From: Streptomyces sp. ASQP_92
GTDB taxonomy: Bacteria; Actinomycetota; Actinomycetes; Streptomycetales; Streptomycetaceae
Reading direction: 5' to 3'
Length of the DNA: 64,000 nucleotides
Assembly: GCF_025399895.1 (NCBI RefSeq)
Contig: NZ_JAODUA010000001.1
Coordinates: forward strand, 1,302,001-1,366,000
Shown here piece after piece: positions 1 through 64,000 of the stretch. The notes beneath the pieces are model-generated. The model was not told where the DNA came from. It ran no database searches and saw only the letters and a list, made by a program, of their open reading frames with translations. The number at the start of each line of letters is the position of its first letter. Position 1 is the stretch's first letter. The translations under genes were made by a program, and so were the position numbers.

Positions 1-1
1 G

Positions 2-610
2 CTACCACTCGATGCCCCGCTGGCCCTTCTGGCCGGCGTCCATCGGGTGCTTGACCTTGGACATGTCCGTGACCAGATCCGCGAACTCCACCAGCGCCTC
101 GGGCGCGTTGCGGCCGGTGATCACCACGTGCTGGGTGCCCGGACGGTCGCGGAGCACCGAGACGACCTCGTCGACGTCGACCCAGCCCCAGTGCAGCAGA
201 TAGGCGAACTCGTCGAGGACGTAGAACTTGTACGTCTCGGCGGCCAGGTCGCGCTTGACCTGCTCCCAGCCCTCGCGGGCCTTCTCCTCGTGGGTCGGCT
301 CGCCCTCGGCGGTCTCGCGCTGGATCCACGACCAGCCCTCGCCCATCTTGTGCCAGTCGACGGGGCCGCCCTCGCCGGACGCCCCGAGCACCTTCAGCGC
401 GTTCTCCTCGCCGACCTTCCACTTCGCCGACTTCACGAACTGGAACACCCCGACCGGCCAGCCCTGGTTCCATGCGCGCAGGGCCATCCCGAACGCGGCC
501 GTCGACTTCCCCTTGCCGACGCCGGTGTGCACCATGACCAGGTGCCTGTTGCGTCGCTGACGGGTCGTCAGACCGTCCTCGGGTACGACACTGACCTGTC
601 CCTGCGGCAT
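2..610 (-). CDS. cobO: Cob(I)yrinic acid a,c-diamide adenosyltransferase
   Basis: The 202-residue protein transfers the adenosyl group from ATP to the cobalt of reduced corrinoids in cobalamin synthesis. A P-loop, HTGVGKGKST, lies at residues 28-37 and is followed by AAFGMALRAW, typical of the CobA/CobO family. The later VLDEFAYLLHWGWVD and VVITGRNAP blocks are also family hallmarks. The length fits CobO. The start ATG overlaps the stop of the chelatase gene by one base (TAATG), so it is probably translated by coupling as the last gene of the riboswitch-led operon visible here. Its stop lies at bases 2-4, so the frame is complete. Confidence 0.93.
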   Translation of the reverse strand: MPQGQVSVVPEDGLTTRQRRNRHLVMVHTGVGKGKSTAAFGMALRAWNQGWPVGVFQFVKSAKWKVGEENALKVLGASGEGGPVDWHKMGEGWSWIQRETAEGEPTHEEKAREGWEQVKRDLAAETYKFYVLDEFAYLLHWGWVDVDEVVSVLRDRPGTQHVVITGRNAPEALVEFADLVTDMSKVKHPMDAGQKGQRGIEW

Positions 611-2670
611 TAAGCGGCCCTCCTCGAAGTTCCCTGGACATCCTTGACGAGGCCGGCGATGGAGTCCGCCCGCAACTCGTCCAACGTGACGGCGCTGCCG
701 CCGAGTTCACGTGCGAGCTCCCCCGCGAGCCCCAGCCGCACCATGCCCGACTCGCAGTCCACGACCACCGACGCGGTGCCCTCGGCGGCGTGCAGCCGGG
801 CGGCCCGCCCCGCGAGCGCCACCGGCTCGGGGCCGCCCGTGGCCCGGCCGTCCGTGACGACCACGAGCAGCGGACGGCGCGAGGGGTCCCGCAACCGCTC
901 GACCCGCAGCACGTCGTGGGCCTTGAGGAGCCCCGCCGCGAGCGGGGTGCGCCCGCCGGTCGGCAGCGTTTCGAGCCGGGCGGCGGCCGCGTCCACCGAC
1001 GAGGTGGGCGGCAGCGCGAGCTCGGCCTCCTTGCCCCGGAAGGTGATCAGGCCGACCTTGTCGCGGCGCTGATAGGCGTCGAGCAGCAGCGAGAGCACCG
1101 CGCCCTTGACCGCGCTCATCCGCTGCCGGGCCGCCATCGACCCCGAGGCGTCCACCACGAACAGCACGAGGTTGCCCTCGCGGCCCTCGCGGGTCGCCTG
1201 GCGCAGATCGTCGCGGCGCACCACGAGACCGCGGCCCACCCGCCCGCGCGCCCGCTGGTGGGGGGCGGCCGCCTGCACGGTGGCCGTCAAGTGCAGCTTG
1301 GTGAGGGCCCCTTGGGGGCGGCGCGAGCCGGTGGTCCTGCCATGCTCGGTACGGGCCCGCGAGCGCCGGCCGGCCGCGCCCTCGCCGAGTCCGGGCACGC
1401 TCAGCATCTTCGTACGGAACGGCTCGGCGGACTTCACCGCGGCGCGCTCTTTGGGGCCGCTGGGGACGGGGGAGGCGGGCGGCTCCACCGCGTCGGCGGA
1501 GTCCGGGGACCCGGCCGGCTCCGACGGCTCCGACGCGTCGGGTGCCTCGGGGGATTCGGCCGGGCTCTCGGGGGAGTCGCCCTGCGGCGGCACCCCGCCC
1601 CCGCCACCGCCGCCGGGGCCCTCGGGGCCCGGGTCCGGATCGTCGTCGCCCTCGTCCTCGCCCCGGAACTGCTCCAGGGTCTCGTCGAGCTTGTCCTGGT
1701 CGAGGCCCGGCGCGTCGAAGGGGTTGCGCCTGCGCCGGTGCGGCAGCGCGAGCAGCGCGGCCTGGCGGACGTCGTCGCTCGTCACGTCCGTGCGGCCCGC
1801 CCACGCGGCGAGCGCCGTGGCGGTGCGCGCCATCACGATGTCGGCGCGCATGCCGTCCACCTCGAACGCGGCGCAGGTCGCCGCGATCTGGAGCAGCACC
1901 GCGTCCCCGAGCACGACCGAGGGGAGCAACTCCCGTGCCGCGACGACCCGTTGACGCAGCGCGCCCTCCTCGTCCGCCCAGCGTGCGGCGAACGCGGCCG
2001 GGTCGTCGTCGTGGGCGAGACGGCGCCGCACCACCTCGACGCGCTGCGCCGGCTCGCGCGAGGCCGCGACCTCGACCGTCAGGCCGAAGCGGTCGAGCAA
2101 CTGCGGCCGCAGCTCGCCCTCTTCGGGGTTCATCGTGCCCACCAGCAGGAACCGCGCGGCGTGCCGGACCGAGACGCCCTCGCGCTCGACGTAGGAGGAC
2201 CCCATCGCGGCGGCGTCGAGGAGGAGGTCGATGAGGTGGTCGTGCAGCAGGTTGACCTCGTCGACGTACAGGATGCCGCGGTGCGCGTCCGCGAGCAGCC
2301 CCGGCTCGAAGGCCTTCACGCCCTCGCCCAGCGCCCGTTCGATGTCGAGGGCGCCCACCAGACGGTCCTCGGAGGCGCCCACCGGAAGCTCCACCATGCG
2401 GGCGGCACGGGCGACGCCGGGGCCGCTCTCGTGCGGCCCGTCCGGGCACCGCGGGTCGGGCGCGGCCGGGTCGCAGCTGAAACGGCAGCCCGGCACGACC
2501 GCCACCTCGGGCAGCAGATCCGCGAGCGCGCGCACCGCGGTGCTCTTGGCGGTGCCCTTCTCGCCCCGGACCAGAACCCCTCCCACCGCGGGGCTGACGG
2601 CGTTCAGGAGCAGCGCGAGCCGCAGGTCGTCCATGCCGACGACGGCGGTGAACGGATACCGGGTGCTCAT
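610..2670 (-). CDS. ChlI/ChlD-type putative cobaltochelatase ATPase-VWA protein
   Basis: This 686-residue fusion has an N-terminal AAA+ ATPase with Walker A GEKGTAKST (36-44), Walker B ILYVDEVNLL (133-142) and the GTMNPEEGELRPQLLDRFGL block. A Gly/Pro/Glu-rich linker follows at about 335-420, and a C-terminal von Willebrand A domain has the MIDAS motif DASGSMA near residue 504. Such proteins supply the CobS/CobT-like ATPase function that drives cobalt insertion by CobN; magnesium chelation is unlikely in this organism. A GGAG-type ribosome site lies about 8 bases before the ATG. The start overlaps the stop of a 19-codon frame (ATGA). No cobN gene is seen beside it. Confidence 0.88.
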   Translation of the reverse strand: MSTRYPFTAVVGMDDLRLALLLNAVSPAVGGVLVRGEKGTAKSTAVRALADLLPEVAVVPGCRFSCDPAAPDPRCPDGPHESGPGVARAARMVELPVGASEDRLVGALDIERALGEGVKAFEPGLLADAHRGILYVDEVNLLHDHLIDLLLDAAAMGSSYVEREGVSVRHAARFLLVGTMNPEEGELRPQLLDRFGLTVEVAASREPAQRVEVVRRRLAHDDDPAAFAARWADEEGALRQRVVAARELLPSVVLGDAVLLQIAATCAAFEVDGMRADIVMARTATALAAWAGRTDVTSDDVRQAALLALPHRRRRNPFDAPGLDQDKLDETLEQFRGEDEGDDDPDPGPEGPGGGGGGGVPPQGDSPESPAESPEAPDASEPSEPAGSPDSADAVEPPASPVPSGPKERAAVKSAEPFRTKMLSVPGLGEGAAGRRSRARTEHGRTTGSRRPQGALTKLHLTATVQAAAPHQRARGRVGRGLVVRRDDLRQATREGREGNLVLFVVDASGSMAARQRMSAVKGAVLSLLLDAYQRRDKVGLITFRGKEAELALPPTSSVDAAAARLETLPTGGRTPLAAGLLKAHDVLRVERLRDPSRRPLLVVVTDGRATGGPEPVALAGRAARLHAAEGTASVVVDCESGMVRLGLAGELARELGGSAVTLDELRADSIAGLVKDVQGTSRRAA

Positions 2671-2726
2671 GTGCCGATCTCTCCTCGGATTGGTGCGGTA
2701 CGCGGCGGGCGGGCCGGGGCGGTCAT
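2667..2726 (-). CDS. 19-codon mini-frame between cobQ and the chelatase gene
   Basis: This short frame, [19 protein letters not shown], starts on an ATG that overlaps the cobQ stop (ATGA) and ends on a TGA that overlaps the chelatase ATG (ATGA). It contains the Shine-Dalgarno-like GAGGAGAG of the chelatase gene. Such double overlap would let ribosomes pass from cobQ to the chelatase without release. It may be a coupling device, a scar left by a lost gene such as cobN, or chance. No known domain is recognised, and whether it makes a stable peptide is unknown. Confidence 0.3.
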
Positions 2727-4228
2727 GGCGCCCCCGGCGGGATGAAGGGCAGTCCGGCGGGCGGCCCCTGCTCGATCAGCCTCAACAGGGCTTCCGTGTC
2801 GGCGTGTTCCTCGATCAGGTCGCCGAGCCGGTCGAGCTGTTCCTCGCGCAGGGCTCCGAACGAGGTGTCGGGCGCGGGCACGAAACGGCGGCCCGCGTCG
2901 CGCGCGACCTCTTCGAGGAAGCGCCGTCTGAACCCGTCGCTCTCCAGGGAGCCGTGCCAGTGGGTGCCCCACACGGCGCCGACCCGGCAGCCGTCCAAGA
3001 AGGCCTCGCCGCCCAGGACTTCGGCCACCCCGTGATGGATCTCGTACCCCTCGACGTGTTCGCCGAGGGCCTCGCCGACGGGCCGCGCCAGGGTCTTGTC
3101 GGCCGCGAACCGCACCCGGACCGGCAGCAGCCGCAGGCCGGCGACGGAGCCCGCCTTCGACTCGACGTCGTCCTCGATGTGCTCGCCGAGCAGTTGGAAG
3201 CCGCCGCAGATGCCGAGGACCGGGCGGCCCGCGGCGGCGCGGCGCGCCAGTTCGGCCGCGAGGCCGCGCTCGCGCAGCCACTCCAGGGCGCGGACCGTGC
3301 CGCGGGTGCCGGGCACCACCACCAGGTCGGCGTCGAGGAGTTCCTCGGGCCGGTCCACGAAGCGCACGACGACGCCGGGCTCGGCCGCGAGCGCGTCCAC
3401 ATCGGTGAAGTTGGACATCAGCGGCACCGCGCAGACGGCGACCCGCAGCACGTCCTCGCCGACCGGCGGCGTCACCACCGACTCCCGCACGGCCCCCCGC
3501 ATCGAGACGCGGAGCCCGTCCTCTTCGTCGATGCCGAGCCCGTGGGCGTACGGCAGGATTCCGTAGGTGTGCCGTCCGGTGAGGCCGCGCAGCATCTCGA
3601 TGCCGGGTTCCAGGAGCGTCACATCGCCCCGGAACTTGTTGACCACGTACCCGGCGACCAGCGCCTGGTCCTCGGGGCTCAGCAGCGCCGTCGTCCCGAA
3701 GAACGAGGCGAACACCCCGCCGCGGTCGATGTCGCCGACCACGACCACGGGCAGCCGCGCGGCCCGCGCGATGCCCATGTTGACGATGTCGGTCCGCCGC
3801 AGGTTGATCTCGGCCGGGCTGCCCGCGCCCTCGCAGATCACCGCGTCATAGGTGCTGCGCAGTTCCTCCAGGCACTCCAGGACGGTGCCGAGCAGCGCTT
3901 GCTGGCGTCCCCCGTGGTAGCCCCGGGCGCTCAGCTCGCCGACCGGCCTGCCCATCAGGACGACCTGGCTGGAGCGGTCGCTGCCCGGCTTGAGCAGCAC
4001 CGGGTTCATCAGCGCGGTGGGCTCCACGCGCGCCGCCTGCGCCTGCATCGCCTGGGCCCGCCCGATCTCCGCTCCCTCGCGCGTGACGAAGGAGTTGAGC
4101 GACATGTTCTGCCCTTTGAACGGCGCGACCTTGACCCCCTGGCGCACCAGCCAGCGGCAGATCCCGGCCGTGACGACGCTCTTGCCGGCGTCGGAGGTCG
4201 TGCCCGCGATCAGCAGCCCGCCACCCAT
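2723..4228 (-). CDS. cobQ: Cobyric acid synthase
   Basis: CobQ uses ATP and glutamine to amidate four carboxyl groups of adenosylcobyrinic a,c-diamide, giving cobyric acid. The 501-residue protein begins [20 protein letters not shown], the dethiobiotin-synthetase-like P-loop of the family, followed by KGQNMSLNS. The C-terminal half is a triad glutaminase domain: the nucleophile Cys lies in [12 protein letters not shown] and a His in EIHHGV. The frame stays open upstream to 4795, but the family N-terminus fixes the ATG at 4228. The gene overlaps cbiB/cobD by 19 bases, consistent with one transcript. Confidence 0.95.
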
Positions 4229-5166
4229 GTACGTCCCTTTCTCACAGCGGCCCCCGCCACCACGGCGCCGGCCAGCGTCAGCAGGCCCACCGTGCGCGAG
4301 AGCCGTACCGCACGTTCGATGTCGGTGACCTCGACGGGCCGCCCCGACGTGTTCAGGACCGGCCGGTGCTCGACGCGCCCTCCGTAGGAGAGCGTGCCGC
4401 CGAGCCGCACACCGAGCGCGCCCGCGAACGCGGCTTCCACGGGGCCCGCGTTGGGGCTCGGGTGCTGGGCGGCGTCGGCGCGCCAGGCGTGGAACGCGCC
4501 CCTGGTGTCCGGGCCCGCGAGCGCGGCGAGGACCGCGGTGACCCGTGCGCCGGGCCAGCCCGCCATGTCGTCGAGCCGCGCCGAGGCCCAGCCGTACCGG
4601 CGGTATCTGGGCGACTTGTGCCCGACCATCGCGTCCAGGGTGTTGACCGCGCGGAAGCCCACGAGCCCGGGCACGCCCGCGAGCGCGCCCCACACCAGGG
4701 CGCCGACGACCGCGTCGGAGGTGTTCTCGGCGACCGACTCGACGACCGCGCGCGCGACGCCGTCGGCGTCCAGGGAGCGCGGGTCGCGCCCGCACAGATG
4801 CGGAAGGCGCTCGCGGGCCACCTCCACGTCGCCCGCGGCGAGCGCGCCGCCGATGGCCCGCGCCTCACGGGCCAGCGAGGTGCCGCCGACCACCGACCAG
4901 GTGGCGGCCGCGGTCAGCGCGAAGGAGGCGGCGGGGCGGCCTCGTACGGCACGGGAGACGAGCGCGGCGGCGCCGACGGCGCCACCCGCGCACACCAGGG
5001 TGTGCAGGGCGCCCCGGCCGCGGTGGTCGCGCCACAGCAGGCGTTCGACGGCGCCCGCCGCCCGGCCGAACGCGGCGACCGGATGGCCGCGGCGTGGATC
5101 GCCGAGCAGGAGGTCGGCGACGAGGCCGGCGGTGGCGCCGTAGGCGAAGGTGCGATCGGCCCGCAT
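4210..5166 (-). CDS. cobD: Adenosylcobinamide-phosphate synthase (CbiB/CobD)
   Basis: This 318-residue membrane protein attaches aminopropanol to cobyric acid to form adenosylcobinamide. Family blocks are [16 protein letters not shown] near the N-terminus, [22 protein letters not shown] and the [30 protein letters not shown] segment. Several hydrophobic stretches are consistent with an integral membrane protein. A GTG at 5241 is in frame, but the ATG at 5166 matches the family start and has GAGG just upstream. It is the first gene after the cobalamin riboswitch, so expression should fall when cobalamin is plentiful. In this naming cobD is the CbiB type, not the Salmonella decarboxylase. Confidence 0.92.
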
Positions 5167-5263
5167 CCTCAGCGCGCCAGGGCGTGGCGGGAAGGACCGG
5201 CAGGGCTGGGCAGGCAGGCACGCATGGCGGTATGTCCTCACTCAGGGTGTCCGCGCCCTGGTT

Positions 5264-5393
5264 CGACGTGACCGGCGGTGAGAGTTCCTGGCTCACGGGG
5301 ATCTCTCCCCGGTGACAGTGGCGGGACCGCGCCGGATTCGCACCGGCTTCCTCTTCTGCCGCCGTAGCTGGCCGGTGCAGTCCACCATGCCCC
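5264..5393 (-). promoter_or_regulatory. Cobalamin (adenosylcobalamin) riboswitch
   Basis: On the minus strand the RNA contains the conserved GAAGCCGGTGCGAATCCGGC element (complement of 5331-5350), the B12-box GCCACTGT (complement of 5315-5322) and the downstream GAGCCAGGA segment (complement of 5286-5294). These occur in the order and spacing of cobalamin aptamers. The element ends about 100 bases before the cobD start, so it probably controls translation or termination of the whole cob operon. Outer boundaries are approximate. Confidence 0.93.
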
Positions 5394-5454
5394 GAGAACA
5401 GCCGTCAACTTGCCGTTGACCTGCGGCGCGAGAGAGCGTGCGGCCGGGCACACG

Positions 5455-5484
5455 ACCGCCCTCCGGCGCGGGCCGGAGGGCGGT
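5455..5484 (-). terminator. Hairpin terminator after the pit operon
   Basis: A perfect 13-base-pair stem (5455-5467 with 5472-5484) and a 4-base loop lie just past the small membrane-protein gene. It has no long U-run, as is common in Streptomyces. It separates the pit transcript from the cob leader. Confidence 0.7.
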
Positions 5485-5502
5485 TCGGATGGTGCTTGTG
5501 GG

Positions 5503-5742
5503 TCAGGCGACGATCAGAAAGATCCCGTACGCGACGGCCGCCGCGCAGAGCGCGAAGCAGGCGTAGGCACCGGTGCGGGCCATCACTGTGTTGCCGGTGG
5601 TGCCGGTGTTGCCGGCGCCGGAGGCAGCGGCCTCCCGCTTGGTGAGGCCGACGATGCCGAGCGTGAACAGGCCCACCAGGCCGACGGTCACCGCGAGGCT
5701 GACGCCGAACACGGAGCCGAGGGCTTCCCAGTTGATGTGCAT
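5503..5742 (-). CDS. Small two-TM membrane protein downstream of pit
   Basis: This 79-residue protein has two predicted membrane segments: about 12-33 (VFGVSLAVTVGLVGLFTLGIVGL) and 58-79 (AYACFALCAAAVAYGIFLIVA). They are joined by a Gly/Ala/Thr-rich loop that carries KREAAASGAG. It starts 32 bases after the phosphate transporter stop, so the two are probably co-transcribed, and a homologue sits next to pitH2 in S. coelicolor as I recall. It may be an accessory subunit of the transporter, but no function is established from the sequence. Confidence 0.75.
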   Translation of the reverse strand: MHINWEALGSVFGVSLAVTVGLVGLFTLGIVGLTKREAAASGAGNTGTTGNTVMARTGAYACFALCAAAVAYGIFLIVA

Positions 5743-5774
5743 GAGGATTCCTTAGCTGTGCCGGAGGACCGGGG

Positions 5775-7040
5775 TCAGACCGTCGCCGGGGTGGGCGGAT
5801 CGGCGGGGGCCACCGGGGCAGGCGCCGGGATGGTGGCGGTGAGGCCGGCGGTCGCGGCGGCGAGGGTCGGCGGCGGGGTGACCGCGGCGATCGCGGTGGT
5901 GACGACCCCGGCGGGCTCGGCCACGGGGGCCTCGCCGATCTCCTCCGCGGTGACGTTGTGGTGGTCGACCGGCTGACGGCGCGACAGCTTCCAGATGGTG
6001 CCCGAGCCGGCGATCAGCAGGACGGCGACGGCGGCGATGCCCCAGGTGCCCTGCCGGGCGAGGAACTCCGCACCCGCGCCGACGAGTGCGGCGGCCGGCA
6101 GCGTCAGGACCCAGGCGACGGCCATCCGGGACGCGGTGGACCAGCGGACCACCCCGCCCTTGCGGCCGACGCCGGCGCCCATGACCGAGCCCGAGCAGAC
6201 CTGGGTGGTCGAGAGCGAGAAGCCGATGTGCGAGGAGGCCAGGATGACGGTGGCGGCGGCGGTCTGGGCGGCGAAGCCCTGCGGCGGGCGGAGCTCGGTC
6301 AGGCCCTTGCCCATGGTGCGGATGATGCGCCAGCCGCCGAGGTAGGTGCCCATCGCGATGGCCAGGCCGGCCGAGACGATGACCCACAGCGGGGGGTTCG
6401 CGCCGGGGTGCAGCACCCCGCCGGTGACCAGGGCGAGGGTGATGATGCCCATCGTCTTCTGGGCGTCGTTGGTGCCGTGCGCCAGCGAGACGAGGCCGGC
6501 CGAGGCGATCTGGCCCGCCCGGTAGCCCTTGGCGGTGGCCTTCTCGTCGGTGTTCCGGTTGATCCGGTACGTGAGCTTGGTGGCCAGCATCGCGGCGATG
6601 CCCGCGACGACCGGCGCGGCGACGGCGGGCAGCAGCACCTTGGTGACGACGGTGGAGCCGTTGACCGAGGACCAGCCGGCCGACATCACCGCGGCGCCGA
6701 TGAGGCCGCCGAACAGGGCGTGCGAGGAGCTGGAGGGCAGACCGAGCAGCCAGGTCAGCAGGTTCCAGAGGATGGCACCCACCAGGGCCGCGAAGATGAC
6801 CTCGGTGCGGATGCCCTTTTCGTCGATGATCCCGCCGGAGATCGTCTTGGCGACCTCCACCGACAGGAACGCGCCGAGCAGGTTGAGTGCGGCGGACATG
6901 GCGACCGCCGTCTTGGGCTTCAGGGCGCCGGTCGAGATGGTCGTGGCCATCGCGTTGGCGGTGTCGTGGAAACCGTTCGTGAAATCGAACACTAGAGCTG
7001 TCACGATCACAATCGCGAGCAGCAGCGTGATGTGTTCCAT
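5775..7040 (-). CDS. pit: Low-affinity inorganic phosphate transporter, PiT family
   Basis: The 421-residue integral membrane protein carries the PiT signature FDFTNGFHDTANAMATTIS near the N-terminus. The duplicated half has SLAHGTNDAQKTMGIITLAL, and SSSHALFGGLIGAAV is also typical. These proteins co-transport metal-phosphate or phosphate with protons. The C-terminus is a long Ala/Pro/Thr-rich tail of about 60 residues that is probably cytoplasmic and not conserved. A PHO box lies 48 bases upstream of the start, linking it to PhoP control. It resembles pitH2 of S. coelicolor. Confidence 0.93.
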   Translation of the reverse strand: MEHITLLLAIVIVTALVFDFTNGFHDTANAMATTISTGALKPKTAVAMSAALNLLGAFLSVEVAKTISGGIIDEKGIRTEVIFAALVGAILWNLLTWLLGLPSSSSHALFGGLIGAAVMSAGWSSVNGSTVVTKVLLPAVAAPVVAGIAAMLATKLTYRINRNTDEKATAKGYRAGQIASAGLVSLAHGTNDAQKTMGIITLALVTGGVLHPGANPPLWVIVSAGLAIAMGTYLGGWRIIRTMGKGLTELRPPQGFAAQTAAATVILASSHIGFSLSTTQVCSGSVMGAGVGRKGGVVRWSTASRMAVAWVLTLPAAALVGAGAEFLARQGTWGIAAVAVLLIAGSGTIWKLSRRQPVDHHNVTAEEIGEAPVAEPAGVVTTAIAAVTPPPTLAAATAGLTATIPAPAPVAPADPPTPATV

Positions 7041-7087
7041 TTACCCAGGCAATCGTTCGACGTCAGTGGCGGGACGAACGTAAGTAA

Positions 7088-7109
7088 CCTGGATGAACGG
7101 AAGGTGAAC
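7088..7109 (-). promoter_or_regulatory. PHO box (PhoP-binding direct repeat)
   Basis: On the minus strand there are two adjacent 11-base units, GTTCACCTTCC and GTTCATCCAGG, followed by TTACTTACGTTCG. They match the GTTCACC-type direct-repeat unit recognised by PhoP in Streptomyces. The element ends 48 bases before the pit start, a position suitable for activation or promoter blocking. Confidence 0.75.
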
Positions 7110-7181
7110 TGGGGCGGGCGCAGCGGTGTCCGTGTCCCCTTGTTGTTCCCTTGTCGTTCCCTGCCCGGCCTCGGGGGCCGT

Positions 7182-7979
7182 TCAGCGCCCGGCCGCGAAC
7201 CGCCTCAACTGCTCGAAAGACCCATTGAAGAGATTCTGGTCACCCGGCAGCTTCCCGCTCCCGTTGGCGTGCTGCCAGAACGTCCAGTACGACCAGCCCG
7301 CCGGCAGCGCGCCCGGCGCGGCGGCGTACCGGGCCAGCCACAGCGCGTGGTCCGCGCCGAACGCCCGGCTGTGGCCGGTGCACTCGTTCCACCAGGCGGC
7401 CGTCGTGTAGATCACCGGGCGGCGACCGGTGCGCAGCAGCATCTCGTCGCTGAACCCGGCGATCCAGTCGGTCATCGCGGCCGGGCTCAGCCCGTAACAG
7501 GGGGCGCCGCTGCCGCCCTTGGCGTCTTTGCCGTCCTTGGCGTCCTTGCCGTATGGGTTGTGCTCCAGGTCGACGGCCGGCGGCAGCGTCCAGCCGTCGC
7601 CCGACCAGCCGCCCCCGTTGCGTGCGAAGTAGTCGGCCTGGGCCCGGCCGGAGGACTGGCCGGGCACCGCGAAGTGGTAGGCGCCCCGGACAAGGCCGGC
7701 CCGCCGGGCGCCGCCGTACTGCTGTCCGAAGTAGGGGTTGCGGTACGAGGTGGACTCGGTCGCCTTCACATAGACGAAGGAGGCCCCCCGGCTCTTCGCG
7801 GCGCCCCAGTCCACGTTCCCCTGGTGCGAGGAGACGTCGTGGCCGGCCGGTCTGTCCATGGCTCCCGCCGGCACCGCGAGCGCCGCGGAGCCTAGCGCCA
7901 GCGAGGCCAGGGACACCGAGAGCGCGACCCGCGCGCCCACCCGGAACCGGCGCGGCAGCCGGGTGCGATCACGAGCCAT
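7182..7979 (-). CDS. Secreted GH25 lysozyme (muramidase)
   Basis: This 265-residue protein should hydrolyse the N-acetylmuramic acid-N-acetylglucosamine bond of peptidoglycan outside the cell. A Sec-type signal spans about residues 1-40: an Arg-rich N-region, then ARVALSVSLASLALGSAALAVPAGA. The GH25 fold shows DVSSHQGNVDW, FVYVKATESTSYRNPYF, GAYHFAVP and the catalytic AVDLEHNPYG (Asp-x-Glu). A short Gly/Lys/Asp repeat (GKDAKDGKDAKGG) interrupts the domain after the active site and is unusual. The ATG at 7979 is preferred over one 33 bases upstream because the signal peptide then starts normally. The gene stands alone. Confidence 0.92.
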   Translation of the reverse strand: MARDRTRLPRRFRVGARVALSVSLASLALGSAALAVPAGAMDRPAGHDVSSHQGNVDWGAAKSRGASFVYVKATESTSYRNPYFGQQYGGARRAGLVRGAYHFAVPGQSSGRAQADYFARNGGGWSGDGWTLPPAVDLEHNPYGKDAKDGKDAKGGSGAPCYGLSPAAMTDWIAGFSDEMLLRTGRRPVIYTTAAWWNECTGHSRAFGADHALWLARYAAAPGALPAGWSYWTFWQHANGSGKLPGDQNLFNGSFEQLRRFAAGR

Positions 7980-8085
7980 GCATTCCCCCCGAAACTCCGG
8001 TGTACGGAACAAACCACCCGGAGGCTAGCGAAGAGTGCGGCCCCACCCCGTGTCCCGGCCGCCCCCGCCTGGCAGGATCGCCCGC

Positions 8086-8745
8086 ATGAGCGACGACGAG
8101 GCGGCCATCGCCGCCGCATGGTCCGAACTGGTCGACACCGCGCGCAGAACGGCCGCCGAGGGTCTGGTGGTCGGCACCTCGGGCAATGTGTCGGTCCGCG
8201 TCGGCGACCTGGTCCTGGTCACCCCGACGGGTGTGCCCTACGACCGGCTCGGCCCCGCCGACACCGTCGCCGTCGACCTCGAAGGCCGTCAGGTCAGGGG
8301 CACGCTCCGGCCCACCAGCGAGATCCCGATGCACCTGGCCGTCTACCGCCACACCGACGCGCTGGCCGTCGTCCACACCCACGCCGTGCACGCCACCGCC
8401 GTGTCCACCCTGGTGACCGAACTGCCCCTGATCCACTACATGGCGGCCGCGCTCGGCGGCCCCGTCCGGGTCGCCCCGTACGCCCTGTACGGCAGCGAGG
8501 AACTGGCCGGGCACATGCTGCGCGCCCTGGAGGACCGCACCGGGTGCCTCCTCCAGAACCACGGCGCCCTCACCTATGGAACGAGCCTGGCCCAGGCCTA
8601 CGACCGCACCGCCCAACTGGAGTGGATGTGCCGGCTCTGGCTCACCGCCTCGGCCCGGCCGGGCCGGACGCCGTCCCTGCTCACCACGGACCAGCTCGAC
8701 GAGGTCGCCGAGCGGCTGCGGGGGTACGGACAGCCCCAGCGGTGA
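8086..8745 (+). CDS. Class II aldolase/adducin-family protein (fuculose-phosphate aldolase-like)
   Basis: The 219-residue protein belongs to the zinc-dependent class II aldolases that cleave sugar phosphates such as L-fuculose 1-phosphate. The family pattern is clear: GTSGNVSVR, LVTPTGVPYDRL, PTSEIPMHLAVYRHTDALAVVHTHAVHATA with the metal-binding histidines, and LLQNHGALTYG. The conserved catalytic Glu is in TSEIP. No fucose or rhamnose pathway genes lie nearby, so the substrate cannot be deduced. The start ATG at 8086 gives the normal family N-terminus; an in-frame ATG 51 bases upstream is less likely. Confidence 0.88.
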   Translation: MSDDEAAIAAAWSELVDTARRTAAEGLVVGTSGNVSVRVGDLVLVTPTGVPYDRLGPADTVAVDLEGRQVRGTLRPTSEIPMHLAVYRHTDALAVVHTHAVHATAVSTLVTELPLIHYMAAALGGPVRVAPYALYGSEELAGHMLRALEDRTGCLLQNHGALTYGTSLAQAYDRTAQLEWMCRLWLTASARPGRTPSLLTTDQLDEVAERLRGYGQPQR

Positions 8746-8834
8746 GCGGCCGGGCGGCCACGGGCGGCCCCCGGCGCCGCCCCGATGGGCCCCGCCCACT
8801 GGCATCCGGGCCCGATGGCCCCGAGACTGTACGC

Positions 8835-9962
8835 GTGCGTCCTGCAACCAAGACGGCAGCGGCCGTCACCACACTCCTCGGCGTCGGGGCGGCAGCGATC
8901 GTCGCCGGACGCCACGCCAGCGACGCCGCGCTCAAGGCGGCGCCGGGCCGACCGCTGCCCGCCGACCCCCGGCTGACCGTGCACGCCACGGCCCCCGGCC
9001 GGATCACCCTGACCCGCTCGCTCGCCGCGCTGCGCCCGGGGGTGTACGGCCTGGAGGGCGAGGGGGCGCACGCCGTCGTCGGCGAGGTCCTGGACGACGC
9101 CCCGCACACCGCCGACACGGTGGTACGCCGCCTGGAGCGGGTCACCCACGGCGCCCTCGTGCCGGGGGACCGGGTCCGGTTCACCCCGCAACTGCACCGC
9201 GGCACCCCGAGCACCGCCCTCGGCATCGAGCACCGGGACGTCGAGGTCACCTCCGAACTCGGGCCGCTGCCCGCCTGGTTGATCCCCGGAGTCCGCAGTA
9301 CCTGGGTGATCGCCGTGCACGGTCTCGGCACCACCCGTGAACACGCCCTGAACATCGCGGAGTTCCTGCACCGCGGTCAGCTCCCGGTGCTGGCCCTCGC
9401 CTACCGCGGCGACGAGGGCGCCCCCCGTTCGCCGGACGGGCTCGGCCACCTCGGCGACTCCGAGTGGCGCGACGTCGACGCCGCGATCCGCTACGCGCTG
9501 CGCTCCGGCGCCCGGCGCGTCATCCTGCACGGCTGGTCCACCGGCGCCACCATGGCGCTGCACGCCGCCACCCACTCCGCGCTGCGCGACCGCGTCGAGG
9601 GCATCGTCCTCGACTCGCCCGTACTGGACTGGGAGTTCACCCTCAAGGCCCTCGCCTCCGCCCACCGCACCCCCGGCCCCCTGCTGCCGCTCGCCGTCCG
9701 GGCGGCCCAGGGCCGCACCGGCATTCACGGCGACCGCCTCAGGGAGGCCGTCGACCCCCGGGCGCTGCGCGTCCCCACCCTGCTCTTCCACGGCCCCGAC
9801 GACACGCTCGCCCCCTGGGGTCCGTCCCGCGAACTGGCCGCCCGGCGACCGGATCTGGTCACCCTGCACGCCGTGCGGCACGCCCCGCACGCCTCGATGT
9901 GGAACGCCGACCCGACGGTCTACGAAGAAACCCTGCGCCGTTTCCTCACCCCGCTGATGTGA
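8835..9962 (+). CDS. Alpha/beta-hydrolase with N-terminal membrane anchor
   Basis: The 375-residue protein starts on GTG and has an N-terminal hydrophobic segment (TAAAVTTLLGVGAAAIVAG), then a roughly 110-residue unknown module. The hydrolase domain follows: VIAVHGLGTTREH (oxyanion region), the nucleophile motif GWSTGATMALHAA, the acid in LLFHGPDDTLAPW and the catalytic His near RHAPHASMW. These are the parts of a serine hydrolase of the BAAT/acyl-transferase or esterase type. The substrate is unknown. The protein is probably exported or membrane-anchored. It follows the aldolase gene by 89 bases. Confidence 0.8.
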   Translation: MRPATKTAAAVTTLLGVGAAAIVAGRHASDAALKAAPGRPLPADPRLTVHATAPGRITLTRSLAALRPGVYGLEGEGAHAVVGEVLDDAPHTADTVVRRLERVTHGALVPGDRVRFTPQLHRGTPSTALGIEHRDVEVTSELGPLPAWLIPGVRSTWVIAVHGLGTTREHALNIAEFLHRGQLPVLALAYRGDEGAPRSPDGLGHLGDSEWRDVDAAIRYALRSGARRVILHGWSTGATMALHAATHSALRDRVEGIVLDSPVLDWEFTLKALASAHRTPGPLLPLAVRAAQGRTGIHGDRLREAVDPRALRVPTLLFHGPDDTLAPWGPSRELAARRPDLVTLHAVRHAPHASMWNADPTVYEETLRRFLTPLM

Positions 9963-10313
9963 CGCTGCGTCGGCCACCGGGCGAGCACCGCCGATTCCGC
10001 TTCAACTTTCGGACGGTCACCGGGAAGGGTGCGTCCAAGGGGCGACTCCCGGCCACCCGGCGGTCGGCTCCGGCCTGGGCCGACCGCGCGGGGCTGATTC
10101 CGTTTCGCCTTCCGCTCCGGGCACGGAGTGTGTTCGTCCGGGTCGGGAGGCCCCGATACCGGGCCCCGACCGGCGCCCGGGCCCCCCGAAGGCGGCTCGT
10201 TCCGTTTGGGCTTTCGGGCAGTGACCGGGAAGACTGCATGCGTGACGTCCCGGAAGCCTGAAGAGAAGTTGCCGCGCGACTCCAGACTGCGGCTTGTCCG
10301 CGCTCCGCACCCG
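9963..10313 (+). repeat. Gene-free stretch with three diverged 32-base repeats
   Basis: This 351-base interval holds no convincing gene. It holds a repeated segment at 9995-10026, 10098-10129 and 10200-10231. The first and third agree at 25 of 32 positions, both ending TGACCGGGAA or TCACCGGGAA. The middle copy shares only the TTCCGTTTCG start. The copies are about 103 bases apart, which suggests ancient tandem duplication of a roughly 103-base unit. No promoter was assigned. Confidence 0.5.
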
Positions 10314-11657
10314 ATGCAAGCCCGACCCCTTGCCGCCGCCCGCAGGGCCGTGACCGACCGGCGCACCCGGCCGGCCCCGCGCCCGCCCGCGGGCACCCCC
10401 GCCGCCGCCGAACTGGCCCGCCAGGCCAGGGCGGTGCTCCAGGACGCCGTACGCGTGGCCCGCTGGACCGAGGCCGAGCGTGCCCGCGGCGCCGCCCCCG
10501 GCCCCGGCCGGCCCGGCCCGCTGCCCGCGCCCGTAGCGGAGCGGGCCGCCGCCGCCCTGGGACTGACGCCCGCTCAGGTGCGGGCCGGCTGGGACCGGGC
10601 CCGGCTCGCGGGCCTCGTCGAACTGCACGGCGCCACGGTGCGGCCGGGCTGGCGCATGCGCGCCTGGGACCGCGACGACGCGGCCGTGCTGCGCGGCTGG
10701 GTCGCCCTGTTCGACGCGTGGTCCCTGGTCCACCCCGCGCCGGAGGACTTCGCCCCGACCGCGGTCGCCGAGGTCGTCGAAGCCGTCCCCCAGGTGCTCT
10801 CGCTCCTCCAGCTCTCCAACGGGCCCGTGCTCATGCCGGCCCTGCTCGATCTGCTCGAACAGCGCGTCGCCGAACTCCGCGAGGAACGCTGCGAGGTGCC
10901 CCAGGGCCCCCGGACCGACCCCGTGTCCCTGCCGCCCCTCCTTCCCCACCTGCTCGACTGGGCCCTGACCGGCCTCGCCGCGGTCGGCGCCCTCGTCCTG
11001 GGCGAGGGCCAGGCCACCTTGACCCCCCTCGGCAACTGGGCGGTCTGGGTCAAGCTGGAGCAGATCTGCGTCGCCGCCCAGAGCCCGGCCGGCAACATCG
11101 AGCAGCCCGCCGAGGACATGCTGCGCGGCTGCGCGGGACTCACCCCGGGGCCCGCCCGCGCCGAGTACCGCGCCTGGACCGCCGCGCGCACCGTCACCAG
11201 CGCCGTCACCGAGCTCCTCGACGTGGCCCGGGGCGACGACGCCCTGCTGAGAGGACTGGCCTTCGAGGCGCTGCGCGTCGTGGGGGCGCCCGCCGAGGCC
11301 GCCGTGCGCGCCGCCGCGACGGAGACGTGCCTGCGCCCCTACGCGCTGCTCTGGCTCGCCGAGCACGAGGGCGGCGACCCCGAGGACGTCCTGGGTGTGC
11401 TCACCCGGGAGGAGTCCACCTGGCTGTGGGTCGACACGGCCGCCGCCGTGGCCGACCACGGCGAGAGCGAACTGCTCGTACGCCACCTCGACTCCGCGGT
11501 GCAGGGCACGGTCCCGGCGCTCCTGGAGGAGGTGCGGGCCATCGGTCATCCGCGCACCGTGCAGGTCCTGGTCGCCCTCGCCGCCGCCCACCCCGACCCG
11601 GCCCTCGCCAAGGCCGTGCGCCGCGCCGCGTTCCAGGTGCACAACGGTTCCGTATAG
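10314..11657 (+). CDS. Conserved hypothetical protein, alpha-helical
   Basis: I do not recognise this 447-residue protein. It is rich in Ala, Leu, Arg and Glu and has many amphipathic helical stretches. It includes LPPLLPHLLDWALTGLAAVGALVLGEG, a plsC-like NWAVWVK segment and a C-terminal region of short helical repeats (LLRGLAFEALRVVGAPAEAAV, VQVLVALAAAHPDPALAKAVRRAA) reminiscent of HEAT-like repeats. No signal peptide or membrane anchor is evident. A frame open to 10128 exists, but the ATG at 10314 avoids the upstream repeats. It converges with the zinc peptidase gene. Function is unknown. Confidence 0.65.
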   Translation: MQARPLAAARRAVTDRRTRPAPRPPAGTPAAAELARQARAVLQDAVRVARWTEAERARGAAPGPGRPGPLPAPVAERAAAALGLTPAQVRAGWDRARLAGLVELHGATVRPGWRMRAWDRDDAAVLRGWVALFDAWSLVHPAPEDFAPTAVAEVVEAVPQVLSLLQLSNGPVLMPALLDLLEQRVAELREERCEVPQGPRTDPVSLPPLLPHLLDWALTGLAAVGALVLGEGQATLTPLGNWAVWVKLEQICVAAQSPAGNIEQPAEDMLRGCAGLTPGPARAEYRAWTAARTVTSAVTELLDVARGDDALLRGLAFEALRVVGAPAEAAVRAAATETCLRPYALLWLAEHEGGDPEDVLGVLTREESTWLWVDTAAAVADHGESELLVRHLDSAVQGTVPALLEEVRAIGHPRTVQVLVALAAAHPDPALAKAVRRAAFQVHNGSV

Positions 11658-11694
11658 CGACGCGCGTAGCGGCCGCCTCCCGGGCGGCCCCGGC

Positions 11695-12588
11695 TCACCG
11701 CGCGAAGGTGTCGCAGCGGGCCATGTCACCCGTCCGGTAGCCCGTGTAGAACCACTGCTGGCGCTGCTGCGCCGAGCCGTGCGTCCAGGTCTCCGGGGTG
11801 ACCCGGCCCTGGAACTTCTCCTGGATGCGGTCGTCCCCGACGGCCGCCGCCGCGTCCAGGCCGTCCTTGATGTCCTGGTCGGTGAGCCGGGAGATCAGCG
11901 GGCGGCCGGTGGCCTTGTCCGGGGTCGTCGTCGCGTGGCGCGCCCAGACCCCGGCGTAGCAGTCGGCCTGCAACTCCACCTTCACCGCGTTGCTGTCGGC
12001 GCCCTGCCGCCCGTCCTGCGACTTCTGGAGGGTGCCCAGCAGGTTCTGGATGTGGTGGCCGTACTCGTGCGCCACCACGTACGCCTGCGCGAAGGGCCCG
12101 CCGCTGGAGCCGAACTTGGTGCGCAGCTCGTCGAAGAACCCGAGGTCGAGATAGACCTGCCGGTCGCCCGGGCAGTAGAAGGGGCCGACGGCCGAAGTGG
12201 CCGCCCCGCAGGCGGTGTTGACCCGGCCGGTGAAGAACACCGTCTGGGCGGGGGAGTACCTGCCGCCGCGCCGCGGGAGCTCCTGGCTCCAGTAGTCCTG
12301 CACGCTGTTGACCACCGCCACGATGCGGCAGTCCTCCTTGGTGTTGGCGTCCGAGCCGGTGCGGCAGCTCTGGTTCACCTGGGCCTGCGACGACGAACGC
12401 GCGCCCGGCGCGGTGTCGCCCGACGAGAGGCCGAGCTGTTCCGGACCCACCCCGAAGAACAGGCCGAGGAGCAGCGCGATGACACCGACGATGCCGCCGC
12501 CGACGGTGGCCCGGCCGCCCGGGATCCCGCCGCCCCGCTGGTCCTTGACCTCGGAGGTGTCCAGACCGGCGTCGTCGTCGAACTGCAT
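11695..12588 (-). CDS. Neutral zinc metallopeptidase, YpfJ family, membrane-anchored
   Basis: The 297-residue protein has a short cytoplasmic start (MQFDDDAGLDTSEVKDQRGG), a membrane segment (VGGGIVGVIALLLGLFFGVG) and an extracytoplasmic catalytic domain. The zinc site is VVAHEYGHHIQNLLG (HExxH). The family blocks PFYCPGDRQVYLDLGFFDEL, ELQADCYAGVWA and the C-terminal HGSAQQRQQWFYTGY are all present. Four cysteines probably form disulfides. The start at 12588 was chosen because the family normally begins just before the DRRG/DQRG motif; an earlier in-frame ATG at 12660 would add a Gly-rich leader. It is divergent from the next gene by 147 bases. Confidence 0.9.
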   Translation of the reverse strand: MQFDDDAGLDTSEVKDQRGGGIPGGRATVGGGIVGVIALLLGLFFGVGPEQLGLSSGDTAPGARSSSQAQVNQSCRTGSDANTKEDCRIVAVVNSVQDYWSQELPRRGGRYSPAQTVFFTGRVNTACGAATSAVGPFYCPGDRQVYLDLGFFDELRTKFGSSGGPFAQAYVVAHEYGHHIQNLLGTLQKSQDGRQGADSNAVKVELQADCYAGVWARHATTTPDKATGRPLISRLTDQDIKDGLDAAAAVGDDRIQEKFQGRVTPETWTHGSAQQRQQWFYTGYRTGDMARCDTFAR

Positions 12589-12735
12589 GGGCGCACCACC
12601 GTCTGTTCCACCGGGGCCGCCAGAGCGGCCCGGGCCGCTCATGATCACCCCGAGTATCAAAAGGTCACCCCGAGTATGGGACAGGTCACGGCGCTACGCC
12701 TGTTTTATCGCCCCGGCCGTTACGCTCGGCGCGTC

Positions 12736-13440
12736 ATGGAACGGACCCGTCTCGCGCTGACCGCGATCGCCGCCGTACTCGCTCTCCCACTGGTCACCGC
12801 GGCCCGGCACGCCGACCGGGCCCCCTACGGCGACCACTTCCACCGCTTCGCGGCCCCGACGGCCGGCGCGGCGGCGGTACGGATCCGGGGCGCCGCCGTG
12901 GAGGCGTACGACCGGGGCACCGGCGCCCCGCGCTGGACGTACGGCAGGCGGGGCAGCCGGGTGCTCGCCCTGTACCGCGCGCCCGGCCACGCCGTGGCGC
13001 TCTGGGCCGACGGCATGGTCACCGACACCGACCCCGACGCCCGCAGGGTCCGCTGGCACCGGGCCGTGCCCGGCCTCGGCGCCTGGCTGACCGCCTCGCC
13101 CGCGCGCGCCGCCGGGGTGCTCCAGCCGCTCGACCCGGACGCCACCATGCTGGCCGTCGTCGCCCCCGAGCGGGTCAGCGCCTTCCGGGTCGCCGACGGG
13201 GACCTGCGCTGGCTGCTGCCCGCGCCCCAGGGATGCGCCTTCGACCCCGCGCGCACGGCGCACACCGCGGGGGCGCTGCTGCTCGCGCGGCCCTGCCGGG
13301 GCCCCCACCCCTGGCCCCGGGAACTGGTCGCGGTCGACGGCCTCGGCGAGATCACCCCCGGCCGTACCCCGCTCGGCAACGATCTCCCGGGCGGGCGGCG
13401 TGCGGACGGCGGCGGAAACCGGGTTGCACGGCCCAGTTAG
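12736..13440 (+). CDS. Secreted PQQ-like beta-propeller-type protein, unknown
   Basis: This 234-residue protein opens with a signal peptide (MERTRLALTAIAAVLALPLVTAARHADRA is Sec-like). It then shows repeated blade-like units: VRIRGAAVEAYDRGTGAPRWTY, VRWHRAVPGL and VSAFRVADGDLRWLLP, which resemble PQQ-type propeller blades with the xxTGxxRW pattern. It has too few blades for a full propeller. No catalytic residue can be named. It lies divergently from the zinc peptidase gene. Function is unknown. Confidence 0.6.
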   Translation: MERTRLALTAIAAVLALPLVTAARHADRAPYGDHFHRFAAPTAGAAAVRIRGAAVEAYDRGTGAPRWTYGRRGSRVLALYRAPGHAVALWADGMVTDTDPDARRVRWHRAVPGLGAWLTASPARAAGVLQPLDPDATMLAVVAPERVSAFRVADGDLRWLLPAPQGCAFDPARTAHTAGALLLARPCRGPHPWPRELVAVDGLGEITPGRTPLGNDLPGGRRADGGGNRVARPS

Positions 13441-13584
13441 AATTGGCCCCATGGCAATTCTCCTCGTGCATTAGGCGGCGTCGACCTCCACGCCCCGCCG
13501 CCCACGGCCGCCCCTTCGGGGACGCGCTGCGCGTGGCGCCTCATGACGTCCCGTCCGCCGTCCACACCGCCCTGGAGTCTTTCC

Positions 13585-15183
13585 GTGATCACCGCCACCG
13601 GCATCGAGCTGCGCGCCGGCGCCCGAGTCCTCATCGAGTCCGCATCCTTCCGCGTCGCCAAGGGCGACCGCATCGGTCTGGTCGGCCGCAACGGAGCGGG
13701 CAAGACCACCCTCACCAAGTGCCTGGCCGGCCAGGGCATCCCGGCCGCCGGCACCATCACGCGCTCGGGCGAGGTCGGCTATCTGCCGCAGGACCCGCGC
13801 ACCGGCGACCTCGACGTGCTGGCCCGCGACCGCGTCCTGTCCGCACGCGGCCTCGACGAGGTGCTGCGCAAGATGCGCGAGAACGAGGAGCGCATGGCGA
13901 ACGGCAAGGGCGCCACGCGTGAGAAGGCGATGAAGAAGTACGAGCGCCTGGAGACCGAGTTCCTCACCAAGGGCGGGTACGCCGCCGAGGCCGAGGCGGC
14001 CACCATCGCCGCCGCCCTCGGCCTGCCCGACCGGGTGCTCGGCCAGCCGCTGCACACCCTCTCCGGAGGTCAGCGCCGCCGCATCGAGCTCGCCCGGATC
14101 CTCTTCTCGGACGCCGACACCCTGCTCCTCGACGAGCCGACCAACCACCTCGACGCCGACTCCATCGTCTGGCTGCGGGACTACCTCAAGACGTACCGCG
14201 GCGGCTTCATCGTCATCTCCCACGACGTCGACCTCGTCGAGACGGTCGTCAACAAGGTCTTCTACCTGGACGCCAACCGCGCCCAGATCGACGTCTACAA
14301 CATGGGCTGGAAGCTCTACCAGCAGCAGCGCGAGGCCGACGAGAAGCGCCGCAAGCGCGAGCGCCAGAACGCCGAGAAGAAGGCCGCGGCCCTCAACTCG
14401 CAGGCCGACAAGATGCGCGCCAAGGCCACCAAGACCGTCGCCGCGCAGAACATGGCCAAGCGCGCCGAGCGCCTGCTCTCCGGCCTGGAGGCGGTCCGCG
14501 TCTCCGACAAGGTCGCCAAGCTGCGCTTCCCCGACCCCGCGCCCTGCGGCAAGACGCCGCTGACCGCCGAGGGCCTCTCCAAGTCGTACGGCTCGCTCGA
14601 GATCTTCACCGATGTCGACCTGGCCATCGACAAGGGCTCCCGCGTCGTCATCCTCGGCCTCAACGGCGCCGGAAAGACGACCCTGCTGCGGCTGCTCGCC
14701 GGGGCCGAGAAGCCGGACACCGGCGAGGTCACCCCGGGCCACGGCCTGAAGATGGGCTACTACGCCCAGGAGCACGAGACGCTCGACCCCGACCGCACGG
14801 TCCTGGAGAACATGCGCTCCTCCGCGCCGGACCTGGACCTGGTCGAGGTCCGCAAGACGCTCGGCTCGTTCCTCTTCTCCGGGGACGACGTCGACAAGCC
14901 CGCCGGGGTCCTGTCCGGCGGCGAGAAGACCCGTCTCGCGCTCGCCACCCTCGTGGTGTCGTCCGCCAACGTCCTGCTGCTCGACGAGCCCACCAACAAC
15001 CTGGACCCGGCCAGCCGCGAGGAGATCCTCGGCGCGCTGCGCACGTACAAGGGCGCGGTCGTCCTGGTCACCCACGACGAGGGCGCCGTCGAGGCGCTCC
15101 AGCCCGAGCGCATCATCCTGCTGCCGGACGGCGTCGAGGACCTGTGGGGCCCGGACTACGCGGACCTGGTCGCCCTCGCCTGA
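13585..15183 (+). CDS. ABC-F family ATPase (ribosome-associated type)
   Basis: The 532-residue protein has two ABC ATPase domains and no membrane segments, so it is not a transporter but an ABC-F factor acting on ribosomes. Domain 1 has Walker A GRNGAGKTT (about 34-42), signature LSGGQRRR (about 159) and Walker B LLLDEPTNHLD. Domain 2 has GLNGAGKTT (about 359), LSGGEKTR (about 443) and LLLDEPTNNLDP. A Lys/Arg-rich inter-domain linker (EADEKRRKRERQNAEKKAAA) is typical of the P-site tRNA-interaction motif. The GTG at 13585 gives the family start VITATGIELRAG. Known ABC-F roles are translation rescue or antibiotic resistance; which applies here is not visible. Confidence 0.9.
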   Translation: MITATGIELRAGARVLIESASFRVAKGDRIGLVGRNGAGKTTLTKCLAGQGIPAAGTITRSGEVGYLPQDPRTGDLDVLARDRVLSARGLDEVLRKMRENEERMANGKGATREKAMKKYERLETEFLTKGGYAAEAEAATIAAALGLPDRVLGQPLHTLSGGQRRRIELARILFSDADTLLLDEPTNHLDADSIVWLRDYLKTYRGGFIVISHDVDLVETVVNKVFYLDANRAQIDVYNMGWKLYQQQREADEKRRKRERQNAEKKAAALNSQADKMRAKATKTVAAQNMAKRAERLLSGLEAVRVSDKVAKLRFPDPAPCGKTPLTAEGLSKSYGSLEIFTDVDLAIDKGSRVVILGLNGAGKTTLLRLLAGAEKPDTGEVTPGHGLKMGYYAQEHETLDPDRTVLENMRSSAPDLDLVEVRKTLGSFLFSGDDVDKPAGVLSGGEKTRLALATLVVSSANVLLLDEPTNNLDPASREEILGALRTYKGAVVLVTHDEGAVEALQPERIILLPDGVEDLWGPDYADLVALA

Positions 15184-15569
15184 CCGGCCCGAGGCGGTGT
15201 CCGGGGGCGGGACCGGTCGGTGATCCATCCGCTGATCCACTCCCTCTGGATCATTCGGCTCAGACGTGATCCTCAATCTGAGTGAGTGCGTCTCGTACCC
15301 CCGGTGTGTTCGGTACGGGATCAAGGTCCGTCCCTTGTGGGACGGGCCTTTTTCCGTGTGTGACCCGGAACACAGCGCTGACCTGGCGCTTCGTCTCGAC
15401 TTTCGGGCCGGGATATGTCCGCGCCCAGCCGGAATGTGAGGTTCCGCCCCGGCCGTGCGCCATCCGGGCCCCCAAGGATGTTGGACGGACCTTGCCGAAT
15501 GGGTGGCCAGGAAGCGCGGAAGGGGTGATCATGAGAAGTCCAGAGCGCACTTCCCATGAGGAGGCACGG
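15184..15569 (+). promoter_or_regulatory. Leader of gbn with GATC cluster
   Basis: This 386-base interval has no gene. It holds GATC at 15222, 15234, 15249 and 15268, all within 50 bases, plus 15319 and 15527. Chance expectation at this base composition is roughly one per few hundred bases. Because the protein encoded next is a homologue of the GATC-binding nucleoid protein Gbn, these may be its own binding sites. A terminator-like hairpin follows at 15323-15353. Confidence 0.55.
15323..15353 (+). terminator. Intrinsic terminator or attenuator upstream of gbn
   Basis: A 12-base-pair stem (15323-15334 with 15339-15350, one G-U pair), loop TTGT, is followed by five T residues. It is a textbook rho-independent terminator on the plus strand. 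It may end the ABC-F transcript, which stops 140 bases upstream, or attenuate a promoter in the GATC cluster. Confidence 0.75.
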
Positions 15570-15791
15570 GTGGCCGAGACTCTGAAGAAGGGCAGCCGGG
15601 TTACCGGCGCCGCGCGCGACAAGCTCGCGGCAGACCTGAAGAAGAAGTACGACTCCGGTGCGAGCATCCGGGCGCTGGCCGAGGAAACCGGCCGGTCCTA
15701 CGGGTTCGTCCACCGGATGCTCAGCGAGTCCGGGGTCACTCTCCGTGGACGCGGCGGAGCGACACGGGGCAAGAAGGCCACCTCGGTCTGA
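15570..15791 (+). CDS. gbn: Gbn-like GATC-binding nucleoid-associated protein
   Basis: This 73-residue protein begins VAETLKKGSRVTGAARDKL and contains a helix-turn-helix, GASIRALAEETGRSYGFVHRMLSESG, followed by a basic tail (RGRGGATRGKKATSV). From memory it closely matches SCO1839 of S. coelicolor, named Gbn for GATC-binding nucleoid-associated protein, a dimeric protein that binds GATC-type motifs across the chromosome. GTG at 15570 is the start; the site GAGGAG lies 6 bases before it. An ATG at 15531 would add 13 residues but is not favoured. The ABC-F gene upstream and enoyl-CoA hydratase downstream match the usual neighbourhood. Confidence 0.88.
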   Translation: MAETLKKGSRVTGAARDKLAADLKKKYDSGASIRALAEETGRSYGFVHRMLSESGVTLRGRGGATRGKKATSV

Positions 15792-15939
15792 CCGAGGCGG
15801 TTCGGACGGCTCCTGTGGCCCCCCGGGTCCGGTGGTGGCCACCCGGTCGGCCCTGCGGTCGACCGGGTGGTTACTGTGCAGTCACTTAATGACCGCCGAG
15901 GCGGTCGTTCACTGACGGCCACTGACCCGGAGGCGCCCC

Positions 15940-16740
15940 ATGGCTACGCCCGCATCCGTACATGAGGTATTCGACAAGGACGGCGTCCGGCTGTCCGTCG
16001 ACGACGCGGTCGCCACGGTGACCCTGACCCGTCCGGCCAAGCGCAACGCCCAGTCTCCCGCTCTGTGGCGGGCGTTGACAGAGGCCGGACGGTCGCTCCC
16101 GGGCAGCGTGCGCGTCGTCGTGCTGCGCGGCGAGGGCAAGTCCTTCTCCGCCGGCCTCGACCGCCAGGCCTTCACCCCCGAAGGCTTCGACGGCGAGCCC
16201 TCGTTCCTCGACCTCGCGCGCGGTTCCGACGCGGAACTCGACGCGGTCATCGCCGAATACCAGGAGGCGTTCACCTGGTGGCGCCGCAACGACATCGTGT
16301 CGATCGCGGCCGTCCAGGGACACGCGATCGGTGCCGGCTTCCAGCTCGCCCTCGCCTGCGACCTCCGGGTCGTCGCGCAGGACGTGCAGTTCGCCATGCG
16401 CGAGACCAGTCTCGGACTCGTCCCCGACCTCACCGGCACCCACCCGCTCGTCGGGCTCGTCGGATACGCCCGCGCGCTCGAAATCTGCGCGACCGGCCGG
16501 TTCGTCGGGGCCGAGGAGGCCGAGCGCGTCGGCCTCGCCAACCTCGCCGTGCCCGCCGGCGAACTCGACTCGGCGGTAAGGGACTTGGCGGGTGCGCTGC
16601 TGGCCGCGCCGCGTGACGCCGTGGTCGAGACGAAGGCGCTGCTGCGCGGCGCGGCCGGGCGCGGCTACGAGGAGCAGCGGGTCGCCGAGCGCGCCGCCCA
16701 GGCCCGGCGCCTGCGCGATCTGGCCGGCCTCGCCGACTGA
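15940..16740 (+). CDS. Enoyl-CoA hydratase/isomerase family protein
   Basis: The 266-residue crotonase-fold enzyme probably hydrates or isomerises an acyl-CoA. Family blocks are AVATVTLTRPAKRNAQSPALWRAL, GKSFSAGLDRQ (oxyanion hole), AAVQGHAIGAGFQLALACDLRV and SLGLVPDLTGTHPLVGLVG. The usual catalytic glutamate region is replaced by GLVPDLTGTH, with Asp where many hydratases have Glu, so the reaction may be that of an isomerase or other crotonase. It stands alone, 148 bases after gbn. The substrate is unknown. Confidence 0.88.
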   Translation: MATPASVHEVFDKDGVRLSVDDAVATVTLTRPAKRNAQSPALWRALTEAGRSLPGSVRVVVLRGEGKSFSAGLDRQAFTPEGFDGEPSFLDLARGSDAELDAVIAEYQEAFTWWRRNDIVSIAAVQGHAIGAGFQLALACDLRVVAQDVQFAMRETSLGLVPDLTGTHPLVGLVGYARALEICATGRFVGAEEAERVGLANLAVPAGELDSAVRDLAGALLAAPRDAVVETKALLRGAAGRGYEEQRVAERAAQARRLRDLAGLAD

Positions 16741-16831
16741 CGACGCGATCCCCGAGTGGTGCCGCCCCGGGACGCCCCGACCGGCCGTACCGCCCGGGAC
16801 GCCCCTGACCGGCCGTGCCACGTCCGGCCGG

Positions 16832-17494
16832 TCAGCCCGCCCAGGTCACCAGGACCCCGACGGAAGCCGCCTCCGGGACCGCCCGGGCCACCGCGCTCCG
16901 TACCGCACGCGCCACCTCCAGGGGGTGGCCCGTCGTCGCGAGCTCCAGGCGGATGTGGTCCTCCGTGAGCTGCACCGGCGGACCCAGCTCGGACGTCAGA
17001 TGCGCCACGCCGGGGGTGGCGAGCGCCGCCGTCGCCGCCCTCGTGGCGGGCGGCTCGGCTGGGCCGGGCGGGGGACCGCCGGACGGGGGAACCGGAAGGG
17101 CGTCCAGAAGGGCCGCCACCTGGAGGTCGACGTCCGAGACATCGAGGCCGAGCCGCGCGTCGGCCGCGTCGAACAGTGCCTGGCGCAGCCCCTCCGTCAG
17201 CTCCGGCAGCGGCCGGTCGCCCAGCGCCTCAAGCCGCGCGGAGATCCGCAGCGGCACCGGTGGCAGAGCGCTCGGAGGCGCCGGAATCGACGGCTCCGCC
17301 CGGGCTTCCGGGTCCGCCGGGGCCAGCCGCAGGGACGTCACGGCGAGCCCCGGCAGCGCTGCCGCCACCGCTCCCAGCACCGAGACGGCCGCCCGTTCGG
17401 AGATCCACACCCCGTCCCGCGGACCGCCCAGCGCGAGTAGTCGACCCATACCCAGCCGGCGGCGTACCCCGGCGCTCCACGCATCACCCGTCAT
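16832..17494 (-). CDS. Nucleopolyhedrovirus P10 family-type protein beside the Asp23 cluster
   Basis: The 220-residue protein lacks a clear membrane segment. It shows two blocks resembling halves of Asp23-like folds: LRISARLEALGDRP/LGLDVSDVDLQVAALL and LTEDHIRLELATTGHPLEVARAVRSAVARAVPEAASVGVLVTW. Databases label similar Streptomyces proteins nucleopolyhedrovirus P10 family; that name is historical and not a viral claim. Proline-rich spacers separate the blocks. The ATG at 17494 is used because the upstream part of the open frame is only 15 residues of low interest. It is divergent from the Asp23 operon by 88 bases, so it may share its regulation. Function is unknown. Confidence 0.6.
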   Translation of the reverse strand: MTGDAWSAGVRRRLGMGRLLALGGPRDGVWISERAAVSVLGAVAAALPGLAVTSLRLAPADPEARAEPSIPAPPSALPPVPLRISARLEALGDRPLPELTEGLRQALFDAADARLGLDVSDVDLQVAALLDALPVPPSGGPPPGPAEPPATRAATAALATPGVAHLTSELGPPVQLTEDHIRLELATTGHPLEVARAVRSAVARAVPEAASVGVLVTWAG

Positions 17495-17582
17495 TCCCCC
17501 AGCCTGCCGCATCGGGGGCGCGAGTCGGGGCAACCGCACTTAATGTGGGCAATGGAGTCCAAGCGCGAAGGGACGAACTCAC

Positions 17583-18083
17583 ATGAGCGACACCACCGCA
17601 CAGCGCAGGTCCGGCGCCCCCGGGGACGGACCGTCGGGCGAATCGGCCGAACACGGCCAGAAGACCTCCGTGGTCAAGCGGGGCGGCGCGGACCCCGGCG
17701 GCCGCGGCCGCACCACCATCGCCGACGGCGTCGTGGAGAAGATCGCCGGCCTCGCGGCCCGTGACGTCATGGGCGTCCATGCCATGGGCAGTGGCCTGTC
17801 CCGTACGTTCGGCGCGGTCAGGGACCGGGTCCCCGGCGGCGGCAAGTCGGCCGTCACGCGCGGGGTCAAGGCCGAGGTCGGTGAGGTGCAGACCGCGCTC
17901 GACCTGGAAATCGTCGTCGAGTACGGCGTGTCCATCGCCGAGGTGGCCCGCGATGTGCGGGAGAACGTCATCTCCGCCGTGGAGCGGATGACCGGCCTTG
18001 AAGTCGTCGAGGTCAACATCGCGGTCAGCGATGTGAAGCTGCCCGACGACGAGGACGAGGAACCGGAATCCCGCCTCCAGTAA
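17583..18083 (+). CDS. Asp23/Gls24 family envelope-stress protein
   Basis: The 166-residue protein has a disordered, Ser/Gly-rich N-terminus (to about 40) followed by the Asp23/Gls24 domain. Typical features are GRTTIADGVVEKIAGLAARDVMGVHAM, AVTRGVKAEVGEVQTALDLEIVVEYGVSIAEVARDVRENVISAVERMTGLEVVEVNIAVSDV. In Staphylococcus aureus the related Asp23 is anchored to the membrane by AmaP and moderates cell-wall stress. Here an amaP gene lies four genes downstream in the same direction. The ribosome site GAAGGGACG lies before the ATG. The TAA stop begins a tandem repeat. Confidence 0.9.
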   Translation: MSDTTAQRRSGAPGDGPSGESAEHGQKTSVVKRGGADPGGRGRTTIADGVVEKIAGLAARDVMGVHAMGSGLSRTFGAVRDRVPGGGKSAVTRGVKAEVGEVQTALDLEIVVEYGVSIAEVARDVRENVISAVERMTGLEVVEVNIAVSDVKLPDDEDEEPESRLQ

Positions 18084-18184
18084 CGCGGTACGGCACCCGG
18101 CAACGCCGTACGACCAGTAACGCGGTACGGCCGACGACGCCGCACGACCAGTAACGCGGTACGGCCGGCAACGCCGTACGACCA
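18081..18184 (+). repeat. Three tandem copies starting on the Asp23 stop codon
   Basis: Units lie at 18081-18117, 18118-18151 and 18152-18184. Each begins TAACGCGGTACGGC and ends in CGCCGTACGACCA or a close variant. Each carries an internal inverted repeat (GTACGGC with GCCGTAC) that could fold as a small hairpin. The first unit starts with the TAA of the Asp23 gene, and each later unit keeps a TAA. The array fills most of the gap before the next gene. Confidence 0.85.
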
Positions 18185-18236
18185 TGACGCAGGACCAGCA
18201 AGGACACGACGCACGCATCCAACCGAGGAGTTCGGC

Positions 18237-18428
18237 ATGAGCATGGCGGTGGTTGGCTTGATGGCCGGCATGGCACTCGGCTTCGCCGGATACTTCGGCG
18301 GATTCGGGGCCTTCCTGCTGATCGCGGCGCTCGGCGCCATCGGCTTCGTGGTGGGCCGTTTCGTGGACGGCGACCTCGACCCCGGAGACTTCTTCCGCCC
18401 GCGTGACCGCGGCGACCGGCGGCGCTGA
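18237..18428 (+). CDS. Small membrane protein of the Asp23-AmaP operon (DUF2273-like)
   Basis: The 63-residue protein is mainly two membrane helices, MAVVGLMAGMALGFAGYFGGFG and AFLLIAALGAIGFVVGRFVDGDLDPGDFF, ending in a basic tail (RPRDRGDRRR). Its small size, position and C-terminal charge match the DUF2273 proteins that accompany AmaP and Asp23 in Gram-positive bacteria. A strong ribosome site, GAGGAG, precedes the ATG. Only 3 bases separate it from the next gene. Confidence 0.75.
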   Translation: MSMAVVGLMAGMALGFAGYFGGFGAFLLIAALGAIGFVVGRFVDGDLDPGDFFRPRDRGDRRR

Positions 18429-18431
18429 CCC

Positions 18432-18779
18432 ATGGCGGTGGCCGCACGGATCGAGCCCGCCGAGCGCGGCGCCACCCGGATCGCCGACCGGGTGGTGGCG
18501 AAGATCGCCGCGCAGGCGGCCAGGGAAGCCCTGGACCACATCCCCGAGAGCGGCGCCCCACCTCGCGCCGCCGTCACCGTTCACCACGACTCGGCGCGGG
18601 TACAAGTCAGTGTCGAACTCGGCTACCCCGGAGACCTCGGCGGCCAGTGCGGCGCGGTACGCCGTCAAGTCGCCGAGCGGGTCAGGGCGTTGGCGGGGAT
18701 GGAGGTGCCCGAAGTGGCGGTGCGGATCGAGCGTCTGCACGCGACGGACGCGGGCGGGGACCGGGGGAGAATCCGATGA
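18432..18779 (+). CDS. Second Asp23/Gls24-related protein
   Basis: The 115-residue protein shares with the first Asp23 protein the ATRIADRVVAKIAAQAAREAL opening, RVQVSVELGYPGDLGGQCGAVRRQVAERVRALAGMEVPEVAVRIERL and a similar length of core. The sequence RGATRIADRVV matches the first copy's GRTTIADGVV. It appears to be a diverged paralogue without the N-terminal extension. Paired Asp23 proteins may form mixed assemblies, but this is inference. It ends on a TGA that overlaps the next ATG. Confidence 0.75.
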   Translation: MAVAARIEPAERGATRIADRVVAKIAAQAAREALDHIPESGAPPRAAVTVHHDSARVQVSVELGYPGDLGGQCGAVRRQVAERVRALAGMEVPEVAVRIERLHATDAGGDRGRIR

Positions 18780-19465
18780 GCGAGCCGTACGAAGGCGAAC
18801 ACAACACCCAGCGGCTGCCCGTGATCGAGCAGGGCGCCACCGCGGCCGACCCCGGGCTCGACCAGTCGGCGTCGGCCGCCGACTACGCCGCCGTGCCGGT
18901 CCTCGCGGACGGCGCGGGCGGCAGGGCGGGACGCTTCTGGTCCGCGCGTCGCGTCCCCTCGGGCCTCGTCGCGCTGCTGATCCTGGCCGCCGCCGGCCTC
19001 CTGCTCTACGACATCGCCTCCGTGCGGGCCCACCGCTCGGCGATGCGCTGGCGGTCCGGGCTCGCGGACTGGCTGGCCGAGCACCCCGTCGACGATGTCG
19101 CGGTGCTCGCCGGCGCGGGTGCCGTGGCGGCGCTCGGCGTCTGGCTGATCGTGCTCGCGGTCACCCCCGGTCTGCGCAGCATCCTGCCGATGCGGCGCCG
19201 GTCGCCGGCCGTGCGCGCCGGACTCGACCGGGACGCGGCCGCGCTCGTGCTGCGCGACCGGGCGATGGAAGTGGCCGGCATCCAGTCGGCGCGGGTGCGC
19301 ATGGGACGCACCCGGGTCGTGGTGCGGGCCCTGTCGCACTTTCGTGAACTCGACGATGTACGGGCCGACTTGGACGCGGCGCTGGGTGCGGGCATCCGGG
19401 AGCTGGGCCTGGCCGGGCCGCCCGGGCTCGCGGTCCATGTGAGCCGTCCGCAACGGAAGGGCTGA
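18776..19465 (+). CDS. DUF6286-type membrane protein of the Asp23-AmaP operon
   Basis: The 229-residue protein has a cytoplasmic N-terminus, two membrane helices (LVALLILAAAGLLLYDIASV and VAVLAGAGAVAALGVWLIVLAVTPG) and a C-terminal soluble region of about 100 residues (ARVRMGRTRVVVRALSHFRELDDVRADLDAALGAGIRELGLAGPPGLAVHV). The ATG overlaps the preceding stop (ATGA). Similar proteins are known in Streptomyces AmaP clusters as DUF6286. The C-terminal strand-helix pattern resembles the Asp23-like or AmaP soluble domain. No catalytic motif is seen. Confidence 0.75.
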   Translation: MSEPYEGEHNTQRLPVIEQGATAADPGLDQSASAADYAAVPVLADGAGGRAGRFWSARRVPSGLVALLILAAAGLLLYDIASVRAHRSAMRWRSGLADWLAEHPVDDVAVLAGAGAVAALGVWLIVLAVTPGLRSILPMRRRSPAVRAGLDRDAAALVLRDRAMEVAGIQSARVRMGRTRVVVRALSHFRELDDVRADLDAALGAGIRELGLAGPPGLAVHVSRPQRKG

Positions 19466-19468
19466 GCC

Positions 19469-20047
19469 ATGCTGAGGACGGTCAACCGGGTGGTGCTCGG
19501 CCTTGTGGGACTGGTGCTGTTCCTCGGCGGCGGTGCGGCCCTCGCCGCCGGACTCGGCCTCGATGTGCCGTCCTGGTGGCCCTGGGGCACCAAGCACGAC
19601 GTACTTCTGAGCCGGTCCCGTCGCATCCGCTGGCACGAGCAGGACTGGTGGTGGCCGGTCGTGATCGCGGCCCTCGCGCTCACCGTCCTGCTCGCCCTGT
19701 GGTGGCTGCTCGCCCAACTGCGTCGCGCCCGGCTCGCCGAGGTCCTGGTGGATTCCGGGGACGGTGAGGGGGCGCTGTTGCGGGGGCGGGCGCTGGAGTC
19801 GGTGCTCGCGGGGGAGGCTGAAGGGCTTGACGGGGTGGCCCGGGCCCAGGCCGTGCTGGTCGGCCGGCGGGCCGCGCCGGCCGCGCGGGTCGCTCTGCTG
19901 CTTGAGCCGCATGCCCAGCCGGGGGACGTGCTGGCGCGGCTCGAAGGGGAGTCGCTGGCGCACGCGCGGGACTCGGCGGGGCTCGCGGAGCTGCCGGCGG
20001 AGGTTCGTCTCCGGGCGGTCAAGCACCGGGCGCGGCGCGTCAGTTGA
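19469..20047 (+). CDS. amaP: Alkaline shock response membrane anchor protein AmaP
   Basis: This 192-residue protein has the AmaP layout: N-terminal helix (VLGLVGLVLFLGGGAALAAGL), a short loop with LDVPSWWPWG, a second helix (WWPVVIAALALTVLLALWWLLAQL) and a cytoplasmic part of about 110 residues. Its role would be to tether Asp23-family proteins at the membrane. The cytoplasmic part lacks an obvious enzyme motif. It is the last gene of the five-gene set, three bases after the DUF6286 gene. Confidence 0.8.
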   Translation: MLRTVNRVVLGLVGLVLFLGGGAALAAGLGLDVPSWWPWGTKHDVLLSRSRRIRWHEQDWWWPVVIAALALTVLLALWWLLAQLRRARLAEVLVDSGDGEGALLRGRALESVLAGEAEGLDGVARAQAVLVGRRAAPAARVALLLEPHAQPGDVLARLEGESLAHARDSAGLAELPAEVRLRAVKHRARRVS

Positions 20048-20324
20048 GCGCGGGGTGCCCTTTGCTGTGCCGCATTCCTGGGGCTCCGCCCCAGACCCCG
20101 CATCGCGCCTTAAGGGCGCTCGTCCTCAAACGCCGGACGGGCTGAGGTTGCCCGGTGCGGACCAGCACCGAGTAGTTAGGGGCGCGGGGAACTGCGTGAG
20201 AAGCGAGCACGGTCTGCACCCGGCAGGGGGTTGAGGGGCGCGGGGAACTGCGCGACCAGCCGCCTGCGGCCCGCAGTCGGGATGCGGCTCTTACCGGCCC
20301 CCCAACCCCCAACCCCCCGCCCCC
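20048..20324 (-). repeat. Streptomyces-type intergenic repeat elements
   Basis: The 277-base spacer carries a CTGGGGC-TCC-GCCCCAG hairpin (20078-20094) and an 18-base exact repeat, GGGGCGCGGGGAACTGCG, at 20179-20196 and 20235-20252. It also has the familiar CGCTCGTCCTCAAACGCCGGACGGGCTGA-type block (20110-20145), which is abundant in Streptomyces genomes. These are REP-like sequences; some may act as terminators of the convergent amaP and SDR genes. No gene is seen. Confidence 0.65.
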
Positions 20325-21080
20325 TCAAAACCCCCTCCGAGCCCCCCCATCCACCGGCACCATCACCCCCGTCAGATACGACGCCGCAGGCGACAGCAGG
20401 AACGCCGCCACGCTCCCGAACTCCTCCGGCGTGCCGTAGCGCCGCAACGGGATGCGGGACTCGTTCGCCGCGCGAGTCGCCTCCGCGTCGCCGGACAGTT
20501 CGTCCAGCTGGCGGACCCGGTCCGTGTCGATGCGGGCCGGCAGCAGGCCCACCACGCGGATGCCGCGCGGGCCGAGCTCGTCGGCCAGGGACTTGGCGAA
20601 GCCCGCGAGGCCGGGGCGCAGGCCGTTGGAGATGGTCAGGCCGGGGATCGGCTCGTGGACGGAGCCGGACAGGACGAAGCCGATCACCCCGCCCTCCTCC
20701 AGCTCGTCCGCCGCCGCCCGGGCGAGGCGGACCGCGCCGAGGAACACCGACTCGAAGGCCGACTGCCACTGCTCGTCGGTGTTGTCCGCGACGAAGCCCG
20801 GCGCCGGGCCGCCCACACTGATCAGCACCCCGTCGAAGCGCCCGAAGTGCCGGCGGGCGGTGGCGATGAGCCGGGCCGCCGCCTCCGGGTCGGCGTTGTC
20901 GCAGGCCAACGGGTGGGCGCCGGGGCCGAGTTCGGCGGCGGCCTCGTTGAGCGTCTTCTCGTCGCGGCCGCTGACGACCACCTTCGCGCCGTCGGCGACG
21001 AGCGCGCGGGCGGACGCGAGGCCAAGGCCCCGCGAGGCCCCGGTGACGACGTACACACGGTCCTTCAGTCCAAGATCCAT
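20325..21080 (-). CDS. SDR-family oxidoreductase with atypical active site
   Basis: The 251-residue protein has the Rossmann TGASRGLGLASA motif and closes with SYLTGVMVPVDGGARRGF, as FabG-type SDRs do. The Ser of the triad is visible in VLSGSV. The YxxxK site is replaced by SNGLRPGLAGFAKSLADELG: the usual Tyr position is Ser-Asn, and Lys appears to be Arg. That pattern is known in a small SDR subfamily and may reflect different catalysis or loss of activity. It starts only 5 bases after the stop of the GH15 gene, so both are probably on one transcript. Confidence 0.8.
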   Translation of the reverse strand: MDLGLKDRVYVVTGASRGLGLASARALVADGAKVVVSGRDEKTLNEAAAELGPGAHPLACDNADPEAAARLIATARRHFGRFDGVLISVGGPAPGFVADNTDEQWQSAFESVFLGAVRLARAAADELEEGGVIGFVLSGSVHEPIPGLTISNGLRPGLAGFAKSLADELGPRGIRVVGLLPARIDTDRVRQLDELSGDAEATRAANESRIPLRRYGTPEEFGSVAAFLLSPAASYLTGVMVPVDGGARRGF

Positions 21081-21085
21081 GCCGT

Positions 21086-22894
21086 CTATCCTGCCTCGTC
21101 CCCGCCGTCCGGCTCCAGTGCGCAGGCGGTGGCGACCAGGCCGATGTGGCTGAAGGCCTGCGGAAAGTTGCCGAGGTGGCGCTCGGCCCCCGGGTCGTAC
21201 TCCTCGGCGAGCAGCCCCACGTCGTTGCGCAGCGTCAGGAGCCGCTCGAACAGTTCCCGCGCCTCCTTCACCCGGCCGGTCAGGCGCAGCGCGTCCGCCA
21301 GCCAGAACGAGCAGACCAGGAAGGTGCCCTCGTCGCCGGGCAGCCCGTCCACGGTCGAGCCGTCGGTGCTGTAGCGGCGCACGAAGCCGCTTCCGCCGAG
21401 TTCGGCGCGGACCGCGTCGACGGTTCCCACCACCCGGGGGTCGTCCGGGGGAAGGAAACCGAGGCGGGGGATGAGCAGGGTCGCCGCGTCCAGCTCCTCT
21501 GAGCCGTACGCCTGGGTGAAGGTGTTGCGGACCGGGTCGAAGCCCTTCTCGCAGACCTCCCGGTGGACCTCGTCGCGCATCTTGCGCCAGCGCGCGACGT
21601 CCCCGCGCAGCTCCGGTTCCGCCTCCAGGGTGCGTACCGCGCGGTCGGCGGCCACCCAGGCCATCACCTTGGAGTGGACGAAGTGCCGGCGCGGCCCGCG
21701 CACCTCCCACAGGCCCTCGTCGGGTTCGCGCCAGCGGGCCTCCAGGAAGCCGAGCAGACTGAGCTGGAGGTTCCAGGCGTGGGACTCGCTCTCCAGACCC
21801 GCCTGGCGCGCCAGGTACAGCGAGTCGATCACCTCTCCGTACACATCGAGCTGGAGCTGCTCGACGGCCGCGTTGCCGATCCGTACCGGTGCCGACTCCA
21901 AGTGGCCCTTCAGCCAAGGGAGTTCGACCTCGGGGAGCCTGCGCTCGCCCGACAGGCCGTACATGATCTGGAGGTCGGCCGGGTCGCCGGCGACGGCGCG
22001 CAGCAGCCAGTTGCGCCACTGGGCCGCCTCCTCCAGATAGCCGCCCGAGAGGAGTGCTTCGAGGGTGAGGGTGGAGTCGCGCAGCCAGCAGTAGCGGTAG
22101 TCCCAGTTGCGGACGCCGCCGAGTTCCTCGGGCAGCGAGGTGGTGGGGGCCGCCACGATGCCGCCGGTGGGGGCGAAGGTGAGCGCCTTGAGGGTGATCA
22201 GGGAGCGGATCACGGCCTCGCGGTAGGGGCCCTGGTAGCGGCAGCGCCCCGCCCACTCCCGCCAGCCGGCGAGGGACTGCTCCAGCGCCTCGTGCGGGTC
22301 GATGAGGGCGGGGCGCGGTTCGTGCGAGGGGTGCCAGGTGAGGACGAAGGCGACCTTCTCACCCTTGGCGACGGTGAACGAGGAGCGCGTGCTCATGTGC
22401 TGGCCCCACGTCTTGACCTCGGGTTCGCTGCGCAGCCACACCGAGTCGGGGCCCGCGATCGCCACCCGGTGCCCGTCCGAGCGCCGCACCCAGGGCACCA
22501 CATGGCCGTAGTCGAAGCGCAGCCGAAGGACGGAGGACATCTCGACGGTGCCGCTGACGCCCTCCACGATGCGTACGACGTCGGGCGCCGTGTCGCGCTG
22601 CGGCATGAAGTCGACGACCTTCACCGTGCCCGAACGCGTCTCCCAGTAGGTCTCCAGGATGAGCGAATCATCCAGATAGGCGCGCCGGGAACACTGCCCG
22701 TAGGGGCCGGCCTCGGCCGGGGCGATCCGCCACTGGCCGTTGTCCTCGTCGCCGAGCAGCGCGGTGAAGCAGGCGGCGGAGTCGAACCGGGGCAGACAGA
22801 GCCAGTCGACGGAGCCGTCGCGGCCGACCAGGGCCGCGGTCTGGAGATCGCCGATGAGGGCGTAGTCCTCGATGCGTTGCGTACGTTGGGTCAC
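21086..22894 (-). CDS. GH15-family glucoamylase/trehalase-like enzyme
   Basis: The 602-residue cytoplasmic protein starts MTQRTQRIEDYALIGDLQTAALV, followed by VDWLCLPRFDSAACFTALLG. The (alpha/alpha)6 barrel parts are RNWDYRYCWLRDSTLTLEAL, LQLDVYGEVIDSLYLAR, EGLWEVRGPRRHFVHSKVMAWVA and GNFPQAFSHIGLVA. They match the GH15 group that includes mycobacterial trehalase and glucan hydrolases, with Asp/Glu general acids in such blocks. Substrate (trehalose, maltodextrin or glycogen) cannot be fixed from the sequence. It leads a leftward pair with the SDR gene. Confidence 0.9.
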   Translation of the reverse strand: MTQRTQRIEDYALIGDLQTAALVGRDGSVDWLCLPRFDSAACFTALLGDEDNGQWRIAPAEAGPYGQCSRRAYLDDSLILETYWETRSGTVKVVDFMPQRDTAPDVVRIVEGVSGTVEMSSVLRLRFDYGHVVPWVRRSDGHRVAIAGPDSVWLRSEPEVKTWGQHMSTRSSFTVAKGEKVAFVLTWHPSHEPRPALIDPHEALEQSLAGWREWAGRCRYQGPYREAVIRSLITLKALTFAPTGGIVAAPTTSLPEELGGVRNWDYRYCWLRDSTLTLEALLSGGYLEEAAQWRNWLLRAVAGDPADLQIMYGLSGERRLPEVELPWLKGHLESAPVRIGNAAVEQLQLDVYGEVIDSLYLARQAGLESESHAWNLQLSLLGFLEARWREPDEGLWEVRGPRRHFVHSKVMAWVAADRAVRTLEAEPELRGDVARWRKMRDEVHREVCEKGFDPVRNTFTQAYGSEELDAATLLIPRLGFLPPDDPRVVGTVDAVRAELGGSGFVRRYSTDGSTVDGLPGDEGTFLVCSFWLADALRLTGRVKEARELFERLLTLRNDVGLLAEEYDPGAERHLGNFPQAFSHIGLVATACALEPDGGDEAG

Positions 22895-22924
22895 GCCAAG
22901 GCGTGTTCCCGGCCGGACAATTCG

Positions 22925-23731
22925 CTAAGCAGCCGCGTGTTCGGGCGCCGCCACCGGCTCGGCGGCCGCGGCCAGGCGGTCCTGCTTCTCGCGCCGTACG
23001 AGGATGAACCAGCCGACCGGTACCGCGGCCGAGAAGAGCCACCACTGGACGGCGTACGCCATGTGCGGGCCGATCGAGCTGTCGTCGGGGGCCGGGATCA
23101 GCTCGGGGGAGTTGTCGGCCGGTTCGGGCCCGGTCTGCTCGATGTAGCCGCCGAGGACGGTACGGCCCAGGGCCTTGGCCTGCTGGGCGCTGCTGATCAG
23201 CATGACCTGGCGGGGCGGCAGGCCCTTGACGTCCTTGATGCCGCTGGCCGCGGTTGTCTGGTCGGCCATCAGGCGGCCGGTGACGGTGACCTTGCCGGCG
23301 GGCGGCGGGGGGATCTTCGGGAAGTCGCTCTGGTTGCCGTTGTCGGCGATCCAGCCCCGGTTGATCAGTACGGTCGGGCCGCCGCCGTCGAGGACGAACG
23401 GGGTGAGCACGTGGTAGCCGACCCGTCCGTCGGCGGCGGTCCTGCGCCGCACGACGACCTCGTGCGCGGTGTCGTAGCTGCCGGTGGCGGTGACCCGGCG
23501 CCAGTAGTCCGCGTGCGGGACGGTGTGGCCGGGCGAGGTGAGGTCGGTCACCGGGACCGGCCGGGACTTCAGGTTGTCGGCGATGATCGTGTTCTGGGCG
23601 ACCTTGTGCTCGTGCCGGTGCAGCTGCCAGAAACCGAGCTCGATCATCGTGGGGATGAGAGCCAGGGCCAGGAGGGTGACGAGCACCCACTGCCGGGACA
23701 ACAGGAAGCGGTACACCCCATGACCGTACAA
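22925..23731 (-). CDS. SURF1-family cytochrome oxidase assembly protein
   Basis: The 268-residue protein has an N-terminal membrane helix (WVLVTLLALALIPTMIELGFWQL) and a C-terminal one (AVQWWLFSAAVPVGWFILVRR), enclosing an extracytoplasmic loop. The family motifs LGFWQLHRHEHK, VLINRGWI and HMAYAVQWWLF are present. SURF1 proteins help insert heme a into cytochrome oxidase. No oxidase genes lie here. The basic tail and Ala-rich end (AAAAEPVAAPEHAAA) are likely cytoplasmic. The ATG at 23731 lies 47 bases after the next leftward gene. Confidence 0.9.
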   Translation of the reverse strand: MYGHGVYRFLLSRQWVLVTLLALALIPTMIELGFWQLHRHEHKVAQNTIIADNLKSRPVPVTDLTSPGHTVPHADYWRRVTATGSYDTAHEVVVRRRTAADGRVGYHVLTPFVLDGGGPTVLINRGWIADNGNQSDFPKIPPPPAGKVTVTGRLMADQTTAASGIKDVKGLPPRQVMLISSAQQAKALGRTVLGGYIEQTGPEPADNSPELIPAPDDSSIGPHMAYAVQWWLFSAAVPVGWFILVRREKQDRLAAAAEPVAAPEHAAA

Positions 23732-23778
23732 CTCGGGTCATGGGATGCGCCGGGTGGGGTGGCGGGAAGTACAGGGGG

Positions 23779-24012
23779 TCAGACCTTGTCGACGATGCCC
23801 GCCTTTCCCTCCGCGCGGGCGCAGTGCGCTCCGCAGTACCACGCGCCCTCGACCTCGACCCCCTGGCCGATGATCTGGACCCGGCAGTGTTCACAGATGG
23901 GCGCCATGCGGTGGATGGCGCACGAGAAGCAGTCGAAGACGTGCACCGCGCCCTGCGCGTGCACCTCGAAGGACATCCCGTAGTCGTTTCCGCAGACCTC
24001 GCAACGTGCCAT
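23779..24012 (-). CDS. Cys-rich small protein (prokaryotic metallothionein-like)
   Basis: The 77-residue protein has eight cysteines and several His: CEVC at 4-7, CFSC at about 28-31, CEHC at about 40-43, and CGAHC at 60-64. The arrangement is a pair of CxxC zinc knuckles, and it should bind zinc. Databases group such proteins with prokaryotic metallothioneins, although the layout looks more like a treble-clef or zinc-ribbon regulator or chaperone. It is separated by 47 bases from the SURF1 gene downstream and by 53 from the exonuclease gene. Function is unknown. Confidence 0.7.
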   Translation of the reverse strand: MARCEVCGNDYGMSFEVHAQGAVHVFDCFSCAIHRMAPICEHCRVQIIGQGVEVEGAWYCGAHCARAEGKAGIVDKV

Positions 24013-24065
24013 GGGCCACAGGGTGGGCTCTGGGCGGCGCGTGCGGTGGGCGCCGCGCCCGGCAC

Positions 24066-25040
24066 TCACCCGTCTGCCGGTGTCACGTCCCGCAGCAGTT
24101 GGGTGAAGGCGGCCTCGTCGACGACCGGTGTGCCGAACGACTTCGCCTTGACGGTCTTGGAGGTGGCCGAGTCGGGATCGTTGGTGACCAGCAGGCTGGT
24201 GAGGCGCGAGACGCTGGTCGCCACGTGCAGCCCCGCCTCGACGGCCCGGTCCTCCAGGAGCTCGCGGTCGACGGAGGTGTCGCCCGAGAACGCGACCCGC
24301 ATGCCCTGCTTGAGCGGCCGGTCCGGCTCGTAGCGCCCCGGGTTGGGGTGCGGGCAGGCGGGGCGTTTGCGCGAGGCGCGCCAGGTGCCCGAGCCGCCGC
24401 GGTAGGAGGCCTGGTAGCCGATGCGGGGGGCCGCGGGGGAGTCCGTCCACTCGGTCAGCGGGCGGCATTCGAGCAGCGGCAGGCGCACGCCCCCGGCCGC
24501 GGCCGCGTGCAGGCTCGGCCGGAACGCCTCGGCCAGCACCCGCGCGTCGTCGAGCGCGTGGTGCGCGCGCTGCTGCACGACGCCGAAGTGCGCGGCGAGC
24601 GACTCCAGTTTGTGGTTGGGCAGCGGCAGCGCCAGCTCCTTGGACAGGGCGATGGTGCACAGACGCTGCTTGACCGGGGCGGTCCGCGCGGCCCGTGCGT
24701 ACTCGCGGGCGATCATCTGCCAGTCGAAGATCGCGTTGTGCGCGACCAGGACCCGTCCGTCGAGCCGGGCCGCGAACTCCTCGGCGACCTCCGGGAAGAG
24801 CGGGGCGCCTTCGAGCACGTCACTGGTCAGCCCGTGGATCCACACCGGGCCGGGGTCGCGCTCGGGGTTGACCAGGGTGTACCAGTGGTCCTCGACGTTG
24901 CCCCGCGCGTCGAGCCGGTAGACGGCAGCCGAGATTATCCGGTCGTCGCGGGCGAGGCCGGTGGTCTCCACGTCGACGACCGCGTACCCCGGTGGGTAGG
25001 CGGTCGGCCACGTCGCTGCTGTCGTCAGGTCGTCGAGCAT
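24066..25040 (-). CDS. DEDDh exonuclease with C-terminal BRCT domain
   Basis: The 324-residue protein resembles the DNA polymerase III epsilon proofreading subunit. The metal-binding residues are in YAVVDVETTGLA (about 20-30), ARLDGRVLVAHNAIFDW and RAHHALDDARVLAEAF, the DEDDh pattern. After a linker, residues about 235-324 form a BRCT domain (GMRVAFSGDTSVDRELLEDRAVEAGLHVATSVSRLTSLLVTND). The exonuclease-BRCT fusion occurs in actinobacteria and probably repairs DNA rather than replicates it. The ATG at 25040 gives the usual start; the open frame continues upstream to 25226 as low-complexity sequence. It faces the TetR gene. Confidence 0.88.
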   Translation of the reverse strand: MLDDLTTAATWPTAYPPGYAVVDVETTGLARDDRIISAAVYRLDARGNVEDHWYTLVNPERDPGPVWIHGLTSDVLEGAPLFPEVAEEFAARLDGRVLVAHNAIFDWQMIAREYARAARTAPVKQRLCTIALSKELALPLPNHKLESLAAHFGVVQQRAHHALDDARVLAEAFRPSLHAAAAGGVRLPLLECRPLTEWTDSPAAPRIGYQASYRGGSGTWRASRKRPACPHPNPGRYEPDRPLKQGMRVAFSGDTSVDRELLEDRAVEAGLHVATSVSRLTSLLVTNDPDSATSKTVKAKSFGTPVVDEAAFTQLLRDVTPADG

Positions 25041-25271
25041 GGTCACAGAGAATACGGGCCCGCACTGACAGCGCGGGCCGCGGCCGGGGCCCCGACGGGA
25101 TGCCCGGGGCCCGCCCCCGCCGGGGCACGCGCCCCAACCGGCGCCCGGAACAGGCGATATGGGCACCCCTCGGTCCGCGCGGAAGCCACCCCCTCGGGTG
25201 TGGGGATGGGGGCCGGGCCGCACCACCCGGCGGCTCGGGGCGGTCGAGGCGCACCCTCGCGCGCCCGTACG

Positions 25272-25898
25272 TCACGCCCCCGGATCCCCGAGCAGCCCCG
25301 CCACGAGCGCCCGGACCGAGTCGTCGAACAGCCGGTCCTGGTCCACCGGTGTGCCAAGGGCGCGGGCCAGCGCCGGGTCCTGTTCGGCCATGGCGGGATG
25401 CCACAGCTCCTCCTCGGCCGGGCGCTGGAGGGGCGCGCGCTCCCGGTTGCGCTCCACCAGGACGTACCCCACCACCTGGAACTGGACGGCCCGCACCGCC
25501 TGGGCCGCGCGGGCGCCGCGCAGCCCCGCCGCGTGCACCTCGTGGACCAGGGCCTGCTGGGCGGGCAGGAACATCCGCTCGGTCAGACCGCGTTCGTGGA
25601 CCATCGCGATCAGATGCGGGCGGGCGCGCAGTTCGCGACGCAGGGCGCGCGCGACCGACACCACGCGCGCGGCCGGGGTGCGCCCGCGCGGCTCGATCTC
25701 ACCCAGCTCCTCGACGGTCCGCTCGACCAGGGCGTCCAGGAGGGACTCGCGGTTGCCGACGTGCCAGTAGATCGAGGTGACCGCCGTGCCGAGTTCGGCG
25801 GCGAGCGCCCGCATGGTGAGGGCGGCCGGGCCGTGCCGTCTGACCAGGGATCCGGCCGCGAGCAGGACCTCCTCACGGGTGAGTGACGCGCGTGTCAT
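25272..25898 (-). CDS. TetR-family transcriptional regulator
   Basis: The 208-residue protein has an N-terminal helix-turn-helix (LTREEVLLAAGSLVRRHGPAALTMRALAAELGTAVTSIYWHVGNRESLLDALV). Its C-terminal ligand-binding region is of the TetR_C type (LRARPHLIAMVHERGLTERMFLPAQQALVHEVHAAGLRG). It is divergent from the acetoacetate decarboxylase-like operon, and the perfect palindrome at 25957-25971 is its likely operator. It therefore probably represses that operon until an effector binds, and may also autoregulate. The effector is unknown. Confidence 0.9.
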   Translation of the reverse strand: MTRASLTREEVLLAAGSLVRRHGPAALTMRALAAELGTAVTSIYWHVGNRESLLDALVERTVEELGEIEPRGRTPAARVVSVARALRRELRARPHLIAMVHERGLTERMFLPAQQALVHEVHAAGLRGARAAQAVRAVQFQVVGYVLVERNRERAPLQRPAEEELWHPAMAEQDPALARALGTPVDQDRLFDDSVRALVAGLLGDPGA

Positions 25899-25956
25899 GT
25901 CTGACGCTCCCTCAATTCCGGTGCCCGCACGGCTCTTTACCCTTCATCGGGCGCGG

Positions 25957-25971
25957 TGTAACTGTGTTACA
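25957..25971. promoter_or_regulatory. Palindromic operator for the TetR regulator
   Basis: TGTAAC-TGT-GTTACA is a perfect 6-3-6 palindrome between the TetR start (25898) and the decarboxylase start (26020). It is 59 and 48 bases from those starts, so either promoter could be covered. No other palindrome of this quality occurs in the 121-base gap. Confidence 0.65.
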
Positions 25972-26019
25972 GACCCCGAGGACCCCCCGAGGAGAACAGC
26001 TCGAGAAGGGTGGTACGAC

Positions 26020-26817
26020 ATGGCACGCGTACGGTACGGGGCGCGCACCGAGGCCGAGATCCAGGCCGCGCGCACCGCGAGCTCCAAGCTCCCCGACATC
26101 TGGTCGACCGGCGTGGTGGCTCTCTGGGAGAGCGACCCCGACGCGGTCGCGGCCGTCCTTCCGCCGCCGCTCAAGCCGGCCGAACGCCCCCTGGTGCGGG
26201 CCAACATCAGCAAGGTCGACCTGCCCGGCTATCCGCTCGGCGCGGGTTCGGTGGCGGTCGCCGCCGTGCACGACGGGCAGGAGGGCTGGTATCCGCTGGT
26301 CATGCCGATGACCCACGAGCGGGCCCTGATCGGCGGGCGCGAGGTGTTCGGCGAACCCAAGAAGCTCGGCGAGGTGGTCGTCGAGCGGGACGGCCTGGTG
26401 GTACGGGCCTCGCTCGCCCGGCACTCCATCGCGTTCGTCGAGGTGCGCGGCGCCGTCGACGGCCCGCTGCCGCTGCCCGAGCCGACGCTCAAGACCGACT
26501 TCTACTTCAAGTTCCTGCCGGCCGTGGACGGCGAGGGCTTCGACGCCGACCCCGTCCTCGTCCACTGCGTACGCAACGAGAAGGTGCGCAAACTGGAGCG
26601 GATCACCGGCGACGTGGTGCTGCGCGAGTCGATGTACGACCCGGTCGCCGATCTGCCGGTGCGCCGCGTCGTCGAGATCACCATCGGCGAGAAGACCACC
26701 GACCAGAAGGGCCGGGTGGTCGAACGGGTCAGCGCCCAGGCCCTGTTGCCCTACATCCACCAGCGCTACGACGACCCCCACCAGATCCTCGACGGGCCGC
26801 CCGAGGGGAGCGTCTGA
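26020..26817 (+). CDS. Acetoacetate decarboxylase-family protein
   Basis: The 265-residue protein matches acetoacetate decarboxylase folds. The Schiff-base lysine region is FGEPKKLGEVVVERDG; by count the second Lys is residue 115. The rest of the family is well represented: WYPLVMPMTHERALIGGREVF, TDFYFKFLPAVDGEGFDADPVLVHCVRNEKVRKLERITGDVVLRES. Members of this family include true decarboxylases but also aldolase-dehydratases, so the reaction may differ. The start is ATG at 26020 with AGAAGGG upstream. The SDR gene follows after 2 bases. Confidence 0.85.
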   Translation: MARVRYGARTEAEIQAARTASSKLPDIWSTGVVALWESDPDAVAAVLPPPLKPAERPLVRANISKVDLPGYPLGAGSVAVAAVHDGQEGWYPLVMPMTHERALIGGREVFGEPKKLGEVVVERDGLVVRASLARHSIAFVEVRGAVDGPLPLPEPTLKTDFYFKFLPAVDGEGFDADPVLVHCVRNEKVRKLERITGDVVLRESMYDPVADLPVRRVVEITIGEKTTDQKGRVVERVSAQALLPYIHQRYDDPHQILDGPPEGSV

Positions 26818-26819
26818 CC

Positions 26820-27704
26820 ATGGAGCTCGGGCAGGGGCAGGTCGCGGTCGTCACCGGCGCCGCGAGCGGGATCGGGCTCGCGATGGCCCGGCGGTTCGCC
26901 GCCGAGGGCCTCAAGGTGGTCCTCGCCGACGTGGAGGAGGGCGCCCTGGAGAAGGCGGCGGGGCAGTTGCGCGAGGACGGGGCCCAGGTGCTCGCCCGCG
27001 TCGTCGACGTCAGCGAACGGGACTCGGTGATCGCGCTCGCGGACGCCGCGTACGACACCTTCGGCGCCGTGCACGTGCTGTGCAACAACGCGGGGGTCGG
27101 CTCCGGCGCCGAGGGCCGCATGTGGGAACACGAGGTCAACGACTGGAAGTGGGCCTTCGCGGTCAATGTGTGGGGCGTCTTCCACGGCATCCAGGCCTTC
27201 GTGCCCCGCATGATCGCGGGCGGCGAGCCGGGCCGCGTCGTCAACACCTCCTCGGGGGACGGCGGGATCGCCCCGCTGCCGACCGCGTCCGTGTACGCCG
27301 TCACCAAGTCGGCGGTCGTCACGATGACCGAGTCCCTGTACGCGCATCTGAAGGCGGAGGGCGCCGCGGTGGGGGCCTCGGTGCTCTTCCCCGGCCCGCA
27401 CATGCTGCGCACCGGACTGTGGGAGTCGCACCGCAACCGGCCCGAGCGGTACGCCAAGGAGCGGCCGCGCAGGACCCCCTACCGCAGCCTCGACCAGTGG
27501 GAGGCCGCCATGAAGGCGGCGGGCCAGGAGATCGAGTTCACCCCGGTCGAGGCGGTGGCCGCGGAGGTCGTCGACGGGATCCGGGCCGACCGCTTCTGGA
27601 TGCTGCCCGCCGGCGAGCACAGCGACCGCCAGATCAGAGCGCGGTCGCAGTCGATGCTCGACCGGGCGAACCCGGCCTACCTGGAACGCTTCATTCTGGA
27701 CTGA
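26820..27704 (+). CDS. SDR-family dehydrogenase in the decarboxylase operon
   Basis: The 294-residue protein has the glycine-rich NAD(P) motif TGAASGIGLAMARRFA, the NNAG motif (CNNAGVG) and the active site S-Y-K in TSSGDGG and SVYAVTKSAVVTM (Tyr159, Lys163 by count). An extended C-terminal part (residues about 210-294) is longer than in FabG. It may reduce or oxidise a ketone produced by the decarboxylase. The gene starts 2 bases after the decarboxylase stop and is followed by the amidohydrolase genes. Confidence 0.9.
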   Translation: MELGQGQVAVVTGAASGIGLAMARRFAAEGLKVVLADVEEGALEKAAGQLREDGAQVLARVVDVSERDSVIALADAAYDTFGAVHVLCNNAGVGSGAEGRMWEHEVNDWKWAFAVNVWGVFHGIQAFVPRMIAGGEPGRVVNTSSGDGGIAPLPTASVYAVTKSAVVTMTESLYAHLKAEGAAVGASVLFPGPHMLRTGLWESHRNRPERYAKERPRRTPYRSLDQWEAAMKAAGQEIEFTPVEAVAAEVVDGIRADRFWMLPAGEHSDRQIRARSQSMLDRANPAYLERFILD

Positions 27705-27717
27705 CGAGGGACGTGCG

Positions 27718-29004
27718 ATGACAGCACAGATGGACCCGTACCTGATCATCTCCTCCGACTGCCACGCCGGGCTCCCCACCGAGGAGTACCGGCCCTGTCT
27801 GGACGCCCGCTTCCACCGGGAGTTCGACGAGTTCCTCGCGGGGCGCGAGCGCCGCCGCGAGGAGATGACCCGGCTCGGCGTACGCAACGAGGCCTTCGCC
27901 GACCGCTGGTTCAGCGACAACGAGGAAGGGCTGCGCGGGGGTTGGGACGCGGTGCAGCGCCTCAAGGAGCTCGACGGCGACGGGGTGGCCGGCGAGGTCG
28001 TCTTCCCCGACGCGGACGCCGTCGACAGCCGGACCGCCGCCCCCTTCGGCGTGGGCCTCGGCCTCTCCGGCGACCAGGACCCCGACCTCGGCATGGCGGG
28101 CGCGCAGGCGCACAACCGGTGGCTCGCCGAGTTCGTCGGCCAGCATCCCGAACGGCACTGCGGGGTCGCCCTGTTGCCGGTCACCGGTGAGGTCGACCGG
28201 GTCGTCGCCGAGATCCACCGCGCCAGGGAGTCCGGGCTCGGCGCGCTGATGATCCCCTCGATGTGGGTGGACAAGGCGCCTTACCACGACCGCCGCTACG
28301 ACCCCGTCTGGGCGGCCGCCGCCGAGACCGGCATGCCCCTGGTGACCCACTCGGGCGCGGCCCCGCGCCACGAGTACGGCGACCATCTGGGGATCTACGT
28401 CAGCGAGGTGACCTGGTGGCCGGCCAGGCCGCTCTGGTTCCTGCTGTGGTCCGGGGTCTTCGAGCGCCACCCAGGGCTCAAGTTCGGGGTGGCGGAGTCG
28501 GGTTGCTGGTGGCTGCCCAACCTGCTGTGGTTCATGGACCGGCTCTACCTCGGCGCCCACGGCGGCAAGAAGCTCTCCCCGTTCGCCGAGCTGAAGCGGC
28601 CCCCGAGCGAGTATCTGGACCGCCAGCTCTTCGTCTGCGCGACCAACACCAAGCGACGCGAACTCGCCCAGCGCTACGAGATCGGCGTCGACAACATCCT
28701 GTGGGGCTCCGACTTCCCCCACCCGGAGGGCACCTGGCCCCGCACCCGGGAGTGGCTGAAGAACACCTTCCATGACATTCCGGTCACCGAGACCCGGCGG
28801 ATGCTGGGCCTGGCGGCCGCCGAGGTGTTCGGCTTCGACACCGGCAAGCTCGCGCCGATCGCCCGCCGGATCGGGCCGACCCCGGCCGAACTCGGCCAGC
28901 CCGAGGACCAGTTGACGGTGGAGGCGTCCTGGGCGCGCTCGCGCGAGGTGGGCCGCCACTGGCTGACCGAACACGACTTCCCCGTCCTCGGGGTGACGCG
29001 ATGA
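27718..29004 (+). CDS. Amidohydrolase-2 family protein (first paralogue)
   Basis: The 428-residue protein has the metal-dependent hydrolase fold used by LigW and ACMSD-type decarboxylases. Features are LIISSDCHAGLPTEEYRPCL, GEVVFPDADAVDS, HSGAAPRHEYGDH, FERHPGLKFGVAESGCWWLP and the metal Asp in WGSDFPHPEGTWP. The amide or decarboxylase substrate is unknown. The gene ends TGA overlapping the ATG of a second paralogue. Both share the DCHAG, HRAL/PLWF and SDxPHxEG blocks, so they arose by duplication. Confidence 0.88.
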   Translation: MTAQMDPYLIISSDCHAGLPTEEYRPCLDARFHREFDEFLAGRERRREEMTRLGVRNEAFADRWFSDNEEGLRGGWDAVQRLKELDGDGVAGEVVFPDADAVDSRTAAPFGVGLGLSGDQDPDLGMAGAQAHNRWLAEFVGQHPERHCGVALLPVTGEVDRVVAEIHRARESGLGALMIPSMWVDKAPYHDRRYDPVWAAAAETGMPLVTHSGAAPRHEYGDHLGIYVSEVTWWPARPLWFLLWSGVFERHPGLKFGVAESGCWWLPNLLWFMDRLYLGAHGGKKLSPFAELKRPPSEYLDRQLFVCATNTKRRELAQRYEIGVDNILWGSDFPHPEGTWPRTREWLKNTFHDIPVTETRRMLGLAAAEVFGFDTGKLAPIARRIGPTPAELGQPEDQLTVEASWARSREVGRHWLTEHDFPVLGVTR

Positions 29005-30227
29005 CCGAGCGCTACACCGTCATCTCGGCGGACTGCCACGCCGGCGCCGACCTCCTGGACTACCGGCCCTACCTGGAGTCCAAGTACCACGAGGCCTTCG
29101 ACGCGTGGGCCGCCACCTACGTCAACCCGTACGAGGACCTGCTGGCCGACGCGGCCGACCGCAACTGGAACTCCGACCGCCGGCTGGCGGACCTGGAGGC
29201 GGACGGCATCGTGGCGGAAGTGATCTTCCCCAACACGATCCCGCCGTTCTTCCCGAGCGCCTCCCTCATGGCACCCACCCCCACCCGCGAGGAGTTCGAG
29301 CGGCGCTGGGCGGGGCTGCGCGCCCACAACCGCTGGCTGGCCGACTTCTGCGCCCGGGCGCCGGGCCGGCGGGCGGGCGTCGCGCAGATCCTGCTGGGCG
29401 ACGTGGACGAGGCGGTACGCGAGATCCGCCGGACCCAGGAAGCGGGTCTGACCGGCGGAATCCTGCTGCCGGGCGCCCCGCCGGGCTCGGGGGTGCCCGA
29501 GCTCTACTCCGAGGTGTACGACCCGATCTGGGCGATCTGCGCGGAACGCGGCATACCGGTCAACCACCACGGCGGGTCCGCGTCGCCGCCGCTGGGGGAG
29601 GAGCCGGCGGCCCGGGCGGTGTTCATGGTGGAGACGACCTGGTTCTCGCACCGGGCGCTGTGGCACCTGATCTTCGGCGGGGTCTTCCACCGCCACCCCT
29701 CCCTCAACCTCGTGCTCACCGAGCAGGGTTCGGGCTGGATCCCCGGCGTGCTCGACATGCTGGACTACTACCACGGGCGCCTGGTGGCGGCCGCGACGAA
29801 GGCGTCCACGGCGGAGTCCAAGTTCGGCAGCGGTCTCGCCGAGTCCATGGGCAAGGGGCCCTCCCAGGTGTGGCGGGACAACTGCTTCGTGGGCGCGAGC
29901 TTCATGCGCCCGCACGAGGTGCCGCTGCGGGACCGGATCGGCCTCGACAAGATCATGTGGGGCAGCGACTACCCCCACGACGAAGGCACCACCCCCTTCT
30001 CCCGGGAGGGCCTGCGCATCGCCTACGCGGGCCTGCCCAGCGACGAGGTCGCGGCGATGGCCGGCGGCAACGCGGCCCGCGTCTACGGCTTCGACCTGAC
30101 CTCCCTGGACGCGATCGCGGCCCGGGTCGGCCCCACGGTGGCGGAGATCGCCGAGCCCCTGAAGGAGATACCGCCCGAGGCGACGAGCCCCGCGTTCGCC
30201 CTTGGCGGGTCGGTGCGCGTCTGGTGA
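29001..30227 (+). CDS. Amidohydrolase-2 family protein (second paralogue)
   Basis: The 408-residue protein begins MTERYTVISADCHAGADLLDYRPYLESKYH and retains the paired motif set: VIFPNTIPPFFPSASLM, NHHGGSASPP, FHRHPSLNLVLTEQGSGW and MWGSDYPHDEGTTPFSR. It is translated from an ATG that overlaps the previous stop (ATGA). The two paralogues are likely to act together or as a hetero-oligomer on one pathway. No CoA, ring-cleavage or transport gene is next to it. Confidence 0.88.
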   Translation: MTERYTVISADCHAGADLLDYRPYLESKYHEAFDAWAATYVNPYEDLLADAADRNWNSDRRLADLEADGIVAEVIFPNTIPPFFPSASLMAPTPTREEFERRWAGLRAHNRWLADFCARAPGRRAGVAQILLGDVDEAVREIRRTQEAGLTGGILLPGAPPGSGVPELYSEVYDPIWAICAERGIPVNHHGGSASPPLGEEPAARAVFMVETTWFSHRALWHLIFGGVFHRHPSLNLVLTEQGSGWIPGVLDMLDYYHGRLVAAATKASTAESKFGSGLAESMGKGPSQVWRDNCFVGASFMRPHEVPLRDRIGLDKIMWGSDYPHDEGTTPFSREGLRIAYAGLPSDEVAAMAGGNAARVYGFDLTSLDAIAARVGPTVAEIAEPLKEIPPEATSPAFALGGSVRVW

Positions 30228-30251
30228 GTACGGGGTGAGACCCTGCCCCGC

Positions 30252-30965
30252 ATGAGCTCATCCGACCAGCACGACGAGGCGCACAACGGGGCCCTCGGCT
30301 CGCGGCTCAACTGGTTGCGGGCCGCGGTCCTGGGCGCCAACGACGGCATCGTCTCCACGGCCGGACTGGTCGTCGGCGTGGCCGGGGCAACCGACGACCG
30401 CTCCGCGCTCCTGACCGCCGGCCTGGCCGGACTGCTCGCCGGCTCCATGTCCATGGCGGCCGGCGAGTACGTCTCCGTCTCCACCCAGCGCGACTCCGAG
30501 AAGGCCGCCCTCGCCCTGGAGCGCCGGGAGCTGAAGGAGTCGCCCGAGGCCGAACTCGCCGAACTCACCGGCCTGTTGGCCGAGCGCGGGCTCAGCGAGG
30601 AGGTGGCCCGCGAGGCGGCCGTCCAGCTCACCGAACGCGACGCCCTGCGCGCGCACGCCAGCGTCGAGCTGGGCATCGATCCCGACGAACTCACCAACCC
30701 CTGGCACGCGGCCTGGGCCAGCTTCCTCGCCTTCACGGCGGGCGCGCTGCTCCCCCTCCTCGCGATCGTGCTGCCCCCCTCGTCGGTCCGCCTGTACGTG
30801 ACGGTCGGCTCGGTCCTGGCCGCACTCGCCCTGACCGGCTGGTGGAGCGCCCGCCTCGGCTCGGCCCCGGCCCACCGCGCGGTCCTGCGGAACATGGGCG
30901 GGGGCGCGGTGGCGATGGCGGTCACTTATGCGGCGGGGGCGTTGCTGGGGGCGGTGGGGGTGTGA
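30252..30965 (+). CDS. VIT1/CCC1-family transporter (iron or manganese)
   Basis: The 237-residue membrane protein begins SSSDQHDEAHNGALGSRLNWLRAAVLGANDGIVSTAGLVVGVAG, the family signature. It then shows SMAAGEYVSVSTQRDSEKAAL and a cytoplasmic acidic stretch followed by C-terminal helices (AWASFLAFTAGALLPLLAIVLP). Family members move Fe2+ or Mn2+, into vacuoles in eukaryotes; bacterial direction is unproven. It follows the amidohydrolase by 24 bases but may not belong to the same operon. It converges with the NACHT gene, only 3 bases between stops. Confidence 0.88.
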   Translation: MSSSDQHDEAHNGALGSRLNWLRAAVLGANDGIVSTAGLVVGVAGATDDRSALLTAGLAGLLAGSMSMAAGEYVSVSTQRDSEKAALALERRELKESPEAELAELTGLLAERGLSEEVAREAAVQLTERDALRAHASVELGIDPDELTNPWHAAWASFLAFTAGALLPLLAIVLPPSSVRLYVTVGSVLAALALTGWWSARLGSAPAHRAVLRNMGGGAVAMAVTYAAGALLGAVGV

Positions 30966-30968
30966 GCG

Positions 30969-33900
30969 TCAGTACCGCTCCAGGCGCTCGGGCGGGATGG
31001 ACTCGGCACCCTGGACATCGGTCCTGCTGTACCGGATGTGGAGCCGGTCCAAGTGGGCGAGAGTGCTCAAATCGAGTCGACCGGTGCAGTTGTAAAGCGA
31101 CAGAGATCGAAGATCCGGCAGCTCGCGCAGGATTCCCAGGCCCGCGACGAGACGGCAGTTACTCAGATTGAGGTAGGTCAGCCCGCAGTGCTGGATCAGT
31201 GCGGCCGGGTCGAGGGTTTGATGGTCACCGATCTGCAGGGTGCGTAGATTCCGCAGAGTGGAACGGTGCACCAGTTCGCCCGCTTGGAGGCCACCCGTGA
31301 TAGTCAGGTTGCGGAGGTCGGGCCAACGCTCCAGACCGCTCAGGCTGATCCTCTCTGACCCCCGGTACAGACCCAATGTAAGGAGCCAGTCCGGGGCCGG
31401 AATGTCGGCAATACGCCGGGTCTCACCGGGGATCCCTAGTGCGAGAGCCTCCAGCCGGTCAAGTGCGGCCAGGGGTGTTAGGCAAAGGCGGGGCGAGAGC
31501 GTGGCGAGCGAGAGGTCGCGGAGGGCGGGCAGGCCGGAGACGGGTGTGAGATCCGTGATGGCCGGACAATTGTGTAGAGCCAGGCGCTCCAGGGCGTTGA
31601 GCTGAAGCAGTGGGACCAGGTCTTCGACGACACCGTTTGCGATGAGGTTCAAGGCGGTCAGGCCCGGGTGGGTGAGAACGACGTCCGGCAATGCGCAGTC
31701 GCCCTCCAGGTTGATCATCCGCATTCCTTGGAGTCGGCTCAGCTGAGCCACCTGCTCCTCGGTGCGTACACTGAGATAGGTATTTTCCCATTCCTGGGCC
31801 GGTCCCAGTACCTCTGTCACATATTCCGCTGCGTCAAACTTGCCCCAGGCCAGGCCGAGTTGGACCCGCACCCTGGGTCGCTTCTCACCTCGGAACCGCC
31901 TGATCGCGCCTAGCGCCGCATCCCCGCCAATCAGCCCCGCCGTCCGCACCGCAAAAGCCGCCTCGTCTTCGGTAAGCCCCTCCGGCCCCGGCAGCAGCTC
32001 AAGGACCAGCGGCCCCACCTTGGCCAGGGCTTCCGCCTCGTCCCACGAACGTGGGGGCATCAGTTCGCGGGCCCGCTCCTCCACGTCGGCCCACACGGCT
32101 GGGTCCAGCTCCGGGGCGTGCTCCAGGCAGGCCGCGGCCAGAAGTACCAGCCGGTGGCGCAGCCGCGGCGCGTGGTCGGCGCGGCGCAGCAACTGACGTA
32201 GTAGACGTGCCCGTTCGTCCGCCCGTGCGTGGCCCACCGCCATCCGCACCACGTCGTCCCATGTGTCGTCGTGCGCGTTGCGCACCAGGACGCCGAAGTC
32301 GCGCTCCTCCACCGCCGCCTTCGCGCCCAGATAGTCCTGGAAGGTGCGGTGGACGAAGCCGACCGCGCCAGGCATGGGCTCGCGAAGCAGCCCGCTGCGG
32401 ATCAGCAGGTGGGCGAAGACGTGGTCGGGGTCGCCCGTCACCTGCGGCATCGCGCCGAGCCACTCTGTCACCATCGAGGCGACCTCGTCCCGGTCCGCCT
32501 CCGCGAGGCCGTTGCGGATTAGCCAGTACGCGAGCCGCTGGAGCAGGGCCGTCTGCTCGTCGCGGGTAAGGGTGACCCCCTCGACTCCGGTGATCTCCCG
32601 CTCGGTGTCCCGTCGCACGAGCAGCATGTCGAGCGCGGCGTCGTACAACTCTTTGCGGGCGCGGGGAAGTTGCATGCGTCGGTCCCGGTTCAGGGCGCAC
32701 AGGAGCGCGCACATCAGCGGGTTGGTGGCGAGTCGCCCCAGGTCGCGGCGGGAGGCCACCGCCGTGAGCAGCGAGGCCTCGTAGGTGTCCAGGCGCTCCC
32801 GCTCCTCGGGCGCCGGGCAGGCGAGCCGCGCCGAGGCGTGCCAGTGGGCCACGAAAGCGCGGACATCCTCGCGCTCCATCGGCAGGAGCGAGTGCGCCAC
32901 GAAGCCCTGGCCCGCCAGCCAATCCTCGGACACCGCCGACGGTCGGGTCGTGACGACGTATCGAGCTGCGGGGAACGCCGTCACCAAGGACTTCAGCCAG
33001 GCTTCGGTCCGGGCCCGCAGCCGCATAGGGACCTCGTCCACACCGTCCACCAGGACCAGTGCCCGGCCCTCCGACAGGAGCTGCCCGGCCCAGCCGGGCG
33101 CGGGCGTCAGCGGCACCCCGGCCGCCTGCAGGAAGTCCTGCGGCATCGGCAGCGACGCTGCCGAGGTGAAAGCCCGCAGGCGCAGGACGAAAGGAACACA
33201 CCTGTTCCAGTCGGCCAGTTCGGGGCCGAAGGTCCGGCGGGCCGCGTTCAGCGCCAGCCACTGCACCAGCGTGGACTTGCCGGAGCCCGCCGGGCCGCGC
33301 AGCAGCAGTCGGCTGTTTCCGGCGAGCGCCTGCTCCACGCCCATCGTGGCGGCCCGCGCGTGGGGGAGCCCCACCGCCTGGCGGGGCTCCCCGCTGACCG
33401 CGAGGCTGATGTACGCCGTGTCCAGCGGCCATTCGCTCGCCGAGCGGCCCAGGGTCAGACCGAACAGTTCGAGTCGCCCGTGGATCTCGGCCACGTACCG
33501 CGCGTACGTCTCCTCGAAGGCGAGCGCGGCCGCCTCGGGACGGGGGCCGACCCGGTCGCGTACGTCCTCGATCAGGCCGCGCGCGGCCTGGGCCGACCTG
33601 GTCTGCTCCAGCGCCGCCCGGGCCGCGAAGGAGGGATGCGCGGTGAGCTGTTCCAGGACATGCGCGCAGCAGAGGGTGAGGAGTTCGTCATAGAGGGCTT
33701 CGCCGGGGCCGGGGTATGGGCGGCGCAGTTCGGCGGCGAGGCGGTCTGCGTCAAGGCCTAGCGAAAACAGGCGGTCCAAGCCGAGGGCGCCGGCTGCCGC
33801 GAAGCCGTCCCGAACCGCGTCGACGGCCGCCGCCCGCTCGTGCTCGGGCAGCGAGTCATGGGCTTCGTCGAGGCGGCGTCCCAGGACCTTCGCGAGACGA

Positions 33901-34163
33901 TCGGGGGAGGCCTGTTTTGGCAGCGGGCGCAGCGGCCCGGCGACCAGACCTGCGCCCGGCCTCGGGGTCAGGACGGACTTCGCGACCGCCGAGACCACCG
34001 TGCAGGCAAGACGCAGCACCACAACTTCAAGGCCTGGCACCGTAATTGTCTCCCCCCAGAGCGCACCGGTACCGGCGATCGTACGCCGCACCCTCCGCAC
34101 CGATTGGCGGAACTCACCAACGGCTGCTGACAACCCGTCTCGCATACTTGTCGGTAACAACAT
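30969..34163 (-). CDS. NACHT-LRR NTPase (bacterial NLR-type protein)
   Basis: This 1064-residue protein has an N-terminal helical domain (about 1-285), a NACHT NTPase core and C-terminal leucine-rich repeats. Walker A is GPAGSGKS (290-297), Walker B LVLVDGVDE (369-377), sensor-like TTRP (405-408), and the NACHT winged-helix motif GFVHRTFQDYLGAKA (602-616). About 12 irregular LRRs follow (about 810-1045), for instance LTALNLIANGV, LERLALHNCP and LRSLSLYNCTG. Bacterial NACHT proteins are a known antiphage class in which LRR or other C-terminal regions can sense phage products. No effector fusion such as nuclease or TIR was recognised. The ATG at 34163 gives a TTA codon at position 3; ATG at 34145 would avoid it. 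The terminal repeats have lower G+C than the neighbours. Confidence 0.9.
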   Translation of the reverse strand: MLLPTSMRDGLSAAVGEFRQSVRRVRRTIAGTGALWGETITVPGLEVVVLRLACTVVSAVAKSVLTPRPGAGLVAGPLRPLPKQASPDRLAKVLGRRLDEAHDSLPEHERAAAVDAVRDGFAAAGALGLDRLFSLGLDADRLAAELRRPYPGPGEALYDELLTLCCAHVLEQLTAHPSFAARAALEQTRSAQAARGLIEDVRDRVGPRPEAAALAFEETYARYVAEIHGRLELFGLTLGRSASEWPLDTAYISLAVSGEPRQAVGLPHARAATMGVEQALAGNSRLLLRGPAGSGKSTLVQWLALNAARRTFGPELADWNRCVPFVLRLRAFTSAASLPMPQDFLQAAGVPLTPAPGWAGQLLSEGRALVLVDGVDEVPMRLRARTEAWLKSLVTAFPAARYVVTTRPSAVSEDWLAGQGFVAHSLLPMEREDVRAFVAHWHASARLACPAPEERERLDTYEASLLTAVASRRDLGRLATNPLMCALLCALNRDRRMQLPRARKELYDAALDMLLVRRDTEREITGVEGVTLTRDEQTALLQRLAYWLIRNGLAEADRDEVASMVTEWLGAMPQVTGDPDHVFAHLLIRSGLLREPMPGAVGFVHRTFQDYLGAKAAVEERDFGVLVRNAHDDTWDDVVRMAVGHARADERARLLRQLLRRADHAPRLRHRLVLLAAACLEHAPELDPAVWADVEERARELMPPRSWDEAEALAKVGPLVLELLPGPEGLTEDEAAFAVRTAGLIGGDAALGAIRRFRGEKRPRVRVQLGLAWGKFDAAEYVTEVLGPAQEWENTYLSVRTEEQVAQLSRLQGMRMINLEGDCALPDVVLTHPGLTALNLIANGVVEDLVPLLQLNALERLALHNCPAITDLTPVSGLPALRDLSLATLSPRLCLTPLAALDRLEALALGIPGETRRIADIPAPDWLLTLGLYRGSERISLSGLERWPDLRNLTITGGLQAGELVHRSTLRNLRTLQIGDHQTLDPAALIQHCGLTYLNLSNCRLVAGLGILRELPDLRSLSLYNCTGRLDLSTLAHLDRLHIRYSRTDVQGAESIPPERLERY

Positions 34164-34200
34164 CTAGCCGGAGCCGCCACCCCGCCCCTACGGTGCAGGC

Positions 34201-35085
34201 ATGTCGCCGAACCTGCCCGATGTCGTGCTGTGGTCGATACCCGCCTTCGTGCTGCTCACCGTCGTCGAGATGGTGAGCTACCGCCTCCATCCGGACGAGG
34301 AGGCCGCGGGGTACGAGACGAAGGACGCCGCCACCAGTGTCGGCATGGGGCTCGGCAGTCTTGTCTTCGACGCGCTGTGGAAGATTCCCATCGTCGCGAT
34401 CTACACGGCCGTCTACGCGCTGACCCCGCTCGCCATCCCGGTCCTGTGGTGGACCGTGCCGCTGATGCTGCTCGGGCAGGACTTCTTCTACTACTGGTCG
34501 CACCGCGGCCACCATGTGATCCGGATCCTGTGGGCCTGTCACGTGGTGCACCACTCCAGCCGCAAGTTCAACCTCACCACCGCCCTGCGCCAGCCCTGGA
34601 CGACCTGGACGGTGTGGCCCTTCTATGTGCCGCTCATCGCGCTGGGCGTGCACCCGGCGGTCCTCGCGTTCTGCTCGTCGGCGAACCTCGTCTACCAGTT
34701 CTGGGTGCACACCGAGCGGGTCGACAAGCTGCCCCGGCCCTTCGAGTTCGTCCTCAACACGCCCTCCCACCACCGGGTGCACCACGCGTCGCAGGGCGGC
34801 TATCTGGACCGGAACTTCGGCGGCATCCTGATCATCTGGGACCGGATGTTCGGCTCGTTCACGGCCGAGACCGAGCGGCCCGTGTTCGGGCTCACCAAGA
34901 ACATCTCCACCTTCAACCCGCTGCGCGTCGCCACCCACGAGTACGCCGCCATCGCCCGCGACGTGCGCGCCGCGAGCACCTGGCGCGAGCGGGCCGGGCG
35001 GATCTTCCGCGGCCCGGGCTGGCAGCCGAGGACGCCGGTGGCGCCGGCCGCCGAGCCCGTCGCCGTGGCGGAGCGCGCCGTATGA
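34201..35085 (+). CDS. Sterol desaturase/fatty acid hydroxylase-superfamily protein
   Basis: The 294-residue membrane protein has about four helices and the diiron histidine boxes HRGHH (near residue 101), HVVHHSSRKFN (near 114) and HHRVHHA (near 190). Members hydroxylate, desaturate or cleave lipids; the closest family type includes alkylglycerol monooxygenase (TMEM195/AGMO) and related enzymes. The next gene is a lysoplasmalogenase, which supports a lipid role. The start is ATG 34201; it is divergent from the NACHT gene with a 37-base gap. Confidence 0.88.
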   Translation: MSPNLPDVVLWSIPAFVLLTVVEMVSYRLHPDEEAAGYETKDAATSVGMGLGSLVFDALWKIPIVAIYTAVYALTPLAIPVLWWTVPLMLLGQDFFYYWSHRGHHVIRILWACHVVHHSSRKFNLTTALRQPWTTWTVWPFYVPLIALGVHPAVLAFCSSANLVYQFWVHTERVDKLPRPFEFVLNTPSHHRVHHASQGGYLDRNFGGILIIWDRMFGSFTAETERPVFGLTKNISTFNPLRVATHEYAAIARDVRAASTWRERAGRIFRGPGWQPRTPVAPAAEPVAVAERAV

Positions 35086-35771
35086 CGTCCCCCGGCGCGG
35101 GCGCCGTCCCGCGCGGAACGGCCCCGGGCGCCGACGCGCCCGCCGTGCCGCACCCCGGCGCCGTCGCCCCGCTCCTGGTGGCCTTCGCGTGCGTCTGCCT
35201 CGTCGACCTCGGCTCGCTGCTCGCGCACTGGCACCCCGGCCACCTACTCGCCAAGCCGCTCCTGATGCCGCTGCTCGCCGGGCACGTGTACGCGCGCGGC
35301 GGGCCCCGGCTGCTCGTCGCGGCGCTGCTGTGCGGCTGGGGCGGTGATGTGTTCCTGCTCTCGGACGCCGACCCCGCCTTCCTGCTCGGCATGGGCTGCT
35401 TCGCCGCCGGACACGTCTGCTACCTCGTGCTGTTCGGGCGCGGCAGGACGCATCCCGGGCTCGGCGCCGCCTACGGGGTCGCGCTGATCGCCACCGTCGC
35501 GGCGCTCTGGGCCGACCTGCCGGGCGGGCTGCGGATCCCGGTCGCCGGATACAGCCTGCTGCTCACCGCGATGGCCTGCCGCTCCTCCCGGCTCGGCCCG
35601 CTCGTCGGCCTCGGCGGGGCGCTGTTCCTGCTCTCCGACACCCTCATCGCCACCGGCGTGGCCGACTGGCCGCAGCTTCCGCGCCCCGACTTCTGGATCA
35701 TGCTGACGTATCTCGGCGCGCAGTCCCTTCTCGCACAGGCGTACCGTGAAGGACCCCGAACCACCTCCTGA
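35082..35771 (+). CDS. Lysoplasmalogenase-like YhhN-family protein
   Basis: The 229-residue protein has about eight membrane helices and the family pattern KPLLMPLLAGHVY, WGGDVFLLSDADPAFLLGMGCFAAGHVCYLVLF and LGGALFLLSDTLIA, with conserved Asp in SD. YhhN/TMEM86 proteins hydrolyse the vinyl ether of lysoplasmalogen, releasing an aldehyde and a glycerophospholipid. Its ATG overlaps the preceding stop (ATGA), so it is coupled to the sterol desaturase-family gene. An N-terminal 28-residue Pro/Ala-rich leader precedes the first helix. Confidence 0.82.
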   Translation: MTSPGAGAVPRGTAPGADAPAVPHPGAVAPLLVAFACVCLVDLGSLLAHWHPGHLLAKPLLMPLLAGHVYARGGPRLLVAALLCGWGGDVFLLSDADPAFLLGMGCFAAGHVCYLVLFGRGRTHPGLGAAYGVALIATVAALWADLPGGLRIPVAGYSLLLTAMACRSSRLGPLVGLGGALFLLSDTLIATGVADWPQLPRPDFWIMLTYLGAQSLLAQAYREGPRTTS

Positions 35772-35789
35772 CCGGCAAGGATCCGCACC

Positions 35790-36833
35790 ATGCGCGCCAC
35801 CGTCATCCACGCCCCCCACGACATCCGGGTGGAGGAGGTGCCGGACCCGAGGATCCAGACGTCCACCGACGCGGTCGTCCGGGTCCTGCGGGCCTGCATC
35901 TGCGGCAGCGACCTGTGGGCGTACCGCGGCGAGTCCGCGCGTCAGCCTGGGCAGAGGATCGGCCACGAGTTCCTTGGCCTCGTCGAGGAGACCGGGCCCG
36001 CGGTGCGCGGGCTGCGCAAGGGCGACCTCGTCGTCGCGCCCTTCGTCTGGTCCGACGGCACGTGCGACTTCTGCTCCGAAGGCCTCACCACCTCCTGCCC
36101 GCAGGGCGGCTTCTGGGGCTCGGTCGGCTCCGACGGCGGCCAGGGCGAAGCCGTCCGCGTCCCGTTCGCCGACGGCACCCTCGTCAAGCTGCCCGCCGAC
36201 GCCGCCTCCGACGACCACCTGCTGACCGCGCTGCTCGCCCTGTCCGACGTCATGGGCACCGGCCACCACGCGGCGCTCGGGGCCGGCGTGCGGCCCGGCT
36301 CCACCGTCGCGGTCGTCGGCGACGGCGCCGTCGGCCTGTGCGGGGTGCTCGCCGCCAAGCGTCTCGGCGCCGAGCGGATCATCGCGCTCGGCCACCACCG
36401 GGCCCGTACCGACATCGCCAAGCTCTTCGGCGCCACCCATGTCGTCGCCGAGCGCGGCGAGGCCGCCGTGGACGCGGTGCGCGAGCTGACCCGCGGCCAG
36501 GGCGCGCACGCCGTCATCGAGGCCGTCGGCACCGAGCAGTCCATGCGCACCGCCGTCGACATCACCCGCGACGGCGGCGCCATCGGCTACGTCGGCGTCC
36601 CGCACGGCAGCGGTACCGGACTCGACCTCGGCGTCATGTTCGACCGCAACATCGCGCTGCGCGGCGGCGTCGCCCCCGTGCGCACCTACATCCCCGAGCT
36701 GCTCGCCGACATCCTCGACGGCACCATCGACCCGTCCCCGGTCTTCGACCTCACGGTCTCCGTCGAGGGAGTGCCCGACGGCTACCGGGCGATGGACGAG
36801 CGCACCGCCCTGAAGGTCCTCGTCAAGCCGTAA
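35790..36833 (+). CDS. Zinc-dependent alcohol dehydrogenase (MDR superfamily)
   Basis: The 347-residue protein carries the medium-chain dehydrogenase pattern: ICGSDLWAY (catalytic Cys near 38), GHEFLGLVEETG and VVGDGAVGLCGVLAAKRLGAERI for NAD(P). The structural zinc loop is GTCDFCSEGLTTSC and shows only three cysteines, because the first of the usual four is replaced; it may bind zinc weakly. It starts 18 bases after the lysoplasmalogenase stop. A dehydrogenase here could act on fatty aldehydes released by its neighbours, an inference. Confidence 0.88.
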   Translation: MRATVIHAPHDIRVEEVPDPRIQTSTDAVVRVLRACICGSDLWAYRGESARQPGQRIGHEFLGLVEETGPAVRGLRKGDLVVAPFVWSDGTCDFCSEGLTTSCPQGGFWGSVGSDGGQGEAVRVPFADGTLVKLPADAASDDHLLTALLALSDVMGTGHHAALGAGVRPGSTVAVVGDGAVGLCGVLAAKRLGAERIIALGHHRARTDIAKLFGATHVVAERGEAAVDAVRELTRGQGAHAVIEAVGTEQSMRTAVDITRDGGAIGYVGVPHGSGTGLDLGVMFDRNIALRGGVAPVRTYIPELLADILDGTIDPSPVFDLTVSVEGVPDGYRAMDERTALKVLVKP

Positions 36834-36840
36834 CACGCCG

Positions 36841-36873
36841 GAGGGGGCCGCCCGCGTTCCGGACGGCCCCCTC
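36841..36873. terminator. Hairpin between convergent adh and protease genes
   Basis: A 10-base-pair stem (36841-36850 with 36864-36873) closes a 13-base loop between the dehydrogenase stop (36833) and the protease stop (36884). It can serve either strand. Confidence 0.6.
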
Positions 36874-36883
36874 AACTCACCTG

Positions 36884-38425
36884 CTAACGAACGGCGTTGA
36901 GCGCGTTGGTGATACCCGCCCCGTAGAAGCCGTTGTAGAACGCCCCGCCCTGGCAGACCGCGTCCGCCTTGCCGTCACCGTCGATGTCGTACGGCGTGGT
37001 GCACGGCGTACGGACCGCCCCGAGGGCGAGCAGCGCCTTGATCTCCCACGCCGAGGCGTACGGGTGCTGCGACTTCAGCAGGGCCGCCACACCCACCACA
37101 TGCGGCGTCGCCATGGACGTACCCGCCATGTACCCCCAGGTCCCGCCGGGCAGCGGGCCCAGGATCAGACCGCTGGTGGCCGGGGCCTGGGGCGGCTGGT
37201 ACGCGGTCGAGTCGCCGCCCGGCGCCGCGATGTCGATCACCCCGAGGCCGTAGTTCGAGAACGACGACTTCAGGCCCTTGGCGCCGGTCGCGGCGACCGT
37301 GACCACACCCGGGAGCTGGGTCGGGATGTCCAGGCACTCACGCGGGTCGACGACCCGGCTGCCCGGCGTCGAGTCGTTCGGGCTGGAGGAGTCGGTGATC
37401 GCGTCGGACGCGAAGTCGTAGTTCTCGTTGCCGGCCGCCGCCACGTTCACCGTGCCCTTGGACTCGGCGTACTTCGAGGCCCGCGTGATCGCCTCGACCA
37501 GCGCCTTCTGGTCGGGGTCGTTCTTGCAGTTGAAGTACCACGGGTCGGTGTAATAGCTGTTGTTGGTGACGTCGATGTGGTGCTCGGCCGCCCACATGAA
37601 GCCGCAGACCACGGCCTCGGTGTAGAAGAAGCTGCCGCCCTGCGTCGACACCTTGATGGCCGCGACCTTCACCCCGGGCGCCACCCCGGTGATGCCCACG
37701 CCGTTCTTGGCGCCCGCGATCTCGCCCGCCACATGGGTGCCGTGCGGGGAGCCGCCGGTGGTGAACGGGCGCCAGGCGCCGTCCGTGGTGTCCGGCTTGC
37801 CGGTGATGCAGCTCACCGACTTGGCGCGGTCGAAGTTCGGGGCGATGTCGGGGTGGGTGTCGTCGACGCCCGTGTCGATCACGCCGACGGTGACCCGGGA
37901 GCTGCCCAGGGTCTTCTCGTGCGCCTTGTCCGCCTTGATCGCCTTCAGGTCCCACTGCAACGGCTCCAGCGGATCCTCGCCGGGCGCCGCCTTCGCGGAC
38001 AGCGTCCTCAGCTCCTCGGCGGTGATGTTCCTCGGCGTGCCGACATCGGTGGTGGACTGCGCGGGCAGCGGCGCGGTCCGGGTCGCGCCCGCCGAATCGA
38101 CGCCCCTGACGGTGCGGATGGTCTTCGCGAAGTCCGCGTTGGCGGAGTGCACGACGAGCACGCCTATGCGGTCGTACGCCTGGAGCACCGAGCCGCCCGC
38201 CTGCTCGACGGCTCTGCGCACCCGGGCCGAATTGCCCTGCCCGGGGCGGACGTTGACGATGTAGCTCAGCTCCGGGCCGGTGCTCGACGCGGCCCGCGCG
38301 GGGGCCGGCCCGGCTCCGGTGGAAGCGGCCGACGCGGTGCCGGGCAGCAGCGCGAGCGCGGTGGCGGTGGCCAGACCCGCCGAGACGGCGACGGCGCGGC
38401 GCGTACGGGAGATGTGCAACGTCAT
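36884..38425 (-). CDS. Secreted S8 family subtilisin-like serine protease
   Basis: The 513-residue precursor has a signal peptide (ISRTRRAVAVSAGLATATALALLPGTASAASTG), a propeptide with YIVNVRPGQGNSARVRRAVEQAGGSVLQ (inhibitor I9-like) and a peptidase domain. The catalytic triad is in GVIDTGVDDTHPDI (Asp), HGTHVAGEIAGAKN (His) and GTSMATPHVVG (Ser). Asn-type oxyanion is in NVAAAGNENYDF. The C-terminal end reads FYNGFYGAGITNALNAVR, without added domains. The ATG at 38425 is chosen for the signal peptide; the open frame extends upstream to 38509. Likely role is extracellular protein degradation. Confidence 0.93.
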   Translation of the reverse strand: MTLHISRTRRAVAVSAGLATATALALLPGTASAASTGAGPAPARAASSTGPELSYIVNVRPGQGNSARVRRAVEQAGGSVLQAYDRIGVLVVHSANADFAKTIRTVRGVDSAGATRTAPLPAQSTTDVGTPRNITAEELRTLSAKAAPGEDPLEPLQWDLKAIKADKAHEKTLGSSRVTVGVIDTGVDDTHPDIAPNFDRAKSVSCITGKPDTTDGAWRPFTTGGSPHGTHVAGEIAGAKNGVGITGVAPGVKVAAIKVSTQGGSFFYTEAVVCGFMWAAEHHIDVTNNSYYTDPWYFNCKNDPDQKALVEAITRASKYAESKGTVNVAAAGNENYDFASDAITDSSSPNDSTPGSRVVDPRECLDIPTQLPGVVTVAATGAKGLKSSFSNYGLGVIDIAAPGGDSTAYQPPQAPATSGLILGPLPGGTWGYMAGTSMATPHVVGVAALLKSQHPYASAWEIKALLALGAVRTPCTTPYDIDGDGKADAVCQGGAFYNGFYGAGITNALNAVR

Positions 38426-38797
38426 GGGGTCTCCATGGGGTTGGCGGAACTCTCGGTACGTACGGACGTGAGGGACGGCGACCGGGACCATCGGGCCGTC
38501 CCGGGGCATCGAGGAGTGAAGCTATCCCCGATCATCACGGCGATTCAACGGCTTGCGCCGAGTTCGCGAAGAAAGTCGCGTAGTCGACCCGGGGGAGCGC
38601 GAAGGGCGCCGGGCACCCGCGCGGCGCGCCCCGCTGACGAACGCGCCGGTGGAAGGCGCCGCGACAAAACACGGCCGGACTGAACCGAGACGGCCCGCGC
38701 TCCGTGCCGTTGTCAGGGGGACCGCGTCCCATCCCCGACAAGGACCCCCATGTCCGAACTTTCCGTACCCGCCGTACCCGCATCGCGAGGAGATTCC
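38426..38797. other. Gene-free divergent promoter region
   Basis: The 372-base spacer lies between the protease gene (leftward) and the DUF485/acetate permease operon (rightward). I see no clear gene, RNA motif or strong palindrome. GTACGTACGGACGTGAGG at 38457-38475 is a partly symmetrical stretch, but I assign no function. Confidence 0.4.
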
Positions 38798-39163
38798 GTG
38801 GCCACCGACGCGCCGCCGCCCGAAGCCGGGGTGGAATCCCGCCCGGCCCAGCCCAGTACCCAGGCATTCGTCGCGGAGCAGCAGAGCGCGGAATTCGCTG
38901 AACTCCGCCGCGCGCACCGCTCGTTCGCCTTCCCGCTGACCATCGCCTTCATCACCTGGTACCTGCTGTACGTGCTGCTGTCCAACTACGCGGGCGGCTT
39001 CATGGGTACCAAGCTCATCGGCAACATCAATGTGGCCTTCGTGTTCGGCCTCGCCCAGTTCCTGACCACCTTCCTCATCGCCTGGTTCTACTCGCGCCAC
39101 GCCACGGCCAGGCTCGACCCCAAGGCCGAGGCCATCAAGTCCCGCATGGAGGCCGACGCATGA
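38798..39163 (+). CDS. DUF485 membrane protein of the acetate permease pair
   Basis: The 121-residue protein has a Pro/Ala-rich N-terminus, then ELRRAHRSFAFPLTIAFITWYLLYVLLSNYAGGF and a second helix (VAFVFGLAQFLTTFLIAWFYSRHA). DUF485 proteins are encoded next to ActP-type symporters and are probably subunits. The GTG at 38798 has GAGGAG just before it; an ATG at 38750 would add 16 residues. Its TGA overlaps the ActP start. Confidence 0.85.
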   Translation: MATDAPPPEAGVESRPAQPSTQAFVAEQQSAEFAELRRAHRSFAFPLTIAFITWYLLYVLLSNYAGGFMGTKLIGNINVAFVFGLAQFLTTFLIAWFYSRHATARLDPKAEAIKSRMEADA

Positions 39164-40791
39164 GCCCCGCCCTGATTCCGCTCGCCGCGGCCTCCTCGAC
39201 CACCGAGCACCGGCCGCTGATCATCACCCTGTTCGCGGTGTTCGTCGCCGCGACCCTCGCCATCACCGTCTGGGCCGGGCGGCAGACCAAGAACGCCTCC
39301 GACTTCTACGCGGGCGGCCGCCAGTTCACCGCCTTCCAGAACGGCCTCGCGGTCTCCGGCGACTACATGTCCGCCGCGTCCTTCCTCGGCATCGCCGGCG
39401 CCATCGCCCTGTTCGGCTACGACGGCTTCCTGTACTCCATCGGCTTCCTGGTCGCCTGGCTGGTGGCGCTCCTGCTGGTCGCCGAGCCGCTGCGCAACTC
39501 CGGCCGCTACACGATGGGCGACGTGCTCGCCTACCGGATGCGCCAGCGCCCGGTCCGCACCGCGGCCGGCGCCTCCACCATCGTCGTCTCGATCTTCTAC
39601 CTGCTCGCCCAGATGGCCGGCGCGGGCGTGCTCGTCTCGCTGCTGCTCGGCATCACCACCGACGCGGGCAAGATCCTCATCGTCGCCCTCGTCGGCGTCC
39701 TGATGATCGTGTACGTCACCATCGGCGGCATGAAGGGCACCACCTGGGTGCAGATGGTCAAGGCGGTGCTGCTCATCGCGGGCGCCCTCCTGATGACGTT
39801 CATGGTGCTGCTCAAGTTCCACTTCAACATCTCCGACCTGCTCGGCTCGGCGGCCCAGAAGAGCGGCAAGGGCGCCGCGTTCCTGGAGCCCGGCCTCAAG
39901 TACGGCGTCAGCGGCACCTCCAAGCTGGACTTCCTTTCGCTGGGCATCGCCCTCGTCCTCGGCACCGCGGGACTTCCGCACATCCTGATCCGCTTCTACA
40001 CCGTCCCCACCGCGAAGGCCGCCCGTAAGTCCGTGAACTGGGCCATCGGCATCATCGGTGCCTTCTATCTGATGACGATCGCGCTCGGCTTCGGCGCGGC
40101 CGCCCTGGTGGGGCCCGCCGCGATCAAGGCGCAGAACCCGGCCGGCAACACGGCGGCCCCCCAGCTCGCCGAGTACCTGGGCGGTGGCGTCGGCACCACC
40201 GGCGGCGCGACCCTGCTCGCGGTGATCTCGGCCGTCGCCTTCGCGACGATCCTCGCCGTGGTCGCCGGCCTCACCCTCGCCTCGTCGTCCTCCTTCGCGC
40301 ACGACATCTACGCCAATGTGATCCGCAAGGGAAAGGCGACCGAGAAGGAGGAGATGCGCGCCGCCCGCTGGGCCACCGTCCTCATCGGCGCGGTCGCGAT
40401 CCTGCTCGGCGCCTTCGCCCGCGACATGAACGTGGCCGGACTGGTCGCCCTCGCCTTCGCGGTGGCCGCCTCCGCGAACCTGCCGACCCTCCTCTACAGC
40501 CTGTTCTGGAAGCGCTTCACCACCCAGGGCGCGCTGTGGTCGATCTACGGCGGCCTGTTCAGCTCGGTGTTCCTGGTGCTGTTCTCGCCCGTCGTCTCCG
40601 GCAACCCGAAGACCTCGATGTTCAAGGGGGTCGACTTCCACTGGTTCCCGCTGGAGAACCCGGGCCTCATCTCGATCCCGCTCGGCTTCCTGCTGGGCTG
40701 GATCGGTTCGCTGCTGTCCAAGGAGGAGTCCGACAAGGGCAAGTACGCCGAGCTGGAGGTCAAGTCCCTGACCGGCGTCGGCGCCCACTGA
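39160..40791 (+). CDS. actP: Sodium/solute symporter, ActP-like acetate permease
   Basis: The 543-residue membrane protein has the SSS family features NASDFYAGGRQFTAFQNGLAVSGDYMSAASFLGIAG and LVAWLVALLLVAEPLRNSGRYTMGDVLAYRM. ActP in Escherichia coli imports acetate and related monocarboxylates with sodium. Its partner is the DUF485 protein, whose stop overlaps the ActP ATG. The family-sized C-terminus is FHWFPLENPGLISIPLGFLLGWIGSLLS and a short tail. The strong stem at 40827-40860 ends the operon. Confidence 0.92.
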   Translation: MSPALIPLAAASSTTEHRPLIITLFAVFVAATLAITVWAGRQTKNASDFYAGGRQFTAFQNGLAVSGDYMSAASFLGIAGAIALFGYDGFLYSIGFLVAWLVALLLVAEPLRNSGRYTMGDVLAYRMRQRPVRTAAGASTIVVSIFYLLAQMAGAGVLVSLLLGITTDAGKILIVALVGVLMIVYVTIGGMKGTTWVQMVKAVLLIAGALLMTFMVLLKFHFNISDLLGSAAQKSGKGAAFLEPGLKYGVSGTSKLDFLSLGIALVLGTAGLPHILIRFYTVPTAKAARKSVNWAIGIIGAFYLMTIALGFGAAALVGPAAIKAQNPAGNTAAPQLAEYLGGGVGTTGGATLLAVISAVAFATILAVVAGLTLASSSSFAHDIYANVIRKGKATEKEEMRAARWATVLIGAVAILLGAFARDMNVAGLVALAFAVAASANLPTLLYSLFWKRFTTQGALWSIYGGLFSSVFLVLFSPVVSGNPKTSMFKGVDFHWFPLENPGLISIPLGFLLGWIGSLLSKEESDKGKYAELEVKSLTGVGAH

Positions 40792-40826
40792 GCCGCCCCG
40801 CACGTACATCCGCACGGCGGATGCCC

Positions 40827-40860
40827 GAGGCCGTGTCGTAGGACCCTACGACACGGCCTC
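40827..40860 (+). terminator. Strong hairpin terminator after actP
   Basis: A perfect 15-base-pair stem (40827-40841 with 40846-40860), loop GACC, lies 35 bases past the actP stop. There is no U-run after it. It is symmetrical enough to act on both strands. Confidence 0.75.
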
Positions 40861-40966
40861 GCCGCACCTCGTGACAATCGGCCTCCCCCGTTGTCATACG
40901 TCTCGCGTAGGCTCGGGTGCGTACACATTCGGCTGATGTTCGACGGACGAGGGGAGGGGGCCCACA

Positions 40967-41956
40967 GTGCTCATCGACACTTATGGCCGTGTGGCCACTG
41001 ACCTGCGTGTCTCGCTGACCGACCGGTGCAACCTGCGGTGCACGTACTGCATGCCGGAAGAGGGTTTGCAGTGGCTGGCCAAGCCCGATCTGCTCACCGA
41101 CGACGAGATCGTCCGCCTGATCCGCATCGCCGTCACCGACCTCGGTGTCACGGAGGTCCGCTTCACCGGCGGCGAGCCGCTGCTGCGGCCGGGCCTGGTC
41201 GGCATCGTCGAGCGCTGCGCCGCCCTGGAGCCGCGCCCCCGGATGTCCATCACCACCAACGGCATCGGCCTCAAGCGCACCGCCGCCGCCCTGAAGGCGG
41301 CGGGCCTTGACCGCGTCAACGTCTCGCTCGACACCCTGCGCCCCGAGGTCTTCAAGACGCTGACCAGGCGCGATCGCCACAAGGACGTCATCGAGGGCAT
41401 GGTGGCGGCCCGCGACGCGGGGCTGACCCCGGTCAAGGTCAACGCCGTCCTGATGCCGGGCCTCAACGACGACGAGGCTCCCGACCTGCTGGCCTGGGCC
41501 GTGGAGCACGACTACGAGCTCCGCTTCATCGAGCAGATGCCGCTGGACGCCCAGCACGGCTGGAAGCGCGACGGCATGATCACCGCGGGCGACATCCTCC
41601 AGTCGCTGCGGACGCGCTTCACGCTCACCCCCGAGGGCGACGACGAGCGGGGCTCCGCCCCCGCCGAGCGCTGGGTGGTCGACGGCGGCCCGCACACCGT
41701 GGGCGTCATCGCCTCGGTGACCCGCCCCTTCTGCCGGGCCTGCGACCGCACCCGGCTCACCGCCGACGGCCAGGTGCGCACCTGCCTGTTCGCCCGCGAG
41801 GAGTCCGACCTGCGCGCGGCCCTGCGCTCGGACGCCGGTGACGAGGAGATCGCCCGGCTGTGGAAGCTGGCGATGTGGGGGAAGAAGGCCGGCTCCGGCC
41901 TGGACGACCCCTCGTTCCTCCAGCCCGACCGTCCGATGTCAGCGATCGGCGGCTGA
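40967..41956 (+). CDS. moaA: GTP 3',8-cyclase MoaA
   Basis: MoaA is the radical-SAM enzyme that starts molybdenum cofactor synthesis. The 329-residue protein has the first iron-sulfur motif DRCNLRCTYCMPEEG (CxxxCxxC), the second site in RPFCRACDRTRLTADGQVRTCLFA and the C-terminal Gly-Gly tail (MSAIGG) needed for catalysis. The start is GTG at 40967. Other Mo cofactor genes are not nearby. Its last 18 bases overlap the end of a convergent gene. Confidence 0.96.
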   Translation: MLIDTYGRVATDLRVSLTDRCNLRCTYCMPEEGLQWLAKPDLLTDDEIVRLIRIAVTDLGVTEVRFTGGEPLLRPGLVGIVERCAALEPRPRMSITTNGIGLKRTAAALKAAGLDRVNVSLDTLRPEVFKTLTRRDRHKDVIEGMVAARDAGLTPVKVNAVLMPGLNDDEAPDLLAWAVEHDYELRFIEQMPLDAQHGWKRDGMITAGDILQSLRTRFTLTPEGDDERGSAPAERWVVDGGPHTVGVIASVTRPFCRACDRTRLTADGQVRTCLFAREESDLRAALRSDAGDEEIARLWKLAMWGKKAGSGLDDPSFLQPDRPMSAIGG

Positions 41957-42196
41957 CCCGGCCGACTCCCACTCGGCGAGCGCCACGACATCCTTCAAGA
42001 AGCCCCGTACGCCCAGGAATTGGGACAGGTGCTCGCGGTGCTCCTCGCACGCGAGCCACGTCTTGCGGCGCTCCGGGGTGTGGATCTTGGGGTTGTTCCA
42101 GGCCAGCACCCACACGGCGTCGGCACGGCAGCCCTTGGCGGAACACACGGGGGTCTCGTCGCTGGTCTCGTCACTCACAGAGACATTGTGCGGCAT
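41939..42196 (-). CDS. Small conserved actinobacterial Cys-containing protein
   Basis: The 85-residue protein has CSAKGCRADAVWVLAWNNPKIHTPERRKTWLACEEHREHLSQFLGVRGFLKDVV, with CxxxxC and a CEEH pair that suggests a zinc knuckle. Databases may call similar proteins acetone carboxylase, but the size and motifs give no support for that reaction. The ATG at 42196 is tentative; GTG further in is an alternative. The gene overlaps the end of moaA in the convergent direction by 18 bases. Confidence 0.7.
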   Translation of the reverse strand: MPHNVSVSDETSDETPVCSAKGCRADAVWVLAWNNPKIHTPERRKTWLACEEHREHLSQFLGVRGFLKDVVALAEWESAGSAADR

Positions 42197-42372
42197 GCGG
42201 CCCCGTACAAAGGCGACGCCGAGCAGCCACGGGGGGAGCTGCCCGGCGTCGGTCCGTCGCTCCGACGGGGGATGCGGAGCGCTTACGAAGTATGTCATGG
42301 GGGACCCGGTGTGGTGCACCGGAACTTCATGATTGATCTGAGGTTTTCCTGAGCTTTGCGGACGGTGACGGA

Positions 42373-42747
42373 TCAGCCGTGATCGTGTGAACGCCACTCC
42401 TGGTCACCGGCCGCGGATTCCGCCGGGGGTTCCGCGGAGCCGCCCACCGGGGCGGCGCCGAGCGCCGGCCGCACGGGGGCGGGGATGAAGGTGGAGGGCA
42501 GTGAAGTGACGTTCTCCCGGCCCGCGTTGGCGAACACGACCGCCACATAGGGCAACAGCGCCCCGAGGGCCAGCGTCACGATGGCGACAGGACGCTCGAC
42601 GTTCCACAGCACCGCCGTCAGCACCACCGACAGGGTGCGGATCGACATCGAGATCACATAGCGGCGCTGCCTGCCCCGGACGTCCTCGGCGAGCCCCTGG
42701 CGGGCCCCGGTGATCCGGAAGACCTGGCCGCTGCTCTGCTTCCGCAT
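42373..42747 (-). CDS. DUF3099-type two-TM membrane protein
   Basis: The 124-residue protein starts MRKQSSGQVFRITGARQGLAEDVRGRQRRYVISMSIRT, which matches DUF3099. Two membrane segments are LSVVLTAVLWNVERPVAIVTLALGALLPYVAVVFA. The C-terminus (PAPVRPALGAAPVGGSAEPPAES) is flexible. The ATG at 42747 is preferred over an upstream ATG because it begins the conserved block. It is divergent from the GlsB-like gene by 214 bases. Function is unknown. Confidence 0.75.
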   Translation of the reverse strand: MRKQSSGQVFRITGARQGLAEDVRGRQRRYVISMSIRTLSVVLTAVLWNVERPVAIVTLALGALLPYVAVVFANAGRENVTSLPSTFIPAPVRPALGAAPVGGSAEPPAESAAGDQEWRSHDHG

Positions 42748-42961
42748 CACGTTCCACCACCCGAGTTCCACGGCGGGCTCTCCCCGGCCCGGACTGCTCC
42801 CACCGTACGCCGGGGCTCCGCCGGGCACGAGACCGGGGAGGGCCCCACCCGCCCGGATGCCGCGGTACCCGCCCCGTACGGACCTGTCCGACGTGCGCCG
42901 TACCGGGAGTGGGCCGACACTGGCTGAACCTGCTCACGTCGAGCCGTACAAGGAGGCAGCC

Positions 42962-43237
42962 ATGGGCTGGTTGTGGGCCATCATCGTGGGATTCGTGCTC
43001 GGTCTCATCGCCAAGGCGATCATTCCCGGCAAGCAGCACAGTCCGCTGTGGCTGACCACCATCTTCGGCATCATCGGCGGCATCGTCGGCAACTCGATCG
43101 CCCGGGCCATCGGCATCGCCGAGACCAAGGGCATCGACTGGGGCCGGCACGGCCTCCAGATCGCGGCCGCCGTCGTCATCGTCTTCCTGGGCGACATGCT
43201 CTACATGGCGCTGCGGGGCAACAAGCAGAGAGCCTGA
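42962..43237 (+). CDS. GlsB/YeaQ/YmgE-family stress membrane protein
   Basis: The 91-residue protein is the transglycosylase-associated/GlsB type: MGWLWAIIVGFVLGLIAKAIIPGK, then WLTTIFGIIGGIVGNSIARAIGI and a third hydrophobic segment. Such proteins are small membrane proteins linked with envelope stress, although their activity is unproven. GGAGGCAGCC lies before the ATG. The 12-base-pair stem after the stop ends the gene. Confidence 0.88.
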   Translation: MGWLWAIIVGFVLGLIAKAIIPGKQHSPLWLTTIFGIIGGIVGNSIARAIGIAETKGIDWGRHGLQIAAAVVIVFLGDMLYMALRGNKQRA

Positions 43238-43247
43238 GGCAGCGCGA

Positions 43248-43276
43248 GGGGGCGGCTCCGCGAAGGAGCCGCCCCC
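43248..43276. terminator. Bidirectional terminator between glsB-like gene and tyrS
   Basis: A perfect 12-base-pair stem (43248-43259 with 43265-43276) with a 5-base loop lies between the convergent genes. It ends the GlsB-like transcript 10 bases after its stop and probably tyrS as well. Confidence 0.75.
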
Positions 43277-43321
43277 TGGTGGTGCGACGGGCCGACCGGT
43301 GCGGGTCGGCGCCGGGCGCGG

Positions 43322-44590
43322 TCAGGCGCCGACGACCTCGACGGCCGCCAGGTTCTTCTTGCCGCGGCGCAGCACCAGCCAGCGCCCGTGCAGCAGTTCC
43401 TCCGCCGTGGCCACCGCGTCCTCGGCCGTCACCTTCACGTTGTTCACGTAGGCGCCGCCCTCCTTCACGGTGCGCCGGGCCGCCGACTTGCTGGCCACCA
43501 GGCCCACCTCGGCGAAGAGATCGGTGACCGGGCCGAGCTCGGACACCTTCGCGTTCGGCAGCTCGGACAGGGCGGCGGCCAGCGTCGCCTCGTCCAGCTC
43601 CGCGAGCTCACCCTGGCCGAACAGCGCCTTGGACGCGGCGATGACCGCCGCGCACTGGTCGGCGCCGTGCACCAGGGTGGTCAGCTCCTCGGCGAGCGCC
43701 CGCTGCGCGGTGCGCGCCTGCGGGCGCTCCTCGGTGAGCTTCTCGATCTCCTCCAGCTCCTCGCGGGACTTGAAGGAGAGGATGCGCATGTACGTCGAGA
43801 TGTCCCGGTCGTCCACGTTCAGCCAGAACTGGTAGAACGCGTACGGCGTGGTCATCTCCGGGTCGAGCCAGACGGCCCCGCCCTCGGTCTTGCCGAACTT
43901 GGTGCCGTCCGCCTTGACCATCAGCGGCGTCGCCAGACAGTGCACCTCGGCGTCCGGCTCCAGGCGGTGGATCAGGTCGAGCCCGGCCGTGAGGTTGCCC
44001 CACTGGTCGCTGCCGCCCTGCTGGAGGGTGCAGCCGTAGCGCCGGTACAGCTCCAGGAAGTCCATGCCCTGGAGCAGCTGGTAGCTGAACTCCGTGTAGC
44101 TGATGCCCTGTTCGGACTCCAGGCGGCGGGCCACCGAGTCCTTGGTGAGCATCTTGTTGACCCGGAAGTGCTTGCCGATGTCCCGCAGGAACTCGATCGC
44201 GGACAGGCCCGCGGTCCAGTCCAGGTTGTTGACCATCACGGCCGCGTTCTCGCCCTCGAAGGAGAGGTACGGCTCGATCTGGCCGCGCAGCCGGTTCACC
44301 CAGTTCGCGACCGTCTCCGGGTCGTTCAGGGTGCGCTCGGCGGTCGGGCGCGGGTCACCGATCTGGCCGGTGGCCCCGCCCACCAGCGCCAGCGGCCGGT
44401 GCCCGGCCTGCTGGAGCCGGCGCACCGTGAGCACCTGCACGAGGTGGCCGACGTGCAGGCTGGCCGCGGTCGGGTCGAAGCCGCAATAGAACGTGACGGG
44501 ACCGTCCGCGAGAGCCTTGCGCAGTGCGTCCTCGTCGGTGGACAGCGAGAAAAGCCCGCGCCACTTCAGCTCGTCGACGATGTCCGTCAC
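43322..44590 (-). CDS. tyrS: Tyrosyl-tRNA synthetase
   Basis: The 422-residue class I synthetase charges tRNA-Tyr. The HIGH motif is [15 protein letters not shown] and the KMSKS motif is [13 protein letters not shown]. The tyrosine-binding residues include [10 protein letters not shown] and [26 protein letters not shown]. The C-terminal S4-like RNA-binding domain runs from about 350 ([29 protein letters not shown]). Length is normal. It stands alone, with a hairpin shared with its convergent neighbour. Confidence 0.97.
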
Positions 44591-44642
44591 GGTTCTGGGT
44601 CTCCTTGGCGTAGTACGGGGTGGAACCGCCAGTCTAGGCGGG

Positions 44643-46036
44643 TCACACGCCCTGGCTGACCGAGCTCATGTTGAAGTCGGGCACGCGCAGCGCGGGCATC
44701 GCCGTCCTGGTGAAGTAGTCGTTCCACTCCCGGGGCAGCGTCCTGCCGGTGCGGCCCGCCTCGGTGGCCCGTGACAGCAGGTCGACCGGCGACTCGTTGA
44801 AGCGGAAGTTGTTCACCTCGCCGACCACCTCGCCGTTCTCGACGAGGTACACCCCGTCCCGGGTCAGACCGGTCAGGAGCAGCGTCGCCGGGTCCACCTC
44901 GCGGATGTACCACAGGCACGTCACGAGCAGCCCGCGTTCGGTGGCCGCGACCATCTCGTCCAGGGTGCGCTCGCCGCCGCCGTCCAGGATCAGGTTGCCC
45001 GGCGAGGGGGCGAGCGGCAGTCCGGTCAGGGCGGCGCTGTGCCGGGTGGTGACCAGGTTCTCCAGACGGCCCCCGCGCATCCAGTCGGTCGCGGTCAGCG
45101 GGAGCCCGTTGTCGAACACCGACTCCGTGTCGCCCGAGGAGTGCGCCACCATGAACGGCGCGTACTCCAGACCGGGCTCGTTCGGGTCGCTGCGCAGTGT
45201 CAGCGGCAGGGGCGAGAGCGTCTCGCCGACGCGGGTGCCACCCCCCTGCTTCGAGAACACGGTCCGGCCCTCGGCGGCGTCCCGGGCCGCCGCCGACCAG
45301 ATCTGGTAGATCAGCAGGTCGGCCACGGCGGTCGGCGGCAGCAGCGTCTCGTACCGCCCGGCCGGCAGGTCGATGCGGCGCTCGGCCCAGCCGAGCCTGC
45401 GGGCCAGCTCCTCGTCGAGGGCGCCGGGGTCGACGTCCTTGAAGTCCGCGGTGGCCCGGCCCGCCCACGCCGAGCGTGTGCGGTCCGGGGACTTGGCGTT
45501 GAGCTCCAGGGTGCCGTTGGGCTGGTCGTGGCGAAGCCGCAGGCCCGTGGAGGTGCCGAGGTAGGTGGAGTTCAGCTCGTGGTTGGCGAAGCCGTACAGC
45601 TCGCGGCCGCCGGCCCGGGCCCGCGCGAAGGCCTCGCCGAGCGCGGGCGCGAAGTCGGTGAAGACGGCGGAGGAGGTCTCGGCCGGGGCGTCGGTGAAGT
45701 CCGCGGCGACGGGGATACCGGTGATCAGTGGCTGGGCGTCCTCGGCGGGCCCGGCGCCCCGGGCGGCCGCCTCGGCGGCGCGTACCAGCGGCTCCAGGTC
45801 CTCGGCGGTGACGGCCGAACGCGACACGACACCGGAGGCGGTGCCCTGGGCGCCGTCCACCGTGGCGATCACGGTGAGGGTCCGCCCGCGGGTGACGCCG
45901 TTGGTGGTGAGCGCGTTGCCGGCCCAGCGCAGGTTCGCCGAGGAGTGCTCGTCGGCGATGACGACACAGCCGTCGGCGGTGGACAGTTCCAGGGCCCGCT
46001 CGACGATCTCGTGCGGCTTGACGGTCGTACGGGAGC

Positions 46037-46040
<4 letters not shown>
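44643..46040 (-). CDS. tldE: TldE/PmbA-family metalloprotease partner
   Basis: The 465-residue protein belongs to the TldD/PmbA group and lacks the HExxH zinc motif of TldD, as TldE does. Family sequence includes [29 protein letters not shown] and [49 protein letters not shown]. TldD and TldE form a heterodimeric protease that trims peptides such as microcin B17 precursors and CcdA in E. coli. Its ATG overlaps the stop of tldD (ATGA), so the pair is coupled. No RiPP precursor gene is visible nearby. Confidence 0.9.
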
Positions 46041-47569
<1,529 letters not shown>

Positions 47570-47758
47570 AGCTGTCTCCCTGTCGTATGAGACCGGACGC
47601 CCCCGATCATTCACCGCCGGCCCGGTCCCTGACTACGTCTTTCTGTAGGGACCCGACAGCGCTCGTTCCTCGCCACTGTCAGGGCCCGATTCCTCGTAAG
47701 TCGGGCGGTACCGATAGTTTGCGGGGAGTACGAATCCGCCTATCGAAAGGGTGATCCG

Positions 47759-48478
47759 TTGAGCCGCTCGGTTCTCGTCACCGGAGGTAACCGGGGCATC
47801 GGCCTCGCCATCGCCCGCGCTTTTGCCGAGAGCGGCGACAAGGTCGCGATCACGTACCGCTCCGGAGAGCCGCCGGCCGCGCTCACCGAACTGGGCTGTC
47901 TCGCCGTCAGGTGCGACATCACGGACACCGAACAGGTGGAGCAGGCCTACAAGGAGATCGAGGACAAGCACGGTCCCGTCGAGGTCCTGGTCGCCAACGC
48001 CGGCGTCACCAAGGACCAGCTCCTGATGCGCATGTCCGAGGACGACTTCACCTCCGTCCTCGACACCAACCTCACCGGCACCTTCCGGGTCGTCAAGCGT
48101 GCCAACCGCGCCATGCTGCGGGCCAAGAAGGGCCGCGTGGTCCTCATCTCCTCCGTCGTCGGGCTGCTCGGCTCGGCGGGGCAGGCCAACTACGCCGCCT
48201 CCAAGGCGGGACTTGTCGGCTTCGCCCGGTCGCTCGCGCGTGAGCTCGGGTCCCGGAACATCACTTTCAACGTCGTCGCACCCGGTTTCGTCGACACCGA
48301 CATGACCAAGGTGCTCACCGAGGAGCAGCGCTCGGGCATCGTGTCCCAGGTGCCGCTCGGCCGCTACGCGCAGCCCGAGGAGATCGCCGCCGCGGTGAAG
48401 TTCCTCGCCTCCGACGACGCCTCGTACATCACTGGAGCCGTCATCCCGGTTGACGGCGGATTGGGCATGGGTCACTGA
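47759..48478 (+). CDS. fabG: 3-oxoacyl-ACP reductase FabG
   Basis: The 239-residue SDR reduces 3-oxoacyl-ACP to 3-hydroxyacyl-ACP in fatty acid elongation. It has VTGGNRGIGLAIARAFAE, VANAGVTKDQLLMRM, the active site SSVVGLLGSAGQANYAASKAGLVGFARSLARELG and ITGAVIPVDGGLGMGH. The start codon is TTG at 47759, with GAAAGGG upstream. fabI follows after 5 bases, so the two form the reductase pair of type II fatty acid synthesis; they match SCO1815/SCO1814 as I recall. Confidence 0.96.
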   Translation: MSRSVLVTGGNRGIGLAIARAFAESGDKVAITYRSGEPPAALTELGCLAVRCDITDTEQVEQAYKEIEDKHGPVEVLVANAGVTKDQLLMRMSEDDFTSVLDTNLTGTFRVVKRANRAMLRAKKGRVVLISSVVGLLGSAGQANYAASKAGLVGFARSLARELGSRNITFNVVAPGFVDTDMTKVLTEEQRSGIVSQVPLGRYAQPEEIAAAVKFLASDDASYITGAVIPVDGGLGMGH

Positions 48479-48483
48479 TCACC

Positions 48484-49251
48484 ATGAGCGGAATTCTCGA
48501 GGGCAAGCGCATCCTGATCACTGGTGTGCTGATGGAGTCCTCCATCGCCTTCCACACCGCGAAGCTGGCGCAGGAGCAGGGCGCGGAGGTCATCCTCACC
48601 GCCTTCCCGCGCCCGACCCTGACCGAGCGCATCGCCAAGAAGCTCCCCAAGCCCGCCAAGGTCATCGAGCTCGACGTGACCAACCAGGAGCACCTGGACC
48701 GGGTCGCGGGCCTGGTCAAGGAGGAGCTCGGCGGCCTCGACGGCATCGTCCACTCCATCGGCTTCGCCCCGCAGGACGCGCTCGGCGGCAACTTCCTGAA
48801 CACGCCGTTCGAGTCGGTCGCCACCGCCATGCACGTCTCGGCGTTCTCGCTGAAGTCGCTCACCATGGCGCTGCGCGAGCTGCTCACCCCGGGCAGCTCC
48901 ATCGTCGGCCTCACCTTCGACGCGCAGTACGCCTGGCCGCAGTACGACTGGATGGGCCCGGCCAAGGCCGCCCTGGAGGCGACGTCCCGTTACATGGCCC
49001 GCGACCTGGGCAAGGACGACATCCGCTGCAACCTGATCTCGGCGGGCCCGATCGGCTCCATGGCCGCCAAGTCCATCCCGGGCTTCTCGGAGCTCGCAGA
49101 CGTGTGGAACCACCGCTCCCCGATGGAGTGGAACATGGCCGACCCCGAGCCCGCCGGCAAGGGCGTCGTCGCGCTCCTCTCGGACTGGTTCCCGAAGACC
49201 ACGGGCGAGATCATCCACGTCGACGGCGGCCTGCACGCCGTGGGTGCCTGA
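48484..49251 (+). CDS. fabI: Enoyl-ACP reductase FabI (InhA type)
   Basis: The 255-residue protein reduces enoyl-ACP to acyl-ACP with NADH. It begins MSGILEGKRILITGVLMESSIAFHTAKLAQEQG, and has SIGFAPQDALGGNF and the active site region FDAQYAWPQYDWMGPAKAALEATSRYMARDLG with the Tyr-(X)6-Lys spacing of enoyl-ACP reductases. Family members are targets of isoniazid-type and triclosan-type inhibitors in actinobacteria. It follows fabG by 5 bases. A long hairpin terminates the operon. Confidence 0.96.
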   Translation: MSGILEGKRILITGVLMESSIAFHTAKLAQEQGAEVILTAFPRPTLTERIAKKLPKPAKVIELDVTNQEHLDRVAGLVKEELGGLDGIVHSIGFAPQDALGGNFLNTPFESVATAMHVSAFSLKSLTMALRELLTPGSSIVGLTFDAQYAWPQYDWMGPAKAALEATSRYMARDLGKDDIRCNLISAGPIGSMAAKSIPGFSELADVWNHRSPMEWNMADPEPAGKGVVALLSDWFPKTTGEIIHVDGGLHAVGA

Positions 49252-49267
49252 CCCTCCCAGCACGATC

Positions 49268-49305
49268 GGCGGCCGCCCACCGGAACCTTCCGGTGGGCGG
49301 CCGCC
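49268..49305 (+). terminator. Long hairpin terminator after fabI
   Basis: An 18-base-pair perfect stem (49268-49285 with 49288-49305) with a very small loop lies 16 bases after the fabI stop. It has no U-tract but is the longest simple stem in the window. Confidence 0.75.
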
Positions 49306-49347
49306 GTGCGTGGACCACGACTTCCCCGCAGACTGAACGAGACGGAC

Positions 49348-49887
49348 ATGTCGGGCAGTCGGCCGGGAAGAGGTGGGGGCGTGCGTCCTTCGCGTGTACG
49401 GCCCCCGGAGTCTTCGCGTGTACGGCCCCCGGAAGGTTCCGATGGGCAGCTCCCGGGGTCTTCGCGGGCACGGCCCCCGGGGTCGCGCCCCCGCCGGGGA
49501 CGCCCGTTCCCCCAACACCCCCTGCGGGTGGGCCAGCGCCGTGCCCTGGCCCTGCTCCTCCTGGCGCTGGCCACGGCGGCCGGGCTCGCCGTGCCCTCCG
49601 TGGTGCGGGCCGCGACGGCCCCCGACGCCCCGCCCCCGGTGGCCAGGCCCGAGCCGTTCGGCGCCGACTGCCGCCCTTCCGTACGGGGCTCGCACGTGAT
49701 CGCGTACTGCCACAACCCCTACCCGGGCGCGGACCGGGTGCGTCTGCACACCGACTGCGCGATGTGGTGGGACCTGGACGCCGACGCGGCGCCGGTGGAG
49801 GTCGGCCCCGGCCAGACCGTACGGCTCACCGACCGGTGCTGGAAGGATGTCCGCGCGGTGTGGGTCACCCACGAGAAGGTGTCCTGA
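49348..49887 (+). CDS. Secreted or membrane-anchored Cys-rich protein, unknown
   Basis: The 179-residue protein has a long basic, Pro-rich N-terminus with repeated SRVRPPE-like units, a hydrophobic helix (RALALLLLALATAAGLAVPSVV) and an extracellular domain. That domain has four cysteines in DCRPSVRGSHVIAYC, LHTDCAMWW and TDRCWKDVRAVWV, which could form two disulfides. The N-terminal part is unusually long for a signal peptide and is encoded by imperfect DNA repeats. It lies after the fabI terminator. Function is unknown. Confidence 0.65.
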   Translation: MSGSRPGRGGGVRPSRVRPPESSRVRPPEGSDGQLPGSSRARPPGSRPRRGRPFPQHPLRVGQRRALALLLLALATAAGLAVPSVVRAATAPDAPPPVARPEPFGADCRPSVRGSHVIAYCHNPYPGADRVRLHTDCAMWWDLDADAAPVEVGPGQTVRLTDRCWKDVRAVWVTHEKVS

Positions 49888-49977
49888 CGCGCTCGGTGCG
49901 GGGTCGTCCCGCGAGGCGCCCCGACGGCGTCGTCCCGCGCGGTCCGCACGGCCTCCGCGGCCGGCGCCGAGCTCCGC

Positions 49978-50661
49978 TCAGCGCCCTTCGAGGCGGTCCG
50001 GCAGGCAGATGAAGGCGTGGGCCGCGGCCTCGGCGGCGGCGCTCTCCGCGTCGCCCGTCCGGATCGCGTCGACCATCCGGGCGTGGTCCATGTGGTTCTC
50101 CGGCGTCATCTCGGTGCCCACGTCGTCCCGCAGCCAGTCCCGCAGCAGATGGCCGAGGTCCGCGTACAGCTCGGTCAGTACGTCGTTGTGCGAGGCCGCG
50201 ACGACGGCCAGGTGGAGCGTCGCGTCGGCCGCGATGAACGCCTCCCGGTCGGCCGAGGCCCACGCCCGCTCGCGCCGGTCGAGCAGCGTGTCCAACTGCT
50301 TGAGCTCGCGCTCGGTGCGCCGCTGGGCGGCGAGCCTGGCCGCCGACGACTCCAGGGTGGAGCGCAGCTCGGCCACATGGCGGGGATCGGCGTCGGCGAA
50401 CCGGCGCTGCATCACCCCGGCCAGCTCGCTGGTCGCCACGACATAGGTGCCCGAACCCTGGCGGATGTCGAGCAGGCCGTTGTGCGCGAGGGCGCGAACC
50501 GCCTCGCGCACCGTGTTGCGGGCCACCCCGAGCTGTTCGACCAGCTCCGGCTCGGTCGGGATGCGGGCACCCACCGGCCACTCGCCCGAGGTGATCTGGT
50601 TGCGCAACTGCGCGATCACCTGGTCGGCGAGGGCGGACCGCCGGGGAGAACTCAGCGTCAT
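49978..50661 (-). CDS. GntR/FadR-family transcriptional regulator
   Basis: The 227-residue protein has an N-terminal winged helix (LADQVIAQLRNQITSGEWPVGARIPTEPELVEQLGVARNTVREAVRALAHNGLLDIRQGSGTYVV) and an FCD effector domain with His and Asp residues (HLAVVAASHN, DHARMVDAIRTGD) that can bind metal. The ATG at 50661 gives the usual start. It is divergent from the MFS transporter gene, and a palindrome at 50728-50743 lies between them. It probably represses the transporter until an acidic effector binds. Confidence 0.9.
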   Translation of the reverse strand: MTLSSPRRSALADQVIAQLRNQITSGEWPVGARIPTEPELVEQLGVARNTVREAVRALAHNGLLDIRQGSGTYVVATSELAGVMQRRFADADPRHVAELRSTLESSAARLAAQRRTERELKQLDTLLDRRERAWASADREAFIAADATLHLAVVAASHNDVLTELYADLGHLLRDWLRDDVGTEMTPENHMDHARMVDAIRTGDAESAAAEAAAHAFICLPDRLEGR

Positions 50662-50727
50662 GGTGCTCCAGTCCGAGAGGGGAGGGTGAAGAGGGTCAAC
50701 GACGATCCGTGAAGGGGGATCGTGAAC

Positions 50728-50743
50728 GATTGGACAACCAATC
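50728..50743. promoter_or_regulatory. Palindromic operator of the GntR regulator
   Basis: GATTGG-ACAA-CCAATC is a 6-4-6 perfect palindrome, with a TGG-N4-CCA core like FadR-type sites. It ends 13 bases before the likely MFS start (50757) and is 67 bases from the GntR start. Occupation would block transcription of the transporter gene. Confidence 0.65.
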
Positions 50744-50756
50744 ATCCCATGATTCT

Positions 50757-52082
50757 ATGATGGGCGGCATGCCCGACGAAGAGACCACGACGCTGAGCGC
50801 CGCGCCCACCGTCCGCACCGAGCCCCTGGAAGCCCCCGCGCCCGCCGGCGCCGCCCGGGTGCCGGCGTGGACGCGTTGGCTCGTACCGCTCGCGCTGGTC
50901 CTCGCCGCCGTCAATCTGCGCCCCGCCATCACCAGCCTCGGCTCGCTGATGAAGGAGGTCACCGGCGGACTGCACATGAGCGGCGGCCTCGCGGGCGTCC
51001 TCACCTCGGTGCCGGCGTTCTGCTTCGCGCTGTTCGGCATCATGGCGCCGCGCCTGGCCCGCCGCTTCGGCCCCGGCGCCGTCGTCTTCGCCGGCATGGC
51101 CGCCATCACCGTCGGCCTGCTCCTGCGCCCGTTCGCGGGCGGCACCGTCACCTTCCTCGCGGCCAGCGCGCTCGCCCTGATGGGCATAGCCGTCAGCAAT
51201 GTGCTGATGCCGGTCATCGTCAAGCGGTACTTCCCCGACCGGGTCGGCTCCATGACCGGCCTCTACTCGATGGCGCTCGCCGCCGGAACCTCGCTCGCCG
51301 CGGTCACCACCGTGCCCCTCACCGACGCGCTGGGCGGAAGCTGGCGCCAGGGGCTCGGCGTCTGGGCGCTGCTCGCGGTCCTCGCCGTGGCGGCCTGGCT
51401 CCCGCTGACGCGCGACCGCTCGGGGAGTACGGGGCCGGCCGTCCGCGCCCAGCAGGAGGCGGCGCCCGCCCTGCGCATCACCCGCAGCGGCACCGCCTGG
51501 GCGCTGGCCTGCTTCTTCGGGCTCCAGGCCACCGGCGCCTACATAACCATGGGCTGGATGCCGACGATCTTCCGTGACGCGGGCGTCTCGGCGGGCACCG
51601 CCGGGCTGCTCCTGTCGATCACCATGGTCATGGGCGTGCCGCTCGGCTTCGTCATCCCCTGGATGGTCAACCGGCTGCGCAGCCAGGGGCCCATCGTCGT
51701 CGCGCTCGGTGCCTGCGGCCTGGCCGGGTACGCCGGGCTCTACCTCGCACCGGCCTCCGGAGCCTGGGCCTGGGCGCTGCTGCTCGGCATCTCCAACTGC
51801 GCCTTCCCGCTCGCCCTGACGATGATCGGCAAGCGGTCCCGGACCGGCGCGGGCGTCGTACGCCTCTCCGCCTTCGCCCAGTGCGTCGGCTATCTGCTCT
51901 CCATCCCGGGCCCCCTGCTCGTCGGCCTCCTGCACGACCGCAGCGGCGGCTGGGACCTGCCCATCGCGCTGATGGCGGCCCTCATGGTGCCGCAGATCGT
52001 CGTGGGCGTCCTGGCCGGCCGGGACCGCACGATCGAGGACGAGGCCGGGGCCCGCGAGAGCGAGGCCGGGGCCCGGCGATAG
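50757..52082 (+). CDS. MFS transporter, CynX/NimT type
   Basis: The 441-residue protein has 12 predicted helices: WLVPLALVLAAVNLRPAITSLGSLMKEV, LAGVLTSVPAFCFALFGIMAPRLARRFG, VSNVLMPVIVKRYFPDRVGSMTGLYSMALAAGTSLAAV and C-terminal AGVVRLSAFAQCVGYLLSIPGPLLVGLLHD. The family includes cyanate (CynX) and 2-nitroimidazole (NimT) transporters. No cyanase lies near. Several ATGs (50757, 50760, 50769) are in frame; none has a strong ribosome site, so it may be leaderless. The small SGM_5486-type gene follows. Confidence 0.88.
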   Translation: MMGGMPDEETTTLSAAPTVRTEPLEAPAPAGAARVPAWTRWLVPLALVLAAVNLRPAITSLGSLMKEVTGGLHMSGGLAGVLTSVPAFCFALFGIMAPRLARRFGPGAVVFAGMAAITVGLLLRPFAGGTVTFLAASALALMGIAVSNVLMPVIVKRYFPDRVGSMTGLYSMALAAGTSLAAVTTVPLTDALGGSWRQGLGVWALLAVLAVAAWLPLTRDRSGSTGPAVRAQQEAAPALRITRSGTAWALACFFGLQATGAYITMGWMPTIFRDAGVSAGTAGLLLSITMVMGVPLGFVIPWMVNRLRSQGPIVVALGACGLAGYAGLYLAPASGAWAWALLLGISNCAFPLALTMIGKRSRTGAGVVRLSAFAQCVGYLLSIPGPLLVGLLHDRSGGWDLPIALMAALMVPQIVVGVLAGRDRTIEDEAGARESEAGARR

Positions 52083-52112
52083 CGGGCCAAACCGGGATGC
52101 GACACTGGCCGC

Positions 52113-52229
52113 ATGCCAGTGCTCGAACCCAATCCGCAGAACAGCCACAAGAAGCTGCTGCTCGTGCTCGGCGCGATGCTCGCCGTCACGGTCGTCGTCG
52201 CCGTCATCGCGACGCTCGCCTCTCCCTGA
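52113..52229 (+). CDS. SGM_5486-type small transporter-associated protein
   Basis: The 38-residue protein MPVLEPNPQNSHKKLLLVLG is followed by one membrane helix (AMLAVTVVVAVIATLASP). As I recall, proteins of this length next to CynX/NimT transporters in Streptomyces are called SGM_5486 family transporter-associated proteins. It starts 31 bases after the transporter stop, probably in the same transcript. Its TGA lies inside a 23-base tandem repeat. Confidence 0.75.
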   Translation: MPVLEPNPQNSHKKLLLVLGAMLAVTVVVAVIATLASP

Positions 52230-52309
52230 CGGACGCCTCCGCCTCTCCCTGACGGACGCCTCCGCCTCCCCCTGACGGACGCCCGCGCCTCTCCCACGGC
52301 GACGCCCGC
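52218..52309 (+). repeat. 23-base tandem array at the SGM_5486 stop
   Basis: Units lie at 52218-52240 and 52241-52263 (identical), 52264-52286 (two to three changes) and 52287-52309 (diverged). Each contains CCCTGACGGACGCC or a variant. The first holds the stop codon of the small protein (52227-52229). The remaining 225 bases before the next gene carry no gene that I can support. Confidence 0.85.
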
Positions 52310-52534
52310 GCGTCACCTGGACGACGTCCCCGCGTCGTCCTGCCGTGGTCAGGGCGACGGCAGGGCCCGCCAGGGTGGTGCTAGCCCCACCATCCCCTAG
52401 GGGGCCAGGGTCAGGGTCGAGTGGGTGGGTCGCCGGATGGGACGACGCCCGCCGGATCCGTAGGTTTTGAGGTACCGCGACGGACACCCCGTCCGCCCGC
52501 GGAACTCGAAGCGGGAACCCCCACGGAGGCGGTC

Positions 52535-52741
52535 ATGTCGGCCCACACCCACCCCAGGTCCACCCAACCGGCCGCCGGTGGCATCGACTTCAAGCTGCCG
52601 TGGTGGGGCGTCGTCCTGCCCGCGATCGCGTTCTTCGCGCTCCTCGCGCTGGTCGTGGGGTCCGGCGACGCCCACGCGGTGTCCGGCGACGGCACGCTCA
52701 CCCACCTCGTCGAGCGCATCCAGGAAAGCCTCTCGCGCTAG
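52535..52741 (+). CDS. Small single-helix membrane protein
   Basis: The 68-residue protein begins MSAHTHPRSTQPAAGGIDFKLPWW and has one helix (GVVLPAIAFFALLALVVGSG). A periplasmic or cytoplasmic tail follows (DAHAVSGDGTLTHLVERIQESLSR). A GGAGG ribosome site lies 7 bases before the ATG. It precedes sixA by 128 bases. The family is common in Streptomyces, but no function is known. Confidence 0.7.
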   Translation: MSAHTHPRSTQPAAGGIDFKLPWWGVVLPAIAFFALLALVVGSGDAHAVSGDGTLTHLVERIQESLSR

Positions 52742-52869
52742 CGTGCCGGGCTCCGCGAAAGCCCCGCACTGCGACGCGCAACAGCCCCCGCCGGCACGGC
52801 CGTCGCCCTCGCCGGGGGAGCATGGGAGACCCTGCGCCCGGTGGCGCGAAACATGCGAAGCTGGGGAAC

Positions 52870-53388
52870 ATGAGCGTCGACACACCCCGCAGGATCGTCC
52901 TTCTGAGGCATGCGAAAGCCGACTGGCCCCAGATGTCCGACCACGAGCGGCCGCTCGCCGACCGAGGCAGGGCGGACGCCCCCGTCGCCGGCCGCCGACT
53001 GGCCGAGGCCGGCATCGTCCCCGACCTCGCCCTGTGCTCCAGTGCGGTGCGGACCCGCGAGACCTGGAAGCTCGCCGTGCAGGAACTGCCGCACCGCCCC
53101 AGGACGGTCTACGAGGACCGGATGTACGAAGCCTCCCTCGGCGAACTCATCGCGCTGGTCAACGAGACCCCCGAGGACGTCGCGGACCTGCTGCTCATCG
53201 GCCACAACCCCGGTATGCACGCGATGGCCGACGCGCTCTGCGGCGACGCGGAGGGCGACCTGCTGCCTCGGATGAACCGCACCGGCTTCCCGACCTGCGC
53301 CATCGCCGTGCTCACCTTCGACGGCCCCTGGAAGTCCGTGGAACACGGGGTGGCCAGGCTCGTCGACTTCTGGGCCCCGCACGCCTGA
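52870..53388 (+). CDS. sixA: SixA-type histidine phosphatase-family protein
   Basis: The 172-residue protein belongs to the histidine phosphatase superfamily. The phosphohistidine region is IVLLRHAKADWPQ (RHxK) and the second His is in LLLIGHNPGMHAM. SixA in E. coli dephosphorylates histidine phosphotransfer domains and the nitrogen PTS protein, so regulation of signalling is likely. The start is ATG 52870, with TGGGG before it. The TGA is part of a 14-base tandem array. Confidence 0.85.
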   Translation: MSVDTPRRIVLLRHAKADWPQMSDHERPLADRGRADAPVAGRRLAEAGIVPDLALCSSAVRTRETWKLAVQELPHRPRTVYEDRMYEASLGELIALVNETPEDVADLLLIGHNPGMHAMADALCGDAEGDLLPRMNRTGFPTCAIAVLTFDGPWKSVEHGVARLVDFWAPHA

Positions 53389-53470
53389 CCCCGCACGCCT
53401 GACCCCGCACGCCTGACCCCGCACGCCTGACCCCGCACGCCTGGCCCCGCACGTCCGGCCCCGTACGCGT
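53373..53470 (+). repeat. Seven-unit 14-base tandem array starting in sixA
   Basis: Units of GACCCCGCACGCCT start at 53373, 53387, 53401, 53415 and 53429; diverged units (GGCCCCGCACGTCC and GGCCCCGTACGCGT) start at 53443 and 53457. The first unit encodes the last residues of SixA and its T is the first base of the stop codon. The array length (98 bases) makes it a good slippage site, but it lies outside the coding part after the stop. Confidence 0.9.
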
Positions 53471-53471
53471 C

Positions 53472-53500
53472 GGGCCCCGGCGCACACCGCGCCGGGGCCC
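53472..53500. terminator. Bidirectional terminator between sixA and serB
   Basis: A 12-base-pair stem (53472-53483 with 53489-53500) with loop ACACC, followed by TTTCG, lies between convergent sixA and serB. Confidence 0.75.
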
Positions 53501-53517
53501 TTTCGTGTCCGAGGGGA

Positions 53518-54759
53518 TCAGTCGACGAGGCCGTCGGCCGCCTCGACCTCTTCGCGGGTGATGCCGAGCAGATACAGCACGGTGTCGAGGAAGGGCACGT
53601 TCACCGCCGTGTGCGCGGCCTCGCGCACCACGGGTTTGGCGTTGAAGGCGACCCCGAGGCCCGCCGCGTTCAGCATGTCCAGGTCGTTGGCGCCGTCGCC
53701 GATCGCCACGGTCTGGGACAGCGGCACCCCCGCCTCGTCGGCGAACCTCCGCAGCAGCCGGGCCTTGCCGGCCCGGTCGACGATCTCGCCCGTGACCCGG
53801 CCGGTGAGCCTGCCGTCCTCGATCTCCAGGGTGTTGGCGGACGCGAAGTCGAGCCCGAGGCGCTCCTTGAGGTCGTCGGTGACCTGGGTGAACCCGCCCG
53901 ATACGACGCCCACTTGATAGCCGAGCGCCTTGAGCGTACGGATCAGGGTGCGGGCGCCCGGGGTGAGCCGGACCTCGGCCCGTACCTTGTCCACCACCGA
54001 GACGTCCAGGCCCCGCAGCAGCGCCACCCGGGCGTGCAGCGACTGCTCGAAGTCCAGCTCGCCGCGCATCGCGGCGGCGGTGACCTCGGCGACCTCCGCC
54101 TCGCAGCCGGCGTGCGCGGCGAACAGCTCGATCACCTCGTCCTGGATGAGCGTGGAGTCCACGTCCATCACGACGAGCCGCTGGGCCCGGCGGTGCAGGC
54201 CCGCCGAGACGACGGCCACGTCCACGCCCTGAGCGGCGGCCTCGGTCGCGAGCGCGGTGCGCAGCGTCCCGGTCGCGACGCCGGACACCGCGAACTCCAC
54301 GGCGGTGACGGGATACTTGGCGAGCCGGAAGATACGGTCGATGTTGCCGCCGGTACCGGCGATACGAGCCGCTATGGCCGCCGTGGACTCGGCGGTCAGC
54401 GGGTGGCCCAGAACCGTCACATGCGAACGGCCGCTGCCGCGCGGCCTGTTGTCGCCGGTGCCGGAGATGATCTCGGCCTCCAGCTTCAGCGACTCGGCCC
54501 AGCTGTGCACGGTGGCCCGCAGCTCGCCCGAGGAGGCGACGGTCGGCTCGGTGACCAGCGCGCACAGGACGAGCCTGCCACGGGAGACGACCTGCTCGAT
54601 GTCCACGACATCGACGGAGTAGGCGGCGAGGGTGTCGAAGAGCCCGGCGGTGATGCCGGGGCGGTCCTTGCCGAAGATCTTGACGAGGAGGGTCGGTACG
54701 TCAGAGCTCTGACCGGCGTCGGAGTTCTGGCCGGCGGGGGGCAGGGGCGATGGCGTCAT
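53518..54759 (-). CDS. serB: Phosphoserine phosphatase with tandem ACT domains
   Basis: The 413-residue protein hydrolyses phosphoserine to serine, the last step of serine synthesis. N-terminal ACT-like domains (about 20-180: VPTLLVKIFGKDRPGITAGLFDTLAAYSVDVVDIEQVVSRG) may bind serine. The HAD phosphatase follows: VVMDVDSTLIQDEVIELFA (nucleophile Asp), VVSGGFTQVTDDLKERLG and AIGDGANDLDMLNAAG. The ATG at 54759 begins the protein; the frame is open far upstream, but that is antisense to streptophobe. It converges with sixA. Confidence 0.94.
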   Translation of the reverse strand: MTPSPLPPAGQNSDAGQSSDVPTLLVKIFGKDRPGITAGLFDTLAAYSVDVVDIEQVVSRGRLVLCALVTEPTVASSGELRATVHSWAESLKLEAEIISGTGDNRPRGSGRSHVTVLGHPLTAESTAAIAARIAGTGGNIDRIFRLAKYPVTAVEFAVSGVATGTLRTALATEAAAQGVDVAVVSAGLHRRAQRLVVMDVDSTLIQDEVIELFAAHAGCEAEVAEVTAAAMRGELDFEQSLHARVALLRGLDVSVVDKVRAEVRLTPGARTLIRTLKALGYQVGVVSGGFTQVTDDLKERLGLDFASANTLEIEDGRLTGRVTGEIVDRAGKARLLRRFADEAGVPLSQTVAIGDGANDLDMLNAAGLGVAFNAKPVVREAAHTAVNVPFLDTVLYLLGITREEVEAADGLVD

Positions 54760-54938
54760 GGTGATCCCACCGTATCCGCACGCCGCTCCGGACCCGCACG
54801 CCGTCCCGCCCTGCGGACAGGCCCCCCTCGTACGGCCCCTCGGCACGGCTTGGACGGGCCGGGTGGGAGCCGGGAGTACGGCTGTGACCGGCGGGGTGGG
54901 GCCCCGGGCCCGCGTCGTACGCCCCGGGCCGGAGCGGT

Positions 54939-56528
54939 TCAGCGGCCGCGCCGCGGTGGGCCGGGCGGGGGAGGCGGGCCCTCGTAGGGGGGCCTGCGCG
55001 GCCGCGGGCCCGGTCGCGGCCCGCCCCCGGGGCCGGGCAGGGTCGGGTCGCCGTGCAGCCCGGGCGGCAGCTTCAGATACGGGTTGGTGTCGGGGTTCGG
55101 CGGCCGGTGGGAGGGCGCCGGGTCGTAGGGCCCGGGAGGCCGCTCCCCCCGAGGCCGCGCCGCGTCCGGGTAGCCCGGGTCCGCGAGCACGGCCGCCCGC
55201 CGGCCCGCCGCCCCCGAGGCGCCGGCGAGCAGCGCACCCAGGGCGCCCGCGCCCGCCCCCCACCCGGCGCCCAGCGCGAGGGCGAGCCCCGCGTCGCCGT
55301 GCAGCTCGACGCCCGCCCCGAACGCGTCGAAGCCCAGCACCGAGAGCGAGGCGTTCGCGGACACCCCGGTGAGCCACACCATCAGGGGGAGCGCCACCGC
55401 GGTGGCCGCGGCCAGCGACAGCGCGCACCGCCCGGCGAAAGCGCCGCCCGAACGCCCGCCCACCGGCGTCCGGACCGCGGCGAGCACCCCCGCGCACAGC
55501 GTCAGACACGCGGCTGCCAGGACCAACAGCCATGCCCTGCCGTCGAGTTGGGCGAGCCGGGCCACCGACACCGGTTCGTCGGCCCGCGTGCCGAGCAGCC
55601 GTCCGAGCGGGTCCGGGAGCAGGGTGGCGAGCGTGCCCGTGGCGTGGCCGCTCCACGGTACGAAGAGGCCGAGCGGGATCGCGAGCCACACCCCGTTGGG
55701 CGCCCCGAGCAGTGCGGCGCCCGCGATGCGGCCCGGGTGGGCGTCGCCGATCGCCGCGTACGCCGCCGCCGCGAACCCCGCCGCCACCGCCACCAGGGCC
55801 ACCGTCACCAGCGCGGAGACCGCGGGCCGCACCGCCCGGTGCAGCGCCGACCAGCCGCGCGGCAGAGGAGTGCGGCGCGAGGCGAGCAGGGCGATCGCCA
55901 GCACCGCGGCGACCCAGCAGGCCGCGCCCGTCAGCGAGCGGGCCGTCTCCACGCGGAAGCCGACCTTCGCCCCGGTGTCCGCGAGCCCGGCGAGCCGGCC
56001 CGGCAACAGCCCGCCGACGTCCCCGATGCCGGGGATGGCCGGCACCTTCACGCCGCCCGGCAAAAGATCCGTGCCGTCGAGCGTGACCAGGTCGTGGCCG
56101 ACCCGCGCGAGCCCGGCGACCACCGCGACGAACACGAGGGCCAGCACGGCCGCGCGGGCCGCCAGTTCGGCCCCCCGGATCCGGGCCCCGGCGCTCCGCA
56201 GCGAGCGCAGGAAGAAGAACGCGAGCAGCAGCGCGCCTGCCAGGCCCACCCCCAGGGGCGCGACATCGACGGCCGTCCGCGCCTGCGCGCCGCTCAGGCC
56301 GAACGCCGAGACATCGCCGGACGGGGTGACCGAGCCGCCCGCCCCGAGCACCACCACGGCCGCCGTCATCGGGCCGAGCGCTCCCGCCGCGTCCGCGCCC
56401 AGCAGATGGAGCCCGAGCGCGGCCGTGCCCGCCATCGCGACCAGCGCCCAGCTCACCGAGGCGATCGAGGTGAGCCAGACATCGCCCCACCGGATCGAGC
56501 CCCGGACCTCGTTGTCGCCCACGTTCAT
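54939..56528 (-). CDS. Streptophobe family membrane protein
   Basis: The 529-residue protein has about 12 hydrophobic segments, starting with TSIASVSWALVAMAGTAALGLHLLGA. It ends in a Pro/Gly/Arg-rich cytoplasmic tail (YDPAPSHRPPNPDTNPYLKLPPGLHGDPTLPGPGGG). The family name refers to Streptomyces and related genera, where such multi-pass proteins occur in several copies. No active residue or transport motif is seen. ATG 56528 is preferred to an in-frame start at 56597. It is divergent from the FHA-ABC transporter gene. Confidence 0.85.
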   Translation of the reverse strand: MNVGDNEVRGSIRWGDVWLTSIASVSWALVAMAGTAALGLHLLGADAAGALGPMTAAVVVLGAGGSVTPSGDVSAFGLSGAQARTAVDVAPLGVGLAGALLLAFFFLRSLRSAGARIRGAELAARAAVLALVFVAVVAGLARVGHDLVTLDGTDLLPGGVKVPAIPGIGDVGGLLPGRLAGLADTGAKVGFRVETARSLTGAACWVAAVLAIALLASRRTPLPRGWSALHRAVRPAVSALVTVALVAVAAGFAAAAYAAIGDAHPGRIAGAALLGAPNGVWLAIPLGLFVPWSGHATGTLATLLPDPLGRLLGTRADEPVSVARLAQLDGRAWLLVLAAACLTLCAGVLAAVRTPVGGRSGGAFAGRCALSLAAATAVALPLMVWLTGVSANASLSVLGFDAFGAGVELHGDAGLALALGAGWGAGAGALGALLAGASGAAGRRAAVLADPGYPDAARPRGERPPGPYDPAPSHRPPNPDTNPYLKLPPGLHGDPTLPGPGGGPRPGPRPRRPPYEGPPPPPGPPRRGR

Positions 56529-56875
56529 CAGGACCCCCCCGATACGAGCCGACTTGCCCCTGTTGGATATGGAGAGACCAATTTCGACCGCCGACACATC
56601 ATTTATGGGCGGACATCATGATCCGTACGCACTCATGGGTGCTTACTACTCTCGGGGGGTGTTTGGCCCGCGTCAACGGGCGGGCGCCGGGGCCCTGTTG
56701 CACGACCGCGACGGGACTGTGCCCGGTCTGTGCACGTAATTCACAAGGCCCGGGTTTCGGATACGAGCCCGGGCCTGAAATAGTTCCCCACGATGTTCAC
56801 CATCCCTAGACTCCCTGTCGGGAGTCAGGGGCCTCCGGTGCGGAGGCCTTTCGGGGGACGACAAGTGGGGCTGGA
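56529..56875 (+). promoter_or_regulatory. Divergent promoter region with three hairpins
   Basis: The 347-base spacer holds three perfect inverted repeats before the ABC transporter gene: AGGCCCGGG with CCCGGGCCT (56746-56754, 56768-56776), GACTCCC with GGGAGTC (56809-56815, 56820-56826) and GGCCTCCG with CGGAGGCC (56830-56837, 56841-56848). The last is followed by TTTCG and resembles a terminator or attenuator. CCTAGACTCC (56804-56813) holds a possible -10 sequence, TAGACT. No gene was found. Confidence 0.55.
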
Positions 56876-59401
56876 GTGCCGGAACTCGTACTGGAATTGA
56901 ATGGCAGCACCTGGACGCTCGATCCGTCCAGGTCGTACACCCTTGGCCGGGACCCGCAAGGTGACCTGGTGGTCGACGACGCCAGAGTGTCGTGGCGGCA
57001 CGCCACGATCAGCTGGAGCGGCCGCAGTTGGGTCATCGAGGACCACGGATCGACCAATGGCACCTATGTGCGGGGCCAGCGGATCCACCAGATGGACATC
57101 GGCCCCGGCTCCTCGGTCCACCTAGGCAACGCGACCGACGGTCCGCGGCTGAATCTCACCGGTGCCGCCGCGGCCGCCTACGCACAGCCCGCCCCCGCCC
57201 AGCAGGCGCAGGCGGCGCCCGCCCACCCCCAACCCCAGCAGGCCCCGCCCCAGCAGGGCGGCTGGGCGCAGCACCCTCAGCAGGCGCACCACCCCCAGCA
57301 GCCGCAGGTCCCGCAGCAGCAGTGGCAGCAGCCCCCGCAGCCGCAGGTCCCGCAGCAGGGCGGCGCCGCGGGCGCCCCGCCCGTCTACGGGGACCGCAGC
57401 CCGACCACGTTCCACCAGGTCGCGCTCGGCCGCGTCATGCGCATCGGCCGTGCCCTGGAGAACGAGCTGGTCGTCTCCGACCTCCAGGTCTCGCGCCACC
57501 ACGCCGAGTTCCACGCGACGCCCGACGGCCGGATGGAGATCCGCGACCTCGGCTCGCACAACGGCACCTATGTCAACGGCCAGCCGATCGCCAAGGGCGG
57601 CAGTGTCCTGCTCGGCCCGCAGGACATCGTGGGCGTCGGTCACTCGACGTACCGCATCGTCGGCGACCGCCTCGAGGAGTTCGTCGACACCGGTGACGTC
57701 TCCTTCTCCGCCCGCCATCTGACCGTCACGGTCGACGGCGGCAAGGACATCCTCAAGGACGTCTCGTTCGGCGTCCCCGAGAAGTCGCTCATCGCGGTCA
57801 TCGGCCCCTCGGGCTCCGGAAAGTCCACGCTCCTCAAGGCGCTCACCGGCTACCGGCCCGCCAACAAGGGCGATGTCCTCTACGACAACCGCAACCTCTA
57901 CAAGCAGTTCGCCGAGCTGCGCCAGCGCATCGGCCTGGTTCCGCAGGACGACATCCTGCACAAGGAGCTGACCGTCAAGAAGGCGCTGAAGTACGCGGCC
58001 AAGCTGCGCTTCCCCGCCGACACCACCGAGACCGAGCGCCAGCAGCGCATCGACGAGGTGCTGCGCGAGCTCAAGCTGGACATCCACAAGGAGAAGAAGG
58101 TCACCTCCCTCTCCGGTGGCCAGCGCAAGCGCGTCTCGGTCGCCCTGGAGCTCCTGACCAAGCCGTCGCTGATCTTCCTCGACGAGCCCACCTCGGGCCT
58201 CGACCCGGGCATGGACCGCGACGTCATGCAGCTCCTTCGCGGCCTCGCCGACGACGGCCGCACCGTGCTCGTCGTCACGCACTCGGTGGCCGAACTCGCC
58301 ATCTGCGACAAGCTGTTGGTGATGGCGCCGGGCGGCTCGGTCGCCTACTTCGGCCCGCCCGAGGAGGCCCTGAACTTCTTCGGCTACGGCACCTGGGCCG
58401 ATGTCTTCTCCGCCTTCGAGAGCTACCGCGACTACGACTGGGCGGGCCGCTGGAAGGGCTCGCAGCACTACCAGATGTACGCCGCGGACATCGACGCCGT
58501 CGCCCCGCAGTCGGTGCAGATGCCGCCGGCCCAGGCGATGAAGCCGCCGAAGCCGCAGGGCTGGCTCTCCCAGCTGTGGACCCTGATGCGCCGCTACACC
58601 TCGGTGATCGCCTCCGACAAGGGCTTCCTCGCCCTGTCGGTGGCGCTGCCCGCCGTGATCGGCTCGGTCAGTGTCGTCATCCCGGCGAAGTTCGGCCTCG
58701 GCCCGCCGACGCCGCCGTCCCGGTTCAACGGGGACGCCGGCACGATCATGCTGATCCTCGCGGTCGGCATGTGCTTCTCGGGCGCGGCCAACTCCGTACG
58801 AGAACTGATCAAGGAACGGGTCATCTACGAACGGGAACGGGCCACCGGCCTGTCCCGCTCGGCGTATCTGATGTCCAAGATCCTGGTGCTCGGAGTGATC
58901 ACCGCCTTCCAGGGCGTGATCCTGTGCATCATCGGCTTCTCGACCCGCAAGCTGCCCGCCGAGGGTCTGGTGATGCCGCCCGCGGTCGAGATGTGCCTGG
59001 TCGTCATCGCGCTCGGCTTCACCTCGATGATGTTCGGCCTGATCATCTCCTCGCTGGTGAAGACCTCCGAGAAGACCATGCCGCTGCTCGTCATGTTCGC
59101 CATCGTGCAGGTCGTCTTCACCGGCATCCTGTTCAAGGTGTACGACTCGCCCGGCCTTGAGCAGTTCGCCTGGCTGATGCCGTCGCGCTGGGCCATCGCG
59201 GGCGCCGGCACGACGCTCGACCTGTCCCATCTGATGGGCCCGATGGACCAGAGCGACCCGACCAACCTCGACCCGCTGTGGAAGCACGACGCCGCCCAGT
59301 GGTTCACCGACATCTCGGTGCTGCTGGTCATCGGCATCGCGCTCGGCTTCGTGGTCGCGCGCCTGCTGCGCCGCCACGAGCCCGAGGTCATGCGCAAGTA
59401 G
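56876..59401 (+). CDS. Double-FHA ABC transporter (ATP-binding and permease fused)
   Basis: The 841-residue protein fuses two FHA domains to an ABC half-transporter. FHA1 spans about 20-75 (YTLGRDPQGDLVVDDARVSWRHATISW, SRxxxH-like), a Gln/Pro-rich linker about 100-165, FHA2 about 180-245 (GRALENELVVSDLQVSRHHAEF, NGTYVNG). The ATPase has GPSGSGKST (near 311), LSGGQRKR (near 412) and FLDEPTSGLDPG (near 431). The C-terminal ABC2-type permease has six helices. FHA domains bind phosphothreonine, so a Ser/Thr kinase probably controls it. The substrate is unknown. Start is GTG 56876, with GGGG before it. Confidence 0.92.
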   Translation: MPELVLELNGSTWTLDPSRSYTLGRDPQGDLVVDDARVSWRHATISWSGRSWVIEDHGSTNGTYVRGQRIHQMDIGPGSSVHLGNATDGPRLNLTGAAAAAYAQPAPAQQAQAAPAHPQPQQAPPQQGGWAQHPQQAHHPQQPQVPQQQWQQPPQPQVPQQGGAAGAPPVYGDRSPTTFHQVALGRVMRIGRALENELVVSDLQVSRHHAEFHATPDGRMEIRDLGSHNGTYVNGQPIAKGGSVLLGPQDIVGVGHSTYRIVGDRLEEFVDTGDVSFSARHLTVTVDGGKDILKDVSFGVPEKSLIAVIGPSGSGKSTLLKALTGYRPANKGDVLYDNRNLYKQFAELRQRIGLVPQDDILHKELTVKKALKYAAKLRFPADTTETERQQRIDEVLRELKLDIHKEKKVTSLSGGQRKRVSVALELLTKPSLIFLDEPTSGLDPGMDRDVMQLLRGLADDGRTVLVVTHSVAELAICDKLLVMAPGGSVAYFGPPEEALNFFGYGTWADVFSAFESYRDYDWAGRWKGSQHYQMYAADIDAVAPQSVQMPPAQAMKPPKPQGWLSQLWTLMRRYTSVIASDKGFLALSVALPAVIGSVSVVIPAKFGLGPPTPPSRFNGDAGTIMLILAVGMCFSGAANSVRELIKERVIYERERATGLSRSAYLMSKILVLGVITAFQGVILCIIGFSTRKLPAEGLVMPPAVEMCLVVIALGFTSMMFGLIISSLVKTSEKTMPLLVMFAIVQVVFTGILFKVYDSPGLEQFAWLMPSRWAIAGAGTTLDLSHLMGPMDQSDPTNLDPLWKHDAAQWFTDISVLLVIGIALGFVVARLLRRHEPEVMRK

Positions 59402-59419
59402 CCGGACCCGGTCACGGAA

Positions 59420-59453
59420 GAAGGGCGGCACCCCGTGGGGGGTGCCGCCCTTC
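59420..59453. terminator. Bidirectional terminator after the FHA-ABC gene
   Basis: A 15-base-pair stem (59420-59434 with 59439-59453), loop GTGG, lies between the convergent FHA-ABC and transglycosylase genes, 18 bases after the first stop. Confidence 0.8.
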
Positions 59454-59479
59454 TCGCGTCCCGTACGTCAGGAAGAGGC

Positions 59480-60154
59480 TCAGTAGGCGCTGTTGACGTT
59501 GTCCATCGAGCCGTACTTGTCGGCCGCGTAGTTGGCGGCGGCGGTGATGTTGGCGACCGGGTCGTAGATGTTCCACGAGGTTCCGGGCACGTGGTACGCG
59601 TTGAAGGTCGGCTGGATGACCTGGAGCAGCCCCTTGGACGGGACGCCGTTGATGGCGTTGATGTCCCAGCCGTTGATGGCCATCGGGTTACCGGTCGACT
59701 CGCGCATGATGTTGCGGTGCAGACCCTCGTAGGTGCCCGGAATGCCCTTGCTCTTCATGATGTCGAGGGACTGGCGGATCCAGCCGTCGAGGTTGTTGGC
59801 GTAGATCGGCTTGCGGGCGGCGGCGCGGCTCGCGGCGGCGGCCTCGTCCCGCTTCTTCGCCTCGGCGTCGGCCTTCGCCTTCGCGTCCGCCGCGGCCTTG
59901 GCCTTGGCGGCGGCCTGGGCCTGCTTGTCCGCGGTGACGTGCTGCTTGGCGACGCTCTCCGAGAGCGTCTTGGTACCGGCGACGGTCACCGAGAAGGCGG
60001 CGGGCTCGGCGGCCGCGGCGGCACTGCCCGACTCGCCCGTGCCGGGAAGGACCGTGAGAGCGAGAGCGGCGGCGCCGAGGGCGGCGACACCGGCAATCGA
60101 GATCTTGTGCGTCTTGGGCAGACGACTGTGACCCAGGTTGCTGAACTCGGGCAT
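59480..60154 (-). CDS. Secreted SLT-type lytic transglycosylase
   Basis: The 224-residue protein has a signal-like N-terminus (ISIAGVAALGAAALALTVLPGTGESGSA). A long Ala/Lys-rich helix (about 85-125) follows, likely a coiled coil, and then the SLT domain: WIRQSLDIMKSKGIPGTYEGLHRNIMRESTGNPMAINGWDINAING, with Glu in RESTGNP as the catalytic acid. It should cleave peptidoglycan glycan strands. The ATG at 60154 is chosen for the secretion signal. The leader is 270 bases and carries a long inverted repeat. Confidence 0.88.
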   Translation of the reverse strand: MPEFSNLGHSRLPKTHKISIAGVAALGAAALALTVLPGTGESGSAAAAAEPAAFSVTVAGTKTLSESVAKQHVTADKQAQAAAKAKAAADAKAKADAEAKKRDEAAAASRAAARKPIYANNLDGWIRQSLDIMKSKGIPGTYEGLHRNIMRESTGNPMAINGWDINAINGVPSKGLLQVIQPTFNAYHVPGTSWNIYDPVANITAAANYAADKYGSMDNVNSAY

Positions 60155-60277
60155 GGCGGTTGGACCTCTTCCGAATGGCGGGGGACGGCGCATCGAAGCG
60201 CCGCGGCGTTTGAGCCGCAGCGCTGTGCGACGGGAGCCATTGTTAGCGGCCGCAAAATCTGGTGGCAAAGCTGCCCA

Positions 60278-60378
60278 TTACGAAGCCGGGTAGTGGATCA
60301 GGGCCGCGCGAAAGGCGCCTCGTACCCACTCCGGCCCGGCTCACACCGCCTTTATCTGTCCACTAGCCCGCTTCGTAA
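60278..60378 (-). repeat. Long imperfect inverted repeat in the SLT-gene leader
   Basis: Arms at 60278-60297 and 60359-60378 are reverse complements at 18 of 20 positions and lie 61 bases apart. The 61-base interior can form smaller stems. It lies between the queA-like stop (60425) and the SLT start (60154). It may be a structured leader RNA or a regulator site. No known riboswitch matches. Confidence 0.7.
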
Positions 60379-60424
60379 GTGATGTGCGTCCTATGCGCGG
60401 GCTCACATCGGCCACGTAACATTT

Positions 60425-61504
60425 TCACCGCACGTTGCTGGAGCAATGCGCAGGGTGAGGGTTCTCCTCCGGGAGGAGGAGATGGACGTCGCCGAACTCG
60501 TGCCACAGGTAGAGCCTGCTCAGCGCCTGGTCGTAGGCGGCGGCCAGCGCCTCGCGCCCCGCGATCGCCTCCAGCATCAGAAGGTGGGAGGCCTCCGGCT
60601 CGTGCAGGCCGGTCAGCAGTCCGTCCACCACCCGCACCCCGCGCTCCGGCGTCACCACCAGATCCGTCCAGCCCGCCGCCTCCCGCACGACCCGGTCGGG
60701 CCCGGCCGCCGACTCCAGGGCGCGCACCGCCGTGGTCCCCACGGCCACGATCCGGGTGCCGCCCGCGCGGGCCGCGTTCACCAGGCGGGCCGTGGCCGCG
60801 GGCACCTCGAAGCGCTCCGGGTAAGGCGGCTCGTGCGCCTCCGCCGAGGCCACCCCGGTGTGCAGGACCACCGGCGCGAACCGCACGCCGCGCCGCACCA
60901 GCTCCGCGACCAGGCGGTCCGTGAACGGCCGTGCCGCACTCGGCATCTCGGCCGAGCCGAGCCCGCCGGGCGCGGGCCGCGCGAACACCGTCTGGTACGC
61001 GGCCAGCGGCTGGTCCCGCTCGGTGTAGGAGTACCGGATGGGCCGCCCGTGCCGGCTCATCAGCCCCACCACGTCGGCCGCCGACACCCGGGCCCACCAC
61101 AGCCGGTCGGGGCTCAGCGCCTCCTCCAGCACCAGGTGCTCGCCGTCCGGCAGCGCCACCGGCGTTCCCGCCCGGTCCCCGGTGCGCCGCTCCGTACTGC
61201 CCGAGGCGGTCGGGCGGCGCAGCTCCACCGCCCAGCGCCCGTCCGGGCCGAGCGTGGAGAAGTGCACCACCACCGGCCGCCCGCCGACCCTCCCGTCGAC
61301 CGCGGCGGGCAGCGTCCGCGAGGTGTTGACCACCAGCACGTCCCCGGCCCGCAACTGCCCGGCCAGCTCGCGGAAGCGGTGGTGGGAGACCGCCGAGCCG
61401 CGCGACACCATCAGGCGCACGTCGTCGCGCCCCGCCCCGCGCACCTCGGCGGGCACCGAGGCCAGCAGGTCATCGGGCACCCGCACCACCAGGGGCGCGG
61501 TCAT
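60425..61504 (-). CDS. queA: QueA-like S-adenosylmethionine:tRNA ribosyltransferase-isomerase
   Basis: QueA transfers the ribosyl part of S-adenosylmethionine to the queuosine precursor base in tRNA. The 359-residue protein has GDVLVVNTSRTLPAAVDGR, HGRPIRYSYTERDQPLAAYQTVFARPAPGGLGSAEMPSAARPFT and VTPERGVRVVDGLLTGLHEPEASHLLMLEAIAG of the family. It is shorter in blocks than typical QueA and somewhat diverged. No other queuosine gene (tgt, queG) is in the window. Its ATG overlaps the stop of an SDR gene (ATGA). Confidence 0.85.
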   Translation of the reverse strand: MTAPLVVRVPDDLLASVPAEVRGAGRDDVRLMVSRGSAVSHHRFRELAGQLRAGDVLVVNTSRTLPAAVDGRVGGRPVVVHFSTLGPDGRWAVELRRPTASGSTERRTGDRAGTPVALPDGEHLVLEEALSPDRLWWARVSAADVVGLMSRHGRPIRYSYTERDQPLAAYQTVFARPAPGGLGSAEMPSAARPFTDRLVAELVRRGVRFAPVVLHTGVASAEAHEPPYPERFEVPAATARLVNAARAGGTRIVAVGTTAVRALESAAGPDRVVREAAGWTDLVVTPERGVRVVDGLLTGLHEPEASHLLMLEAIAGREALAAAYDQALSRLYLWHEFGDVHLLLPEENPHPAHCSSNVR

Positions 61505-62223
61505 CGCGCCGCCTCCTCACCGGTGGCCACCAGGCCCCCCACCAGGGAAGGCGCGCTGTAGCGCCCGCTGGGCAACCGCTCGTCGAGGAGCCGCAGAAAG
61601 CCCGGCACCACCGTCGAGGGCTCCGGCCGCCCCGAGTCGTCGCCCGGCACCGCGGCCGCGTACAGGTCCGTGCGCAGATCACCCGGGTCCACCGCCCACA
61701 CCCGAAGGCCCGGCTCCTCCACGGCGAGCACCGCCGCCACCTGGTCGAGCGCCGCCTTCGAGGCCCCGTAACCGCCCCAGGTCCCGTATGCCTCGACCGC
61801 CGCGTCCGAACTGACCGCCACCACCGCGCCCGAGGGCGCCCGCCGCAGCAGGGGCAGCGCCTCCTGCACGAGCCCGAGCGCGGCCACCACATTGGTCTCC
61901 AGGGCCGCCCGAAGCCCCGCGAGCTCCAGCTCCTCAAGGGGGACGAGCGGCTCGGCGCCCAGCGCGGAGGCGTTGTTCACCAGCAGATCGAGACCGCCCA
62001 GATCCCATGCCGCGGCCACGAGCTCCGCCCGGTGCCGGGCGTCGGTGACGTCTCCGGCGAGCGCCACCACCTTTGTGCCGTACCCGTCGAGCCGGCGCGC
62101 CGCCTCCTCCAGTACGGGACCCGTCCTCGCGTCGAGGACCAGATCCCAGCCCCGCCGGGCCAGTGCCACGGAGAGTGCCCCTCCGAGCCCCTTCGAGGCA
62201 CCTGTGATGATCGCGACCGGCAT
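61501..62223 (-). CDS. SDR-family dehydrogenase coupled to queA
   Basis: The 240-residue protein has IITGASKGLGGALSVALARRG and the triad S-Y-K in VSSDAAVEAYGTWGGYGASKAALDQV. NNAS replaces NNAG in LLVNNASALG. It probably acts on a carbonyl substrate with NAD(P)H. ATG 62223 follows AAGGGG by 9 bases; a TTG 9 bases upstream is in frame. Overlap with the queA start suggests joint translation, although queuosine biology does not explain this SDR. Confidence 0.88.
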   Translation of the reverse strand: MPVAIITGASKGLGGALSVALARRGWDLVLDARTGPVLEEAARRLDGYGTKVVALAGDVTDARHRAELVAAAWDLGGLDLLVNNASALGAEPLVPLEELELAGLRAALETNVVAALGLVQEALPLLRRAPSGAVVAVSSDAAVEAYGTWGGYGASKAALDQVAAVLAVEEPGLRVWAVDPGDLRTDLYAAAVPGDDSGRPEPSTVVPGFLRLLDERLPSGRYSAPSLVGGLVATGEEAAR

Positions 62224-62416
62224 GGTGTCCAACCCCTTAATCCATCAGTCCGTCGAGCGTGTCCGTCGATGCGTTCACAGTGGCGCCGGGGGCGTGGGCG
62301 CCGCCTCGGACGCGGGGCCCACCCCGGCACGGCACTTCGGCCTAGGCCGCAGGACCCGAGCGGTGCTGGTCCACAGGCCGAGGCGCACCGCGACACCCCG
62401 CCGGTACGGTGATCAC

Positions 62417-63616
62417 ATGAGCCGTCCTGGACCCGACTGCGCCGCCCGGCCGGGAGAGGCCCCCTCGCCGAGCGCGGGCCTCGCCGCCGTGAGCACCGCC
62501 CTGCTCGCCATGAGCCGGCACCTGGAGGTCGGGGACGTCCTCAAGACGATCACCGCGTCCGCCCGCGAACTGCTCGACGCCGAGTACGCGGCGCTCGGCG
62601 TCCCCGACGACCGCGGCGGCTTCGCCCAGTTCGTGGTGGACGGCGTCAGCGACGAGCAGTGGCGGGCGATCGGGCCGCTGCCCCGCCAGCACGGCATCCT
62701 CGCCGCGATGCTCCACGAGGAGAAGGCCGAGCGCCTCGCCGACGTCCGCAAGGACCCCCGCTTCGAGGGCTGGCCCTCCGCCCACCCCGACATGTCCGAC
62801 TTCCTCGGCATGCCGATCCGCGACGGGGACGAGACGCTCGGCGCGCTCTTCCTCGCCAACAAGCGCTGCTCCACGGTCTCCCTCTCCCGCCGGGGCGACC
62901 GCTGCGGCTTCACCGAGCACGACGAGGAACTCCTTCGCCTGCTCGCCCAGCACGCCGCGATCGCCCTCACCAACGCCCGGCTCTACGAGCGCAGCCGCGA
63001 GCTGACCATCGCCGAGGAACGCTCCCGGCTCGCCCACGAGCTGCACGACGCGGTCAGCCAGAAGCTGTTCTCGCTGCGGCTCACCGCCCAGGCGGCCGCG
63101 GCCCTGGTCGACCGCGACCCGGCCCGCGCCAAGGGCGAACTCCAGCAGGTCGCGGCCCTCGCGGCGGAGGCGGCCGACGAACTGCGCGCCGCCGTCGTGG
63201 AGTTGAGGCCCGCCGCCCTGGAGGAGGACGGCCTGGTCCACACCCTGCGCACCCACATCCAGGTCCTCGACCGCGCCCACACGGCCCGCGTCACCTTCGA
63301 CAACCTCGGTGTGCGCGCGCTGCCCCCGGCCCAGGAGGAGGCGCTGCTGCGGGTCGCCCAGGAGGCCCTGCACAACGCGCTGCGCCACTCCGGCGCGGGC
63401 CGCGTCGAGGTCGTACTGGAGCGCCGGGAGCAGGGCGCGGTGCTGCGGATCAGCGACGACGGCCGGGGCTTCGATCCCGGCCTGGTCCGGCGCGCGGGCC
63501 GCCACCTCGGTCTGGTGTCGATGCGGCACCGGGCGAGCGGCGTCGGCGGCAGACTCACCGTGCAATCGGCACCCGGCGAGGGCGCCACGATCGAGATGGA
63601 GGTCCCCGGTGGCTGA
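62417..63616 (+). CDS. GAF-domain sensor histidine kinase (NarL-type system)
   Basis: The 399-residue soluble kinase has a GAF domain (about 25-190: SRHLEVGDVLKTITASARELLDAEYAALGVPDD). The HisKA_3 motif ERSRLAHELHDAVSQKLFSLRLTAQ (His near 214) and the ATPase domain NLGVRALPPAQEEALLRVAQEALHNALRHS, ISDDGRGFDPG follow. It lacks membrane segments, so it senses an internal ligand through GAF. The next gene is its response regulator; the start GTG overlaps the kinase stop by 8 bases. Confidence 0.93.
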   Translation: MSRPGPDCAARPGEAPSPSAGLAAVSTALLAMSRHLEVGDVLKTITASARELLDAEYAALGVPDDRGGFAQFVVDGVSDEQWRAIGPLPRQHGILAAMLHEEKAERLADVRKDPRFEGWPSAHPDMSDFLGMPIRDGDETLGALFLANKRCSTVSLSRRGDRCGFTEHDEELLRLLAQHAAIALTNARLYERSRELTIAEERSRLAHELHDAVSQKLFSLRLTAQAAAALVDRDPARAKGELQQVAALAAEAADELRAAVVELRPAALEEDGLVHTLRTHIQVLDRAHTARVTFDNLGVRALPPAQEEALLRVAQEALHNALRHSGAGRVEVVLERREQGAVLRISDDGRGFDPGLVRRAGRHLGLVSMRHRASGVGGRLTVQSAPGEGATIEMEVPGG

Positions 63617-64000
63617 CAAGGTGATCAGGGTCCTGCTCGTGGACGACCACCAGGTGGTCCGCCGGGGGCTGCGCACGTTCCTGGAAGTACAGGACGACAT
63701 AGAGGTGGTGGGGGAGGCCTCCGACGGCGCCGAGGGCGTGGCCCGCGCCGAGGAGCTGAGACCGGACGTCGTCCTGATGGACGTGAAGATGCCGGGCATG
63801 GACGGCATCGAGGCCCTGCGCAGGCTCCGCGAACTCGCCAACCCGGCCAGGGTCCTCATCGTCACCAGCTTCACCGAGCAGCGCACGGTCGTCCCCGCAC
63901 TGCGGGCGGGCGCCTCGGGATACGTATACAAGGACGTCGACCCGGACGCGCTCGCCGGAGCGATCCGCTCCGTGCACGCCGGACACGTCCTGCTCCAGCC
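63609..64000 (+). CDS. NarL/FixJ-type response regulator, cut by window edge
   Basis: The GTG-started protein reads VADKVIRVLLVDDHQVVRRGL and has the receiver domain with phosphoacceptor Asp at 58 (VVLMDVKMPGMDG), switch Ser/Thr in LIVTSFTEQRTVV and Lys in YVYKDVDPD. Its 130 visible residues stop before the helix-turn-helix, which should follow beyond the window. It partners the GAF kinase, which it overlaps by 8 bases. Confidence 0.9.
   Translation, partial: MADKVIRVLLVDDHQVVRRGLRTFLEVQDDIEVVGEASDGAEGVARAEELRPDVVLMDVKMPGMDGIEALRRLRELANPARVLIVTSFTEQRTVVPALRAGASGYVYKDVDPDALAGAIRSVHAGHVLLQ

Follow-up and report, generated by a model that had tools for sequence, protein, structure and literature searches.

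The 64,000-nucleotide stretch of Streptomyces sp. ASQP_92 analyzed here (the window) encodes, on its minus strand, a protein that carries an N-terminal NNH1 domain, a NACHT NTPase, and C-terminal leucine-rich repeats (LRRs) in a single chain. Comparison with its relatives establishes this domain order, a conserved NNH1-NACHT switch followed by a divergent LRR, mosaic combinations of switch and LRR, and a slot that is filled in some genomes, gene-less in others, and occupied by a relic in a few. Bacterial NLRs with LRRs were already known; the new result is that the LRR half behaves, by sequence comparison, as an exchangeable allelic cassette at a constant switch. With moderate confidence, we favor the following explanation: the gene occupies a fixed slot and encodes a bacterial NLR made of a single protein, lineages swap its LRR half with one another as alleles of one cassette, its likely role is the sensing of phages or other invaders, and its N-terminal helices would bring about the death or arrest of the compartment under infection.

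Domain architecture and the start of the gene

The frame reported by the first-pass annotation, 1064 codons at 30969-34163, does exist, on a strand (minus) that was not given at the time, but translation probably begins with the GTG at 34040 and yields a product of 1023 aa (Table 1). In a 29-sequence alignment, no relative reaches the ATG of the long frame and most start at the GTG or a few residues from it. Three genomes without the gene (L123, L125, and L126) retain the DNA that underlies the long frame's first 20-26 codons. In 4 of 23 orthologous loci, a stop codon in frame interrupts the 5' extension at residue 8 or 21; in some other orthologs, for example, L011 and L019, the extension is open. 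These observations, together with the ribosome-binding site GGGGGGAG, lead us to place the start at the GTG. The long frame also extends into DNA on the promoter side of the divergently oriented fatty-acid-hydroxylase gene, where the right-hand part of a block shared with gene-less sites is found in L122 and L124 as well. The region preceding the NACHT is consequently about 244 residues long and not the 285 first given. One ortholog, L014, carries an in-frame stop at residue 609 in long-form numbering.

Table 1. Positions of the gene, its parts, and its immediate neighbors in the window
Feature	Position	Strand	Basis or remark
VIT1-family transporter gene, downstream slot edge	30252..30965	+	convergent, ends 3 bp away (30965 vs 30969)
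NNH1-NACHT-LRR gene, probable extent counted from the GTG (1023 aa + stop)	30969..34040	-	starts of relatives, ribosome-binding site, promoter-side DNA, stops in orthologs
Exchangeable arm-plus-LRR cassette, residues ~650-1023; LRR proper 31008-31760	30972..32093	-	identity, trees, mosaics, model
Zone where switch identity yields to cassette variation, residues ~640-690	31971..32123	-	DNA and protein identity
Conserved motif GFVHRTFQDYLGAKA, residues 602-616 of 1064-residue form, C-terminal to NACHT core	32316..32360	-	sequence, alignment
NACHT NTPase domain	32832..33311	-	Pfam
Walker B LVLVDGVDE, residues 369-377 of 1064-residue form	33033..33059	-	sequence, alignment
Walker A GPAGSGKS, residues 290-297 of 1064-residue form	33273..33296	-	sequence, alignment
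NNH1 domain (Pfam match)	33585..34016	-	predicted helical bundle runs on to residue 187 (33480)
N-terminal hydrophobic helix, residues 2-24, then conserved GAGL(V) motif	33969..34037	-	alignment, hydropathy, model
5' extension of 1064-codon frame, probably untranslated	34041..34163	-	alignment, gene-less sites, ortholog stops
Ribosome-binding site GGGGGGAG, 9 nt before GTG	34050..34057	-	read from sequence
Block 5' of divergent hydroxylase gene, TTGGCGGAACTCACCAAC...ATACTTGTCGGTAACAACATCTAGCC, present also in gene-less sites	34104..34169	.	window vs L123
Fatty-acid hydroxylase-family gene, upstream slot edge	34201..35085	+	divergent

Three domains exceed their Pfam cut-offs: NACHT (PF05729; 78.6 bits, E 6e-22, cut-off 26.7), NNH1 (PF22733; 75.2 bits, E 9e-21, cut-off 27), and LRR_4 (33.6 bits, E 4e-8). 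The three stretches by which a NACHT had first been recognized, GPAGSGKS, LVLVDGVDE, and GFVHRTFQDYLGAKA, are all confirmed and almost invariant across 29 aligned sequences, the window protein included (selected from 120 listed proteins), and on this sequence basis the protein belongs to the NACHT clade of STAND NTPases. The NLR-like layout proposed in the first pass is likewise borne out: a Foldseek search with the full model returned NLRs as its best matches (NAIP/NLRC4, NOD2, NLRP14, and NLRP3; E 4e-12 and weaker), at TM-scores of just 0.17-0.27, which are low because the NACHT is poorly modeled. Leucine-rich repeats are present as described, but in the predicted structure there are 11 LRR strands, spaced by about 23 residues, in place of about 12 repeats; among solved structures, they are related to internalins and to the CtRoco LRR.

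The N-terminal region, once thought to match no recognized effector and perhaps to act by a new mechanism, belongs to a catalogued family, NNH1, a Pfam name that carries no function. Among the matches listed, the named ones are from Streptomyces, and PF22733 exceeds its cut-off in 6 of 198 genomes of the phylum, five of them in the same genus as the window. Neither by sequence nor by fold did NNH1 give a significant match to the PDB, and in PADLOC we found two weak P-loop matches only (best E 0.0049 across 31 P-loop residues) and no credible whole-protein match to a defence family. The region of residues 2-24 holds the highest Kyte-Doolittle 19-mer in the window protein, and the N-terminal helix block is predicted with a pLDDT of 86-88. 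In 42 orthologs, this helix is just moderately hydrophobic, its maximum averaging 1.43 (range 0.41-2.00), and one LRR stretch slightly exceeds it in hydrophobicity on the Eisenberg scale, so a membrane role stays a proposal, with NNH1 a possible membrane-acting death domain. Alternatively, NNH1 could serve as an adaptor, recruiting a distinct effector from another locus, and not be the killing domain itself. Profile searches with Pfam, PADLOC, and NCBIfam recognized no effector domain in the protein, and separate-effector bacterial NLRs are described, in the parts of the papers available to us, as BASS/BELL pairs (PMC7889193) and as CARD-NLR (PMC13236601); however, the neighbors shared among orthologs are not effector-like, and no second NNH1 protein was found in the strain's own genome, which makes the adaptor role somewhat unlikely in our estimation.

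A fixed slot with frequent absence

As first described, the gene is solitary, with the convergent VIT1 gene on one side and the divergent hydroxylase gene on the other. In a sample of 80 relatives kept from at least 316 confirmed, the neighbors of the window gene are common to 40 of the 45 named Streptomyces orthologs and to none of the 35 paralogs; the other five orthologs have no neighbor in common with the window. Universal presence at the locus, which had been named as a possible refutation, was not what we observed, as an ortholog (at least 55% identity, the definition used for the 5' extension and slot counts alike) is carried by 23 of 150 same-genus genomes, the strain's own included. 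The hydroxylase lies within 3 kb in 20 of these 23 and VIT1 adjoins in 9. Of 40 genomes sampled for the slot between VIT1 and the hydroxylase, 7 have it filled and 33 are without the full gene (a survey of 80 VIT1 and 97 hydroxylase rows; those set aside were, for VIT1, 11 at 73-77% and the ones at 44-48% and, for the hydroxylase, 8 at 45-58%). Relics of the gene lie in three of the eight gene-less gaps inspected out of the 33 (L119, L120, and L121).

The setting among metabolic genes would suit a STAND-type regulator of metabolism or development, and STAND NTPases are also known to control antibiotic pathways in Streptomyces, for example, GdmRI/II. Against such a role in place of an immune sensor, the Pfam matches of the protein include no DNA-binding domain, the LRR is variable, and the gene is missing from 33 of the 40 genomes in which VIT1 and the hydroxylase remain together, and we regard it as highly improbable.

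The slot also bears on the age of the gene. For each of six neighboring genes, the distances between relatives follow those of the switch (rho 0.33-0.68; 0 of 500 permutations in every case) and, more weakly, those of the LRR (rho 0.10-0.47); the latter correlation persists for five of the six genes (0-4 of 500 permutations, vs 100 of 500 for VIT1), and the LRR is therefore not independent of descent. Synteny in 40 of 45 orthologs, relics in three gaps, and the tracking of neighbor distances by the switch contradict the recent acquisition that the first-pass annotation had read from base composition. The LRR is indeed lower in G+C (0.637 in the window vs 0.72-0.73 for the NNH1 and NACHT domains and the helical part after them), but it is also low on average across 46 sequences (0.68 vs 0.72-0.75), and this is a signature of the cassette and not of the gene's recent arrival.

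Probable exchange of the LRR cassette

Residues 1-650 are 99.8% identical in two proteins labeled S. xanthochromogenes, whose LRRs are 51% identical. Across 65 protein pairs with switch identity of at least 95%, LRR identity has a median of 67% and a minimum of 41%; this survey covered 162 proteins (excluding P0001, the long form of the query) from a database whose clustering at 90% identity conceals pairs in which switch and LRR are both similar, and the frequency of exchange is therefore not readable from it. At the thresholds set for the analysis, there are 98 mosaic triplets involving 11 distinct mosaic proteins: P0148, for example, has a switch like that of P0134 (95%; LRR 40%) and an LRR like that of P0058 (88%; switch 82%). 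Pairs whose LRRs are at least 75% identical and exceed the switch by over 2 points number just three.

The same pattern is visible in DNA. Identity between the loci L062 and L074 is 85-95% in flank and switch, falls to 46-57% across the LRR, and returns to 87-96% beyond the gene, and the corresponding values for the window and L078 are 78-94%, 56-67%, and 90-95%; both halves are alike in 2 of 13 close pairs (L072/L073 and L039/L079). Switch and LRR trees are in conflict, and SH tests reject the swapped topologies with likelihood gaps of 280-894, a test that LRR alignment error inflates. AU tests reject them likewise but were flagged as under-replicated, making the SH values and likelihood gaps the firmer. 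The distance, selection, tree, and hydropathy sets comprise 42 sequences, with L067, L070, L076, and L077 dropped because their N-terminus is cut off by the end of a contig, lies out of frame, or has diverged strongly. A second alignment joins the window to 49 of 56 non-redundant slices (excluding L050, L067, L070, L073, L076, L077, and L109), taken from plus-strand frames only, oppositely stored loci giving none.

Fast evolution of the LRR by point mutation, through relaxed constraint or positive selection and with no exchange, would be in keeping with dN/dS being highest in the LRR (median 0.71 vs 0.25-0.30 in NACHT/HD; 1035 pairs from 46 sequences) and with the correlation of LRR and switch distances (rho 0.45). 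The predicted exposed LRR face is the most variable part (entropy 2.83 bits vs 1.17 at framework positions), with a pooled dN of 0.41 vs 0.05 in NACHT/HD and a pooled dN/dS of 0.59, which is below 1 and no proof of positive selection. However, synonymous divergence is raised in the LRR too (0.69 at exposed, 0.60 at remaining, and 0.41 at framework positions vs 0.35 in NACHT/HD; classes from the 7 of 11 LRRs recognized by motif, in 10 pairs picked among close pairs), the framework positions are kept conserved, and the pair with a 99.8% identical switch and a 51% identical LRR, together with the mosaics, requires exchange. We consider point mutation by itself distinctly unlikely and retain exchange of the cassette, which may proceed by homologous recombination, the conserved NACHT/HD half serving as one arm and the downstream gene as the other.

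Candidate function and relation to known systems

Since the LRR varies like a swappable cassette at a constant switch, the protein is likely a sensor of fast-changing invaders, for example, phages, and LRR diversification, exchange, and presence/absence variation lend this likely immune role indirect support. A ligand bound to the variable LRR face would release autoinhibition, nucleotide exchange would then allow a NACHT ring to assemble, and the hydrophobic N-terminal helices of the clustered NNH1 bundles might perturb the membrane, leading to abortive infection in the hyphal compartment; perturbation by NNH1 is the least certain step. The LRR alleles might instead tell apart hyphae or mating partners, as in fungal het NLR genes. 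Polymorphic LRR alleles and gene-less alleles at one slot in a hyphal genus would fit allorecognition of this kind, which the literature available to us in part reports for fungal NLRs, but at the locus itself no candidate partner gene adjoins, the flanks being metabolic and transporter genes, and we think it unlikely. Sensing of invaders remains our preferred reading. A more ambitious version of it, tentative and in our judgment somewhat short of an even chance, is that the locus is a bacterial counterpart of plant R-gene loci, with one slot, a constant NNH1-NACHT switch, and LRR cassettes recombined within and between species, through which a Streptomyces population would share phage (or non-self) specificities with one membrane-killing output. 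A constant switch with natural LRR alleles would allow one output to be tested with many sensors and ligands to be mapped to LRRs. The locus would also represent an immune-type gene that occupies a constant chromosomal position, where it can be lost or exchange alleles, and not a mobile defence island.

A protein with NACHT and LRR has been termed a bona fide bacterial NLR (PMC12169576), and the window protein, judged by its sequence, fits that description, sharing with the bNACHT proteins of that study a tripartite order of N-terminal domain, NACHT, and C-terminal sensor. The bNACHT proteins have nuclease or SNaCT architectures, whereas the window protein has NNH1; in the parts of that paper available to us we found no mention of an exchangeable LRR at a fixed slot, nor, in the portion of the open-licence literature available, a report of allelic LRR exchange in a bacterial NLR. 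The antiphage NACHT protein EruA is weakly similar to the window protein C-terminal to the NACHT core, and membership in its family was rejected (NF058535, NCBIfam; 15.1 bits vs a cut-off of 1000). NACHT sensors diversified by DGRs, as far as the available text describes them, are likewise NACHT proteins of multicellular bacteria whose C-terminal sensor is diversified, but they use a lectin-fold target and a reverse transcriptase (PMC10907252), whereas the window family has an LRR with switch/LRR mosaics and diverged synonymous sites, a pattern that argues against DGR diversification. BASS/BELL systems, in the accessible portion of their description, are likewise NLRs of filamentous bacteria with a helical, candidate membrane-targeting domain, but consist of two genes linked by an amyloid motif (PMC7889193) where the window system has one. 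A pair of BASS/BELL type was considered and rejected, as no helical effector gene is adjacent and the flanks are VIT1 and the hydroxylase. Plant and animal NLRs share the NOD and LRR layout, by fold matches, and differ in their N-terminal domain, by Pfam, and in that the window protein's locus is bacterial. In plant NLRs the LRR face evolves fast, and the locus described here would connect bacterial NLRs with the logic of swapped alleles seen in R genes of plants and het genes of fungi.

Probable exchange of the LRR half

The NLR gene is solitary, as the first-pass annotation had said, and joins a near-constant switch (NNH1-NACHT/HD, residues ~1-650) to a variable LRR cassette (residues ~650-1023; residue numbers refer to a 1023-aa form unless the long form is stated). 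Across 39 sequences, mean pairwise identity is 0.73 in NACHT, 0.76 in the helical part that follows, 0.57 in NNH1, and 0.36 in the LRR. DNA identity between loci L062 and L074 dips to 46-57% across the LRR, from 85-95% in the switch and near flank, and is again 87-96% past the gene end; between the window and locus L078 the corresponding values are 56-67%, 78-94%, and 90-95%. The drop at the LRR is absent in the pairs L072/L073 and L039/L079. With one genome per species (42 sequences), 13 pairs have switch identity of at least 88.5%, and their LRRs are 91% identical in 2 and 35-71% identical in 11. Between two proteins labelled S. xanthochromogenes, identity falls from 99.8% in residues 1-650 to 50.6% in the LRR; for a pair labelled S. 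atroolivaceus, the values are 98.8% and 56.8%.

Entropy is highest at the predicted exposed LRR face (2.83 bits, versus 1.17 in the framework and 0.73 in NACHT/HD), and pooled dN there is 0.41, versus 0.05 in the switch (NACHT/HD). Positive selection on this face is no more than suggested, because its dN/dS is 0.59. Judged from these sequences, speed of change alone is insufficient and the LRR divergence needs exchange. The related protein P0148 is a mosaic, sharing its switch with P0134 (95%; LRR 40%) and its LRR with P0058 (88%; switch 82%), and P0143 and P0133 likewise combine the switch of one relative with the LRR of another. In 21 of 42 sequences, the closest relative in the switch is not the closest in the LRR. 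When maximum-likelihood trees were built for NNH1, NACHT/HD, and the LRR, each part rejected the topologies of the other two (SH p 0; log-likelihood gaps 280-894), a conflict partly inflated by LRR alignment error and for which the AU tests were flagged as under-replicated.

Only three protein pairs have an LRR identity of at least 75% that exceeds switch identity by more than 2 points, so a recent donor is seldom among the proteins sampled, whose clustering at 90% identity makes exchange frequencies not estimable. A second copy of the LRR half was not found in the strain's own genome at E<=0.001, which makes other strains the likely donors. A 616-kb Streptomyces plasmid, a possible vehicle for the exchange, carries a homolog of 60% identity, split into two pieces.

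A fixed locus with patchy occupancy

Named genomes supplied 80 loci (of at least 316 relatives), 45 at 53-77% identity and 35, the paralogs, at 40-46%. At least one window neighbour lies within the fetched flanks of 40 of the 45, versus 0 of the 35. The five exceptions (L055, L064, L072, L073, and L082) are 53-61% identical, and L072 and L073 have flanks in common. An ortholog (at least 55% identity) occurs in 23 of 150 same-genus genomes, own included. In 40 genomes, no more than 8 kb separates the VIT1-family transporter and hydroxylase genes: the NLR gene stands in the gap in 7 (3238-3289 bp) and is absent from it in 33 (82-1131 bp). Eight of these 33 gaps were searched, and the three longest of the 33 retain gene pieces: L120 keeps residues 1-190 (88% to an ortholog), L121 LRR residues 781-1028 (60%), and L119 a stretch of 79 residues (52%). 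The five shorter gaps (L122-L126) hold no credible piece beyond a promoter-side block. Loss therefore accounts for at least part of the patchiness. One further ortholog (L014, genome G129; 1 of the 23) has, in the helical part that follows NACHT, an in-frame stop (residue 609, long-form numbering); this could reflect either another loss under way or an error in sequencing.

Switch distances follow those of six neighbour genes (rho 0.33-0.68; 0 of 500 permutations reach it for each), and LRR distances do so more weakly (rho 0.10-0.47; 0, 1, 100, 1, 4, and 0 of 500). Together with the common neighbours and the relics, the switch distances contradict a recent acquisition of the gene (the first-pass annotation had taken the lower G+C of the LRR part to fit acquisition).

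Gene extent, domains, and predicted mechanism

The long frame is uninterrupted (1064 codons), but the protein is probably 1023 aa, because aligned relatives start ~40 residues downstream of its ATG, GGGGGGAG lies 9 nt 5' of a GTG at 34040, the first 20-26 codons overlie a block also found upstream of the hydroxylase gene in NLR-less genomes, and a stop interrupts the extension in 4 of 23 orthologous loci. The gene-less slots L122-L124 contain, with few differences, ATACTTGTCGGTAACAACATCTAGCC, a sequence that in the window lies 5' of the hydroxylase gene and may be that gene's promoter or operator.

Pfam matches above cut-off are NNH1 (E 9e-21), NACHT (E 6e-22), and LRR_4 (E 4e-8), so that the N-terminus, which earlier could not be placed, belongs to a catalogued helical family. 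The proposed NLR layout agrees with the full-length model, whose best Foldseek matches are NAIP/NLRC4, NOD2, NLRP14, and NLRP3, at TM-scores that are low because NACHT is poorly modelled. The LRR is modelled with high confidence as 11 strands spaced ~23 residues apart; its sequence relatives of solved structure are internalins and the CtRoco LRR. NNH1 is predicted to be a helical bundle (pLDDT 77.7) in which the N-terminal helix (residues 2-24) is separate; a GAGL(V) motif comes after this helix in 29 of 29 aligned proteins and in 45 of 50 rows of the locus alignment (six of them paralogs). The NNH1 part of one ortholog (L077) is strongly diverged, with a tandem GGGGSQDPP-type repeat.

By established NLR biology, the LRR would hold the protein autoinhibited, ligand binding would lead to nucleotide exchange, and NACHT would assemble as a ring. 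NNH1 has no evident catalytic motif and no assigned function in the profile and database outputs examined. Our best guess, a tentative one, is a candidate membrane-acting death domain, which draws on hydrophobicity and analogy with HeLo/BELL domains (PMC7889193) rather than on a fold match. NNH1 may instead be an adaptor for a separate effector encoded elsewhere.

Other NACHT genes and known systems

Of eight more NACHT matches in the strain's own genome, five exceed the Pfam cut-off by themselves, one does so when its frame neighbours are counted in, and two fall below it; NNH1 was found there once. Its 1180-aa NACHT protein resembles the NLR protein only from residue 215 onward and so seems to have another N-terminus. 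Elsewhere in the genus, paralogous matches at 40-47% identity form runs of 3-4 within ~9-17 kb.

Coordinates of the NLR gene and related features
Feature	Location	Strand or handle
Long frame, ATG start	window 30969-34163	minus
Recurrent ATACTTGTCGGTAACAACATCTAGCC	window 34144-34169	
Plasmid homolog	NZ_CP108391.1:546452-549527	H1
Diverged NNH1 part	L077:9419-10174	
NACHT match, own genome	G000:C9:246783-247262	L001
NACHT matches, own genome	C24, C17, C13, C3, C27, C1:893211	L003-L008
NACHT match, own genome	C2:521642-521911	
NACHT paralog run	G128:C2:6691152-6707733	
NACHT paralog run	G123:C14:30876-42532	
NACHT paralog run	G136:C1:3094142-3103130	

NACHT-LRR proteins have been termed bona fide bacterial NLRs (PMC12169576), and NACHT sensors diversified by retroelements have been described (PMC10907252). 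A search of open-licence papers found no bacterial NLR whose LRR alleles are naturally exchanged at a conserved locus. The bacterial NLR itself is thus of a known kind, and the apparently new part is this natural exchange of LRR alleles at a conserved locus.
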